Assembly (NCBI GenBank): GCA_024280215.1
Contig: JAJRQO010000033.1
Location: 1 to 52,763 of the forward strand
DNA from: Candidatus Zixiibacteriota bacterium
GTDB lineage: Bacteria > Zixibacteria > MSB-5A5 > GN15 > FEB-12
Reading direction: 5' to 3'
Length of the DNA stretch: 52,763 bases
In this document: in pieces, positions 1 to 52,763 of the stretch
How the letters are laid out: the number at the start of each line of letters is the position of its first letter
How positions within the stretch are numbered: the first letter of the stretch is position 1
Notes under the pieces: model-generated
Told to the model about the DNA's origin: nothing
The model's database searches: none
Seen by the model: the letters and a program-made list of their open reading frames with translations, nothing else
Program-made: the position numbers and the translations under genes

Positions 1-66
1 ATTCTCTGTTACTAAACGAACAGCTTCTATCTTAAATTGACGGTCATATTTACGTCTTCGTGTCAT
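1..66 (-). CDS. IS3-family transposase OrfA, N-terminal fragment
   Basis: Twenty-two codons are visible from the ATG at 66 leftward to the window edge, beginning MTRRRKYDRQFKIEAVRLV. This is the typical opening of the HTH_Tnp_1 (IS3 OrfA) DNA-binding domain, rich in Arg and Lys with the KIEAVRLV helix. An AGGAGGT ribosome-binding site lies about six bases upstream. OrfA would be joined to OrfB by programmed frameshifting in an intact element. The rest lies outside the window, so whether this copy is complete cannot be judged. Confidence 0.85.
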   Translation of the reverse strand, partial: MTRRRKYDRQFKIEAVRLVTEN

Positions 67-131
67 TGGACACCTCCTATTACGGAATATACTTCTTAAC
101 TTGCTGTCCGTCAATTCGGGGGAGGTTTACA
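1..131 (-). mobile_element. 5' end of an IS3-family insertion sequence
   Basis: The terminal inverted repeat, read on the minus strand from position 131, begins TGTAAACCTCCCCCGAATTG and continues into ACGGACA. It is followed by a Shine-Dalgarno AGGAGGT and the start of an IS3-type OrfA. The related inverted repeat at 52669 (TGGACTTCCCCCGC, then ACGGACA) belongs to the 3' end of an element in the same orientation. The element runs off the left window edge, so only its 5' terminus is present. The insertion has removed the 5' end of the plus-strand secreted-protein gene beginning at 132. Confidence 0.85.
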
Positions 132-2606
132 TCTCTTGATACTTCGGTACAATATACTACTGCTTTGTATGACACTATACCTTTAACTGATGGAGATTAT
201 CCAGGTATAGCTCGAAGCACAGATGATACGTTAGCTTTAAAAATAGGATACAGAATAGAGAAATATTTTAATTACCATCTACACAAACCACATCCTTATA
301 AAGTAGGTCATTCAATAACTGTGATGTCAAGGTCTACAATGCCATCTACTGTTAGCGAAGCTTCATTCTTATCAAATTATGATGAAGCAACAATATTTTA
401 TAACGAAATGAATAACCCGAACGATGGTCAGCCTCATATGATGATTGAATCAGTTGCTATTTATGAAGGATTTCGTAGTTGGCGTGATGGTCAGGGGATT
501 GGCAGAGTTGATTATCATTACAATAGGCTTCATCATAATGGCGTACCTGTAGGAACACAAAGCGATGAACCTATTGTATATGTTGACACAACGAACTGGC
601 CTGACTCATCAAGAGAATATACTATTCCCTATGAAACTTGTTGGCTACTTGGCGAATCTGTTATGCTTGAGGCAAAGGATTTTTCATTGTTGCATAATGA
701 AGGTTCCGCACTTGTAGTCACTTATGACTATACATTTCATCATTGGGAGAAAAAATGGTATACTACCAATTGGAATCTTGAAACATTTCTAACCAAAAAA
801 CTTTGGTTTGAAACACCATGGGATTTTGAAGGAGACCACTACTACGTCGCATACTTCACAGGTGGTCCATACGAAATCGAAATCGTAAGCGACCCTATAC
901 CAGATATACTAATTGGTGAAACTGTGACAGTTGAATGGGTTGTTGATTCTGGTGTCGATAGTTCTACATTTGTTGAGTTACAAGTGCTATATGGTAATGG
1001 AGTTTGGAGTACGATTGCTACAGTCGCTTGGGAATCAAACTATTCATATTTTACTTACGATTGGGTTGCTACAAACGCAGGAGCAAATTGCAATATACGA
1101 CTTGTTGCAACAGACATGGTTGGTAACACAGTTGAAACAATATCCAATAGTTTTTCTATCTGCGACCCATCTGCTGACCCTGACTGTGATTTTTATTATG
1201 GCATAAATGACAATTGCCCTAACGAGTACAACCCCGACCAACTAAACTCCGACGATGACGATTGGGGTAATGCGTGTGATAATTGCTGGGATACAGATTC
1301 GGAAAGCAATGCTGATAGCGATGGAGATGGAATTGGCGATGCGTGTGATTTATGTCCTGATTCTGTAAATGCTGGGAGCCCGTGGTTGAATCAGGATGTG
1401 GACTTTGACGAGGTTGGCAATGGTTGTGATAATTGCCCTTATACTTACAATTCATTGCAATATGATCAGGATGAAGATGGTATAGGGAATTTATGTGATA
1501 ATTGTCCTAATGACTATAACCCTGACCAAGCAGATGTAGATAACGATAGTATTGGAAATGCATGTGACCCTGATTATCAATGTGCTGGTCCACCAATTGC
1601 TGATTATACATATACGACATATATAGATAGTTATTTTCGTTTGGTATTTACTGGCTATGATCAATCAGGTAACATTACAACATCTATATGGGACTATGGT
1701 GATGGAGCTAAACATGACACTGCTTATACAGTAGTAAATTTATATACTGCTCCAGGTGTTTATACCGTAACACATACTGTCGAAAATGCTTGTGGTTCTG
1801 ATGATACTACCTTTAACATCGTGTACCCATGCCAACTCAACATAGACGTAGACGGCGATGGGCTTGACGATAACGACTGTGATAATTGTCCAACAATTTA
1901 TAACCCTGAACAAATAGACAGTGATGGAGATGGCATGGGTGACGCATGCGATTGTTGTTATGTTGACCGTGGCAATGTTGATGGTGGTCCCGATGACGGA
2001 ACTTTTGCAGGATCCGTTGATATTGGTGATTTAGTGTATATGGTTGATTATATGTTTCGTAGTGGACCAAACTATCTGTGTCCAGAGGAAGCTGCTGTTG
2101 ATGGAAATGAACCAATTGATATTTCTGATTTAGTTTATTTTGTCGCATTTATGTTTCAAAACGGTGCTGACCCTGCCACTTGTAACCCTCCAACAACAGA
2201 ACCGTTAATAGACGACCCATTTGTTACATTTGGTGAGTCTTTCATGGATGGTTTAATCATAGGTCCTCCTCCAATAGACCCACCTCCTTCAACAACTTCA
2301 CTTTTAACAACTTATGCCAACGGTGTTACGACAATTAATTTAAACAGTACGGTCGCTTTAAAAGGTTTAGAATTATATATTTCAAGTCCAATAGAAATCA
2401 CACCTACAAACATCATGTCTAATTCATTAGACTTTCTTTCACATTATGGAAATAATGAATTGCATGTAGGTATTTTAGATATTGCAGGTGTATTGCTTAT
2501 AAGTACTGGTAGTCAGGATATAATTGAAATAACAGGTAACTACCAAATTTCATCGGCACTTGCTGTTGATGCAAATGGAAGTAAAGTTACTGTGATTATT
2601 CAGTAA
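132..2606 (+). pseudogene. Secreted multidomain protein (Ig-like, TSP3, PKD, dockerin), 5' truncated by IS
   Basis: The frame is open from 60, but codons before 132 come from the IS inverted repeat, so the native start and signal peptide are lost. Numbering from 60, residues about 24-265 are an unassigned region and 275-368 look Ig/fibronectin-like. Residues 370-510 and about 600-640 hold thrombospondin type-3 calcium-binding repeats (DSDGDGIGDACDLCP type). A PKD domain spans about 515-595 (DYGDG and PGVYTVTHTV motifs). Two dockerin-like EF repeats follow at about 650-720 (VDIGDLVYMVDYMF and IDISDLVYFVAFMF). The last 110 residues are a beta-rich domain reminiscent of cohesin (ALKGLELYISS). 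In this lineage such proteins are extracellular or surface proteins; ligand unknown. The GTG at 60 within the IS could permit translation, but the product would lack a normal export signal. Confidence 0.8.
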
Positions 2607-2620
2607 GTTATTACATACAA

Positions 2621-2646
2621 GGCAGGTTTCTAAAGCGAGACCTGCC
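2621..2646. repeat. Short hairpin repeat at gene end
   Basis: GGCAGGT and ACCTGCC are separated by about 12 bases, 14 bp after the stop of the truncated dockerin gene. The tail CCTACTAAT also follows the hairpin at 9479-9503. It lacks a clean T-run, so it is better called a palindromic intergenic repeat that may act in mRNA 3'-end stability. Confidence 0.5.
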
Positions 2647-2921
2647 CTACTAATTTTCCCCTGTAACGCAAATCATGCGACGGCTCTATCTTTTATTGAC
2701 TATATATTTTTCCTTAATATATTACATGTAATCGAAAGGCGTAAAGTTTTCTTAACTTTCTCACATGTATATAGTTAATCTTTCTTCATTTGAGTATCAT
2801 CTACGCTAATCAAGGAAACACTTATTTACGCATATAAATAAACTATCAATATGGAGGATTGTACATGAGTAAATTTGACTATCTGTATATGAAATTTCAT
2901 GTTTAGATAGCCAATGAGATT
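2647..2921. other. Gene-free stretch with an orphan translation start
   Basis: No protein gene is evident. A very good ribosome-binding site (GGAGG, six bases before ATG at 2865) leads only to a 13-codon frame ending TAG at 2906 (MSKFDYLYMKFHV). It could be a leader peptide or the first codons of a decayed gene; nothing recognisable follows in frame. Confidence 0.3.
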
Positions 2922-3200
2922 TTAAACGTTTGACTTTTTAGTACGATGATTTCTCAGCCTTTCTATGATACGTTTTTGCTGTTTTGTGCTAACCAAAAAC
3001 AGATGCAACATGAACCTATCAGGTCCAAACCAACAAGCTGATAAATTTTCAATACTCAATCTACATCCGTAAAAAACGAATTTCCCCAATGGTTTATAGC
3101 TATTGGGGATCTTTTTTTTAGCACTACAATATATAGGACAATTCCCATAGTTCTGAGATTTCATCTCTTCTTTTGAAGAAATTGATACAGCCATATCCAA
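2922..3200 (-). CDS. Hypothetical protein, doubtful
   Basis: This is a 92-codon open frame with three cysteines in the first half (CPIYC and YGC) and a basic C-terminus (KQQKRIIERLRNH). No family is recognised. There is no convincing ribosome-binding site before ATG 3200, and the frame stands alone between unrelated plus-strand genes. The Cys spacing could be a decayed zinc ribbon. It is listed because it fills an otherwise empty stretch, but it may be spurious. Confidence 0.3.
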   Translation of the reverse strand: MDMAVSISSKEEMKSQNYGNCPIYCSAKKKIPNSYKPLGKFVFYGCRLSIENLSACWFGPDRFMLHLFLVSTKQQKRIIERLRNHRTKKSNV

Positions 3201-3335
3201 AACATTTCAATCATAACAACCAACGACACTATCACTTACAAAGAAAATATCGGTTTTATCCTCTACTGGCATCATCGTTGCAAATGAGTATTGCGTGAAA
3301 AAAAGTGAACAACTCATCTTAGAGGACGGTACGTT

Positions 3336-3569
3336 ATGAAAGTCAAGTTTGTGTTAACAATGGATGATTTAACAGTAAACGATAAACAAATCGACCAAGT
3401 AATTTTAGACTGGCAATCAGATGTAAATCAAAACGAAATTTTAGAACTCTCGCACAATTGGATTACATCAAAGAATTTCTTAACCAAACGGATGGAAGGT
3501 CTCACACGAGTCGGTGAATCTTCATTGACCATTGAGCCTTTAGAAGAGGAACAAGATGCAAACTATTGA
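3336..3569 (+). CDS. Small hypothetical protein, 77 aa
   Basis: This is a short acidic soluble protein starting at an ATG with AGAGGAC about ten bases upstream. It has no signal peptide, membrane segment or known motif. The end (LEEEQDANY) overlaps the next gene by 14 bases, and the ribosome-binding site of that gene (GAGGAAC) lies inside this one, so the two are translationally coupled. The function is unknown and must be linked to the membrane protein that follows. Confidence 0.6.
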   Translation: MKVKFVLTMDDLTVNDKQIDQVILDWQSDVNQNEILELSHNWITSKNFLTKRMEGLTRVGESSLTIEPLEEEQDANY

Positions 3570-3891
3570 TCTACTCAATCAAGCAAAAAGTTTCGCAGAT
3601 TCAGCTACACTCAAAGCAGATGAATACTCCTCGGTAATTACATCTACTCAGGGTTTCATTATGGAACACTTCGGACAGAACGGATTATACGCTGCCTATA
3701 TAGTTGTTGGTGCCTTGGGGCTTTTCCTGCTTTCACTTGTGGCACGAATGGCATTTTCAACTTTGAAATACTTGGTTATTCCATCGGTGGTGTTGGCATT
3801 TGCGGGATCATTTTTTGCCCCGTACTCTTTTGCCGCACTCCTGCCTGTGACAGCATCAGTCTGTGCCGTCTTTCTGATTGTAAAGGGGTAA
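3556..3891 (+). CDS. Small membrane protein, 111 aa
   Basis: After a polar N-terminal region of about 45 residues (amphipathic, possibly helical) come about three closely spaced hydrophobic segments: YAAYIVVGALGLFLLSLVA, YLVIPSVVLAFAGSFFA and ALLPVTASVCAVFLIV. It would sit in the inner membrane with the N-terminus on one side. The ATG at 3556 has a good GAGGAAC ribosome-binding site. It is coupled to the 77-aa gene upstream. No family is recognised, and no phage lysis or secretion partner is adjacent. Confidence 0.6.
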   Translation: MQTIDLLNQAKSFADSATLKADEYSSVITSTQGFIMEHFGQNGLYAAYIVVGALGLFLLSLVARMAFSTLKYLVIPSVVLAFAGSFFAPYSFAALLPVTASVCAVFLIVKG

Positions 3892-4156
3892 CAGCCCAAC
3901 TCTGTACCCCTAATTATCTTATTGATACTGACCCATACTATGTCACAATTCTAAAAGGGATATTCCCCAATAAAGAGTTGGTCAAACCCTATAATATTTC
4001 TATTTTTTTCAAAACGCAATTCTTTCACTGACAACGATACCGCCATAGACAGCAACAACTTACAACGTTTTTTCAGTTTGGCAAGAGTCTTGCAATGTAA
4101 TATATGAAACAATAAACCTCAGCACTAAACAAGCAAGAAATGAAGGGTGAACTTCA

Positions 4157-4609
4157 ATGGCTGAAAAAAAATGTATTAACTGCGAAAATGAACTTATACA
4201 AAAACAAGGTATTTGGCTCTGCTCCTCCTGTAACACAAAAGAGGTAAAACTCGCCCATCTTTTTGATGATGAGGTCTATGATGATGGCTATATATTCATC
4301 GAATGTCCAGGAGCAACTTTATATAAAGAAGGATCTAATGAAGTTGAAAATGGTGTCGAATTTCTTGACCGTGACGATCCAAAAAAAGGATACAAGATTG
4401 TTGGTAAAGCAGTCTATGCCCCTACTCATAAGAAACGTCGTCGAATTAAAAAAGAGTTAGCGGGTCGAATCTCCCGTTGTCAAGGATGTCAGGATTATAC
4501 AGTACGGATGCGTCGTCGTGAAGGTGTTGATTTCTTTATCCCGTCGACAAAATATCCCGGACGAAAGAAACTGAAAACTGTCGAGCATGTTCCCTATGAA
4601 CCAGTCTAA
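4157..4609 (+). CDS. Zinc-ribbon protein, 150 aa
   Basis: An N-terminal zinc ribbon is clear: C6-x2-C9 and C22-x2-C25. A basic stretch KKRRRIKKE lies at 92-100, followed by a second C108-x2-C111. From 108 on the spacing resembles the C4 zinc finger of type I topoisomerases (CxxC, then FF, then YPG), but the second cysteine pair is replaced (FFIPSTKYPGRKK), so that finger is probably degenerate. A nucleic-acid-binding role is inferred from the zinc ribbon and basic residues. An AGGGTGA ribosome-binding site precedes the ATG. It is monocistronic by spacing. No named family is recognised. Confidence 0.65.
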   Translation: MAEKKCINCENELIQKQGIWLCSSCNTKEVKLAHLFDDEVYDDGYIFIECPGATLYKEGSNEVENGVEFLDRDDPKKGYKIVGKAVYAPTHKKRRRIKKELAGRISRCQGCQDYTVRMRRREGVDFFIPSTKYPGRKKLKTVEHVPYEPV

Positions 4610-4623
4610 CTGCTATACCATAA

Positions 4624-4697
4624 CACCATCCCCAACTTGATTGGGGAACCAACATTGAACCAACACCATCCCCGAGTTAATCGGGGAACCAACATTG
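4624..4697. repeat. Two tandem palindromic repeats
   Basis: Two 34-bp copies (4624-4657 and 4664-4697) lie 40 bp apart. Each contains an inverted repeat (CCCCAA cttga TTGGGG, and CCCCGA gttaa TCGGGG) followed by AACCAACATTG. Compensatory changes keep both stems paired. They belong to the same general palindrome type as those at 8441 and 9221, in opposite orientation. Confidence 0.65.
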
Positions 4698-4878
4698 TTG
4701 TTTTGAGAGCAAATTAAAAACCTGTTTTCAACTATGAAGCACTATAAGTTTTTTGTAGGTCGGCGTTCCAAGTATCCGCCAAGATGAATGCAGAACCCGA
4801 CAAAAGTTTTTATCAATTAAGAGTAGCAGATATACGCATCTTCTGCTCGCATGAAAGTATCATTCTGGTACGTTTCTG

Positions 4879-4911
4879 AAAGGCTCCCTATATATAAGGA
4901 GCCTTTTTTGT
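4879..4911. terminator. Bidirectional terminator
   Basis: AAAGGCTCC, then CTATATATAA, then GGAGCCTTTTTT forms a nine-bp stem with a T-run, and the A-run allows the mirror structure. It separates the plus-strand zinc-ribbon gene from the end of the minus-strand four-gene operon, whose last stop is at 4919. Confidence 0.85.
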
Positions 4912-4918
4912 TATTATT

Positions 4919-5293
4919 CTAAAAATACTTATCTAAATAATCTTCGATAGGCAAATCAGTATCAATTTTTTCAGTACTGATATTTTTCTCAAGCCACGCA
5001 TAATCAATATTCCCAATAATTGCAACTCTATTAGATGTGTTAGGTTGATTTTCAACGATGAGATATTCTTCAACATGCCACAAAACTTTCATAGTTAGGC
5101 AAAAACCTTGAACACCTTTAGCGTAACAAGCGTTATGAAAATTAAGTTCTATTAAATTATTTTCTATTAATTTTCTAAACTCAAAAATCTTAATCGGTGA
5201 AAAATAAGGTCCCCACCCATACCCTGGTAACATTTGCCAAGAGTACCAGTTACCAATATCTAACTTGAGTTTATTTTCATCTTGAGTTTTCAA
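4919..5293 (-). CDS. Hypothetical protein, last gene of the four-gene operon
   Basis: This is a 124-residue soluble protein, aromatic-rich near its start (NWYSWQMLPGYGWGPYFSP). It has no recognised domain, signal peptide or membrane segment. The start is a TTG at 5293 with GAGGAC eight bases upstream; an in-frame ATG is absent nearby. It follows the PD-(D/E)XK-like gene by 20 bases and is followed by a strong terminator. This placement makes it part of the operon beginning at 7831. It might be an immunity, specificity or accessory subunit, but this is only inference from position. Confidence 0.6.
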   Translation of the reverse strand: MKTQDENKLKLDIGNWYSWQMLPGYGWGPYFSPIKIFEFRKLIENNLIELNFHNACYAKGVQGFCLTMKVLWHVEEYLIVENQPNTSNRVAIIGNIDYAWLEKNISTEKIDTDLPIEDYLDKYF

Positions 5294-5313
5294 ATTATAT
5301 AGTCCTCATTTTA

Positions 5314-6261
5314 CTATCTGCTTATAATATTTTCCACTGAATACATATTATTTTCATACAATCCATATCCATGAAAATTAGCCTGTGAAAAAAGAACTCT
5401 GAATTTAACATTCATTTCCTGGCAAACTAACAACTCTTTTTGAAGCTTTGTATCTGTTGGTTTATGATTAGCAAGAACAAACATCACATCAACTATATCA
5501 TCTAATTTTGTTATCTTAAATGAGTTACTATTTAGTGCAGGAACTAAACCTAAATCTCTTTTTTGCTGAAATTGTTTGATAACAAAATTTTTAAGAGCAT
5601 CTACTTTATCAGAATCTTTGAAAAATTTCTTATACTGAGTTAAATGATCTACCATACCAGATTTTCCTTTTAAAGCAGAATCACCATACTTCATTTCGAT
5701 TAGTGTTAATCGAGGTAAATATCCTTTTTGAAGTTTTCGAGCTGTTGAAGTTGAACGCCAGAGAATTGCTAATGCATCAAAACGAGCATTTTGTTTTTCT
5801 TCATACTCTACAGCATATTCAATATCTGAGATAAAGTAATCCGTTCCATGAGCAATATTTTTATTCCCATTATTATCTGAAACTAAAATCTGTTGAAAGG
5901 CACGTTCATGATTTTTCTTTTTCCCAAGATATAAATCCATACCATTTTTCAACAAAGCAAAGCTGTTAATCCATAGTTCAATCTCACCCCTATTCAAAAT
6001 AATTTCTGGTAATTCTAATGGTTTTAGTCCAGCACCTTTAAAGTATTTGAAATCAAAAAAAGCACTATACTCCTTTTTTGATTTTGGTTTTAATCTTAAA
6101 AGATTTCCTCCTTGATAATATATATTTATATAATTCTCTCGAATTTCTAAATCTAAAGTTGTGTCAAGAACAACTCTTTTTAAAAGCGGATTTAAAAAAC
6201 CAAATTTCAAATCATTCATAAAAGAATCACTAAGTACTCGTCGTTTGTGTATTTTACTCAC
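5314..6261 (-). CDS. PD-(D/E)XK nuclease-like protein
   Basis: This is a 315-residue protein with the layout of a PD-(D/E)XK phosphodiesterase core. An acidic residue in ARFDALAI (about residue 160) is followed by LTLIEMKYGDSAL (about 190), where the E-x-K sits on a hydrophobic strand, then by a helix with a conserved Gln (HLTQYKKFF). This fold is used by restriction enzymes, Shedu/SduA-type effectors and repair nucleases. I cannot assign a family. The start is GTG at 6261 with GGAGC upstream. It lies 13 bases after the beta-CASP gene in the same operon, so a joint nucleic-acid-processing or defence role is plausible. Confidence 0.65.
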   Translation of the reverse strand: MSKIHKRRVLSDSFMNDLKFGFLNPLLKRVVLDTTLDLEIRENYINIYYQGGNLLRLKPKSKKEYSAFFDFKYFKGAGLKPLELPEIILNRGEIELWINSFALLKNGMDLYLGKKKNHERAFQQILVSDNNGNKNIAHGTDYFISDIEYAVEYEEKQNARFDALAILWRSTSTARKLQKGYLPRLTLIEMKYGDSALKGKSGMVDHLTQYKKFFKDSDKVDALKNFVIKQFQQKRDLGLVPALNSNSFKITKLDDIVDVMFVLANHKPTDTKLQKELLVCQEMNVKFRVLFSQANFHGYGLYENNMYSVENIISR

Positions 6262-6274
6262 TATAGCTCCTATT

Positions 6275-7588
6275 TTATTTTATAGTTATTGAATTACCAT
6301 TTTGTAAAATTTTTGTCTTTGAATATTCTTTTTCAAACCACTCTGGCAATGTTGTATGAATCGGTATCAGATTATGTGGTTTTAATGTTTTGATAGTATC
6401 TCTTATCGTACTTGCATCGGCATGCCCGCTTGTATGAAGAAATATTTCTTTTGTACTTTGTTCTTTTAACCAATTCAAAAATCGTTCACTCTTCTCATCA
6501 TCACGATACCCCTCCCACATAGAATAAAAGAGAAGGGAGTTCTTTAGCGGTAGATGATTAAGAAAATCTTTCACAGATGGTCGCACTATTATTAAGTATT
6601 TTGAAGGGTTCTCTATAATTTCTTCTTTAGCGATTTTCCATTTTTGAAATTCATACAAAGCTTTAACAGAAGATTGTTTTACCAAATAAGAACAGAATCT
6701 GCTTGAGAAATACACTCGCACATCTTGGAATTTTTTAGACGGATACGGAATCACATTTGATTGCCCTGCTATTTTAAGCATGTGGGCAGTATATGGGTCT
6801 ATCACAAAAGTTCTACCTGTACGTTTAGCAGACCGATATGCAGTCACCAACCGATCAATATTTTGTGAACTTGTCCAAATCATTGCTAATCCATCACAAT
6901 TAGATATTTCTTTAACAGCCTGCTCTTCCAAATTCTTTTCAGTTATTGGGGTTTCGTCAAGTCTTGACAATGTAGTACCTTCTATAATCAATACATCTAA
7001 TGGTTGTTTTACTTTCTTTAATATTTTATCCCACAATTTTACTTTTCGACCATGTTGTCTAAAATCTCCTGTATAGAAAATAGTTCTGTTTTTGTCTGTT
7101 ATTTCAAAAGCAGATGCTTCAAAAGCTGAATGGTCAACTAAGTGAGGTCTAATTTCAAATCCACCAACGGTAAATTTGCTTCCTGGAATAAATAACTTAA
7201 CTCTATCTTCTTGAATTTTAGGTCGTCCAAGTAATTCAGCTGATTTATTTATCATCTTCAATGAAATTTCTGAAAACCATATTTGAATTTCTGGTTTTAA
7301 CCATTGTACAATCCCCCAATGGTCAGGATGTGAATGTGATATCACAACCGCATCAATTTTGTTTGTACGGTCATCCCAAACATATATACCCGCAATATCG
7401 ATAAATTCAGAATTCTTAACGAGTTCTTCTCCCTGCACAGTAGTAATATCTGCTGGAAGAGGTATATCAAAGATATTTGAATCTAATGACAGCCCCAAAT
7501 CAATTAAAATATTTGTCTTTTCTGATTGCAACTCAACGCAACTACCGCCTATTTGATTGTGTCCTCTAAGAATTGTGCATGTAATCAT
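6275..7588 (-). CDS. Beta-CASP metallo-beta-lactamase-fold protein (RNase J-like)
   Basis: The N-terminus GHNQIGGSCVEL resembles RNase J/CPSF-type enzymes. Motif 2 is SHSHPDHWG (about residues 105-113), further metal ligands are DHSAFEASAF and YTGDFRQHG, and the C-terminal TSGHADASTIRDTIKTLKPHNLIPIH is the beta-CASP signature. At 437 residues it is shorter than full RNase J (about 555), lacking the C-terminal RNA-binding extension. Family knowledge predicts a zinc-dependent endo- or exonuclease on RNA or DNA. Its ATG follows directly after the stop of the upstream 80-aa gene, with AAGGT overlapping that gene's end, so translation is coupled. It is probably not the housekeeping RNase J given its neighbours. 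Confidence 0.8.
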   Translation of the reverse strand: MITCTILRGHNQIGGSCVELQSEKTNILIDLGLSLDSNIFDIPLPADITTVQGEELVKNSEFIDIAGIYVWDDRTNKIDAVVISHSHPDHWGIVQWLKPEIQIWFSEISLKMINKSAELLGRPKIQEDRVKLFIPGSKFTVGGFEIRPHLVDHSAFEASAFEITDKNRTIFYTGDFRQHGRKVKLWDKILKKVKQPLDVLIIEGTTLSRLDETPITEKNLEEQAVKEISNCDGLAMIWTSSQNIDRLVTAYRSAKRTGRTFVIDPYTAHMLKIAGQSNVIPYPSKKFQDVRVYFSSRFCSYLVKQSSVKALYEFQKWKIAKEEIIENPSKYLIIVRPSVKDFLNHLPLKNSLLFYSMWEGYRDDEKSERFLNWLKEQSTKEIFLHTSGHADASTIRDTIKTLKPHNLIPIHTTLPEWFEKEYSKTKILQNGNSITIK

Positions 7589-7831
7589 CTATAATGATAC
7601 CTTATTCTCAATTTTGTTCAAGTTAATTATCCTATTGTTGAACCAACGTCTGATTATATAACTTCTGATTATTGAAATTATTGTAAACCATAAACCAATT
7701 AGAAAATTTTCAGATAATGTTATGTGGATATCAAAAATTGGAAATATTATTAACTGACTTACAATAGCAATTCCATACCCTACCATAACATTTGTGAAAG
7801 ATTCAATTAAACTGTTTTTCTTTGACTGCAT
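7589..7831 (-). CDS. Phage-type small membrane protein (DUF7220-like)
   Basis: Eighty residues with two membrane helices (about 13-35 and 42-60) and the pattern SLIESFTNVMVGY, QLIIFPIF, SIIRSYIIRRWFN. This matches the small DUF7220-type proteins often carried by phages and prophages; the assignment is from memory of the pattern. A GGAGAC ribosome-binding site lies before the ATG. It is the first gene of a four-gene operon and abuts the beta-CASP gene. Its role is unknown; a membrane anchor or effector is possible. Its presence is the main sign that the operon is mobile or phage-derived. Confidence 0.65.
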   Translation of the reverse strand: MQSKKNSLIESFTNVMVGYGIAIVSQLIIFPIFDIHITLSENFLIGLWFTIISIIRSYIIRRWFNNRIINLNKIENKVSL

Positions 7832-8006
7832 ACAGTCTCCTTATATTTAGTATTATCAACACCTTTAATCGTATTATAGGTAACGGCACTGACAAGGTAT
7901 GTCAGTTTAATTTTAACAATCCAAGTTTTTTCTAATACTCCCCAGATTCTCAATACATCGCATTGTATGTGGAAGCTAATTATCTTCTAGCCGAACCTTT
8001 AGGGAA

Positions 8007-8142
8007 TGTTGAAAAACCTCTTGTTTTGGAATATACTTTCCGCCAAGGAGGACTCAGTATGACATATTATAAGTTGTTGTCTTTCAAGTCACCCTGAGCG
8101 GAGTCGAAGGGCCTTGAAAGACATATTGAATTTTATCAACAA
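8007..8142 (-). repeat. MITE-like element, copy 1
   Basis: About 136 bp bounded by TGTTGAAAAA and an imperfect inverse near 8136-8142. It is roughly 80 percent or more identical by eye, in inverted orientation, to the element at 36188-36317. Its core carries a palindrome built from CTTTCAAGTCACCCTGAG and its complement (8089-8125). It has no coding capacity. Confidence 0.7.
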
Positions 8143-8435
8143 ACCCTTAGAATGGGTTTCTATTCATTCGACAATTTCAATACACCATCATACTATTGAT
8201 GTAATGCTAACCCTCCTATATGAAAACTATTTTTTTTATGCATTGTCAGGAACCCTTTCCTAACAATAAACCAACAACGCCGACAGCTTTCACAATCACC
8301 ACAATACCTGTATCGATAAAACTGATTTCACAAGACGAACCCAATCTGCTATAACAGCATGAGTCTGTTTTATTTATAACGAAAAGTGAAAAATAAAATT
8401 GTGGAGAACTTATTAAAACTAGAAAGTTCCGACTC

Positions 8436-8466
8436 GGGATCCCAAATCAAGTTTGGGATGACATTA
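8436..8466. repeat. Palindromic repeat of the GATC-CCC...GGG type
   Basis: CGGGATCCCAAATCAAGTTT continues into GGGATGACATT. The stem is CCCAAA/TTTGGG around TCAAG. The tail GGGATGACATT is shared with the repeat at 9216-9244, where the stem is CCCCGA/TCGGGG, so stem bases covary while loop and tail are kept. Confidence 0.6.
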
Positions 8467-8531
8467 TTATAATATTTTTATAATTGACTCCCCTGTAAAT
8501 AGAGGTTGGGGGGTGTTTGTTTTAAATGATG

Positions 8532-8645
8532 TTATTGCCATATCTCATAGTTTTGTGTGCATACTTCAATAAGACAATTTGATGTAGCAAGATTAGATGC
8601 AAATGCTAATCCTAAAAACAATAATAGAAAATAGAATCTTATCAT
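8532..8645 (-). CDS. Short exported peptide, 37 aa
   Basis: ATG at 8645 follows a clear GGAGAGG ribosome-binding site. The product MIRFYFLLLFLGLAFASNLA begins with a near-perfect signal peptide with cleavage likely after AFA. That leaves about 21 residues with two cysteines, ending in Trp-Gln. It starts 37 bases after the stop of the lipoprotein gene at 8683 on the same strand, so it is likely cotranscribed. Function unknown. The strength of the ribosome-binding site and signal peptide argue that it is real despite its length. Confidence 0.5.
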   Translation of the reverse strand: MIRFYFLLLFLGLAFASNLATSNCLIEVCTQNYEIWQ

Positions 8646-8682
8646 ATTTAATATCCTCTCCAATGATTTTAATAAAAATTAT

Positions 8683-9039
8683 TTATTTTGTAAGTTCAAA
8701 ATTAAAATCTGTAATAATTAAATTATCGTATGGTAAGTCTAATGATTTCATTTTAGTTACATAATTTTCCTTCCTGCAATAGATATTCACCACACCAGTT
8801 GTACCAGGATAGATAAAATACAATCCTTCTGAATTTGAATATGTGTTAATAGTTGATGATAGTGTGTCTCCAAAGATTACTTCTGCGGAATCAATAGCTA
8901 AACCAGTTATTGAGTCGATAACTTTCCCTGATATTCTATCCAAGGGAAAAGGTTCATGTGATGTAGTATCATTACAATTTAGTAGGATAAAATAGAATAA
9001 TAGTCCAGTTGCTAGTAAATGTTTTTTTTGGTTTTTCAA
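8683..9039 (-). CDS. Lipoprotein with carboxypeptidase-regulatory-like domain
   Basis: The N-terminus has a lipoprotein signal (MKNQKKHLLATGLLFYFILL) with lipobox LLNC at about residues 20-23. Residues 36-118 resemble the carboxypeptidase D regulatory-like (CarboxypepD_reg, beta-sandwich) domain: ISGKVIDSITGLAIDSAEV, then SNSEGLYFI. Such domains occur alone in envelope proteins of the Bacteroidetes/Zixibacteria type. The protein is probably anchored in the outer membrane. There is no enzymatic motif. Confidence 0.7.
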   Translation of the reverse strand: MKNQKKHLLATGLLFYFILLNCNDTTSHEPFPLDRISGKVIDSITGLAIDSAEVIFGDTLSSTINTYSNSEGLYFIYPGTTGVVNIYCRKENYVTKMKSLDLPYDNLIITDFNFELTK

Positions 9040-9215
9040 ATTACCTCCAAACCGTTGTTAACGACCAATAATACAATATATCTAACTAATATAATAACGT
9101 AAGACAAGCGAATTTAGTGGAATGCGATAGACTACCTTTTCCCTACAATTTCTCCCCTCTTTCGTACTAGGTCGCATTGTATGAATGACTTAATAATGAT
9201 AGAAAACAACAATGT

Positions 9216-9244
9216 TGGATCCCCGATCAAGTCGGGGATGACAT
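9216..9244. repeat. Palindromic repeat GGATCCCCGATCAAGTCGGG type
   Basis: Stem CCCCGA/TCGGGG around TCAAG at 9221-9236, preceded by TTGGAT and followed by GATGACATTG. This palindrome type is scattered in many unrelated bacterial genomes. It contains a GGATCC site. Confidence 0.65.
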
Positions 9245-9285
9245 TGATGGAGTCATTTATGACAGAGGAAAATTGTATGAAAAAA

Positions 9286-9342
9286 ATCACTACAATAAAT
9301 ATAAGCGAAAATGGCTTAAGCCATTTTTTTGAGCAAAGCCAT
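9286..9342 (+). repeat. Dispersed repeat, copy A
   Basis: The segment from AATCACTACAATAAATATAA through CGAAAATGGCTTAAGCCATT to AAAGCCATTTC is closely similar to 22548-22610. Both contain a GAAAATGGCTT/AAGCCATTTT palindrome and a third AGCCATTTC, and both are followed about 55-80 bases later by ACGAACCCATTTT. No coding potential is shared. Confidence 0.6.
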
Positions 9343-9415
9343 TTCGTTGTAACCCCCTGCGGGGGGGACTTAATTACTTTGGAAATAATTAAAAAAACGA
9401 ACCCATTTTGAGACT

Positions 9416-9503
9416 GGCAGACGAGGACGTCTGCCTTGCACGGATTATGTAGCGACAGGATATTGCCCTGTCTTTTGTGGCGGAACCGCTAAAGGGTTCC
9501 GCC
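9416..9503. repeat. Cluster of three different hairpin repeats
   Basis: Three perfect or near-perfect inverted repeats lie end to end: GGCAGACG agga CGTCTGCC (9416-9435), GACAGGATATTGCCCTGTC (9454-9472) and GGCGGAACC gctaaag GGTTCCGCC (9479-9503, followed by CTACTAAT). Relatives of each occur elsewhere in the window (22417, 22716 and 32374, 45621). The cluster sits about 100 bp upstream of the DUF2807 gene. Confidence 0.7.
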
Positions 9504-9601
9504 CTACTAATCTGCTTTGTTGATAATAGATGAAACTAATTCGGAACAATCGCCGTAATAGATAGATGTAAACACAAACATAATGAACAAAGGTCACTTT
9601 C

Positions 9602-10267
9602 ATGAAAAAAATACTTACTTGTATACTCCTGCTGGCATTTGTAACAACCTCGCATGCTGGCAATTTTTCATTCTTTGGTCGAGGCGAAAAAGGTTCAGGC
9701 GATTTACAAACTGAAACTCGAGATGTCGACAACTTCAAACGTGTCAAATTAAAAGGTTCATTTGATGTCTTCATTACAGTAGGCAAAAAACAATCGGTCA
9801 CAGTAACATTCGATGACAACTTGCTCGAACTTGTCGAAACCGAAGTCCAAGGCAAAACACTCATCCTCGACACCGAAGGAAACTTCCGTTCTAAACGTTC
9901 CTGCAAAATTGAAATCACAGTCCCTGAACTCGAATATGTAAAGCTCTCTGGCTCAGGTGACATTATCATTGAAGAGCTCGACGAAGACTTTTTTGAATAC
10001 CAACTCTCTGGCTCAGGTGACATTTCCGCCGAAGGCAGAGTAAAAGATTTAGAGCTTCATCTCTCAGGTTCTGGCGATATCGACACTCGCAACTTAATAG
10101 CCGATGATGTCTACGCTAAGATTTCAGGTTCAGGTGGTATTAAAGTATATGCAAAAAATTCGCTTGATGGAAAAGTTTCTGGTTCTGGCGATATAGTTTA
10201 TTATGGCAACCCCAAACATGTAAACAACAAAGTCTCAGGCTCTGGCTCTATCAGAAAAAGAAGATAA
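9602..10267 (+). CDS. Secreted DUF2807 (GIN) domain protein
   Basis: A Sec signal peptide (MKKILTCILLLAFVTTSHA) is followed by the putative auto-transporter adhesin head GIN domain, DUF2807 (about 35-215). The domain start is visible as DFNFK-like VDNFKRVKLKGSFDVFITVGK (read in two parts), then a beta-helix-like ladder with SGSGDI repeated about seven times between 116 and 217. In nucleotides two repeats are almost identical (GGCTCAGGTGACATT at 9953 and 10011). Family members are periplasmic or surface proteins of unknown function. The product is very basic at its end (SIRKRR). The gene stands alone and ends at a strong terminator. Confidence 0.8.
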   Translation: MKKILTCILLLAFVTTSHAGNFSFFGRGEKGSGDLQTETRDVDNFKRVKLKGSFDVFITVGKKQSVTVTFDDNLLELVETEVQGKTLILDTEGNFRSKRSCKIEITVPELEYVKLSGSGDIIIEELDEDFFEYQLSGSGDISAEGRVKDLELHLSGSGDIDTRNLIADDVYAKISGSGGIKVYAKNSLDGKVSGSGDIVYYGNPKHVNNKVSGSGSIRKRR

Positions 10268-10318
10268 ATCATCATAGTAGCTTTTCTACATTGTAGAATT
10301 GTCTACTGCCTCCCCCAC

Positions 10319-10355
10319 AACCAGCAGACTTTTACAGCCTGCTGGTTCTTTTTTT
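10319..10355 (+). terminator. Terminator after the DUF2807 gene
   Basis: AACCAGCAG and CTGCTGGTT form a nine-bp stem (10319-10347), followed by CTTTTTTTG. Confidence 0.85.
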
Positions 10356-10470
10356 GACATACATGTTCAACAATTTTCACGCCTCCCCTGTATACGCACA
10401 AACAATTGTCCTCCAATAACTTACGAATAAGATTTTTCTTGCAAACAGTATAAAAAAGAACTATCTTTAA

Positions 10471-10785
10471 ATGATGGATAATGGAGAAAAGAAAAAAATA
10501 AGACCTCAACCAATTTCTGGTGTCATTGGTAAAATGATGAGTTCCTTAGGAATCTCAAAGACCTACAATGGTTGGATGGTTGTTGAAAAATGGCCTGAAA
10601 TTGTCGGGAAAGAATTAGCCCAACGAGCCAAAGCAATTCGGTTTGAAAATGGAATCTTATTTATCGCAATTTCAGACGATGCATGGAGACAAGAAATTTC
10701 TATGAAGTCTGAGGAATTGATTTCACAAATCCACACCTATCCATTTGGACGATCCATAAAACAGATTCGATTGATAAAACATTGA
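10471..10785 (+). CDS. dciA: DUF721/DciA-like protein
   Basis: This 104-residue protein carries the DUF721 pattern: LGISKTYNGWMVVEKWPEIVGKELAQRAKAI, read as helices around WPEIVG, then GILFIAISDDAWRQEISMKSEELI. DciA proteins load the replicative helicase, and this family commonly lies next to gyrB, as here with only 12 bases to the gyrB start. Two ATGs in tandem (10471 and 10474) could start translation; no clear ribosome-binding site is seen, perhaps a leaderless message. The symbol is given from family and context, not from a tested function. Confidence 0.75.
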   Translation: MMDNGEKKKIRPQPISGVIGKMMSSLGISKTYNGWMVVEKWPEIVGKELAQRAKAIRFENGILFIAISDDAWRQEISMKSEELISQIHTYPFGRSIKQIRLIKH

Positions 10786-10797
10786 AAGGAAACATAA

Positions 10798-12735
<1,938 letters not shown>

Positions 12736-12759
12736 GATTATATAAAGCTTAGAATATCA

Positions 12760-12789
12760 ACGGAGCTTCGTATGAGGCTCCGTTTTTTT
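12760..12789 (+). terminator. gyrB terminator
   Basis: ACGGAGC ttcgtatga GGCTCCGT followed by a run of seven T. It overlaps an in-frame upstream ATG of the next gene, which argues against that start. Confidence 0.85.
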
Positions 12790-12813
12790 AATTTTAAATC
12801 AGAGGTAATTCCC

Positions 12814-13383
12814 ATGAAATGTTTTAAATCTGTCATCTGTCTCTTTTCATTTTTGATTCTTATTTCCATGAATGTCTATGCGAGCGAATCAGATAGTGAT
12901 GACGTTGATGCAAATAACGAAAAAGCAAATCGTTCTTTTAATAGTGGTATAGATCATTTGCATAAAGCAAAACAGATTCTCATTGTTGGCGATTCTGCCT
13001 TTGCATATAACTATCGTGCGACATCGGATGCCAAAGCAAAAAAAGAATATGAAAAAGCAGTTGATGCTTTTAAAGAAACTCTTGAGCATAACCCAGCGAT
13101 GAAAGAAGCATATAACAATTTAGGGTTCTGTTATCGTAAGTTAGGCAAACTTGACGAGTCCTTAAAGTCATACAAACGTGCATTAAAGTTTGACCCAGAG
13201 TTTGCACAGGCACTTGAGTATTTAGGAGAAACTTACTTGGCGATGGATGATTTGGAGAATGCAAATATCAATCTGTTTAAACTAACAAATTTAAAATCAG
13301 CATACGCAGATACACTCGCACATGCGATTAACAAATACAAGTTGAATCAGATAAATAAAAAGTTACAAGTAGGTAAAAAATAA
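12814..13383 (+). CDS. Exported TPR protein
   Basis: The start chosen is ATG 12814, with AGAGGTAA ten bases upstream, because the earlier ATG at 12772 lies within the gyrB terminator. The product of 189 residues begins with a signal peptide (MKCFKSVICLFSFLILISMN, then VYASES). A long acidic linker follows, then two to three tetratricopeptide repeats (EAYNNLGFCYRKLGKLDESL and ALEYLGETYLAMDDLENA). It probably serves as a periplasmic protein-protein interaction module; partner unknown. Its stop abuts the stop of the convergent minus-strand operon, with no intergenic space. Confidence 0.75.
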   Translation: MKCFKSVICLFSFLILISMNVYASESDSDDVDANNEKANRSFNSGIDHLHKAKQILIVGDSAFAYNYRATSDAKAKKEYEKAVDAFKETLEHNPAMKEAYNNLGFCYRKLGKLDESLKSYKRALKFDPEFAQALEYLGETYLAMDDLENANINLFKLTNLKSAYADTLAHAINKYKLNQINKKLQVGKK

Positions 13384-13896
13384 TCAACTTGGAGGAGGTG
13401 GGGGATTGTCTGGAGAAATTTTTTGAGTTTCATCAGGATCGTCTAAGACCTCTTGAGGGATTTCAACTCTTGGAGCCATGATACCTAAGTAGCGTTGGTA
13501 CCATTTCCAATTCTTCTTTTGAGCTTTATAATATTTTTTAATTCGTTTCTCACGTCTGTGTGCAATCGCATCATGATGTTCTATCATTAAAATGAGTTCT
13601 TCAGGTGCTTGTCTTTTTTCAAGAGCCTGTTGAATAACATCATATTTTTCATAATTAAAAAACATTTGTAAAAAGGTATCGGCAACTGGAGCCCCCATAA
13701 CCATTGCTTGAGAAATTATATAGTTAGCAGGTTTGACTGATTCAAAAAACATAATCCCAGGAAGACCTAACCCACGACGAACAATAAATCGAGCAAACTT
13801 GTCAAAGACTTCATGCTCATCGTCAGTTAAGACCGATGAATCATTTTTAGGATTATTTGACTCAGGATATTCTGTACTTCCTTTGAAAAAACTCAT
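13384..13896 (-). CDS. Conserved hypothetical protein, last gene of the pth-rplI cluster
   Basis: This is a soluble protein of 170 residues with a helical middle (VFDKFARFIVRRGLGLPGIMF, read as two parts), a strongly basic stretch HRREKRIKKYYKAQKKNWKW near 115-135, and a Pro-rich tail ending PPPPPS. The ATG overlaps the stop of the upstream membrane-protein gene by four bases (ATGA), so the two are coupled. FESVKPANYIISQAM could be amphipathic. The family is not recognised by name. A role at the membrane with its partner is inferred from coupling only. Confidence 0.65.
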   Translation of the reverse strand: MSFFKGSTEYPESNNPKNDSSVLTDDEHEVFDKFARFIVRRGLGLPGIMFFESVKPANYIISQAMVMGAPVADTFLQMFFNYEKYDVIQQALEKRQAPEELILMIEHHDAIAHRREKRIKKYYKAQKKNWKWYQRYLGIMAPRVEIPQEVLDDPDETQKISPDNPPPPPS

Positions 13897-14360
13897 GCCG
13901 ACACCTCATTTGAATCCATTGCAATTTTTTGTGCGACAACTTTCATCACATCTTCATCATTATTATCAAAAATAATATAGAGACCTCGAAAATTTTCAAG
14001 TCGAGATTTATCAACAAACGGAGAGAGTTGCACACCATTTTTGTCTGGATAATAGGAACGAAACTCAGACCATTTTTTCTTGATTGTCTGTGTTGAACTT
14101 TTAATAATTACTTCAGTATCAGTAAGGATGAAGTAGGTTGGGAAATAAAATTTGGCAACCGAAGCAAAGAGAACGGTCAAAGATAAAAACCCAAAAACAC
14201 GAGAAGATGTAATAGAGATTACAAGTAACGGAATCACTAAAATAAAAAGCGTAACCAAGACGGCAGCCAATGGTCGCTTTTTTATAGGATGTGTCGTCCA
14301 TGTTAATAACTCAACGGCATTAGAATCAGGTGTTGGAGCTTGGATATTTTTTTCGTTCAT
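13893..14360 (-). CDS. Membrane protein with possible PH-like domain
   Basis: This 155-residue protein has a cytosolic N-terminus and two adjacent membrane helices (about 31-50, LAAVLVTLFILVIPLLVISI, and 54-75). A beta-rich tail follows: TYFILTDTEVIIKSSTQTIKKKWSEFRSYYPD. The arrangement of two helices then 'YFILTDTEV ... KWSEFR' is typical of bacterial PH-like YdbT/DUF304-style proteins. It overlaps the downstream 170-aa gene by four bases and lies six bases after the 66-aa gene. Confidence 0.65.
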   Translation of the reverse strand: MNEKNIQAPTPDSNAVELLTWTTHPIKKRPLAAVLVTLFILVIPLLVISITSSRVFGFLSLTVLFASVAKFYFPTYFILTDTEVIIKSSTQTIKKKWSEFRSYYPDKNGVQLSPFVDKSRLENFRGLYIIFDNNDEDVMKVVAQKIAMDSNEVSA

Positions 14361-14366
14361 AAATTT

Positions 14367-14567
14367 TTATTCAGGTTTACGGTAACGTTCTTTTTTAACT
14401 TTTTCCATCATGTCCATGAGTTCTTTTGGTTCGAGTAATTTTTTCTCGATAAGAAGTCTGACAAGTGCTTCTTGAGCTAAGTTATTTGAGAGTGCGAGTT
14501 CTTCATAAGTGATATCACGCTCTTCACCATTTATTACCATTTTGAGGGCAACATTTTTATCCATCAT
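14367..14567 (-). CDS. Small hypothetical protein, 66 aa
   Basis: A short, highly charged, mainly helical protein (EELALSNNLAQEALVRLLIE, then KKLLEPKELMDMMEKVKKERYRKPE). There is no membrane segment. Two ATGs are adjacent; the second (14564) has the better spacing to GGAGATA. It sits eight bases after the LpoA-like gene and six before the membrane protein, clearly in the operon. Function unknown. Confidence 0.65.
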   Translation of the reverse strand: MMDKNVALKMVINGEERDITYEELALSNNLAQEALVRLLIEKKLLEPKELMDMMEKVKKERYRKPE

Positions 14568-14575
14568 TATCTCCG

Positions 14576-16366
14576 TTATTGTTCTTCTAAATTTTCTGTT
14601 TTGAGAGATTCAAACGAATTTGCTTTTTCGTTTAGAATCTTATAAAGAGGCATTTCGATATTTTCACGATGTTCACCATAGCTGATTTTCCCAGATGCAC
14701 CGCTATAATTTTTTATAGTTTTCAATTTGTTTGAAATAGTTTCGCGACTAATACCAGAACCAACAGTATTGGTAAGCAATCGCACCGCATCAAACCCTAA
14801 TGCAGCCAATCGTTGTGGTCGTTTCCCATAACGACTGTCATACGCAGCGGCAAGGAGCATAAACTCTTCCGAAATTTTTCCCTCTAAAAATGGTGATGCA
14901 AAAACAGCACCTTTGGTCACATTCTCACCAAGCTTATAAACAGTTCGGTCACCCCATCCGTCAGTACCCAGATAAAACCCATTCAGATTATAAAAGTGAA
15001 TTTGAGGAACCAATTGCTTTAATTGTTTCGGAACTCCAGGCATAAAGATACAGTCAACATAAGCGGCGAGTAGTTCAAAATCAAGAGTATCACCGTCATC
15101 TGAAATATAAAAAGTAGAGTCCTTTGGATGTCCAAGTAGAATTGATTTAATGTCTCGAATGTATGTACCAAAATCTTTGTCCCGTGAACGGTAGTACTCA
15201 ACAGCAACAACAGTCCCACCAAGTTTTTTAAAGTGTCTTTCAAATGCATGAGTCATGCGAATATGGTCAGTAATTGTTGATGAAATAATAACAACAGAGT
15301 CAGCGTTTAATTTATTAAAAGCATACTCGGCAAGTGAAATTGATTCAAGTTCAATATTTGGTGAAAGCTGAAATGATGTTTCTGAGAGTCTTGTTAGCCC
15401 TGCTTCTGTAGCAGCAGGAACTATCATCGGAAGATTACCACAGTTTAGAATCGATGATGCCACCGATGCTTCCTCTGAAGTCAGCGGCCCAACAACAGCG
15501 TCAGTCGAATTTGATAAAGATAACTGTGAAATAATTTGTGCCGCTTCAATTGGATCACCTTTAGTGTCATACGGAACAAGCTTGATTTTCTTGCCACTTT
15601 CTTTACGATACAAATCGGCAGCGATAACAGCACCATGGTAAATTTCTTCGCCATACGTTTGCATTTCTCCAGACAAGGGAAGGACAAGGGCTATTTCAAG
15701 TGGTCTATTTTCTTCACGTGCCTGCACTTCTTTTCTATCTGACAAGGAAAGAGATTGTCCGCAGGTTGCCAGAATATTTTCTGCTTTGAGAAGTTCTCCT
15801 CTATTGAGATAAATATCTGAAAGTGATTTTACCAAAGAGCATTTTTTTGTCTGAGATAACTTATCAAAATCTTTTTCTGTAAGAGAAATCGCAGAGGCAT
15901 TTTTGAATGCTGCTTGTAGTGACGCTTGTATAAGTTGATCAAGCTTTTTTGTATCCGATAAACGATACGCTACCAGATATGTTTTGACAGCTCTATCAAC
16001 ATGAGATTTCAAGTATTGAGAGTTGCCTAAGAAAAAGTGTGCTTCAGCTTGATAGAGTGAATTTGAAAAGTGAGAAATAAAATATGAAAAACCAGCAATT
16101 GCTTCATCATATTCAGCAAAATAATATTTTGCTTTTGATCTTTGAAACACAAATAGATCAAGATTTTTTGAGTTTGAGAAACGACCTTCAAGTTCTGAGA
16201 AGATTCTTCCCGCTTCATAGTAGTCACCCTGCCGAAGGAGTCTTTGCCCTTTGGTATAGAGTGAGACGATTTCCGGTGTGTCTTCAATTGATTGTGCGGA
16301 AATTCCAGCAACAAACAAAAGTAGCATACTAAAAATTATGAGAGATTGTATTTTTTTCAAAGTCAT
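14576..16366 (-). CDS. Periplasmic binding-fold protein with TPR region (LpoA/LivJ-like)
   Basis: A signal peptide (MTLKKIQSLIIFSMLLLFVA, then GISAQS) is followed by helical TPR-like repeats (about 30-215: GDYYEAGRIFSELE, EAHFFLGNSQYLKSHVDRAV). A type I periplasmic-binding fold occupies about 225-580 (LEIALVLPLSGEMQTYGEEI, VVGPLTSEEASVAS, LPMIVPAATEAGL). The same TPR plus Peripla_BP_6 combination occurs in LpoA, the outer-membrane activator of PBP1A, and in many uncharacterised FCB proteins. No lipobox is seen, so it is probably soluble periplasmic. It directly follows the bifunctional nuclease gene, with adjacent stop and start. Confidence 0.75.
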   Translation of the reverse strand: MTLKKIQSLIIFSMLLLFVAGISAQSIEDTPEIVSLYTKGQRLLRQGDYYEAGRIFSELEGRFSNSKNLDLFVFQRSKAKYYFAEYDEAIAGFSYFISHFSNSLYQAEAHFFLGNSQYLKSHVDRAVKTYLVAYRLSDTKKLDQLIQASLQAAFKNASAISLTEKDFDKLSQTKKCSLVKSLSDIYLNRGELLKAENILATCGQSLSLSDRKEVQAREENRPLEIALVLPLSGEMQTYGEEIYHGAVIAADLYRKESGKKIKLVPYDTKGDPIEAAQIISQLSLSNSTDAVVGPLTSEEASVASSILNCGNLPMIVPAATEAGLTRLSETSFQLSPNIELESISLAEYAFNKLNADSVVIISSTITDHIRMTHAFERHFKKLGGTVVAVEYYRSRDKDFGTYIRDIKSILLGHPKDSTFYISDDGDTLDFELLAAYVDCIFMPGVPKQLKQLVPQIHFYNLNGFYLGTDGWGDRTVYKLGENVTKGAVFASPFLEGKISEEFMLLAAAYDSRYGKRPQRLAALGFDAVRLLTNTVGSGISRETISNKLKTIKNYSGASGKISYGEHRENIEMPLYKILNEKANSFESLKTENLEEQ

Positions 16367-16864
16367 TTAAAGAGAATAATTCCCAAAGTCTTCGGGATTA
16401 ATTTTTTTCAACCTCTCCCTTAATGATTCAGGGTCTGTCGGCATAGTGTTCTCCGACTGAGATTGTTCTTCTGAAACATTCAGCAAGCTATCATCTACAT
16501 AGATAGGAGCTTGCATTTTTAAAGCAAGTGCGATAGAGTCCGATGGTCTGGCATCGATTTCGATGACGATATTATCAACAGACTGCACATACACTTTGGC
16601 ATAAAAAGTTTGTTCTTTTAATTCAGTAATCTCAACTTTAAGAATTGTAGATTTTGTTGCAACGATAATATCTTTGAGTAAGTCGTATGTCATCGGACGT
16701 TGAGATTCTATACCAGTTAATTGTATAGCAATCCCCCACGCTTCCGCATGGCCAATCCATATAGGAAGCACTTTATTGATAGACAGGGGTGCGAGTATGA
16801 CAACCGGTGAATTGGTTGTCATATCCAACGCTAAACCTTCAACTTTTGCTTCGAGCATACTCAT
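16367..16864 (-). CDS. Bifunctional nuclease family protein (DUF151)
   Basis: The 165-residue protein shows the BFN/DUF151 core: NSPVVILAP, LPIWIGHAEAWGIAIQL, RPMTYDLLKDII and IDARPSDSIALALKMQAPIYV. The family has DNase and RNase activity in some members, but its physiological role is unclear. The tail (about 130-165) is polar and ends PEDFGNYSL. It is four bases after rplI and is directly followed by the LpoA-like gene. No ribosome-binding site is clear; ATG 16864 or 16858 could be used. Confidence 0.85.
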   Translation of the reverse strand: MSMLEAKVEGLALDMTTNSPVVILAPLSINKVLPIWIGHAEAWGIAIQLTGIESQRPMTYDLLKDIIVATKSTILKVEITELKEQTFYAKVYVQSVDNIVIEIDARPSDSIALALKMQAPIYVDDSLLNVSEEQSQSENTMPTDPESLRERLKKINPEDFGNYSL

Positions 16865-16868
16865 AGCA

Positions 16869-17315
16869 TTATGATTGTTTAATTACCCAAAATTTAAAAT
16901 TCGCGATTACTTCTTTTTCAATTTTAATTGGTGCTGTATATACGCCAAGAACTTTAATAGGACCTTCAAGTTCAATAGAGCGTTTATCAACGATAATACC
17001 TTCTGCTTTTAAGCGTTCAGCAATATCGCCATTTGTAACAGAACCAAATAGTTTGTCATCTTCGCCAACATTCACTTCAAAAGATAAAGAAAGTTTTTCA
17101 ATCTTATCTTTAATAAGCTCGGCTCCTTTACGGAGTTTTTTCATGCGAAGTTCTGCTTGCTTTTGAATTTCATCAATAGCTTTTAGATTCGCTTTTGTAG
17201 CAAGAATCGCTAAGTTACGAGGAAGCAAATAATTGCGTCCAAAACCATTTTTTACATCGATTGTTTGACCGGCAGAGCCGACATCTGGAACATCTTCACG
17301 TAAAATGAGTTTCAT
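16869..17315 (-). CDS. rplI: 50S ribosomal protein L9
   Basis: Standard length of 148 residues. The N-terminal rRNA-binding domain starts MKLILREDVPDVGSAGQTID, followed by VKNGFGRNYLLPRNLA (the L9 signature). A long connecting helix is followed by the C-terminal domain (LFGSVTNGDIAERLKAEGI and KVLGVYTAPIKIEKEV). GGAAGGAAC precedes the ATG. Part of the rpsF-rpsR-DUF2232-rplI operon. Confidence 0.96.
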   Translation of the reverse strand: MKLILREDVPDVGSAGQTIDVKNGFGRNYLLPRNLAILATKANLKAIDEIQKQAELRMKKLRKGAELIKDKIEKLSLSFEVNVGEDDKLFGSVTNGDIAERLKAEGIIVDKRSIELEGPIKVLGVYTAPIKIEKEVIANFKFWVIKQS

Positions 17316-17349
17316 CGTTTGTTCCTTTCCTTCTATAATATAATAAACA

Positions 17350-18360
17350 TTATTCGTTTTGTAAATTCAACTGATCGCTCTTTCTAAAATTTTTAAAACT
17401 GTCAATAAAACCACCAAAGACAGCAACTACAAATCCCAGATGACCAGTGAAAAATAGTAAAATATAAAAACTAACTTTAACATAAGACGGAAATTTTAGT
17501 TTTTTTAGATAGTATTCTATAATGGATAACCCAGCAATAGAATAAAAAACCACTAAAAAGACTAAAATATTATCACCTACTAAGCGAAGCGATTCACCAC
17601 CAAAAAACCGTAAACAAGCAGCTCCAAGTAAAAGAGGTGTTGGGTAAAACGGCATTTTCCAAAAGGTAAATGCTGGAATACTTTCTACCGTACTTTCTTT
17701 TCTTGAAAGAAAAGCATTAAAAATCATATATCCAATTGAATACTGAAAAACCGCACTCAAAACCAACAAAGCAGGAAAAATCCGTTGTACAAACGCCAGT
17801 GAGACATTCATACCATTTATCCAAGTTGCCGTTTCTTCTGCCGAATATCCCATAGTAGGCATTGATGTCTTCGCAGTCGCCAACATATCTGCTGATGCTT
17901 CAGCGATACCCGCGGTTAATTTTGATAACAGCGGAAGATACAATGCCAATGCGAACAGCAATACAGCTACCATTCCAATGGTATATACTTTTTGATTTGT
18001 TTCTTGTTTTAAGGTTAATCTGCCAATGACAGCTCCACCAAATAAAATCATACTCCATTGTGATAACATTGTCCAAGCAAAATCAAGCCCAGTAAACATG
18101 TAGCCTATAATATAAACTAACACCGCAGATCCCCACAAAAGCCACGTATGACCTTGATAGGCAAGCAGTGCGATTCCAACATAGAGAAAGAGTATCAACA
18201 TATAATTGATAGAACTAACTCCGAGTATAAGAATCCCAGGTAGAGCAACACCCTTGATACCGAATTCTAAAAGCGTATATAAAAACATAGCAAAAATAGT
18301 GCTATACACTTCCCATCCGATTTTGGGAACAAGTTGATTTTTTTGAACTAATGCAGTCAT
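17350..18360 (-). CDS. DUF2232 (YybS-like) membrane protein
   Basis: This is an integral membrane protein of 336 residues with about eight hydrophobic segments spread along its length. Its place between rpsR and rplI is characteristic of DUF2232/YybS proteins, which are widespread and of unknown function. TAAGGTCTT just before the ATG at 18360 is the ribosome-binding site and overlaps the rpsR stop region. The C-terminal half contains the typical SIIEYYLKKLKFPSYVKVS followed by a final helix. Confidence 0.8.
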   Translation of the reverse strand: MTALVQKNQLVPKIGWEVYSTIFAMFLYTLLEFGIKGVALPGILILGVSSINYMLILFLYVGIALLAYQGHTWLLWGSAVLVYIIGYMFTGLDFAWTMLSQWSMILFGGAVIGRLTLKQETNQKVYTIGMVAVLLFALALYLPLLSKLTAGIAEASADMLATAKTSMPTMGYSAEETATWINGMNVSLAFVQRIFPALLVLSAVFQYSIGYMIFNAFLSRKESTVESIPAFTFWKMPFYPTPLLLGAACLRFFGGESLRLVGDNILVFLVVFYSIAGLSIIEYYLKKLKFPSYVKVSFYILLFFTGHLGFVVAVFGGFIDSFKNFRKSDQLNLQNE

Positions 18361-18366
18361 AAGACC

Positions 18367-18594
18367 TTAACGGTATGATTCTGCAGCAAATGCGACAATT
18401 GCCAACACACGACCACGTTTGATAGCGGTAGTAAGTTTACGTTGATGCATGGCACAGTTGCCAGTTACACGACGAGGGATAATTTTGCCCCGTTCGTTAG
18501 TGAAACGTTTTAAGATACGTTCATCTTTATAATTGATCATGGTTACTTTGTTTTCACAAAAGCGACAGATCTTTTTTCCTCTGATAACACCCAT
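18367..18594 (-). CDS. rpsR: 30S ribosomal protein S18
   Basis: Seventy-five residues with the S18 core (YKDERILKRFTNERGKIIPR, then RVTGNCAMHQRKLTTAIKRGR). It keeps the zinc-binding cysteines (CRFC near the start and C in NCAMH), so it is the C+ form. It lies 11 bases downstream of rpsF. The ssb gene that often lies between rpsF and rpsR is absent. Confidence 0.96.
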   Translation of the reverse strand: MGVIRGKKICRFCENKVTMINYKDERILKRFTNERGKIIPRRVTGNCAMHQRKLTTAIKRGRVLAIVAFAAESYR

Positions 18595-18605
18595 AATATT
18601 TTCCT

Positions 18606-19115
18606 TTATGCCTTATCTTCAGATGGTTTATCGTCTGCCGGAGCATCGTCTGCTTTGGTAGATTCTTCTTTGACCTCAGTTTTTTCAGGAGCTGCTTCTG
18701 CTTTGTCAGGGGCATCATCTGATTTTGTCTGAGGTTTGTCACTGCGATGTCTGTGAGGACGATCTGAATCACGGTCGGAACCATGTTTTCCAAATGGGTC
18801 TTGTTGTTTCAGGTATTCCTGAGGATCACATTCAAGACGGATTGTTAAATCACGAATATACGCTTCGTTAATTTTGAAGTGTTGTTCTAACAATGGAAGG
18901 ACTTCAGTTGGTGCTTCATAGATAAATGTAGCGTAGTAGCCCTGTGTTAATTTGTCAATCTCATAAGCAAGACGGCGAGTTCCCATATGGTTCTCGTTAA
19001 TAATCGTGCCTTTTGAGTTGGTAATGATATCCTTAATGTCACTGACATGCTTCTCGATAGTTGCATCGTCAGACTGAGGATTGATGATAAAGGTGGTCTC
19101 GTAGTTTCTTACCAA
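18606..19115 (-). CDS. rpsF: 30S ribosomal protein S6 with long acidic tail
   Basis: Residues 1-100 are S6: YETTFIINPQSDD, NENHMGTRRLAYEIDKLTQG, YYATFIYEAPTEVLPLLEQ, FKINEAYIRDLTIRLE. Residues 105-169 are a low-complexity tail rich in Asp, Glu, Ala, Lys and Ser; S6 is usually 95-130 residues, so this is long. The start is a TTG at 19115, chosen because AGGGAGA lies seven bases upstream and there is no in-frame ATG before the S6 core. First gene of the ribosomal block, 56 bases after pth. Confidence 0.94.
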   Translation of the reverse strand: MVRNYETTFIINPQSDDATIEKHVSDIKDIITNSKGTIINENHMGTRRLAYEIDKLTQGYYATFIYEAPTEVLPLLEQHFKINEAYIRDLTIRLECDPQEYLKQQDPFGKHGSDRDSDRPHRHRSDKPQTKSDDAPDKAEAAPEKTEVKEESTKADDAPADDKPSEDKA

Positions 19116-19171
19116 AATATTCTCCCTACGGACGTGGTTAACGGTTACGGCTCAGTTAAATATTACTAAAA

Positions 19172-19741
19172 CTAAGCAGGGTTTTTATTATATTTTTTCA
19201 TCGCTTCGTCAATGCCATCACTTATTACAAATTTGGCAGCTTCCGATGCGGTCATAATCATTTCATCTACTACTTTATGTTGCTCTTTTTTAAACTCTCC
19301 TAAAACAAAGTCAACAACCGACAAATCATCTGGTAACGGACCAATGCCTAAACGCAGACGAGGAAAATTCTCGGTTTCAAGTTGCTCAATTATTGATGCC
19401 AACCCGTTATGTCCACCAGCAGAACCAGATTTACGAATCCGAATCGCACCGAGTGGCAGATTAAAATCATCAACAATAACAAGCATCTCGCTTGGTGTCA
19501 AAGAGTACCGATGTAAAAGAGCAGATGCGGCATAACCTGAGTTATTCATATATTGAGTTGGTGCAGCGATAATAATAGTAGAATCACCAACGACAATATC
19601 CGCTTTCATATATTCGTCACATTGCTCAGAGTTTGTTGTCTCTTTGGAAGTTATCAATGCAAGCACATCAAAACCAACGTTGTGTCGGGTATGATGATAT
19701 TTCCGACCGATATTTCCGAGACCTAAGAGTAATGAAATCAT
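19172..19741 (-). CDS. pth: Peptidyl-tRNA hydrolase
   Basis: This enzyme releases tRNA from prematurely dropped peptidyl-tRNA. Family motifs are visible: GLGNIGRKYHHTRHNVGFDVL (Asn10-type and catalytic His20-type region), PTQYMNNSGYAASAL, ILVIVDDFNLPLGAIRIR-like VIVDDFNLPLG and GSAGGHNGLASI. Length 189 is normal. It heads the minus-strand cluster. The rplY/ctc gene that often precedes pth is not present. Confidence 0.95.
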   Translation of the reverse strand: MISLLLGLGNIGRKYHHTRHNVGFDVLALITSKETTNSEQCDEYMKADIVVGDSTIIIAAPTQYMNNSGYAASALLHRYSLTPSEMLVIVDDFNLPLGAIRIRKSGSAGGHNGLASIIEQLETENFPRLRLGIGPLPDDLSVVDFVLGEFKKEQHKVVDEMIMTASEAAKFVISDGIDEAMKKYNKNPA

Positions 19742-19974
19742 AATATATCGCCATTTCAGGCAGACGAAAATATACGCAATTAGGGGCGTAAGTCAAGGTA
19801 ATAAATATGACATATATCTTATTGTTAATCAACTGATTACAAAAGTAGTTTCAATCTCTACTGGTCAGATATTGCAAAAGCCTTTTATGTTAGGTCATTC
19901 AATGGTTGTTTTTGAATTCCATTTTATGTTTTCCTAAGAAGTAGTAAACATGGTTTAGTTTATAAAGTTTCCGA

Positions 19975-20002
19975 TTGACTATAATGGATTTATGTATATA
20001 TT
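19975..20002 (+). promoter_or_regulatory. Sigma-70-type promoter for the DNRLRE lipoprotein gene
   Basis: TTGACT (19975-19980), a 16-bp spacer and TATATT (19997-20002). It lies about 60 bases upstream of the ATG at 20065, which has GGAG upstream. Five of six matches in each box. Confidence 0.55.
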
Positions 20003-20064
20003 TATATGCGTCAGGGACGAACACAACAAAAAAGTGCTATTAGATAATAAACAAAGGAGTCGGG

Positions 20065-22398
20065 ATGTTTAGTAAGAAATCACTCTTAATAGTTACAATT
20101 TTGACTATTTTTTCAATATTCTTATTATTAAACTGTAGTGACGACAACCCTGTCGAACCTACAAATGAACCTCCAAAAATTCAAAGTATTTCAGTATTAA
20201 ACGAATCAGGAGCAAATCTATCTCCGGCTCAATTTAACAATATCAAAGCTAATATTCAATTGACCTTAAAGGTCAATGCCACCGATGATAATCAAGGTGA
20301 TGTTCTCTCATATATGTGGAGTGTGAATGTTGGAAGTTTAAATAAAACTGATTCTTCTGTAGTTACTTGGTCTACTCCTAATTCCAATACTAAAGCAGTC
20401 GTTATTATTCAAGTTACAGATGGTGAAGCAAAAGTATATGACACTTTAAACTTTGATATTTATAAAGATGCATCTCTATCTAACGGTCAGGTATCACCCA
20501 GTGGTGGAATTACTACTGAAACATATTCCTATACTGTCACATTTACAGACCCTCTCAATAATGCTCCAAATAATGCATTTATTATGGTAGATGGAAGTGA
20601 ACACGAGTTGAACAAAGTAAGTGGGACATTTTTAACAGGAGCAGTATATCAATACCAAACGACTTTATCTGATGGTTCTCACACATATCGTTTCCACTTG
20701 AAAGATCATAAAAACAACAATCTCTTTTATCCTGCAAATGGGTATGGTACAGGACCAATCCTGACTGCCGATACAGCAATTCTACATAGTGACAATGTTA
20801 TCATGGTTGATGAACAGGATAGCCTGAGTTTATCATCAGTTGCCGGTGCTACCTTCACATACAGCTATACTGGGCTCCCCCCAAGTATTGAAGCAGGTGA
20901 TGTAGTGATGAGCATAGATACTGGCGGATATTTGAGAAAAGTCACATCAGTTAATATCTTTGGTAATCAAATCAAAGTAAACACAGTCCAAGCCTCACTC
21001 GCTGATGCTTTTGATAAAATTTCCTTTGATACTACGTTAACGCTTAGTCTTAACAACTCGATGCTCAACAAAACTAAGAGCTGGGGAAAGCAACCTTTCC
21101 TTGCTTCTGGTGTCCAGATTAGCGATGGAAAGCTGGTGCTAGATGACATAACTCTCTTTGATGGAAACATCAATGGGCAGCCAGCTTCTGTCAAGATCTC
21201 ATCAGCGTCCTTCGATTTTGAACCAGAACTAAAAGTAGGATGGGATATCGGACTTTTCAACAAAGAGGTACACGCTATTGCCACCGGTACTTCGTACTTG
21301 AGTATGACTCCCGAAATAGTTGCATCTGCAGGATTCATTAAGAATGACGAAATAAGAGTTGCTTACTTACCAATCCCAGTCGAATGGGCTGGAATCCCAG
21401 CAGAAATCACCTTCTCACTTTATGCTGGTTATGAAATCAATACGAATGTAGCTGGACGTGTTACCTTTAATATGTCAGGACAAACAGACATTACTGTTGG
21501 TGGCCGTTATGAAAATGGTGCTTTCAAAGAAGTTTGGTCTGCTAATCCAAGTTGGTCAACTAATCCGCCTATCTGGGGGGCAGATAGTAACGCCAGTATC
21601 AAGATATACCTCAGACCTCAGATCAGTATAAAAATACTTCATGTTGCTGGACCTTATTTAGATGTTGCCCCTTATCTTGACCTCGAAGGGGAAGTTACTA
21701 CAAATCCATTGTGTTGGGAATATGGTGTCTATGCTGGGCTAGAAGCTAACGCAGGATTAGAGCTCGATATTTTTATTACATCGAAAAATTTTAATATACC
21801 TCTTTTTGATACAAGACTAAAACTTACTGGAGATCAAGATTGCCCAGGATTAGATAGTCAACAAGTCACTATTCAACCTGGTCCTGATCAAGGCAAGGAT
21901 GCATTTATCGAATATACTTTGTGGCCAGATGGTTCTGAAACTTATCGCAGTTTTGATACTACATTCTTAGAAGCATGGATTGAATATGCCGGTAGTCATG
22001 GAATAGAGGAGGAAATCTTGATACAATTTCCTCTATCTCAAATTCCTGCAAATTCAGAAATTCTTTCCGCAAAACTAATGCTTTACGGCTATGGAACTTC
22101 CAATTATGTGAGAGATCCAACATTTAAGATAAAGGAAATTAATAGTTCTTGGGATGAATCAACTGTTAGTTGGGATAGTAAGCCCCTTTATGGGAATGAA
22201 GTTTCAAGAATAACTTTACCTTTCGGGACAAGTTGGCATGAATGGACCATTACCTCATTAGTTCAAGAGTGGGTAAATGGGAAGTCGAATTATGGAGTGG
22301 CAATTTTGTGTACAAGTAATGAAGACCAAGGGGCTTTCAAGAGCAGTGATTATTCTGATGCTTCGAAACGACCGATTCTTGAAGTAATCTACCGCTAA
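20065..22398 (+). CDS. Large lipoprotein with Ig-like repeats and C-terminal DNRLRE domain
   Basis: The lipoprotein signal is MFSKKSLLIVTILTIFSIFL with lipobox LLNC (residues about 21-24), then SDDNPVEP. Residues 35-135 form a PKD/cadherin-like domain (VNATDDNQGDVLSYMWSVN). Another Ig-like segment follows (140-230), and the centre (about 240-600) is a beta-rich region of no recognised family. Residues 610-777 match the DNRLRE domain: DAFIEYTLWPD, AWIEYAGSH, ILIQFPLSQIPANSEILSAK, ESTVSWDSKP, VQEWVNGKSNYGVAI, and final RPILEVIYR. DNRLRE domains are beta-sandwiches of extracellular proteins, perhaps carbohydrate-binding. Likely surface-exposed. Monocistronic. Confidence 0.8.
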   Translation: MFSKKSLLIVTILTIFSIFLLLNCSDDNPVEPTNEPPKIQSISVLNESGANLSPAQFNNIKANIQLTLKVNATDDNQGDVLSYMWSVNVGSLNKTDSSVVTWSTPNSNTKAVVIIQVTDGEAKVYDTLNFDIYKDASLSNGQVSPSGGITTETYSYTVTFTDPLNNAPNNAFIMVDGSEHELNKVSGTFLTGAVYQYQTTLSDGSHTYRFHLKDHKNNNLFYPANGYGTGPILTADTAILHSDNVIMVDEQDSLSLSSVAGATFTYSYTGLPPSIEAGDVVMSIDTGGYLRKVTSVNIFGNQIKVNTVQASLADAFDKISFDTTLTLSLNNSMLNKTKSWGKQPFLASGVQISDGKLVLDDITLFDGNINGQPASVKISSASFDFEPELKVGWDIGLFNKEVHAIATGTSYLSMTPEIVASAGFIKNDEIRVAYLPIPVEWAGIPAEITFSLYAGYEINTNVAGRVTFNMSGQTDITVGGRYENGAFKEVWSANPSWSTNPPIWGADSNASIKIYLRPQISIKILHVAGPYLDVAPYLDLEGEVTTNPLCWEYGVYAGLEANAGLELDIFITSKNFNIPLFDTRLKLTGDQDCPGLDSQQVTIQPGPDQGKDAFIEYTLWPDGSETYRSFDTTFLEAWIEYAGSHGIEEEILIQFPLSQIPANSEILSAKLMLYGYGTSNYVRDPTFKIKEINSSWDESTVSWDSKPLYGNEVSRITLPFGTSWHEWTITSLVQEWVNGKSNYGVAILCTSNEDQGAFKSSDYSDASKRPILEVIYR

Positions 22399-22416
22399 GA
22401 GGGATTTCATGTGGGT

Positions 22417-22446
22417 GGCAGACACGTACCTACAGGTATGTCTGCC
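22417..22446 (+). repeat. Hairpin repeat after the DNRLRE gene
   Basis: Eight-bp stem GGCAGACA/TGTCTGCC, a two-base bulge and an inner TACC/GGTA stem with loop TACA, 18 bases after the stop. Related to GGCAGACG/CGTCTGCC at 9416. No T-run. Confidence 0.65.
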
Positions 22447-22547
22447 CCTCTTCATTATTTTACAATTAATCTACATTCACTCAGCAGAATCGTATCACAT
22501 CCCTTTCTATAAATAACTTTTATTTTGAGGAAGAGAACCAATGCACA

Positions 22548-22610
22548 AAATCGCTACAAATTATATGAACGAAAATGGCTTTAAGCCATTTGTAAAGCCA
22601 AAGCCATTTC
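22548..22610 (+). repeat. Dispersed repeat, copy B
   Basis: Similar to 9286-9342 (see that entry): AAATCGCTACAAATTATATG, GAAAATGGCTTTAAGCCATT and AAGCCAAAGCCATTTCC. ACGAACCCATTTT follows at 22691, as it does after copy A. Confidence 0.6.
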
Positions 22611-22959
22611 CCTCTAAGAACCACAGGCTCTTTTATTTATAGAGAAAAAGTGATCAATAAAACGCCTTAAAAAACATTTTTATATGGGGAACGAACCCAT
22701 TTTAAAAGTTTTACCGACAGGGCATTGCCCTGTCTAATTCACTGGATCCCGTGTCAAGCACGGGAAGGGGTTTAAAAAAATAAAATTTGACAAAACAAAG
22801 CCAATCTACTGTAACAATAAGTAACAGTATTACTTACAGCAGATTTTTCATATTCGCACTAAAGAGTTATATCAATTATTATGACATTTTTTAAATCTAA
22901 ACGTAACTTTATTAAGTTTTTACGTATAATATATTAAATATCTTAATTACGGAGTCATT

Positions 22960-23334
22960 ATGAATAAAGATTGGTCATATGTAACGAAAATAACCGAGAA
23001 CAAGCCAATTACGGTGATAAAAGTGAAAACTGATGATAATATCACTATTGAGGGTTATTTTGAACTTCCTCCGATTGCTAAACTCAGTTCTGATGACCAA
23101 GTATTTGTTGCTGTATTTGTAAAATCTCACGGCTCGATTAAAGAGATGGAGAAATATTTTGGGGTCAGTTATCCGACAATAAAACATCGCCTTAACCAAA
23201 TTGGAAGTAAATTAGATTTTGTAGAAGTTGAAACAACCGTTACGAAAGATCGGATTTTAGAAAAATTAGAACAAGGGAAAATTACTGTTGCTGATGCAAT
23301 CGAATTACTTAAAAAAGGAGATAGCGATGTCTGA
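22960..23334 (+). CDS. DUF2089-domain regulator
   Basis: This 124-residue protein carries the DUF2089 C-terminal helix-turn-helix: EGYFELPPIAKLSSDDQVFV, then AVFVKSHGSIKEMEKYFGVSYPTIKHRLNQIG (read in two parts). The usual N-terminal zinc ribbon is missing. The end (residues 95-124, ILEKLEQGKITVADAIELLKKG) repeats the helical SHOCT-like motif found at the start of the next gene. It is likely a DNA-binding regulator. Its stop overlaps the next start (ATG 23327, stop 23334), so the two are coupled. GGAG precedes the ATG. Confidence 0.75.
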   Translation: MNKDWSYVTKITENKPITVIKVKTDDNITIEGYFELPPIAKLSSDDQVFVAVFVKSHGSIKEMEKYFGVSYPTIKHRLNQIGSKLDFVEVETTVTKDRILEKLEQGKITVADAIELLKKGDSDV

Positions 23335-23752
23335 ACAAAGAAAAAAAATACTCGAGATGCTTGCTGCGGGAACTATCAACGCCGATGAAGCCGAACGATT
23401 GTTAGCTGCTCTTGAAAACAACGGTGCAGAACAAACAACAAACAAAACACAGATACCTAAGAATCCAAAATTTTTACATGTCAAAGTTGAGAAATATCTT
23501 GGCTCAAGTGGAAAACATGACAATGTCGATATCAAAATTCCGATTATACTTTTAAAAGCTGGCATGAAACTTGGCTCGATGATTCCTGAAGATTCGAAAG
23601 CTGATTTAAATGAACATTTGAATGGTAAAGGGATTCATGTTGATTTGAATTCAATCGATTCAAAAGATATTGATATGATTATGGTCGCTCTATCAGAAAG
23701 TTCAATTGATATTGATACCGATAAAGAAAAAGTAAGGATATTCTGTGCCTAA
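23327..23752 (+). CDS. SHOCT-like / YvlB-LiaX-N-type protein
   Basis: The start is ATG 23327, with AAAGGAG seven bases upstream; the frame extends further upstream without good reason. Residues 1-28 (RKKILEMLAAGTINADEAERL, read with LLAAL) are the helical SHOCT-like motif of LiaX/YvlB proteins. The remaining 110 residues (FLHVKVEKYLGSSGKHDNVD, then IKIPIILLKAGMKLGSMIP) form a compact beta/alpha domain typical of that family. DUF2089 regulator plus this protein is a recurrent pair thought to act in envelope stress sensing; the mechanism is unknown. It ends in a terminator hairpin. Confidence 0.7.
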   Translation: MSEQRKKILEMLAAGTINADEAERLLAALENNGAEQTTNKTQIPKNPKFLHVKVEKYLGSSGKHDNVDIKIPIILLKAGMKLGSMIPEDSKADLNEHLNGKGIHVDLNSIDSKDIDMIMVALSESSIDIDTDKEKVRIFCA

Positions 23753-23763
23753 GCAAGAGTGCG

Positions 23764-23795
23764 TTGTCAGGAACCCCTTCCTGACAATACTTTTT
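23764..23795 (+). terminator. Terminator hairpin after the SHOCT gene
   Basis: TTGTCAGGAA cccc TTCCTGACAA (perfect ten-bp stem) followed by TACTTTTT. A decayed relative lies at about 8243-8266, so this terminator is also one of the window's dispersed palindromes. Confidence 0.8.
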
Positions 23796-23865
23796 GAAAC
23801 TAATTCGGATTGCCCTTCAGTATAAAGCCACGCACAAGTATGGGGACCATAGTGACGGGTTGTTC

Positions 23866-24579
23866 TTACTGTTTGTCGCCATCATGAGCAAGTTTGGTAA
23901 AACGGTAGCCGACACCACGAATTGTTTCTATATAGACAGATTGTTTAGGATCATCTTCAAAAATCTTTCTTAGCCTAAGAATAAAATTATCGATTGTTCT
24001 ATTAGTCGGATAGGTATGATACCCCCACACAGCGTCAAGTAATTGGTCACGGCTAACAACTTTGCCAGTACGTTCGATAAGGTATTTCATGACCATACAT
24101 TCTTTTCTGGTCAACTGTACTTCTCCACCTGGCCCTTTTGCTGTGTAAGTAGTAAAGTTAATCGAACGGCCATCAAAGAGATATTCATTTTCAGTTTCTT
24201 CACCTGGATCAAGCCATGCTTGTCGTCTGAAAATTCCTTGAATACGAGCAAGCAGTTCGGAAACATCAAATGGTTTGGTAATATAATCATCACCACCCGC
24301 TAAGAGTCCTTCCACTTTTTGGTCGGTTTGATCTCTTGCGGTAATAAAAATAACAGGGATAACAGAACCAGTTTTTCTAATCTCTTTTGTCAGAGTAAGT
24401 CCATCGGTACCAGGAAGCATAATATCCATCAAGACTAAATCAAAGTTCCCTTTCCCAAATTCATTAAGCACTTGGTTTCCATTGTCAACATGTACTACCT
24501 GATATCCATCAGCTTCCAAATTTATAATTAATCCATCGGCAACATTTGGATCATCTTCAACTAAGAGAATTGTTTTCAT
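23866..24579 (-). CDS. OmpR/PhoB-family response regulator
   Basis: Receiver domain 1-120 with acidic pocket E8/D9/D10, phosphoacceptor D52 (LVLMDIMLPGTDG) and K102-type FITARDQTDQKVEGLLAGGDDYITKPF, read in parts. The C-terminal winged helix (about 135-230) has LTRKECMVMKYLIERTGKVV and TIRGVGYRF. The start overlaps the end of the kinase gene by 23 bases, so it forms a two-component pair. Its signal is unknown; no phosphate or copper genes are adjacent in the operon. Confidence 0.93.
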   Translation of the reverse strand: MKTILLVEDDPNVADGLIINLEADGYQVVHVDNGNQVLNEFGKGNFDLVLMDIMLPGTDGLTLTKEIRKTGSVIPVIFITARDQTDQKVEGLLAGGDDYITKPFDVSELLARIQGIFRRQAWLDPGEETENEYLFDGRSINFTTYTAKGPGGEVQLTRKECMVMKYLIERTGKVVSRDQLLDAVWGYHTYPTNRTIDNFILRLRKIFEDDPKQSVYIETIRGVGYRFTKLAHDGDKQ

Positions 24580-25558
24580 GACTTTTTATAACCTTTAACT
24601 GAATTTTAAAATTAACACCCATACCAATACCATCTGACTCAACCTTAATAGAGCCTTTGTGAGCTTTGATAATTTCTCTACAAAGAAATAGTCCAAGTCC
24701 AGTACCAGGTTTACTGATATTTAGTACTTCACCAACTCTATAAAACCTTTCAAAGATACGTTCTTTGTTATGTTTATCAAGTCCGATACCATTATCACTA
24801 ATAGAAATATATACGTTATTCTTATCCGCTTTAAAACTAACTTTTAATAAAATATTATCTTTATCATTATATTTTAACGTATTTTCTATAATAGCTTCAA
24901 AAGCTCTACTGAGGGCAAACCTGTCGCCATAAAATATATAATTTTCGGGAAAATTTTCTCTTATAATTTCAAGCTTTTGATGAGTGGCGAAGTTTTTTAG
25001 TTTATCTAAATCAGAGTTTATCATATTTGAGAAATCAAAATAATCTTTATGGAGTTCATATCCGCTTTTTTCAAATCGTCCCGCCTCCAAAATATTTTCA
25101 ACCAGTTTTTCCAAGCGATTGACATCATCTTTCAGTCTTGGAATTATAGTCATTTTTTTTTCTTCTGGAATTTTATCTGACTTGAGTGTATCAAGATAAA
25201 TTTTCATAGAAGCGAGTGGGGTTTTGAGTTCATGAGTGACAGACATCAGGAAATTTTGCTGTGCGTATTGGAGTTCTTCGTTTTTGACAAGGGTTCTGTA
25301 GATGAGCCATGCTCCAATACCTACCAAGAGTAAAAAGAAAAGTCCTTCCATGCCAATCATGATTTGTCTTGAAATTTCTTCTTGTTGGATAAGATCAATA
25401 TACGCTTTTTCGGCACCTAATTCTTGTACCATTTTTACTTTTTCATCAAAGAGTTTTGCCATCAAGGCAATCCACCAAATAGCTTGAGCTACCAGCAAAA
25501 AAGTAATCGAGATAAAAAGTACAAATGCTTTTTTAGAAGTCAAAATTAGTTTTGCCAT
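24557..25558 (-). CDS. Sensor histidine kinase
   Basis: The start at ATG 25558 (MAKLILTSKKAFVLF) is preferred over 25648 because a bidirectional terminator occupies 25634-25662. The topology is helix about 10-33, a short 35-residue external loop, helix 70-90, then the cytosol. The H-box is SVTHELKTPLASMKIYL (His109). The N box is IENTLKYN, the G1 box ISDNGIGLDKHNKERIFERF (read in two parts) and the G2 box GTGLGLFLCREI. The small periplasmic loop suggests sensing within the membrane or of small solutes. It pairs with the response regulator downstream. Confidence 0.9.
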   Translation of the reverse strand: MAKLILTSKKAFVLFISITFLLVAQAIWWIALMAKLFDEKVKMVQELGAEKAYIDLIQQEEISRQIMIGMEGLFFLLLVGIGAWLIYRTLVKNEELQYAQQNFLMSVTHELKTPLASMKIYLDTLKSDKIPEEKKMTIIPRLKDDVNRLEKLVENILEAGRFEKSGYELHKDYFDFSNMINSDLDKLKNFATHQKLEIIRENFPENYIFYGDRFALSRAFEAIIENTLKYNDKDNILLKVSFKADKNNVYISISDNGIGLDKHNKERIFERFYRVGEVLNISKPGTGLGLFLCREIIKAHKGSIKVESDGIGMGVNFKIQLKVIKSHENNSLS

Positions 25559-25633
25559 ATACGTCCCATATTGCTGGTAATGTAATACATTTCTCTTAGA
25601 GAGGCAAAATATTAAAGCTATAAAACTGCAATA

Positions 25634-25662
25634 AAAAAACCCGCTCATGAGCGGGTTTTTTC
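25634..25662. terminator. Bidirectional terminator
   Basis: AAAAAACCCGCTCA immediately followed by its complement TGAGCGGGTTTTTT. It lies between the cheV-like stop (25677) and the kinase promoter, ending the kinase-CheV operon on the minus strand. Confidence 0.9.
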
Positions 25663-25676
25663 TAAGAGCTGTTTAG

Positions 25677-26651
25677 TTAGTCTAACATAATTGTTTCGGT
25701 TACTTCACTAATTTCCACACCATGTTCATCAATATCTGTATCCGCGGTATCAAAATCAACTTTTTCCCCATTCATAAGTTTCCCTGCTGTCACAATTAGT
25801 TTATTTAAGTTTAGCTTAGTAATATGTGCGTCAGCTTTGAGATATTTCGCACGGGCTTTCATTCCCAAATCGCCAATTGATGAATAGACAATAACAGGCG
25901 TATCAGGTCTTTCTGATTGTCTAATTCTCATAGTCAACGCTAAGCCATCCATTTGTGGCATTTCGACATCACTTATTACTAAGTCAAACTCTTCTTTTTG
26001 GAACGCTTCCCAACCTTCTAAACCATCAGTCGCTTCAACAATATCACATCCGAGATTACTTAGTTCGTTAACAAGCATTGCTCTTACCGCAGGCGAATCT
26101 TCAGCAACTAATATTTTTTTCTGAGCCAATTCAATATCACCTGTGTATGTAATTTTTGCTTTGTCTTTAAACTCAGGACAGATATCTAAAAGCATAGTTT
26201 CATAATCTAACAATAGTATCATATGTTCTTCAGTAGGTTTGACAATACCAAGTACATATTTTTGGTCAATGCCTGAGAAGACATGTTTGGCATCGATAAC
26301 ATCTTCCCATTTAAAATGATGAATCCAGTCAATTCGTTCAACATGAAAGCCAGTCATAAGTCCAAAAAATTCTGTTACGATAACTTTGTCATGTTTTGTT
26401 TTTTCTCGGTATTCACCTAAGACCGATGCTAAATCAATAATTGGTACTAAGTGATTCATATCTTTAAAGACCCCCTGAATGGAGGGATGTGTTTCTGGAA
26501 CTCGAATAAGTTGTTTAATCTCAGAAACAATTTTTGATACTTTTAAGATATTAATTCCAAAAGAAATTCCCGAAACCCTGTATTCTAAAATACGCAGTTC
26601 GTTAGATCCCGTTTTGAGATATGAATCGGCATTGATTTTTGTTTTAGCCAT
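25677..26651 (-). CDS. cheV: CheV-type chemotaxis coupling protein (CheW + receiver)
   Basis: Residues 15-170 are a CheW domain (RILEYRVSGISFGINILKVS, HPSIQGVFKDMNHLVPIIDL). Residues 190-310 are a CheY-like receiver (KILVAEDSPAVRAMLVNEL, DLVISDVEMPQMDGLALTMR with the phospho-Asp, VIVYSSIG). The order and length (324) match CheV, which links chemoreceptors to CheA and may act as a phosphate sink. GGTGGAG before the ATG lies inside the end of the upstream kinase gene, so the two are cotranscribed. No other che or fla genes are in the window. Confidence 0.88.
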   Translation of the reverse strand: MAKTKINADSYLKTGSNELRILEYRVSGISFGINILKVSKIVSEIKQLIRVPETHPSIQGVFKDMNHLVPIIDLASVLGEYREKTKHDKVIVTEFFGLMTGFHVERIDWIHHFKWEDVIDAKHVFSGIDQKYVLGIVKPTEEHMILLLDYETMLLDICPEFKDKAKITYTGDIELAQKKILVAEDSPAVRAMLVNELSNLGCDIVEATDGLEGWEAFQKEEFDLVISDVEMPQMDGLALTMRIRQSERPDTPVIVYSSIGDLGMKARAKYLKADAHITKLNLNKLIVTAGKLMNGEKVDFDTADTDIDEHGVEISEVTETIMLD

Positions 26652-26654
26652 TTA

Positions 26655-27425
26655 TTACTCCACCACTTTTAAAAGTCTAATAGTAAATACGGCTCCACCT
26701 TTTTCATGGTCTGCAGCAAATACCGTTCCACCCATCGCAGTTGCTGCTAATCGGCAAAAATAGAGACCAAGTCCAACACCACGATGTTTTCCATCTGCCC
26801 GCATTTTAAGCTGTCCGAATTTTTCAAATAACAAAGCAGGGTCAACATCACCTAAACCATTACCCGAATCTTTGATATGTATGTATAATGAATTTTTTCC
26901 TAAATCAGTATAGACAGAGATATGACCACCAGATGGAGTATGTCTGATTGCGTTATAGAGTAAATTATCCAATGCTCTTTTCAGAAGTTTTGGGTCAGCA
27001 GTCACAGGTGTATTACCAGAATTATTTGTAAAAGTTACTTCGATATTTCTTTCAAGTGCTGATGCTTGAATCATTTCAATTGTTTCTTCAATAAGTGTGT
27101 CTGGGACGATAGTCACCAGTGAAACAGGAATACCAATTTTGCCAGATTTTGCAATAGCCATAATATCAAATAAAATTGATTCGGCTCTTTTAATAGCAAC
27201 TCCTGAAGAATCGACAATAGTTTTGTGTCGTTCAGTGCTATAATCAAAGTTACCTTCTTCAATAATTTTTAAGAGATATTTTATAGATGCAAGCGGAGAT
27301 TCTAAATCATGAATAAAAAGAGAAAATATCTCAAGCCATTTATTTGCTTCCTCGTCCTGATTATTTTCATCAATATAAGTACTAACATTTTTTTCAGCAG
27401 TAGCCATTTTTAACATCTTTATCAT
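26655..27425 (-). CDS. Soluble sensor histidine kinase
   Basis: This 256-residue kinase has no membrane segment or input domain. A short N-terminus is followed by the H-box FIHDLESPLASIKYLLK (His39). The ATPase has LLYNAIRHTPSGGHISV (N box), IKDSGNGLGDVDPALLFEKF (G1, F), HRGVGLGLYFCR (G2) and a final GGAVFTIRLL. It is coupled to CheV four bases downstream. It may phosphorylate the CheV receiver; that is inference from context. ATG 27425 or 27404 may be the start. Confidence 0.85.
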   Translation of the reverse strand: MIKMLKMATAEKNVSTYIDENNQDEEANKWLEIFSLFIHDLESPLASIKYLLKIIEEGNFDYSTERHKTIVDSSGVAIKRAESILFDIMAIAKSGKIGIPVSLVTIVPDTLIEETIEMIQASALERNIEVTFTNNSGNTPVTADPKLLKRALDNLLYNAIRHTPSGGHISVYTDLGKNSLYIHIKDSGNGLGDVDPALLFEKFGQLKMRADGKHRGVGLGLYFCRLAATAMGGTVFAADHEKGGAVFTIRLLKVVE

Positions 27426-27554
27426 GTATAGTTATATATCTACTTAACTCTTCATAGTATCGACAGGAAGTATTAAATACTTATCTTGCTGTTCAAAAAA
27501 GGCACATAAACGTTACTATACGTTGAGGATATAGTACTGGTTTCGCTATAGAGT

Positions 27555-29759
27555 TTAAGAAATATCTATTTTATTCAAACGCAGGGAGTTTGAAACAACA
27601 AATAAAGAAGAAAAAGACATAGCGGCAGCGGCCACCATTGGGGATAAAGTCAGTCCAAAAATCGGATAAAACAGTCCTGCCGCAATTGGAATTGCTAAAA
27701 TATTATAAATAAATGCCCAAAAGAGGTTTTGCTTAATGACTCGTAATGTTTGTTTGGAAAGTACGAAAAGTTTTTCAACTGAATGTAGTTCAGTTTTAAC
27801 CAAAACAATATCAGATGATTCAATTGCTATATCTGTTCCCGAACCAATAGCAATTCCAACATCTGCTTTTGCGAGAGCGGGGGCATCATTAATACCATCA
27901 CCAATCATGGCAATCGTGTAGCCTGCTTTTTGAAGCGATGTGACTATCATCTGTTTTTGATCAGGTTTTACTTCTGCTTCAAAGCTATCCAAACCAATCG
28001 AGCGTGCCACTCCACCAGCAGTTTTACGACTATCACCAGAAAGCATGGTAATCTCTTTGACAATATTTTTAAGATTACTTATGACCTCTTTTGCTTCAGA
28101 ACGAATTTTATCAGCAAGAGTTATGATACCAATAATATGATTATCCATTGCAGCATAGACGATAGTCCGACCTTTGTCCATTTCCAATTCAGCTGTTTGT
28201 TCAAGAGAAGAAATATCAATTTTATTTTGCACCATCAATCTTTTGTTACCGATTAAAATTTCTCTCTCGTTATAGTTACCCATAATGCCAGCACCAGGCA
28301 GAGATTCGATATTTTTTATTTTCACAAATTCGATATTTTCTCTTTTGGCTTGCTTGACTATTGCCTTGGCAACAGGATGTTCCGATTGTATTTCTGCTGA
28401 TGCGACAATTTTAAGAAGTTCATCTGCAAGTTTTTCAGAAGTCGCTTGTACTAAAGTTACTTCAAGTTGCCCATGCGTAAGAGTTCCTGTTTTATCAAAA
28501 ATAATAGAATCGACTTTCGTTACTTTTTCAAGTACATCTCCGCCTCGAATGATAATCCCTTCTTTGGCAGCTCTGCCAGTACCTGCTAAAATTGCGGTAG
28601 GAGTTGCAAGTCCTAATGAACAGGGACAGGCAATAATAAGCACTGAAATAACCGAACGGATAAACATCGGGTCATTTGGTGCAAATATGTACCACGAAAT
28701 CGCAGTAATAAGTGCAATCCCTAAAACTATCGGGACAAAGACTGCCGAGACTTTATCAGCAAGTTGTTGGACTGGAGCTTTTTTGGATTGTGCATCTGAG
28801 ACTAATCGAATAATAGATGATAGGAATGTTTTTTCTCCCGATGCAGTTACTTTCATTTGAAATGGAATGTTACCATTAAGTGAACCACCATAGACTAAGT
28901 CTTGCTCTTTTTTCTCAACAGGTAATGACTCGCCAGTCAACATCGACTCATCGATAAAGGGAGCATTTTCTAAGATAGTTCCATCGGCAGGGATTCGTTC
29001 ACCAGGGCGGACAAGCAGAGTCATCCCCTCTTTGACAACTGAAGTATCGATTTCAATTTCGACACCATTAATCAGAGCGAGTGCTTTTGTAGGCGTAAGG
29101 TTAAGCAGTGCTTTGATTGCTTCGCCTGCTTTTCCTTTTGACTTCGCTTCTAAATACCGACCAAGCAGAATAAGAGTGATAATCATCGCACCAGATTCAA
29201 AATAGAGCAGATCGGTTCCACCATTTATAATTTTATAGAGAACATACATTGACCAAAAAAATGCAGAGAGAGAACCCATCGCTATCAAGCTATTCATATT
29301 AGCACGAAGATGTTTGGTCTGTTTGAGAGCGTCAAATATTATAGACTGTCCAGAATAAAATATGACTACTCCAGAAAGAACTGCCTGAATAATTGCATTA
29401 TAAAGAGTTCCAAAGAGAACCTGCCCAAAAAGCATCGGAGACATGGCGATAACCATCAATGGAAGTGAAAGTCCTAATGAAATCGTGAATGCTTCTTTTG
29501 CCGACTTTGCTTCTTTTTCGTTGGCGGCTAAAATATCAGGGCGACCGATAGTCGCTTTGTAGCCTAACTCTTCAATTTCTTTGATAATCTTTTCGGATGA
29601 GATTTGATTGTTAAATTCAACTGTTGCAGAGTGAATCGCGAGGTTCACCCGGCACTCATCGACACCCTCAAGTTTGTTGATACCTTTTTCAACGATAGCT
29701 ACACAGCTTGCACAGTGCATACCTTCGATTTTCAGAGTGAGTTCTTTGGAATTTGCCAT
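27555..29759 (-). CDS. copA: Copper-translocating P1B-type ATPase
   Basis: Exports Cu(I) across the inner membrane using ATP. It has a single N-terminal heavy-metal domain with GMHCASC (C16, C19). Eight transmembrane segments include the ion-binding ACPCSLGLATP at about 380. The phosphorylation site is DKTGTLTHG (about 421), with the class-specific SEHPVAKAI, the TGES actuator motif (MLTGESLPVEK) and the hinge GDGINDAPALAKAD at about 621. The usual length is about 730-800. The last two helices (SFSSLFVVSNSLRLN, with M and S residues) fit the P1B-1 copper type. No chaperone or CueR/CsoR gene is adjacent. Confidence 0.93.
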   Translation of the reverse strand: MANSKELTLKIEGMHCASCVAIVEKGINKLEGVDECRVNLAIHSATVEFNNQISSEKIIKEIEELGYKATIGRPDILAANEKEAKSAKEAFTISLGLSLPLMVIAMSPMLFGQVLFGTLYNAIIQAVLSGVVIFYSGQSIIFDALKQTKHLRANMNSLIAMGSLSAFFWSMYVLYKIINGGTDLLYFESGAMIITLILLGRYLEAKSKGKAGEAIKALLNLTPTKALALINGVEIEIDTSVVKEGMTLLVRPGERIPADGTILENAPFIDESMLTGESLPVEKKEQDLVYGGSLNGNIPFQMKVTASGEKTFLSSIIRLVSDAQSKKAPVQQLADKVSAVFVPIVLGIALITAISWYIFAPNDPMFIRSVISVLIIACPCSLGLATPTAILAGTGRAAKEGIIIRGGDVLEKVTKVDSIIFDKTGTLTHGQLEVTLVQATSEKLADELLKIVASAEIQSEHPVAKAIVKQAKRENIEFVKIKNIESLPGAGIMGNYNEREILIGNKRLMVQNKIDISSLEQTAELEMDKGRTIVYAAMDNHIIGIITLADKIRSEAKEVISNLKNIVKEITMLSGDSRKTAGGVARSIGLDSFEAEVKPDQKQMIVTSLQKAGYTIAMIGDGINDAPALAKADVGIAIGSGTDIAIESSDIVLVKTELHSVEKLFVLSKQTLRVIKQNLFWAFIYNILAIPIAAGLFYPIFGLTLSPMVAAAAMSFSSLFVVSNSLRLNKIDIS

Positions 29760-29797
29760 GAGATATAATAGTGATTATTTTAGTCTGGTAAAAGGAA

Positions 29798-30430
29798 TTA
29801 TTTCAAGCCAAACATAATTAACAGATGTGGGCAATTACGAACGAGTTCTTTTTTAATTTTTGTACGAGCTCGATGCAGATACCACCTAACTGTTGCTTCA
29901 GGCATATCCATGATATCAGCTACCTCAGAGATTTTTGAACCTTTTACATCACGAAGCATAAAAGCTGATTTTTGTTTTTCGTTTAGATTATCTGCTGCGG
30001 TAGTGATATATTTTTGAATCCGTTCACGATTATATTCTTGGTCGGGTGCATTTTGCTCTTTGGTCGATGCAGAATAGGCATGCTCCAGAGGTTCGTGACG
30101 ATGACGTTTATTTTTCCGCATAAAATCAATCGAGGCATTAACAGAGATTCGGTACAGCCAAGTATAGAATTTTTTGGATTCATCGTATTTATGAATATTT
30201 TTTGCCATCTTAACAAAAACATCTTGTGCGATATCAGCCGCTTCATCAAAATCTGATACAAGTTTATAGGCAATAGCAGCTACTTGCGAACGATAACGTT
30301 TGACAATTTCAGAGAAAGCAGCTTGGTCGCCAGCTTTGAATTTGACTATAAGCTCTTTGACCGCTTTTTCATCATCTTCAAAGGAAAGAGCATTTGTATT
30401 TTCTGTAGTAACAGTTTTTTCTTTTTGCAT
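29798..30430 (-). CDS. ECF-type RNA polymerase sigma factor
   Basis: Sigma region 2 lies at about 40-105 (FSEIVKRYRSQVAAIAYKLV, AADIAQDVFVKMAKNI, FYTWLYRISVNASIDFMRK). Region 4 lies at about 140-195 (LNEKQKSAFMLRDVKGSKIS, then EVADIMDMPEATVRWYLHRARTKIKK in two parts). It is RpoE/SigW-like, 210 residues from ATG 30430; the frame extends six codons to a TTG at 30448, less likely. The family is usually controlled by an anti-sigma factor, but neither neighbour is one. The C-terminus (NCPHLLIMFGLK) has a lone Cys-Pro-His. It is followed 38 bases later by copA on the same strand. Confidence 0.88.
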   Translation of the reverse strand: MQKEKTVTTENTNALSFEDDEKAVKELIVKFKAGDQAAFSEIVKRYRSQVAAIAYKLVSDFDEAADIAQDVFVKMAKNIHKYDESKKFYTWLYRISVNASIDFMRKNKRHRHEPLEHAYSASTKEQNAPDQEYNRERIQKYITTAADNLNEKQKSAFMLRDVKGSKISEVADIMDMPEATVRWYLHRARTKIKKELVRNCPHLLIMFGLK

Positions 30431-30605
30431 ATCTAATAAAACACCCAATTGAGAATAAAGTTTCCATTTCCACTAAAATAGTTTACTTTTTAGTAATCTT
30501 TTAAAGAATATACACAATTAATCTGAAAAGTAAAAGAATTTATCATTATTTTGTCGACTTGTTCAATCTATGTTCGAAGATGTATCTTGTTGGTATTAAA
30601 TGACA

Positions 30606-30634
30606 TAAAAAAACCGCCCTGAATAAGAGCGGTT
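30606..30634 (-). terminator. Terminator of the M23 peptidase gene
   Basis: Read on the minus strand, AACCGC tcttattcagg GCGGTT is followed by TTTTT. It lies 20 bases after the stop at 30655. Confidence 0.8.
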
Positions 30635-30654
30635 AAATAGAAATTTTTCTGACT

Positions 30655-31557
30655 TTATTTTTGATTTAAAATATATTTTCGAGGGTCGAGGAATTTACCA
30701 TTTCTAATAACTTCGTAATGAAGATGCGGTCCAGTTGAATAACCAGTTGATCCCATGTAGCCAATAATATCGCCACGTTTAACTTTTTGACCTCTTTTAA
30801 CATTTCTTGAAGAAAGATGACCATAGCGAGATTGGAATCCATAGCCGTGATCGATAGTTACATATTTCCCCATACCTGCTTGCGAAGATGATACTTTAAT
30901 TTTTCCATCAGCAGTTGCGATGACTGGAGTACCAGTATGATTGGCAATGTCGATACCACGATGCATCTGTTTATAACCTGTGAAGGGATCATGTTTCATT
31001 CCGAAGCCACGAGAGTTCCACCCTTTGGTCGGCCAGATTGATGGGGTATGTTCTAACCGAGCTTTGACATTGTTAAGTTCTTTTTCAACGTCTCCATAAT
31101 TATCAAGTTCAAAATTAGAGAGTCTAAGAAGTTTATCAATTTCAAGTTCGGTCGCTAATGCAAATTGTTCGGTGTTTGATAGGTGTTCAACCGACGTCGA
31201 GGTAGGACCACCGATACCAAGTTGTCTGGCTTCGGCGTCAATTTCTGGAAGGTCAAAGAGGGTTCTTATCTTGACTTCTTTTTCAACTAAGACTGCGAAA
31301 CGGTCTTCAACTTCAGAAAGGTTCCATCGGAGTTGTTCGTATTTTTCTTTGAGATCTGAATTTTCAGCACGGAGTTTTGCAATCTCGGATTGGTCGACTC
31401 TTTGTGTAAAGTATTCAGCTGATAAATAAAAATTTCCAGCGACTAAAAAGACCGCACAAAAGACAGTCGCATAAATTGCAGCAACTGGTATTTTAAATTG
31501 TTTGAGCACCCCATCAGAATTCGGGATGAGCATGAATGTTAGTTTCTTTTTAAACAC
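30655..31557 (-). CDS. Membrane-anchored M23 (LytM) peptidase
   Basis: An N-terminal membrane anchor at about 27-45 (IYATVFCAVFLVAGNFYLSA) is followed by a coiled coil at about 55-95. The C-terminal M23 domain at about 195-295 has the zinc motifs HRGIDIANHTGTPV (H-x3-D) and GPHLHYEVIRNGKFLDP (H-x-H). Motifs are intact, so it is likely an active D,D-endopeptidase on peptidoglycan crosslinks, rather than an EnvC-like activator. There are no nearby divisome genes. Length 300 is normal for FCB members. Confidence 0.92.
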   Translation of the reverse strand: MFKKKLTFMLIPNSDGVLKQFKIPVAAIYATVFCAVFLVAGNFYLSAEYFTQRVDQSEIAKLRAENSDLKEKYEQLRWNLSEVEDRFAVLVEKEVKIRTLFDLPEIDAEARQLGIGGPTSTSVEHLSNTEQFALATELEIDKLLRLSNFELDNYGDVEKELNNVKARLEHTPSIWPTKGWNSRGFGMKHDPFTGYKQMHRGIDIANHTGTPVIATADGKIKVSSSQAGMGKYVTIDHGYGFQSRYGHLSSRNVKRGQKVKRGDIIGYMGSTGYSTGPHLHYEVIRNGKFLDPRKYILNQK

Positions 31558-31689
31558 AATATAAGTTTCTCTTTTAAAGTACTGGTTAGTATCAAACTAT
31601 CATGTTTAAAACTCCAGTTATTCACATTTATCTACAGACGGCTGAATCTAAAGGCAATAACTGTTTAAGTCAAGTTTTTAATATTTATT

Positions 31690-31839
31690 TTACTTCACTA
31701 AAACATATTCACGTTTTAGAATCTTATTGACCGTTTTCGCTAATTTATCAGATTCCAAGTTTTGAAGACTGTACAAATGCCAATAAGTCTTTTTTCCACG
31801 AGGAATGTACTGATCATTTTTCTTAGGTGCTGTAGCCAT
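31690..31839 (-). CDS. Small hypothetical protein, 49 aa
   Basis: The frame is open from 31899, but ATG 31839 has GGAGAG nine bases upstream and starts a plausible small basic protein (MATAPKKNDQYIPRGKKTYW). The rest ends KLAKTVNKILKREYVLVK. No known family. Highly charged, with no membrane segment. A DnaA-box-like TTATTCACA is at 31618-31626 downstream, of doubtful meaning. It may be part of an accessory gene set with the upstream gene-free stretch. Confidence 0.45.
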   Translation of the reverse strand: MATAPKKNDQYIPRGKKTYWHLYSLQNLESDKLAKTVNKILKREYVLVK

Positions 31840-31899
31840 AATGTCTCTCCGAAATCTTTTACATCGTTTCCGAAAAAGTATGGGGGGAACACCATACAT

Positions 31900-32448
31900 T
31901 ATATATCGGACACAATATGATTTTAATTTAGCATTTCACACAATATCATACTTGCACAATTCATGCCAATTTCAGAATCTGAAAAATAAACATTTTAAGC
32001 CAGCTATTGGATTAAACTACAACAAGATAACATTTTTTTACAAAACTCTTATTCTTCGCAAATTCAGGACAATTGTTCAAATTATTGCTTATTTCCTATA
32101 TATAATGTGTCATTATCAAGGTTGGCACGGAAATTTCCTCATTTTATATAATAGAAGCGAGTTTTAGATATCTCCGCCAAACTGTCTAAATTTTTGTCAG
32201 AAGTTACCAACAATTGCACAAAACAACAGGGACTATGACGTATTTTGTTGTTCTTTTTCGTGTCGATTGTAATTTTCTCATCTGAATGATTGACTGGAGG
32301 AACGATTGATTTTACATTATCTTAAAGATATTTATTTTAAATTTTGTTGGGAACTGGCCTGCTATTCCGCATAGACAGGGCAATACCCTGTCGTTACAAT
32401 ATTAGGTTGGGGCATGCTTCAACTCTACAACTATAAAGGAAATTTACA
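31900..32448. other. Gene-free region before the SDR gene
   Basis: About 550 bp with no convincing coding frame on either strand. It is very AT-rich. It contains GACAGGGCAATACCCTGTC at 32374-32392, a palindrome shared with 22716 and 9454. The SDR ribosome-binding site (AAAGGAAATT) lies at its end. Confidence 0.55.
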
Positions 32449-33207
32449 ATGGCTTCATTAAAAGATAAAATCGTTCTCATCACAGGTGCTTCATCTGGAA
32501 TCGGCAAAGCTGCCGCATATCAATTTGCCAAAGAAGGTGCCAAACTGATACTCTGTGCCAGACGGAAAGATCGGCTGGAACAGATTGCCTCAGAACTTGA
32601 AACAGAAACATACCTGCTTGAACTTGACTTACAGAAACGTGCCAACGTCGAAAAAGCGATAGCCTCTCTCCCCCAACAATGGCAGGCGATTGAGGTCTTG
32701 GTCAACAATGCTGGTTTAGGACGAGGAGTGGATAAACTGCACGAAGGGAATATCGACGGTTGGGAAGAGATGATTGATACTAATATCAAGGGTCTGCTCT
32801 ACATGAGTCGGACAATTATCCCTGGGATGATTAAACGCAAGTCGGGACATATTATAAATATAGGTTCAATCGCAGGACACGAAGTCTACCCTGGCGGCAA
32901 TGTCTATTGTGCGACTAAGCATGCTGTTGATGCGTTGACCAAAGGGATGCGTCTTGATTTGGTCGATACCCCGCTTCGGGTTTCAACTGTTGACCCTGGA
33001 CTTGTCGAGACAGAGTTTTCCGATGTTCGTTTTTATGGCGACAAAGAGAGAGCCAAAATCACTTATCAGGGCTACAAAGCGTTGGAACCTGTCGATGTAG
33101 CCGATTCGGTCGTTTGGATTGCCTCCCGCCCATCTCATGTGCAGATTTCCGAGATAATTATATTGCCGACCGCCCAAGCCTCGGTGACCTCACTTCATAA
33201 AGAGTAG
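32449..33207 (+). CDS. SDR family NAD(P)-dependent oxidoreductase
   Basis: A Rossmann short-chain dehydrogenase of classical length (252). The cofactor motif is TGASSGIGKAAAYQF (residues 13-27), with NNAG at about 86. The catalytic Ser-Tyr-Lys are SIAGHEVYPGGNVYCATKHA (read S143-like, Tyr157-like, Lys161-like). The RR/K after beta-2 (CARRKDRLEQ) favours NADP(H). It is closest in pattern to the YdfG/serine or 3-hydroxy-acid dehydrogenase group, but the substrate cannot be set from sequence. Its codon use and GC look higher than the restriction-modification pair that follows. Confidence 0.9.
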   Translation: MASLKDKIVLITGASSGIGKAAAYQFAKEGAKLILCARRKDRLEQIASELETETYLLELDLQKRANVEKAIASLPQQWQAIEVLVNNAGLGRGVDKLHEGNIDGWEEMIDTNIKGLLYMSRTIIPGMIKRKSGHIINIGSIAGHEVYPGGNVYCATKHAVDALTKGMRLDLVDTPLRVSTVDPGLVETEFSDVRFYGDKERAKITYQGYKALEPVDVADSVVWIASRPSHVQISEIIILPTAQASVTSLHKE

Positions 33208-33283
33208 ATATGATTTGTGATTTGAATTTCTTTGAGATATATTAAATTATACTAATTGAACCTGATAATGAAACCGTGATAAT

Positions 33284-34222
33284 ATGCCATCTATTCCAAA
33301 TAAAAAAAATTATAAGATTCAAAAAAACTACTCACAAAAAGCCAATGTAGTAGTACATCCAGGTGATTGTTTAACCTTATTAGAACAAATTCCTGATAAT
33401 TCAATTCAACTGATTGTAACTTCTCCTCCTTACAATATAGGTAAAGAATATGAGAAAAGGCTTAACTTAAATACTTATATAGAACAACAAAAAGTTATAA
33501 TTAACGAGTGTTATAGGGTTTTAAATGATACAGGAAGTATCTGCTGGCAAGTAGGAAACTACGTTGATAAAGGTTCAATTATACCTCTTGATACTATATT
33601 GTATCCTATCTTTGCTGATTTAAATCTTAAAATGAGAAATCGAATCATTTGGCATTTTGAACACGGTCTACATTGTAGAAAACGTTTTTCAGGTAGGTAC
33701 GAAACTATAATGTGGTTTACTAAAACAAATGAGTACGTTTTTAATTTAGACCCTGTAAGAGTACCTCAAAAATATCCAGGGAAAAAACATTTTAAAGGTC
33801 CAAAAGCTGGAGAATACTCAGGTAACCCTTTAGGTAAAAACCCTAGTGATATTTGGATTATTCCAAATGTTAAAAGTAATCATATCGAAAAGACAGAACA
33901 CCCGTGCCAGTTTCCAGTAGCACTTATTGAAAGATTAGTATTATCAATGAGTAATAAGAATGATCGTATATTAGACCCATTTCTAGGAACAGGTACTTCA
34001 ATTATTGCCGCACTAAAACATGACCGAATTGGTTTAGGTGCTGAGATATATCCAAAATATACAGAATTAGCCATTGAAAGAATCAAATCGGAATTATTAG
34101 GAAATTTAAAGACTAGACCAATGAACAAACCCGTTTTTGACCCAAAGTCAAATAATAATAAATCGGCTATTTCACCCTGGAAACCTATAGAAAATAATCA
34201 AATTTTAAATCAAGAAAACTAA
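33284..34222 (+). CDS. DNA methyltransferase (m4C-type) of a BstYI-like system
   Basis: This beta-group amino-methyltransferase has the catalytic motif IV TSPPYNIG (about residues 48-55) before the AdoMet motif I DPFLGTGTSIIAAL (about 232-245). The SPPY form favours N4-methylcytosine, although N6-methyladenine cannot be ruled out. The target recognition region lies between (about 110-200). With the BstYI-like endonuclease five bases downstream, it should protect RGATCY sites. Lower GC and a different codon mix from the flanking SDR gene suggest acquisition by transfer. Confidence 0.88.
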   Translation: MPSIPNKKNYKIQKNYSQKANVVVHPGDCLTLLEQIPDNSIQLIVTSPPYNIGKEYEKRLNLNTYIEQQKVIINECYRVLNDTGSICWQVGNYVDKGSIIPLDTILYPIFADLNLKMRNRIIWHFEHGLHCRKRFSGRYETIMWFTKTNEYVFNLDPVRVPQKYPGKKHFKGPKAGEYSGNPLGKNPSDIWIIPNVKSNHIEKTEHPCQFPVALIERLVLSMSNKNDRILDPFLGTGTSIIAALKHDRIGLGAEIYPKYTELAIERIKSELLGNLKTRPMNKPVFDPKSNNNKSAISPWKPIENNQILNQEN

Positions 34223-34227
34223 TAATT

Positions 34228-34839
34228 ATGAAAATTGTAGAAACTTATTCACACCTTAATGGATTAGAATACTTACTCGTTCATAAAAAGAAATTATGGT
34301 TTGAAGTTTTAGAAGTAATAAAAAACATTGATGCTGAAATTTGCAAAACTAAAATATCTAAAGAAAAAACAAAAAAAGGAAAAATTCTTTATAGTCCTAT
34401 TGATTTAAATAAATCCTATAAAAAACTCCTTGATGATAAAAAATGGAGTGAAAGCAGAGTAAGCTATTGGGTTACTAACGATGCTCAACTGATTCGAAAG
34501 ACTCTAACTTTATCTCCAGATTTACAAAAACAAGAAATTGAGAGAAAAGGGTTAGAACCAATTTTCAGTTATAATCAAACAGATTTTGTAAAAGATAGAG
34601 TTGCAATTGAAATTCAGTTCGGGAAGTATTCCTTTGTGGCTTATGATCTTTTCGTTAAACATCTCGCATTTTATGTAGGCGATCAAATTGATGTAGGTAT
34701 CGAAATATTGCCAATGAAATCTCTACAATCTCAGATGAGTGCAGGTGTTGCTTATTATGAAGGAGAACTTTATAATATTGTTAGACAAGGGCGAGGAGTT
34801 CCTTCAGTCCCTCTTGTTATAGTTGGTATTGCACCTTAG
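34228..34839 (+). CDS. BstYI-like type II restriction endonuclease (RGATCY)
   Basis: This 203-residue endonuclease matches the BglII/BstYI family. The alignment with BstYI, recalled from memory, is strong: YSHLNGLEY near the start, YSPIDLN, YNQTDFVKDRVAIEIQFGKY and YYEGELYNIVRQGRGVPSVP. The PD-(D/E)XK residues D119, E128 and Q130 fall at the BstYI positions. BstYI cuts R^GATCY. The gene starts five bases after the methyltransferase stop. The specificity is inferred from the family. The first three bases of the adjacent genes show no attachment sites. Confidence 0.88.
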   Translation: MKIVETYSHLNGLEYLLVHKKKLWFEVLEVIKNIDAEICKTKISKEKTKKGKILYSPIDLNKSYKKLLDDKKWSESRVSYWVTNDAQLIRKTLTLSPDLQKQEIERKGLEPIFSYNQTDFVKDRVAIEIQFGKYSFVAYDLFVKHLAFYVGDQIDVGIEILPMKSLQSQMSAGVAYYEGELYNIVRQGRGVPSVPLVIVGIAP

Positions 34840-34872
34840 TCTTATCATTTCTCTTCACATAAGGAGTAGAAT

Positions 34873-35400
34873 ATGAACCTCGACAACTATCTAAAAAATA
34901 TTATCGACGAGTTCCAGAAGATGAAATCGCTGGCTGAAAAAGCAATGTCGCAGGTGACGGATGAGCAGTTTTTTCAGCTTGTAGATTCTGAAGCAAATTC
35001 AATTGCCGTCATTGTTAAACATATTGCTGGTAATCAACATTCCCGTTGGTCTGATTTTCTTACATCTGATGGTGAAAAAAATTCCCGTCATCGTGACAAT
35101 GAGTTTTTAATTCTCAAAACCGATACCAGAGAGTCGTTGATGCTCTACTGGGATGCTGGCTGGAAAGTTCTTTTCGACACATTAGAGAGTTTAAGCGTCA
35201 ATGATTTAGACAGGACAATTAAAATCCGAGATGAAGAGCATTTTGTCTTTGAGGTTATCAATCGACAGATGACACATTATAGTTCGCATATTGGTGAGGT
35301 AGTTTTTTTGGCAAAACATCTTTGTGGTAAAGAATGGCAGACGCTTTCGATTGCCAAAGGTGAGTCGCAGAAATTTAACAAAAAGATGTTCGGAAAATAG
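34873..35400 (+). CDS. DinB-superfamily protein (DUF1572)
   Basis: A four-helix bundle of 175 residues with likely metal ligands in KHIAGNQHSRWSDFL (His near 49) and the paired His of MTHYSSHIGEVVFLAKHL. DUF1572 proteins often have a thiol- or S-transferase-like role, but the substrate here is unknown. AAGGAG precedes the ATG. It is followed by the AsmA-like gene after 11 bases, a likely two-gene operon independent of the restriction-modification pair. Confidence 0.8.
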   Translation: MNLDNYLKNIIDEFQKMKSLAEKAMSQVTDEQFFQLVDSEANSIAVIVKHIAGNQHSRWSDFLTSDGEKNSRHRDNEFLILKTDTRESLMLYWDAGWKVLFDTLESLSVNDLDRTIKIRDEEHFVFEVINRQMTHYSSHIGEVVFLAKHLCGKEWQTLSIAKGESQKFNKKMFGK

Positions 35401-35411
35401 GGATATATAAT

Positions 35412-36146
35412 ATGAAATTTTTAATGGTGTTATTTGCGGGAATCATAATCGGAATCGGTGGGCTTTACTTCTACCGTAACATCTTAGTCGAGTCGGCTGT
35501 CGAAGAAGGTAGCTCCTACGCCTTGGGCGTTGAGACCGACCTTGGTTCGGCGGGATTGGAACTATCGGGCGGTTCTTTGGAGCTTGACAATTTTGAAGTT
35601 TCAAACCCTGAGGGGTTCACGGCCGATAATTTTTTAGTTATCAATAATATGATATTAGATGTTAATGAAGGTTCTCTCTTGGACGATGAGGTCATCATTG
35701 ATTCATTTGTTATCGATGGTCTCGAGTTAAATTTTGAGCAGATAGATGCTAAGGGGAACTATCAACAGATTCTAAACAATATTAAAAAATTGAATATGTC
35801 ATCATCGGAATCATCGGAGCAAAAATTTCAAATCAAGAAAGTATCTATCAGAAATATTTCAGTGAATGCCTTGTATGACATTCTTGGTAACTCTGGTGAG
35901 AAAAAATTCGAAGTCAAAGATATTACGCTCAAAAATATTGGTGGTGACAATGGTGCCACGATTGGTGAAATAACAGCAAAGATTGTCAACGCCGTTACAT
36001 CCAAGGCAATCGCTGCCAATAATAATTTTCCTACCGAAGAGTATCTCAAAGAACTTGGCGACAAAGCAGGTGAAGTGTTAAAAGATGTCACCGATGATGC
36101 AGCGGAAAAATTAGAAGAACTTGGTAAGTCGATATTCGGGAAGTAG
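35412..36146 (+). CDS. AsmA-like membrane-anchored protein
   Basis: A single N-terminal membrane helix (residues about 3-22, LMVLFAGIIIGIGGLYFYRN) precedes a periplasmic beta-rich part. GSLELDNFEVSNPEGFTADN, LVINNMILDVNEGSLLDDEV and IDSFVIDGLELNFEQ are typical of AsmA/DUF748-like repeats that form lipid-transport beta-grooves. The C-terminal 60 residues are a charged helix (KLEELGKSIFGK). At 244 residues it is much smaller than AsmA, resembling short DUF748 relatives. Periplasmic side of the inner membrane is likely. Confidence 0.65.
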   Translation: MKFLMVLFAGIIIGIGGLYFYRNILVESAVEEGSSYALGVETDLGSAGLELSGGSLELDNFEVSNPEGFTADNFLVINNMILDVNEGSLLDDEVIIDSFVIDGLELNFEQIDAKGNYQQILNNIKKLNMSSSESSEQKFQIKKVSIRNISVNALYDILGNSGEKKFEVKDITLKNIGGDNGATIGEITAKIVNAVTSKAIAANNNFPTEEYLKELGDKAGEVLKDVTDDAAEKLEELGKSIFGK

Positions 36147-36187
36147 ATTGTAGTTTTAGATAGAATAGAAACCCAGCCCAATGGGCT

Positions 36188-36317
36188 TGTTGAAAAAGTC
36201 CAAACAGTCTTTCAAGACCCTTCGACTCCCCTCAGGGTGACTTGAAAGACAATAACTTATAATTTGTCATACTGAGCGGAGTCGAAGTATGTTCCAATAT
36301 AAGAGGTTTTTCAACAG
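36188..36317 (+). repeat. MITE-like element, copy 2
   Basis: 130 bp flanked by TTGTTGAAAAA (36188-36198) and TTTTTCAACAG (36307-36317). The interior has two palindromic blocks, CTTTCAAGACCCTTCGACT with its complement to 36250, and TCATACTGAGCGGAGTCGAA. It aligns over its whole length, inverted, with 8007-8142. No open frame. Confidence 0.75.
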
Positions 36318-36361
36318 TCCCCAATGTGTAGGCACACCATATAAGATTTAAAGTTATGTCG

Positions 36362-36440
36362 GTTCCTGATTCTCTGAAAGAGAATTGAGAACTGACAACA
36401 ATACGTTAGTTCTCAATTTTGATAAATCAGAATCAGGAAC
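36362..36440. repeat. Nested 79-bp palindrome
   Basis: The outer arms GTTCCTGATTCT and AGAATCAGGAAC are perfect. Inner arms AATTGAGAACTGAC and GTTAGTTCTCAATT pair with one mismatch around a short AACAATAC loop, so nearly the whole element folds back. It sits between convergent genes. A structured RNA or a small mobile repeat are both possible. Confidence 0.7.
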
Positions 36441-36486
36441 TAACGAAACATAGGGCTAACCGATAAGATATAGAGATTTTACTCAT

Positions 36487-36519
36487 AAAAAAAAGAGAGC
36501 CTTGAAGGCTCTCTTTTTT
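36487..36519. terminator. Bidirectional terminator
   Basis: AAAAAAGAGAGCC ttgaa GGCTCTCTTTTTT, between the plus-strand AsmA-like gene and the end of the minus-strand KamA-family gene at 36541. Confidence 0.9.
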
Positions 36520-36540
36520 ATTACATATATCTTATAGAAC

Positions 36541-37713
36541 TTAGTTTACATTGATACCTTTTTGCAAAACACCTTCGTAAAATTCATTGCGGTAGCCATC
36601 TACAGGACGTAATTCATCTAACCAGCCCGCTTTATCATCACGGTGACAAACAAGCATCCGCTGTTCATCTTTTTGATGTTTGGCTCTATGATATTTCAGA
36701 TAGATATGTTTTTGGTCAACGCCAATGATTTCAATTTTACCTGACTCATGCGACATAGCAAACTTTAAACGCTTGGCAATACCAGAACATTTCTTTTTTG
36801 CTTCTTCGATTTTATGATAGGCTTCAACAATTGGAATCGAATATGGTTCATTGCCCGCAGTCGGACGACATTGGAATACATAATACTGAGAGATCCCCAT
36901 GTAGGAAAGTTCGTTCCATAATTCTGCCAGTACATCGGGATCATCTGAAACACCACGAATAATTGGATTCTGATTGACACAAACAACTCCAGCTTTCATC
37001 AGACGATGCAGCACTTCTTTTGCCTGTGAAGTTAGTTCACGGATATGATCAAAATGACACATCATGTAAATTCGTTTATCAGGGAGTGAGTATTTTTCAA
37101 ACATCTCAAAGAGAGATTCATCATTAAGAAATCTGAATGGATTAAATGCTGGCATCTTGGAACCGATACGAATAATTTTTACATGCTCTATCTCACGAAG
37201 CTCGGAAATAATTTTTTCAAGTTTTGGAGTTTTTAAAATCATCGGATCGCCACCAGTCAGCAAAACATTGTTCACTTCTTTGTGGTTACGAATATATTCG
37301 ATACCTGAAGACATATCATAGGTAATTTCATCGTTACCATTTATAAAGAGACGCTTACGAAAACAATAGCGACAATACGATGCACAGACTTCGTTGACTA
37401 ACAAAAGAACAGTAGTGCCATACTTGTGTTGCACACCCTTTTGAACAGTAATTTGTCCTTCATTGGATGCATCGAGCTTGCCCCACTCATTCAGTTCATT
37501 TTCATGAGGGATAATAAGTTTTCGAATTGGATCTTGTGGATCGTTCCAATCAATAAGATTGAGATAATAGTCATTTGCCCGAAAGACATATTTTTCGTTC
37601 ACTTTTTGCAGTTTTGCTTTTTCATCCGCAGAAAGTTGAGGGATCTTATCAATATTTAATATGAAACGAGCTTTTTGCCGTTTCTCAGGGGTATCTTTTT
37701 CTTGTTTGCCCAT
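36541..37713 (-). CDS. KamA-family radical SAM protein
   Basis: Radical SAM cluster motif C110-x3-C114-x2-C117 (CASYCRYCFRKRLF) followed by LLTGGDPM, the AdoMet GGE-like motif. Length 390 is close to lysine 2,3-aminomutases and EpmB. An ESGKIEIIG motif near 320 may supply the PLP lysine. Substrate unknown; other members act on lysine, glutamate or EF-P lysine, but no EF-P, epmA or lysine-degradation gene lies nearby. GAAAGGAAT precedes the ATG. It is monocistronic between two terminators or spacers. Confidence 0.85.
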   Translation of the reverse strand: MGKQEKDTPEKRQKARFILNIDKIPQLSADEKAKLQKVNEKYVFRANDYYLNLIDWNDPQDPIRKLIIPHENELNEWGKLDASNEGQITVQKGVQHKYGTTVLLLVNEVCASYCRYCFRKRLFINGNDEITYDMSSGIEYIRNHKEVNNVLLTGGDPMILKTPKLEKIISELREIEHVKIIRIGSKMPAFNPFRFLNDESLFEMFEKYSLPDKRIYMMCHFDHIRELTSQAKEVLHRLMKAGVVCVNQNPIIRGVSDDPDVLAELWNELSYMGISQYYVFQCRPTAGNEPYSIPIVEAYHKIEEAKKKCSGIAKRLKFAMSHESGKIEIIGVDQKHIYLKYHRAKHQKDEQRMLVCHRDDKAGWLDELRPVDGYRNEFYEGVLQKGINVN

Positions 37714-38241
37714 TGTAATTCCTTTCTATGTTCTGTGGAGTAATGCAAATCGGAAGATATGTATGACATATCGATACAGAAACAGATAAAATTTATACCG
37801 TCATTAGTTTCAAAATCTGATGTTGACGTAATTGTGTATCCGTAAAGTACGACAAATATCGCCTTTTGGCAAGCAGTCAATTTATATATTTTCAGAGACA
37901 GTGTAGGGTTCATCCTACACCATTGCTAAAATCCATTAAAAGACAATGACTTACGAAACCAGACCACTTCTACAATGTCCAGCGTTGTCCACTATAGGAT
38001 TAACTACTTGTTCCTATTTTTCACAAAATCGCTTTTTAAACTATACTATATATATCTACGTTTCAAAATTGAAAAATTGATAATAAAAAAGATATAAAAA
38101 AATCCGTTAAAAACAGATATTATGTTTGACAATACGTCAAAAACAAAAGTTATTGTCATTTCACAACGTACTGGTTTTTTACTTTATTAAATCAAGTGAC
38201 GTGCAAAAGAAAAATTTTTTTAACTGAGGGTTACTCATAGA
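37714..38241. other. Gene-free region between divergent genes
   Basis: About 530 bp between the divergent KamA-family and DUF2087 genes. No convincing gene is seen. It is very AT-rich near 38040-38130, a likely promoter zone for the plus-strand regulator. No repeat of the window's families is recognised here. Confidence 0.5.
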
Positions 38242-38721
38242 ATGGACTACTACGAAGGACTTATCAAAAATACAGAGTTTTTGACAACTGCCGAACTTGC
38301 AGAAAAACTTAAAATGAATGTACAAGTAATCACCCGAAAAGTACAATCGGGCGAAATTGAAGCGTATAAACTTGGCAAAGATTGGCGGATTCCTGAACAT
38401 GCAGTATTTATTTGGCTGGAATCTCATTCAAATAAAAATAAGAAATCAGGTAAGAAAGCTACTACTACTTCAAATATAGAACAATCAAAAATTAGAGAAG
38501 CTCTTCCTATTCAACCAAGTAAACGGAAATTTTTGTTGGAATATATATTGGCTCAGTTTGAAGCAAATAAGGAATATTCTGAATCTGATGTAAACCGTAC
38601 AATCAGTAAATTCCACGATGACTATTTGGCAGTACGTCAGGAGTTTCTCTCTGAAAATATGATGGAATTTTCATCGGGCTTATACCGTCGAAAAACTGAA
38701 TATCGTTTAGCTGATTTTTAG
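38242..38721 (+). CDS. Excisionase-type HTH + DUF2087 regulator
   Basis: Residues about 10-60 are a MerR/excisionase-type helix-turn-helix (TTAELAEKLKMNVQVITRKV, KLGKDWRIPEHAV). A polar linker follows (NKKSGKKATTTS). Residues 85-159 match DUF2087 (RKFLLEYILAQF, YSESDVNRTISKFHDDYLAVRQEFL, read in two parts, GLYRRKTEYRL), a domain usually fused to DNA-binding modules. A transcriptional regulator role is inferred. GAGGGTTACTCATAG precedes the ATG. Target unknown; it is transcribed toward the tRNA gene. Confidence 0.8.
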   Translation: MDYYEGLIKNTEFLTTAELAEKLKMNVQVITRKVQSGEIEAYKLGKDWRIPEHAVFIWLESHSNKNKKSGKKATTTSNIEQSKIREALPIQPSKRKFLLEYILAQFEANKEYSESDVNRTISKFHDDYLAVRQEFLSENMMEFSSGLYRRKTEYRLADF

Positions 38722-38885
38722 AGAATAGAATTATAAGAGTTCTGTCGGGTTCTAAAACCACAATGTGGATTTGTGACCTAACAAATCGTATTTACACTCC
38801 TCATAATTCGTTCTTGTGTTTTTACAGGTATTTATTACATTAGATATCTGTTCTGAGCAAATCAGAACAATTGATTGACCTTATC

Positions 38886-38971
38886 GGAGAGGTGGCAGAG
38901 TGGTCGAATGCGCACGCTTGGAAAGCGTGTATACTCACAAGGTATCCAGGGTTCGAATCCCTGCCTCTCCG
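38886..38971 (+). tRNA. tRNA-Ser(GGA)
   Basis: The acceptor stem GGAGAGG pairs with CCTCTCC at the end (discriminator G at 38971). The anticodon arm ACGCT TTGGAAA AGCGT-like has the GGA anticodon. A long variable arm (TATACTCACAAGGTATC) and a T arm CAGGG TTCGAAT CCCTG are present. These are class II serine tRNA features. CCA is not encoded. Reads UCC and UCU. Confidence 0.95.
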
Positions 38972-39240
38972 CTTATTAATATATGTTTTACTGTTTTGCA
39001 CAGCGGTGAAATATATTTTTGAAAATTTAGAGTAGTCTCACTTCGAGTAAAGTTCGACATCTATCCAATAGTTTTCCGCATATTTAGTAGGTTGAAGTCT
39101 GTTTTATCGCTTCATGCAGAGGCTAAATTTAGAAATGTTTTATAATTTAACTCACTTCAAAATTGATTAAATTTTATAATGAATCATACGTATTATAAAT
39201 GTGTGTAAATTTATATAATCTGTGAGAGTTGGTAAGTTTT

Positions 39241-40422
39241 ATGAAATGTTTAAAACTATTTATAGTTCTTCAACTATTTATTGTTCTTAATGTCATGGCT
39301 CAGTTTGATGATGCAAGTTGGAATGTTGTCTATCAAGAAAATTTTGATTCGAATTTTGTTGCTGTTGATGGACAAAAATTTAGTACAGACAACTGGTTGA
39401 TGATTCAGCTTCATAACGGAGGGACTATCAATATTACCAACGGTTACGCTCAACTCAACGCCGATGATTTTCAGATGGCGGGATTAATTCGTAGTACGAA
39501 TAGTTTACCGTCTGAATATAAACTCCGAACAAAAATTGGGTATATCAATTATGATTTAACAAACTATGAGCAAGCTGATTATGACAATCCTGCTTTTAAC
39601 ACTCATGGTGGGAACTATGAAAATGGGATGTATTTTCTGACAGTAACTAATGACACCTGTGTTGGTAATGAGTGTGCTGAATTATGGTGGCATTATCATC
39701 GCAAAATGGTAATTGATATTGACAATCATATCAATTCTGGCGGAGGAGAAACATTTCATCCGACCTATATGGTCTACATGGCACCTGAAACAAACTCGGG
39801 TGGGAACCTTCTCAGAACCTGGACTGGTAATGCGTGGGATTCATCCGCATGGAATTGGAATGTCGCCTATACTTACAGTGCGAATAGTTGGTACTATGCC
39901 GAACTTGAAAAACGAGCTGGGTTTATAACGCTACGACTCTATGATGAAAATAAAAATATTATTGAAGAAACTACCCCTGTGAGTTTTGATAAAGTATTTG
40001 CCATTAGTAACCCCTTGGAGTTTTTGTACGTAGGCGAACCACATACCGATGACTACGAAGGGAATGTTCGTATCGATGAAATCACTTTATTGAGTTATGA
40101 CTCTTTATCTACATCTGTCGGTGATGAAGCGAACGACTTGCCCGTTAGTTTTGTAATTTCACAAAACTATCCAAACCCATTTAACCCATCGACAACGATA
40201 GAGTATGCTTTACCAACTCGGACAAATATAAAAATCGAAATTTATAATCTACTTGGTCAAAATGTAAGAACGCTTGTAAACAAAGAGCAGTTAGCAGGTA
40301 ATCATAATGTAACATGGGATGGTAATAATAATTCTGGTCAAATGGTGACGAGTGGAATATATTTATATAAACTTACGACGCATGATTTTTCGAGTAGTAA
40401 GAAGATGTTATTGTTGAAATAA
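39241..40422 (+). CDS. Secreted protein with C-terminal Por/FlgD-Ig sorting domain
   Basis: ATG 39241 starts a signal peptide (MKCLKLFIVLQLFIVLNVMA, cleaved before QFDDASW). Residues about 25-290 form a concanavalin/LamG-like jelly-roll (NWLMIQLHNGGTINITNGYA; WWHYHRKMVIDID) of uncertain binding. After a linker, residues 305-393 are a FlgD-like Ig and type-A sorting domain: ISQNYPNPFNPSTTIEYALP, IEIYNLLGQNVRTLV, SGIYLYKL. These tails direct cargo to type IX-like secretion in FCB bacteria. No T9SS machinery is in the window. It is likely cotranscribed with the VOC gene 20 bases on. Confidence 0.85.
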   Translation: MKCLKLFIVLQLFIVLNVMAQFDDASWNVVYQENFDSNFVAVDGQKFSTDNWLMIQLHNGGTINITNGYAQLNADDFQMAGLIRSTNSLPSEYKLRTKIGYINYDLTNYEQADYDNPAFNTHGGNYENGMYFLTVTNDTCVGNECAELWWHYHRKMVIDIDNHINSGGGETFHPTYMVYMAPETNSGGNLLRTWTGNAWDSSAWNWNVAYTYSANSWYYAELEKRAGFITLRLYDENKNIIEETTPVSFDKVFAISNPLEFLYVGEPHTDDYEGNVRIDEITLLSYDSLSTSVGDEANDLPVSFVISQNYPNPFNPSTTIEYALPTRTNIKIEIYNLLGQNVRTLVNKEQLAGNHNVTWDGNNNSGQMVTSGIYLYKLTTHDFSSSKKMLLLK

Positions 40423-40444
40423 AAATTTGTTTATAGGAGTCAGT

Positions 40445-40828
40445 ATGTCTGAAAAAAACAATATTGGAACTGTCGGGTGGATTGATCTTACTGTACCAGA
40501 TGCGACAGCAGTGAGGGATTTTTACAAAACTGTGGTAGGTTGGAATCATTCCGATGTTTCGATGGGGGAGTATAGCGATTTTTGTATGATACCACCATCA
40601 TCGGAGAATCCTGTAAGTGGAATTTGTTACGCTCGGGGGAACAACAAAGATTTGCCACCTGTTTGGATGATTTATATTGTAGTTGAAGATTTAGAAAAAT
40701 CTTTAGCGAGTGTGAAAGAACTTGGAGGGGAGCTAACTTCAGAGATAAAAACAATTGCTGGACAGGGGAAATATTGTATTATCAAAGACCCTGCTGGAGC
40801 AATTTCGGCGTTGTATCAGGAAGAATAG
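40445..40828 (+). CDS. VOC (glyoxalase-like) family protein
   Basis: ATG 40445 has TAGGAG eight bases upstream; the frame continues upstream to 40427 but is weaker. The 127-residue product shows the vicinal-oxygen-chelate half-barrel: WIDLTVPDATAVRDFYKTVV and CIIKDPAGAISALYQ. Members bind divalent metals and act on diverse small substrates. The usual metal-site residues are not clear, so activity is uncertain. Confidence 0.82.
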   Translation: MSEKNNIGTVGWIDLTVPDATAVRDFYKTVVGWNHSDVSMGEYSDFCMIPPSSENPVSGICYARGNNKDLPPVWMIYIVVEDLEKSLASVKELGGELTSEIKTIAGQGKYCIIKDPAGAISALYQEE

Positions 40829-40885
40829 CAGAGAGATAGAATAATTAAGACACTCTAATGGGTATGCTGGTGAATTTATGTTTGT

Positions 40886-40932
40886 ATTTCAAGACCCTTC
40901 GACTTCGCTCAGGGTGACTTGAAAGACAAACA
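40886..40932. repeat. Partial core of the MITE-like element
   Basis: TTTCAAGACCCTTCGACTTC continues to CGCTCAGGGTGACTTGAAAG. It is the palindromic core seen in the elements at 8089 and 36220, without the TGTTGAAAAA ends. Confidence 0.7.
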
Positions 40933-40935
40933 CTC

Positions 40936-41823
40936 TTAGGCTACTTCAGTTTTTGGTTTGTCTACGATTTTTTGGCATTCTTCAGAACAACATTTGTTAA
41001 GACGTTCTTCGCATGCTAAACATGAGACGTAAAATAAATTACATACTACATTGCGACAGTTGCGTAATAAATCTGACGATGTACCGCATAGATGACAATT
41101 TGATACTGGTTCGCCCTCTGAGTTCATCGGAGAGACCATCCGTTTGTCAAAGACAAAGCATTTACCTTCCCATACAGATTGCTGATGTTCAATACCAAAT
41201 TGTATAATGCCTTGGTTGAGTTGGGAGACATCTTCGATGCCTTGTTCTTTTACAAAGGCGGTTGCTTTTTCGCACCTGACCCCGCCAGTGCAGTACATGA
41301 CAACTTTTTTATTTTTTAAATCATCCAAATTGACTTTATCAGTGAACTCTCGAAATGTTTGTAGGTTGACATGAGTGGCACCTTTAAACCGTCCGACTTC
41401 AAATTCATAATCATTGCGAGTGTCCAAAAGAACAACATTTTCTTTTAAGTTTCCATCGCTGTCGTATAGTTCTAAGAACTCTTCTGTAGTGAGATGTTTG
41501 CCAGTGTTTTTCAAATCAACATCATAATCAAAACGTACAATTTCATTTTTGACTTTTATTTTCATTTTTCTAAAAGGGTGTTCGCTGTAGGTTTCTTCTT
41601 CTTTAAAAAAGAGGTCTTTAAAATTCGGAATATCTTTTAGTCTTTTTCGTAGTGCATCAGTGTTTTCTCTGTTTGCTGATACTGAACCGTTGATGCCTTC
41701 TTGGCTGATTAAAATTGTCCCACGGAAATGTTCATGTATGCAAAACTCTTTGAGGTCAATTAGCAATTGCTGAGGGTCTTTAATTTCTGCGTATTTGTAA
41801 AATCCTAAAACTATCATTGTCAT
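40936..41823 (-). CDS. trhO: tRNA uridine(34) hydroxylase (rhodanese family)
   Basis: TrhO/YceA-type protein of 295 residues. The N-terminal domain (FYKYAEIKDPQQLLIDLKEF, GTILISQEGINGSVS) is followed by a rhodanese domain at about 120-215 with LLDTRNDYEFEVGRF and the catalytic Cys178 in MYCTGGVRCEKA. The C-terminal 45 residues hold eight or so cysteines (NCHLCG ... CNLFY ... CLACEERLNKCCSEEC), a zinc-binding tail typical of the family. The family forms 5-hydroxyuridine at tRNA position 34, using O2 and prephenate-independent chemistry. Confidence 0.9.
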   Translation of the reverse strand: MTMIVLGFYKYAEIKDPQQLLIDLKEFCIHEHFRGTILISQEGINGSVSANRENTDALRKRLKDIPNFKDLFFKEEETYSEHPFRKMKIKVKNEIVRFDYDVDLKNTGKHLTTEEFLELYDSDGNLKENVVLLDTRNDYEFEVGRFKGATHVNLQTFREFTDKVNLDDLKNKKVVMYCTGGVRCEKATAFVKEQGIEDVSQLNQGIIQFGIEHQQSVWEGKCFVFDKRMVSPMNSEGEPVSNCHLCGTSSDLLRNCRNVVCNLFYVSCLACEERLNKCCSEECQKIVDKPKTEVA

Positions 41824-41923
41824 TCTTTCATTATCAGTTAACTATTAAATTGAGACCTATATTATACATGATAAGTTGAAAATATACAAATACAAGATTG
41901 TCTTTTATAGTACAGAAAGTGGG

Positions 41924-43438
41924 TTAGTAGCTTTTTTCTTCGATACCTTTGATAAGGTCTTGAAAGATAAAGTGATGGAATGGCAAAAACATATACCAGT
42001 AGATATGTCCAAAAAAAGTGTGGGTATCGTAGTAGGCGGTGACTACTAATTTTTGTTTTTGTCCTTCGTTGACGATTTTGAATTCAAGCCAGGCTTTGCC
42101 AGGGATAAGCATTTCTGCTCGAAGCAGGAGGCGGCTATTTTGTTCGATTGCTTCTACCCGCCAGAAATCGATAACATCGTTGGCTTTGAGAGGGAAATAA
42201 TTTTTTCGACCACGTTGTGTTCCTACCCCCGTGAGGGTTCTATCAATTGCCCCTCTTAACCTCCACATCCAGCTTCCTTCAAACCAACCTTCACGACCAC
42301 CGATTTCGCAGATAGAATAAAAGAGAGAATTCGGTTTTTTTAAACTTTGAATTGAATAATTTGTAGAGTAAGTCGTTTCAAATTTGAGTTCCTTTAATTT
42401 GAGGGCAAGTTCATGGGCGGGTGGGAACGCATCAGACCAACGTGTGTACACTTTGTCCTGCTCTTCGCGAGTCATGGCACGAAGGGTCGACTCTTTAAAT
42501 GAGATAGTTTCAAAGGGGACATATTTTTTTATTGAATCATCCTGACAGACAACCTCATTTTTTAAACCTTGTATCAAGCATTGTGAAATCGCAAATGGAA
42601 CTGGAGTAATCATACTAACGCCATAGGCGTAAAGTGAAAGAGTTGGAATGGTGAAGGGAATGAAGATAACTTTTTTTTCAAGAATTGAGGCGGTAGTTTT
42701 GAGCATCTCAAGATAGGTAAGAATATCTTTGCCACCAATGTCAAATTGTTTTGATGCTGTTTCGGGAACTTCTAAAACACCAACGAGGTATTTGATGACA
42801 TCACGCACAGAAATCGGCTGGCATCTATTTTTTGTCCAATGGGGGGTGATGATAAAAGGAAGACGTTTGACAAGATGGTGCAGGATTTCATAGGAGGCAG
42901 AGCCTGAACCGATGATGATAGCGGCGTTTAAAATTGTAACGGGGACGGTACCTTTTTTGAGTTCTTCAGATACTTCGATACGGTTTCTTAGGTGTGATGA
43001 AAGGTTAGATGTTTTATCGCCAAGCCCACCGAGGTAGATGATTCGTTTGAGTCTATTTTTTTCAGCAGCCTTACGAAAATTTTGAGCGGCTTGTATATCG
43101 GCATCTTCAAATTCTTCTAATCCAAGTTGCATTGAATGAATTAGGTAATAGGCGGTGTCGATACCTACAAGAGCGTCGTTTAGTTGGTTGATGTCGAGCG
43201 CATCGGCTTCGATAACTTCGGTGTCGGGCCAGTCAGTTTTGTAAACATCTTCGTCGCCACGAACCATAAGGCGAATTTTGTACCCACGTGCAATAAGTTC
43301 GGGGATTAATCGTCCACCAATATAGCCTGATGCTCCTGTGATGAGTATCGTACCTAAATCAGAAATAGGTTTGGTCGGCAGGTCTTTGCAACGAAGTTCA
43401 TTTGGGGCAAAGGTTTTTGTTTTGAATTGTTCTGGCAT
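41924..43438 (-). CDS. SDR/NmrA-like epimerase fused to DUF2867
   Basis: ATG 43438 is chosen; the frame reaches 43492. The N-terminal Rossmann domain (about 27-290 from this start) has TILITGASGYIGGRLIPELI and conserved YLIHSM. The C-terminal half, about 350-500, is DUF2867: WFEGSWMWRLRGAIDRTLTG, RGRKNYFPL, DVIDFWRVEAIE, and LPFHHFIFQDLIKGIE. The fusion is widespread, and the role (possibly lipid or redox related) is unknown. It is encoded alone, 101 bases from trhO. Confidence 0.83.
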   Translation of the reverse strand: MPEQFKTKTFAPNELRCKDLPTKPISDLGTILITGASGYIGGRLIPELIARGYKIRLMVRGDEDVYKTDWPDTEVIEADALDINQLNDALVGIDTAYYLIHSMQLGLEEFEDADIQAAQNFRKAAEKNRLKRIIYLGGLGDKTSNLSSHLRNRIEVSEELKKGTVPVTILNAAIIIGSGSASYEILHHLVKRLPFIITPHWTKNRCQPISVRDVIKYLVGVLEVPETASKQFDIGGKDILTYLEMLKTTASILEKKVIFIPFTIPTLSLYAYGVSMITPVPFAISQCLIQGLKNEVVCQDDSIKKYVPFETISFKESTLRAMTREEQDKVYTRWSDAFPPAHELALKLKELKFETTYSTNYSIQSLKKPNSLFYSICEIGGREGWFEGSWMWRLRGAIDRTLTGVGTQRGRKNYFPLKANDVIDFWRVEAIEQNSRLLLRAEMLIPGKAWLEFKIVNEGQKQKLVVTAYYDTHTFFGHIYWYMFLPFHHFIFQDLIKGIEEKSY

Positions 43439-43583
43439 AAAGTTTTTTTCTTTTGTGTAATGATGAGTATATGATTCAAAAGATGACCTCAAATGTCAAG
43501 TTTAATCTCTTTTGATGTAGACAAAGACTTGACAAATTTTTGAAATATGTAATCTTTGCAGTAACTTAAAAATAGAGATGATT

Positions 43584-43931
43584 ATGATATTACAAATATT
43601 TGGTACGAAAAAATGTAAGGATTCGCAAAAAGCGGTACGTTTTTTTAAAGAGCGACGGATTAGTTTTCAATTTATTGATTTAAAAGAAAAAGCGGTCAGT
43701 CAGGGTGAGCTTAATTCTATAAAGAAGAATTATTATATTGAAGATATTATAGACAAATATTCAAAAACGTATGAAGATTTGAATTTGGAATATATCCAGC
43801 ATGATGTTGAAGAGATGTTATTGGAGCATCCTCTTCTGTTTGTCACGCCAATTCTTCGTTCTGATTTTGGAGCAATTGTCGGATATGATCAAGAGATGTG
43901 GAAAGAGCTTGCCGGTAAACTTAAAAAATAA
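43584..43931 (+). CDS. ArsC/Spx-family thioredoxin-fold protein
   Basis: This 115-residue protein starts at ATG 43584 (six bases after another ATG). Its N-terminus MILQIFGTKKCKDSQKAVRF has the family's single Cys followed by Ser at the position of the second, as in ArsC-type reductases. Then FFKERRISFQFIDLK and a TPILRSD motif near 90. Predicted small redox protein; arsenate reduction is not certain because no other ars gene is near. Its stop meets the stop of the convergent minus-strand gene. Confidence 0.75.
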   Translation: MILQIFGTKKCKDSQKAVRFFKERRISFQFIDLKEKAVSQGELNSIKKNYYIEDIIDKYSKTYEDLNLEYIQHDVEEMLLEHPLLFVTPILRSDFGAIVGYDQEMWKELAGKLKK

Positions 43932-44189
43932 TCAGAGACACCAAAGATTTTGCTCTAAGAAGCTGAGCATGTCAGAACGATTGGGAAACATGCTGTTTTG
44001 ATTGCTACGTTTTTCTTTTCGCTTTTCACTCAATGCGAGACCATCAATGATAAGGGTAGGGGATTCGACCTTTTTGTCAAATTCTGAATATTCTGCCAAG
44101 ACACCAGAGTCATCGAGATACTGCTTCACCGAGTCGCGTGCTTCTTTTTGTTTTGGGTCGTTGCTTGAAAAAATCAGTCCGATTTGCAT
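43932..44189 (-). CDS. Small thioredoxin-fold-like protein, 85 aa
   Basis: The start MQIGLIFSSND and the later SPTLIIDGLALSEK, with a cis-Pro-like pattern, suggest a glutaredoxin/thioredoxin-like fold, but no CxxC is present. GAGTATCAT precedes the start. It converges without gap on the ArsC-like gene. No family is named; a redox partner or decayed glutaredoxin is possible. Confidence 0.5.
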   Translation of the reverse strand: MQIGLIFSSNDPKQKEARDSVKQYLDDSGVLAEYSEFDKKVESPTLIIDGLALSEKRKEKRSNQNSMFPNRSDMLSFLEQNLWCL

Positions 44190-44352
44190 GATGATACTCC
44201 TTTTATTTCTCTCTGTATAATCTCAAGTTTAGTAATTAGAGTCAACAAGAACTATTATAAATATACAATATAAGTTAAAATTCTTGACAATCATTTCTGA
44301 GCTGTTTAATGTATAGGGAAGAATCTATTATAAATATATACAAGGAGAAACT

Positions 44353-44931
44353 ATGCATACCTTACCAGAATTACCATATCCAAAAGATGCCCTTCAGCCT
44401 CATATTTCCGAGGAGACAATTAATTATCATTATGGCAAACATCATAATGCCTATGTGACTAACTTGAACAAACTTATTGAAGGAACCGAGTTTGCGAGTA
44501 AGTCGCTTGAGGATATTATCAAAAGTTCAGAGGGTGGAATTTTTAACAATGCGGCACAGGTGTATAATCATACGTTTTATTGGAATTGTTTGTCACCAAA
44601 TGGTGGTGGTGTAGCATCGGGTCTGTTGGCAAAAGCTCTCATCGCACAGTTTGGTTCGCTTGAAAAATTTAGAGAAAAGTTTACGCAGACGGCGGCGACT
44701 CTGTTTGGTGCGGGCTGGTGCTGGCTTGTGAAAAAAGAGGATGGCACTTTGGATATTATGCAGACTTCAAATGCGGGTTGTCCATTGACCTATGGATGTA
44801 TGCCATTGTTGACAGTTGATGTGTGGGAGCATGCCTATTATGTAGATTACCGCAATGCGAGACCTGAGTATCTGAACCATTTTTGGTCGCTTGTCAATTG
44901 GGATTTTGCTAACAAAAATTTTGCGGGGTAG
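44353..44931 (+). CDS. sodB: Iron/manganese superoxide dismutase
   Basis: Metal ligands fall at H26, H73, D156 and H160, in YHYGKHHNAY, NHTFYWNCLSP and DVWEHAYYVDYRNARPEYL. Gln69 (AAQVYNHTFYW) and the lack of a Mn-type Gln146 region favour the iron form. The length of 192 is standard. ACAAGGAGAAAC gives a good ribosome-binding site. A possible promoter starts TTGACA at 44284 with a poor -10. It converts superoxide to oxygen and peroxide in the cytosol. The lipoprotein gene follows five bases on. Confidence 0.95.
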   Translation: MHTLPELPYPKDALQPHISEETINYHYGKHHNAYVTNLNKLIEGTEFASKSLEDIIKSSEGGIFNNAAQVYNHTFYWNCLSPNGGGVASGLLAKALIAQFGSLEKFREKFTQTAATLFGAGWCWLVKKEDGTLDIMQTSNAGCPLTYGCMPLLTVDVWEHAYYVDYRNARPEYLNHFWSLVNWDFANKNFAG

Positions 44932-44935
44932 GGAA

Positions 44936-45325
44936 ATGAAAAATATGATATTACTCTTCTTTCTTTGCTTTATTGCTTTAGGTTGTGCAATGAAACAGGT
45001 ACTTCCTAAAGAAATTGCAAAAGGTTCTATTGTTCAAAACGAAAGAGAATATTATATAGTTGTACCATCGAATTTTCAGACATCTAAGGGTGAAGTTCTA
45101 ATAACCTATCAAGGTTCAATTGAAAAATACCATTTATTTAGATCATGGGAGAAGATGGGTGTGAAGGATCATACTTCGTTTTTTGCGTTACGAAGAAATG
45201 ATTGTGTCATAGAAGATGAAGTCTTACTTACAAAAGATGAAGAATATATTAAAAAATGTAGTTTCCGACATGGGGTGCATGTTGAAGGAAAAATAGTTGT
45301 TAGTAAATGTGAAACGATTCATTAA
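44936..45325 (+). CDS. Small lipoprotein
   Basis: ATG 44936 has TAGGGAA upstream; the frame upstream overlaps sodB but lacks a start signal. The signal sequence MKNMILLFFLCFIALGCAMK has lipobox ALGC (Cys17). The mature part of about 110 residues has LITYQGSIEKYHLF and a few Cys (DC, KC, KC) but no known domain. The end (VSKCETIH) is polar. Probably outer-membrane-anchored; cotranscribed with sodB. Confidence 0.7.
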   Translation: MKNMILLFFLCFIALGCAMKQVLPKEIAKGSIVQNEREYYIVVPSNFQTSKGEVLITYQGSIEKYHLFRSWEKMGVKDHTSFFALRRNDCVIEDEVLLTKDEEYIKKCSFRHGVHVEGKIVVSKCETIH

Positions 45326-45474
45326 ATTTGTCTTTATAATAAAGTGAAAAAACTGGATTCCTGTGTTCGCAGGAAAGGGGTTGCGGAGAGTTTGAAAGCC
45401 TACTAATAGACTGTAAAAGTTTGTCGGGTTTCTTTCAATTATATTTTTTGGAATCGGAACACCGACCTACAAAC

Positions 45475-45512
45475 AAAAAAAAGCAGTAGTGTGATTTTTC
45501 ACTCTACTGCTT
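45475..45512 (-). terminator. norZ terminator
   Basis: On the minus strand, AAGCAGTAGAGTGA, a short A-rich loop, then TCACACTACTGCTT, is followed by TTTTTTG. It is 148 bases after the norZ stop. Confidence 0.75.
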
Positions 45513-45620
45513 CTGTATAAACAACAACATAATAAGATGAAACTAAAACAATATGTGGGGGCAGACGATGACATCGTAACTACAGGTACGTCTTTCGCCT
45601 GCTGAGTATATATAAATAAG

Positions 45621-45641
45621 TCGGAACCACAGGGGTTCCGA
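45621..45641. repeat. Hairpin repeat with CCTAC tail
   Basis: TCGGAACC acagg GGTTCCGA followed by CCTACAAAA. The same core and tail are seen at 9479-9503. It lies 20 bases after the norZ stop on the minus strand. Confidence 0.6.
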
Positions 45642-45659
45642 CCTACAAAATACTAACAA

Positions 45660-47897
45660 CTATTTTTTATCTTTATTCTCTAGTGAATGTCCTGTTGAAA
45701 GTCCAAAGATAAAGAGAACGATTACTAAAATGCCAATCGCAAAGATTGTATCACCAGGAGCGCGCATCCACTTGAGCGTCGTAATTAAGTCCGAGTATAA
45801 AAACTCAGCCGAACGTGCATACCAGTATCCTTTGTCAACGGAAGCATAGGTCTGCAAAAATCCGATAGGCAACAAACTGATAAGAACCATCAAACTAAGC
45901 CCTATGTTGATTGCCCAAAAACCAAACTTGATAACCTTTTGATTCCATACCTGTCTGACATAGAGGACACGCAAACAGAATAACATTAAGCCGAGTCCAA
46001 GCATACCATAAACACCAAAGAGAGCAGTGTGGGCATGAACAGCAGTTGTGTTAAGACCTTGCATGTAGTAAAGAGCGATAGGTGGATTAATCATAAATCC
46101 GAAGAGCCCCGCACCAATCATATTCCAGAATGCGACAGCAACAAAGAAGTAAATCGGCCATTTATATTTTTCGACCCATTTGGTTGCTTGTGAGAGACGG
46201 ATATTTTCCCATACTTCAAAACCAATAATTGTCAACGGGGCAACCTCGAGTGCTGAGAAAACAGAACCGAGTGCCATGATAGCTGTTGGGGTTCCTGCGA
46301 AATAAAGATGATGCAGGGTTCCGACAATACCACCAGTTAAGAAGATCGTCGTTGAAAACAGTACTGCGTTGGTTGCACTTTTCATTCGAAGCAGAGATAA
46401 TTTTGTAAAGAGTAAAGCAATCACAGCGGTTGCAAATACTTCAAAGAAGCCTTCAACCCAAAGATGAATAACCCACCAACGCCAATATTCGACAATTGAT
46501 ATATGAGTAGTTTTTCCCCACATGAGACCAGCCCCATAAAAACCGCCGATAGCAACGATAGAGATTAAGAACATAGTCAAGAGGGATTTGTCAGCACCAT
46601 TTTTTCGGATGCCAGTAAGTATACATCTTCCTGTTAAGAAGACCCAAATGATTAAGCCAGCAAGCAAAGCGATTTGCCAGATACGTCCAAGGTCAACATA
46701 TTCATAGCCTTGATGTCCGAAGTAGAACCACATATCACCAGCAGTATCAAAGTAACCCATGACAGAAAGCCATTCGCCAGTCATGGAACCAAGCACTACA
46801 ACAACTAAAGCACCGAGTAAAGTGAGTACTCCAAGTCTTTGGAACTTTGGTTCATAACCAGAGATAACAGGTGCGATAAAGAGTCCTGCCGCTAACCATG
46901 AGGTAGCAATCCAGAAAATTCCGAGCTGGGTATGCCAAGTACGAGCAACCGAGTACGGTAAAAAGTCGGCAAGAGGGATGCCATAAAATGCGTGACCTTC
47001 AACACCATAGTGAGCGATGATAACACCGAGTGTCATTTGTATTAAAAAGAGTGCAGCCGCTACCCAGAAATAAAGTACCGACGCTTTCTGAGATGGTGTT
47101 GGTGAAAAACCAATGAGAGGGTCTTCTTTGGGAAGATTTTCAACGATTGATTCTTCTTCTTTGTTTCTGACATAGTAAAAGACTAAAAGAGAAATACCAA
47201 AGAGAAGAGTAAGGATTGAAAAACCAGTCCAGATGAGTGAATCCGATGTTGGTTTATTGTCAATCAAAGGTTCATGTGGCCAGTTGTTCGTGTATGAGAT
47301 ATTATCATCAACACGATGTGCCGCTGCCGCCCAAGCAGACCAGAAGAAAAATGCAGCCATCTGTTCGATTTTTGCGGGGTCATCAATTGCTCCTGCAGGA
47401 ATTGCAAATTGTTCATTGCCATTTTTGAAAATATCAATGTAGTAAGCTACATTTGATTTGAATGCCAATAACCTAACAGGGTCTAAGACCAGTTTGTCGG
47501 TTGAAGGATTATAGGTGTTGCTGTTTAAAAGAGATTTTAAGCGTTGCCTAAGAGCCGCTTGTTGTTCTTCATTTAACGCATCGTAAGAAAGATCAAAATC
47601 AACTCTTGCGTATTCATTAAGAATGAAGACACATTCGCGATGCAACCATTCGGCTGTCCAGTCAGGTGCGACATAGGAACCATGTCCCCAAAGCGAGCCG
47701 ACTTCCATGCCACCCATTGCTTGCCAAACATTCTGACCTGAGGAGATTCCACCAGCTGGAACAATTGTTTCACCAGTAGTGGTAATTACCATATTTGGAA
47801 TAGGTGGTTTTTCGGTATAAATTTTAAAACCAGACCATCCAAGAATAGTAAACGAGATTACAACTACGGCTATAAACCCAACCCATAGTTTTTTCAT
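45660..47897 (-). CDS. norZ: Quinol-dependent nitric oxide reductase
   Basis: Single-subunit qNOR of 745 residues reducing 2 NO to N2O with quinol, in the inner membrane. The N-terminus has a membrane helix followed by the NorC-like periplasmic domain without a CxxCH heme site (GISSGQNVWQAMGGMEVGSL, GHGSYVAPDWTAEWLHRE). About 14 helices of the NorB-like catalytic core follow, with HTQLGIFWIATSWLAAG, HLWVEGFFEVFATAVIALLF and HTALFGVYGMLGLGLML, which hold heme and FeB ligands. AAAGGATTC precedes the ATG. The Rrf2 regulator lies 49 bases upstream on the same strand. Confidence 0.93.
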   Translation of the reverse strand: MKKLWVGFIAVVVISFTILGWSGFKIYTEKPPIPNMVITTTGETIVPAGGISSGQNVWQAMGGMEVGSLWGHGSYVAPDWTAEWLHRECVFILNEYARVDFDLSYDALNEEQQAALRQRLKSLLNSNTYNPSTDKLVLDPVRLLAFKSNVAYYIDIFKNGNEQFAIPAGAIDDPAKIEQMAAFFFWSAWAAAAHRVDDNISYTNNWPHEPLIDNKPTSDSLIWTGFSILTLLFGISLLVFYYVRNKEEESIVENLPKEDPLIGFSPTPSQKASVLYFWVAAALFLIQMTLGVIIAHYGVEGHAFYGIPLADFLPYSVARTWHTQLGIFWIATSWLAAGLFIAPVISGYEPKFQRLGVLTLLGALVVVVLGSMTGEWLSVMGYFDTAGDMWFYFGHQGYEYVDLGRIWQIALLAGLIIWVFLTGRCILTGIRKNGADKSLLTMFLISIVAIGGFYGAGLMWGKTTHISIVEYWRWWVIHLWVEGFFEVFATAVIALLFTKLSLLRMKSATNAVLFSTTIFLTGGIVGTLHHLYFAGTPTAIMALGSVFSALEVAPLTIIGFEVWENIRLSQATKWVEKYKWPIYFFVAVAFWNMIGAGLFGFMINPPIALYYMQGLNTTAVHAHTALFGVYGMLGLGLMLFCLRVLYVRQVWNQKVIKFGFWAINIGLSLMVLISLLPIGFLQTYASVDKGYWYARSAEFLYSDLITTLKWMRAPGDTIFAIGILVIVLFIFGLSTGHSLENKDKK

Positions 47898-47946
47898 ACG
47901 TCTGAATCCTTTCTTAAAAAATTATTTAAAAAGTTAGTTATATGTT

Positions 47947-48357
47947 TCATAAAGAAATATCTTTGTCCGCTATATTTTTGATTGTTGTCGTTTTGAGAAA
48001 GTTTAAATAGTCCGAACGGATTTTGTCCCACTTGTTATGTACAGCACAAGATTTTTTGCATGAACAAGAGCCTTGTCCTAAAAAGCAACCGTTGAGTTTT
48101 TTGAGTGAGTCGATTGGTTCAACGATATTGTAAATTGAAATTTTTGATGCTGGTTTTGCAAGACGAAATCCACCATTGTAGCCTTTTACAGATTCTAAAA
48201 TGCCTTTTGCTGCTAATTTATTAAGCAGTTTTCCGAGATAATTTTTAGGGGCGTTGATATTTTCTGCGATTTGATTGGTGCCTGCGTAGCTATTTTTATC
48301 AATTGAAGCTAAGTAAACCAAAGCAAGAGTCGCATGAACACCAGTTTTTGAAATCAT
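47947..48357 (-). CDS. Rrf2-family regulator (NsrR-like)
   Basis: The 136-residue protein has the Rrf2 winged helix (TNQIAENINAPKNYLGKLLNKL, read in parts, then KGILESVKGYNGGFRLA). It keeps four cysteines, C91, C98, C100 and C104, in CFLGQGSCSCKKSC; three of them fit an iron-sulfur cluster site as in NsrR. Family knowledge and the adjacent norZ suggest NO-sensing repression of norZ. No palindromic operator is obvious. AGAGG precedes the ATG at 48357. Confidence 0.8.
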   Translation of the reverse strand: MISKTGVHATLALVYLASIDKNSYAGTNQIAENINAPKNYLGKLLNKLAAKGILESVKGYNGGFRLAKPASKISIYNIVEPIDSLKKLNGCFLGQGSCSCKKSCAVHNKWDKIRSDYLNFLKTTTIKNIADKDISL

Positions 48358-48478
48358 TGTTGTATAACCTCTAATCGCATGTCATTATCCTAATAAACGT
48401 AGAGTATAGTAATCAATAATCAGGTCAAAAAAATGACTTAAATCAAGATAAAATTATTACGGGGTAAGTAGCTAATAT

Positions 48479-49531
48479 TTATGATATTTTAAGAGAAAAA
48501 TCGGATTTCGCTTCAACAGAACCAATACAAGCAACGAGCAGATTGTTTTCTTTTAACTCTTTTTCAAATGCGTCAGAATTTGAAGCTGGGATTGAGATAA
48601 AAAGTCCACCTGAAGTTTGCGGGTCAAAGAGTACGTGTATGATATTTTCATCGACAGAATTTTCTATGATGTACTTACCGTCAACAAAATCACGGTTAGC
48701 GTTGGCTCCGCCAGGAATCATACCAAGTTTAGCAAATTCTACTGCATCTTGAAGAAGAGGTAATTTATCGGTGTTGATACGAATTGTAACACCTGAGCCA
48801 TCTGCCATTTCGTAGGCATGTCCCATTAGTCCGTAGCCTGTTATGTCGGTGACAGAGTTGGGGTTATGTTTGACCATGATTTCGGCGGCAGCTTTATTGA
48901 GTTCAACCATCTGGTTGGTGACAATGTCTATCAGTTCATCTGAGACAGCGTTTCTTTTGATTGCGGTGGTTATAAGTCCAGTCCCGAGTTTTTTGGTCAG
49001 GTATATTTTATCGCCGATTTGGGCGTTGGAGTTGGAAAGTACTTTTGCTGGGTCGATTAAGCCTGTGACCGAGACACCGTATTTGAGTTCTTTATCTTTT
49101 ATAGAATGTCCACCGACAACAACCGCACCCGCTTCTTCAATTTTTTCTGTTCCTCCACGTAATATATCAGCAAGGATTGATGCTGGCATACTCGTAGGGA
49201 ACCCGACAATACTCATTGCAGTGATTGGTTTTCCGCCCATAGCGTAGACATCGGAAAGGGCATTGGCAGCTGCAATTCTACCAAAATTGTATGGATCATC
49301 AACTATAGGTGGAAAAAAATCAAGCGTCTGCACTAATGCTTTTTTATCGCAAATTTTGAATACTCCAGCGTCATCTGCTTTATTAAAACCAACTAACAGA
49401 TTTGGATGGTTTGATTGTGGTAGGTCTTTGAGAGCTTCAGCCAAAAACTTTGGCGGTAATTTGGAAGCTCAACCAGCACAACTTACTTCGGCAGTAAGTT
49501 TTATCTCGGTTTCTTTGCGTTTATCATCCAT
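48479..49531 (-). CDS. selD: Selenophosphate synthase, selenocysteine-containing
   Basis: The frame after the in-frame UGA is long (to 48479), and the reading frame continues upstream through UGA to ATG 49531, giving 350 residues. Residues 12-30 read LTAEVSCAGUASKLPPKFL, with Sec21 and Lys24 at the positions of the active-site Cys17/Lys20 of E. coli SelD. The rest is a complete SelD (QTLDFFPPIVDDPYNFGRIA, AANALSDVYAMGGKP, VVVGGHSIKDKELKYGVSVT, TDITGYGLMGHA, FDPQTSGGLFISIP). It makes selenophosphate from ATP and selenide. It lies downstream of a divergent promoter; no strong ribosome-binding site is seen. Confidence 0.92.
49432..49471 (-). promoter_or_regulatory. SECIS-like hairpin with UGA (Sec) codon of selD
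   Basis: The UGA is at 49471-49469. On the minus strand the following mRNA forms a lower stem GAGCUUC (49470-49464) with GAAGCUC (49438-49432), and an apical stem GCCAAA (49454-49449) with UUUGGC (49445-49440) around a GUU loop. The loop G is about 20 nt after the UGA, within the known bacterial SECIS range. It should bind SelB for Sec insertion. Confidence 0.85.
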
Positions 49532-49592
49532 GGGAACCAAAATACAGTGATTCAGTGTAATAGGCAATAGGAATCTTCTGATTTTATAAGTA

Positions 49593-49621
49593 TTGACAAA
49601 AATCGTCATTATAGGTATACT
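49593..49621 (+). promoter_or_regulatory. Sigma-70-type promoter of the isocitrate dehydrogenase gene
   Basis: TTGACA (49593-49598), a 17-bp spacer and TATACT (49616-49621). It lies 44 bases upstream of the ATG at 49665, the best promoter match in the window. Confidence 0.8.
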
Positions 49622-49664
49622 TTCGCCCCAATAACAATTATGTCATGCGATAGGATATAAATTT

Positions 49665-50675
49665 ATGGCACATAAAGTAACCCTGATACCAGGTGATGGT
49701 ATCGGACCAGAAATTACAGAATCGGTTGTTCGAGTAATCGAAGCGGCTGGTGTTGATATTGAATGGGATCGCCAGATGGCTGGAATTCCAGCCGTACAAG
49801 AGTATGGTGTATCTGTTCCTGACCAATGTTTAGATTCAATAAAAGAAAATAAAGTAGCTCTCAAGGGACCACTTACGACATTGGTTGGCAAAGGTTTTCG
49901 TTCTGCCAATGTGACTTTGCGTCGTAAACTTGATTTGTATGTAAATCTTCGTCCTGTAAAAACTATCGGTGGTGTTCCGAGTCGGTTTGATAAAGTTGAT
50001 TTGGTAATTGTTCGTGAAAATACTGAAGATTTGTATTCTGGGATTGAAAATGTTATCTCTCCAGGTGTAACACAGGCTATCAAAGTTGTGACTAAAGAAG
50101 CGTCCGATAATATTGCCCGTTATGCTTTTGAATATGCCAAAGCAAATGGACGGAAAAAAATCACGCTGGTGCATAAAGCAAATATTATGAAAATATCCGA
50201 CGGACTCTTTTTGAAATCATTTGAAGAAATTTCAGAAGAGTATCCTGAGATTAAAGCAGAAGATAAAATAGTAGACGCACTCTGTATGAATTTAGTTATT
50301 GACCCGACCCAGTTTGATATGTTATTATTAGGTAACATGTTTGGTGACATTGTGTCAGATTTAGCTGCTGGATTAGTTGGCGGGCTTGGAGTGGTACCAG
50401 GTGCCAATCTTGGTAATGACTACGCGGTTTTTGAAGCAGTACATGGTTCGGCTCCTGATATTGCTGGGAAGAACCTTGCCAATCCTACAGCTCTGATATT
50501 TTCGGCACTCATGATGCTTCGACATCTTAAAGAAGAAGAAGCAGCAACTAAAATTTGGAAATCTATTGTAGTCACCCTTGCTATGGGGCATCACTTAACA
50601 AAAGATTTAGGCGGAACTCTTTCTACTACTGAATATACCGACGAGCTTGTAAAAGAAATTTCAAGCCGTACTTAA
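49665..50675 (+). CDS. icd: NAD-dependent isocitrate/isopropylmalate-dehydrogenase family enzyme
   Basis: Complete length of 336. The start KVTLIPGDGIGPEITESV and the substrate loop LKGPLTTLVGKGFRSANVTL are typical of short NAD-dependent isocitrate dehydrogenases. Catalytic Tyr and Lys lie in RENTEDLYSGIEN and LVHKANIMKISDGLF. The signature is NMFGDIVSDLAAGLVGGLGV. The C-terminus has HGSAPDIAGKNLANPTALI. It is closer to the IDH/homoisocitrate group than to LeuB. Substrate is most likely isocitrate (oxidative decarboxylation to 2-oxoglutarate). Transcribed from its own promoter. Confidence 0.88.
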   Translation: MAHKVTLIPGDGIGPEITESVVRVIEAAGVDIEWDRQMAGIPAVQEYGVSVPDQCLDSIKENKVALKGPLTTLVGKGFRSANVTLRRKLDLYVNLRPVKTIGGVPSRFDKVDLVIVRENTEDLYSGIENVISPGVTQAIKVVTKEASDNIARYAFEYAKANGRKKITLVHKANIMKISDGLFLKSFEEISEEYPEIKAEDKIVDALCMNLVIDPTQFDMLLLGNMFGDIVSDLAAGLVGGLGVVPGANLGNDYAVFEAVHGSAPDIAGKNLANPTALIFSALMMLRHLKEEEAATKIWKSIVVTLAMGHHLTKDLGGTLSTTEYTDELVKEISSRT

Positions 50676-50690
50676 AAAAATTATCAATCT

Positions 50691-50712
50691 GAGCAGAGGT
50701 CATGCTCTGCTC
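50691..50712 (+). terminator. Hairpin between isocitrate dehydrogenase and dockerin genes
   Basis: GAGCAGAG gtcatg CTCTGCTC, a perfect eight-bp stem, 16 bases after the stop and 14 before the next ATG. No T-run follows, so it could be an attenuator-like or mRNA-stabilising hairpin instead of a terminator. Confidence 0.45.
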
Positions 50713-50725
50713 GGGAAATTAAAAA

Positions 50726-51400
50726 ATGAAAAAAATCAGAACTCTTATTCTTCTATTTGTAGTTGCATCTCATGCCTACGCATTGGACTATCAAACTGCT
50801 GTTTATCCTGATGCGAACAGTATTGATGTTGTAGCTATATCTGTTGCTGATACGGTAACGGTAACTTTTAGAAATGTTGCGACTGAATCAATTGCTGAAT
50901 TTTTTCTGACAGTTCATTCTGATGATTCTGTTTTTGTCTTGACAACTGTTGTCGATGGCAATCTAAGTCCGAGCTATACAACAGAGGTGACCGATGGGAC
51001 TATCTATCCGACTCAACTTTCAACTGCTTTGCTAATTGGGGCAATAAATGATTCGGTTCAAATCAAATTTTATACGACAAATCTTGAAAATATGCACATC
51101 ACTTTTTGTGGTATGCACCCAGATGGTTTTTTTGGTGTGACAGAAACTCAAGAAGTTTTACCTGTTTGTTGTGTGGGGATTCGTGGAAATATTGATGGGG
51201 ATGCTGCGGATATTTTAGACATTGGTGATTTAGTTTATTTTATAGATTATTCGTTTGGTATTCCGACTGGACCTGCTCCTATTTGTTTTGAGGAAGCTGA
51301 TGTTGACGCATCTGGTCAGCTTGATATTGCAGATATTATACATATTGTCAATTATATGTTTTCAGTCGAGGGTAATATCCCGCCTGCCGATTGTCCGTAG
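50726..51400 (+). CDS. Secreted dockerin-repeat protein
   Basis: The signal peptide is MKKIRTLILLFVVASHAYA, cleaved before LDYQ. Residues about 25-145 form an Ig-like/cohesin-like beta domain (DTVTVTFRNVATESIAEFFL). Residues 150-220 hold two dockerin-type repeats (RGNIDGDAADILDIGDLVYF, then IDYSF; EADVDASGQLDIADIIHIVN, then YMF), each with Ca-binding DxDxD-like loops, flanked by CC and C residues. The CCVGIRGN opening and the final C-P resemble Zixibacteria secreted proteins. It may bind other surface proteins; the partner is unknown. Confidence 0.78.
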   Translation: MKKIRTLILLFVVASHAYALDYQTAVYPDANSIDVVAISVADTVTVTFRNVATESIAEFFLTVHSDDSVFVLTTVVDGNLSPSYTTEVTDGTIYPTQLSTALLIGAINDSVQIKFYTTNLENMHITFCGMHPDGFFGVTETQEVLPVCCVGIRGNIDGDAADILDIGDLVYFIDYSFGIPTGPAPICFEEADVDASGQLDIADIIHIVNYMFSVEGNIPPADCP

Positions 51401-51404
51401 TCTT

Positions 51405-51893
51405 TTAAAATGCGACGTATGAGACGAGGAGTTTGATATTGTCATATGTATTAGTATTCTTTACTTCAATATAACTTAAGCTAATTTGAAAATTATTCGA
51501 AAACATGTATCCTCCTCCTATATAAAATGCATCTTTCGGATAGTAACCATAACCCAATTTTGTAAAATATGATTTTTTTTCAGCTTTAAAAAAGTGAAAC
51601 CAACTAAAGCCAGAATGCTGTTCCAAAAACAGTCCATTATTAAAATAAGAAAAATCCAAAGCTCTGTCCAACACAATGATGTCTTTGTTGTTTATTCCAT
51701 ATCCTAAATTAAACCTATAGGTAAATGCTTTATTATAGTGAGATAAAGTATTTCTAATTGTAGCTCGATAATGTGTGAAGCCTATACCATTACTCAGGAC
51801 AAAGCCTTTACGGTTGCCGTCGAAGGCTGAAACATTTTGTGTCGGAAGAAAAACTGTTAGGAGTATAATGAGTGTGAGTATATGTTTTTTCAA
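51405..51893 (-). CDS. Barrel-like outer-membrane family protein, copy 1
   Basis: A 162-residue protein with a signal peptide (MKKHILTLIILLTVFLPTQN, cut near VSAFDG). Alternating hydrophobic strands follow (FTYRFNLGYGINNKDIIVLD, FHFFKAEKKSYFTKLGYGYY, GGGYMFSNNFQISLSYIEV), ending LLVSYVAF with the terminal aromatic typical of outer-membrane barrels. About eight strands are predicted. It shares a near-identical N-terminal third with the copy upstream (51909-52385). No known family; a porin-like, adhesin or OmpA-like barrel is inferred. Confidence 0.65.
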   Translation of the reverse strand: MKKHILTLIILLTVFLPTQNVSAFDGNRKGFVLSNGIGFTHYRATIRNTLSHYNKAFTYRFNLGYGINNKDIIVLDRALDFSYFNNGLFLEQHSGFSWFHFFKAEKKSYFTKLGYGYYPKDAFYIGGGYMFSNNFQISLSYIEVKNTNTYDNIKLLVSYVAF

Positions 51894-51911
51894 TCGTATT
51901 CTCTTTTCTTA
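51792..51911 (-). repeat. 120-bp perfect direct repeat, copy at barrel gene 1
   Basis: Identical base for base to 52284-52403, covering the last bases of the upstream gene's stop and spacer, the 5' leader and about 100 bases of coding DNA. Confidence 0.9.
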
Positions 51912-52385
51912 AAAGGCGACGTATGAGACGAGGAGTTGTAAATGATCACTTGCCCATTCTTCAGTAAAATGCATATATGTAACTCCAAGTTGTACATTAT
52001 TTGAGAACATGTAACCTCCACCAATATATAAACCATTAGGATAATAAGCCAACCCTACTTTTGTGAAGAAGGACTTTTTTTGTTGTTTGAAAAAATGAAA
52101 CCAGCTCACGCCTACATACTTTTCAAATATAACGGTTCCATTTTTGATGAAATGATTCATTCCTCTATCTATAACTAAGATATTTTTGTTGTTAATTCCA
52201 TAGCCTATAGTAGATCCTAAAGTATATGCTGGGTTATCTCGTTTGTTTGAAGTAAAGGTTGTAACTCCAACTCCAACTCCTCCACTCAGGACAAAGCCTT
52301 TACGGTTGCCGTCGAAGGCTGAAACATTTTGTGTCGGAAGAAAAACTGTTAGGAGTATAATGAGTGTGAGTATATGTTTTTTCAA
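51909..52385 (-). CDS. Barrel-like outer-membrane family protein, copy 2
   Basis: 158 residues. The first 34 residues (from MKKHILTLIILLTVFLPTQN to the FVLS motif) are identical to copy 1, but the rest is only about 40 percent similar by eye (GYGINNKNILVIDRGMN, WFHFFKQQKKSFFTKVGLAY, GGGYMFSNNVQLGVTYMHF, LLVSYVAF end). It is a tandem paralogue, 15 bases from copy 1. The DNA of the shared start is 120 bp identical. Confidence 0.65.
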   Translation of the reverse strand: MKKHILTLIILLTVFLPTQNVSAFDGNRKGFVLSGGVGVGVTTFTSNKRDNPAYTLGSTIGYGINNKNILVIDRGMNHFIKNGTVIFEKYVGVSWFHFFKQQKKSFFTKVGLAYYPNGLYIGGGYMFSNNVQLGVTYMHFTEEWASDHLQLLVSYVAF

Positions 52386-52403
52386 TCGTATTCTCTTTTC
52401 TTA
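52284..52403 (-). repeat. 120-bp perfect direct repeat, copy at barrel gene 2
   Basis: Same sequence as 51792-51911. The identity stops abruptly at both ends, pointing to recent duplication or gene conversion. Confidence 0.9.
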
Positions 52404-52668
52404 TAAAGCGACGTAGGATAGAACGAGAGTGATACTATTAACATTTTCATAATTTGAAATTCTCTTATATGTAAAACCAAGTTGTACATTGTTAGAAAAC
52501 ATATATCCTCCTCCAAAAAGTAAGGCTTCTGGATTATTCCTAATGCCAACCCTCATAAAAAATGATTTCTTCTGTGCTGAAAAATAATGAGACCAACTTA
52601 GGCCAACAGTTTGAAATGTTCTATCAATATCAAAAAATATGATTCTTCTATCATAATTTAAAACATTA
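52401..52668 (-). pseudogene. Barrel-like family protein, copy 3, 5' truncated by IS
   Basis: About 89 codons remain with the family's C-terminal pattern (SWSHYFSAQKKSFFMRVGIR, GGGYMFSNNVQLGFTYKRIS, end SYVAL). The native signal peptide and strands are missing. Codons before 52668 belong to the IS terminal repeat. A GTG at 52694 in the IS gives an open frame of 97 codons, but no export signal. Confidence 0.7.
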
Positions 52669-52763
52669 TGGACTTCCCCCGCAAAAACGGACACGGAGTT
52701 AAGTATGTTTTGTCATCACTTCAAATTGAGCTGGACTTTTGTATCCTAAGCTCGAATGACGAC
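52669..52763 (-). mobile_element. 3' end of an IS3-family insertion sequence
   Basis: The terminal inverted repeat starts TGGACTTCCCCCGCAAAAAC at 52669, then GGACA, the counterpart of the repeat at 131. The element continues past the right edge of the window. Same orientation as the left IS. Confidence 0.8.
52699..52763 (-). CDS. IS3-family transposase OrfB, C-terminal fragment
   Basis: The last 20 codons of OrfB, RHSSLGYKSPAQFEVMTKHT and a TAA at 52699-52701. The HSSLGY-SPAQFE ending is diagnostic of the IS3/rve integrase domain (near the DDE region's C-terminal end). The first part of the gene lies outside the window. Confidence 0.85.
   Translation of the reverse strand, partial: RHSSLGYKSPAQFEVMTKHT

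Follow-up and report, generated by a model that had tools for sequence, protein, structure and literature searches.

Selenocysteine in SelD of an uncultured Zixiibacteriota bacterium is very probably decoded at an internal UGA codon with an RNA hairpin

The selD locus and its reading frame

The window, by which we mean the whole analyzed stretch of 52,763 nucleotides, was assigned to Candidatus Zixiibacteriota by means of named public contigs. It contains on the reverse strand a gene encoding selenide water dikinase (SelD), the frame of which is interrupted close to its start by a UGA codon, and the following features were defined there:

49531–48479, minus strand: selD (selenide water dikinase, Sec21), 350 residues from ATG 49531 to a TAA stop, with TGA read as Sec
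49469–49471, minus strand: Sec21 codon (UGA), corresponding to the catalytic Cys/Sec position
49440–49454, minus strand: apical SECIS hairpin, GCCAAA (49454–49449), loop GUU (49448–49446), UUUGGC (49445–49440)
49432–49470, minus strand: span bounded by the lower stem that folding predicts for the window, GAGCUUC (49470–49464) with GAAGCUC (49438–49432)

Directly 3′ of selD lies a gene for a relative of NsrR and IscR from the Rrf2 family of regulators (47947–48357, minus strand). It is followed on the same strand (45660–47897) by a gene for a protein of 745 residues, which contains NorB cytochrome c-like and COX1 domains and is probably a quinol nitric oxide reductase.

The N-terminus of the readthrough product is MDDKRKETEIKLTAEVSCAGUASK, in which SCAGUASK corresponds to residues 17–24. 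The translation thus bore out the earlier note on this DNA, according to which readthrough at 49469–49471 recovers both the active-site motif and a start at ATG 49531. The product matched the NCBIfam equivalog TIGR00476 (selD) with a score of 378.6 bits (cut-off 125), covering positions 1–309 of the 311 in the profile, and the Pfam domains AIRS and AIRS_C were both found in it. The G-[C/U]-x-x-K motif, which consists of the catalytic Cys or Sec and a conserved Lys three residues on, was present as SCAGUASK and aligned with AGCGCK of the solved bacterial SelD of the E. coli type (PDB 3u0o). When no readthrough was allowed, mechanical calling of open reading frames with table 11 returned a 321-residue frame beginning at TTG 49444, shortly 3′ of the UGA, from which the active site was missing. 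This outcome agrees with two further statements of the note, namely that the conceptual gene following the UGA lacks the active site, and that standard gene calling truncates selD.

Conservation of the UGA codon

SelD was searched for in the window's own genome and in 40 related genomes, and an orthologue was present in 36 (the own genome and 35 relatives). The SelD match contained a TGA in all 36 of them. In the fetched loci, which were aligned, the TGA occupied the same codon, and the sequence 5′ of it, M[DE]DKR...IKLTAEVSCAG, which begins near the start codon, was conserved. The alignment to Sec- and Cys-containing SelD proteins placed the UGA in the catalytic Cys/Sec column, as the catalytic Cys of 3u0o, which aligned at length (residues 7–326, E 1.8e-70), fell on the UGA codon, where the Zixiibacteriota protein would have Sec. 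The presence of the UGA in 36 of 36 genomes, together with the conservation of the residues 5′ of it, argues against both a stop and a sequencing error at this codon.

The two alternatives just named can be considered further in light of these data. If the UGA were a true stop, the gene would be decayed, or translation would restart at TTG 49444 and yield a SelD devoid of its active-site residue, and the 321-residue frame found by the mechanical ORF caller is compatible with such a restart. In the assembly of one related MAG, selD (L019 and L048) carries an additional in-frame TAA, which may be an error or a sign of decay; it shows that some copies are not intact and could also be taken as favoring a true stop. 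However, neither decay nor a downstream start would preserve the UGA and the codons preceding it across the order, which makes this explanation very unlikely. Relatives with a stop at this codon and a start after it were looked for, and the closest ones kept the UGA and the upstream residues, with no restart. The other alternative is that sequencing or assembly has put TGA in place of a Cys codon (TGC or TGT). A single wrong base would be enough, and Cys-containing SelD does occur in other phyla (Cys in 26 of the 106 SelD sequences compared). Because TGA was present at the same codon in independent assemblies of the 36 genomes and in the named public contigs, the chance of such an error is negligible. 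On the evidence of the sequences, it is highly probable that the gene is functional and that its product is a selenocysteine-containing SelD with Sec at the catalytic position, with the decoding of the UGA aided by a SECIS hairpin.

The hairpin 3′ of the UGA codon

Folding of the RNA around the UGA predicted the structure that the earlier note had described, with GAGCUUC/GAAGCUC as the outer helix and GCCAAA-GUU-UUUGGC as the inner one, and with an energy of −14.5 kcal/mol; the fold energies obtained for the element ranged from −13.7 to −14.5 kcal/mol. However, the fold of the single sequence was not significant (z −1.16), as 32 of 200 shuffled sequences folded equally well. Because of this unremarkable result, comparison across relatives was relied on instead.

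The apical hairpin consists of a 6-bp stem closed by the 3-nt GUU loop and is located 20 nt from the UGA. At least five of its six pairs were of the Watson–Crick type in 38 of 39 non-redundant sequences, and the loop was GUU, GGU or GGC in all 39. Watson–Crick pairing was observed in 95% of the cells of the apical stem, as compared with 45% in a null of synonymous codons (z 19) and 83% in a null of codons permuted within the same column (z 8.6), although these codon-preserving nulls ignore relatedness and their z values should not be read as probabilities. When synonymous codons were drawn from usage, the number of sequences keeping the stem had a mean of 1.8 and a maximum of 7, while with same-residue codons permuted among species the mean was 27.5 and the maximum 35; in both cases 0 of 5000 reached 38. 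When the same geometry was slid along the 38 genes that were long enough, it was found at the SECIS position in 37, and at the next best place in 3. Pair counting in 24 sequences, in which 97.2% of the cells were paired, detected changes on both sides at four of the six apical pairs, and the compensatory changes were often synonymous, such as CCA with TTG and CCG with CTG. As judged from these comparisons, the apical hairpin is under selection, of which the synonymous covariation is a clean demonstration. This covariation also argues against the UGA being a true stop.

The apical hairpin was compared with the bacterial SECIS (bSECIS) model, which comprises an apical loop of 3–9 nt with G in the first two loop positions, an upper stem of 4–16 bp, a distance of 16–37 nt from the UGA, and an energy of −7.5 kcal/mol or lower (PMC13188914). 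The bacterial SECIS check proposed in the earlier note had a positive outcome, because the hairpin of selD, with its 3-nt loop starting with GU, 6-bp upper stem, 20-nt spacing and energy of −13.7 kcal/mol, fits this model and shows compensatory changes in relatives. It differs in that the outer helix is variable and that the scan of positions 40000–52763 against Rfam gave no match at E values up to 1.

The lower stem behaved differently from the apical one. Folding predicted the GAGCUUC/GAAGCUC helix for the window and for some of the relatives. Across relatives it was only slightly above the codon-preserving nulls (z 2.0 and 1.6), and its middle pairs often failed. By these comparisons, conservation of the lower stem in excess of the coding constraint is not clear, and to count it as an element of a conserved SECIS would go too far. 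Hence, the full two-part element claimed in the earlier note is overstated and supported by half: both stems are predicted and the apical one is conserved, while the lower one remains near the level explained by coding.

Selenocysteine machinery and other UGA-containing genes

The earlier note had implied a selA/selB/selC system, the absence of which would have spoken against selenocysteine, and all three genes were present in the genome:

Contig 40, 51820–53151: selA, 532 bits, over the cut-off
Contig 40, 53178–55037: selB, 322 bits, over the cut-off, with the SelB winged-helix domain PF09107
Contig 40, 40198–40290: tRNA-Sec (selC), 63.7 bits with a gathering score of 47, reported by ARAGORN as tRNA-SeC with anticodon UCA

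The selA and selB matches adjoin, with about 27 bases between them in match coordinates, and tRNA-Sec is located on the same contig. The presence of the three genes is another argument against a true stop in selD. The family search of the genome gave no match for selenouridine synthase.

Family searches of the genome, the tally of which is a lower bound, identified at least two UGA-containing redox genes besides selD, the search for such genes having been proposed in the earlier note:

Contig 38, 29007–29375: Sec-peroxiredoxin (PKNSTPGU) with an in-frame UGA, hairpin geometry as in selD, loop GGA
Contig 27, 8626–8904, minus strand: thioredoxin-like protein with UxWC (L149); the in-frame UGA is followed by a hairpin in agreement with the bSECIS model

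Of the peroxiredoxin matches, the ten with the best scores came from ten different genomes; one TGA was present in every one of them, and several had a hairpin with selD-like geometry. The Sec-peroxiredoxin gene adjoins a second peroxiredoxin gene (L137 and L155; contig 38, 28998–29429). In the thioredoxin-like gene, the product of which also gave weak TPR-like matches, the hairpin is located 23 nt from the UGA and has a 4-nt loop. Both kinds of selenoprotein are included in a recent prokaryotic inventory (PMC13188914). Formate dehydrogenase was expected in its Sec form, and the matches found had no internal stop, while the genome family searches gave no match for the FlpD, SelW-like, TusA and SelU families. 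A scan of every open frame of the window that holds a UGA, judged by eye, likewise revealed no second likely selenoprotein.

These data also bear on the explanation that UGA is an ordinary sense codon in this lineage, for example for Trp or Gly. UGA is reassigned in some uncultured lineages, which lends the explanation some general plausibility. However, among the window frames with an internal UGA only SelD resembled, by eye, a real gene spanning it, an internal UGA was absent from most of the genome's family matches, and the UGAs that were found occupy catalytic Cys positions and are followed by a hairpin. A sense codon is therefore exceedingly unlikely, and decoding of the UGA as selenocysteine is the preferred reading.

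The elements known as bSECIS are usually described as little alike. The geometry with exactly 20 nt between the UGA and a 6-bp apical stem with a 3-nt, G-first loop was common to selD and Sec-peroxiredoxin genes in several relatives, and the thioredoxin-like gene and some peroxiredoxins departed from it. It is conceivable, if rather doubtful, that SelB of this lineage recognizes this one fixed geometry.

Proposed mechanism and relation to known SelD proteins

From what is known of these protein families, SelB carrying Sec-tRNA-Sec (UCA) would bind the apical hairpin 20 nt 3′ of the UGA during translation and deliver Sec at the UGA in place of termination. The resulting SelD would make selenophosphate from selenide and ATP, which SelA would use to produce more Sec-tRNA-Sec. 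Because SelA needs the selenophosphate made by SelD, SelD would depend on its own product.

Passages of Mariotti et al. describe SelD as often being a selenoprotein itself, and a passage of one survey gives the share of Sec-containing forms as 19% of prokaryotic SelDs. That Sec-SelD is established in several phyla, as the earlier note had stated, was also evident here, as Sec was present in many of the nearest matches from Clostridia, Planctomycetota and Thermodesulfobacteriota. The SelDs of these groups and others share with the Zixiibacteriota protein the family (TIGR00476), the position of Sec, and a UGA followed by a short hairpin. In contrast to them, the Zixiibacteriota SelDs, all of which have Sec, formed a clade of their own in a quick tree (SH-aLRT 99), and their hairpin has its own sequence. 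By sequence, the Zixiibacteriota Sec-SelD is confidently identified as an ordinary case of a well-known family and is of low surprise. At the level of sequence, the data are evidence that selenocysteine is used across Candidatus Zixiibacteriota. Among the papers searched, a single one contains both “Zixibacteria” and “selenocysteine”, and in the passages found there the phylum name is used for reconstructed MAGs only. The main importance of the observation lies in correct gene annotation, as plain ORF calling cuts off the active site of selD.

A second SelD was observed in one genome of the same order (G036), which also carries Sec-SelD. This second protein (L154, 904–3144) has Cys and is encoded in one frame with an N-terminal cysteine desulfurase-like part (NifS/IscS); NifS-SelD fusions are reported in a passage of an earlier study (PMC4561486).
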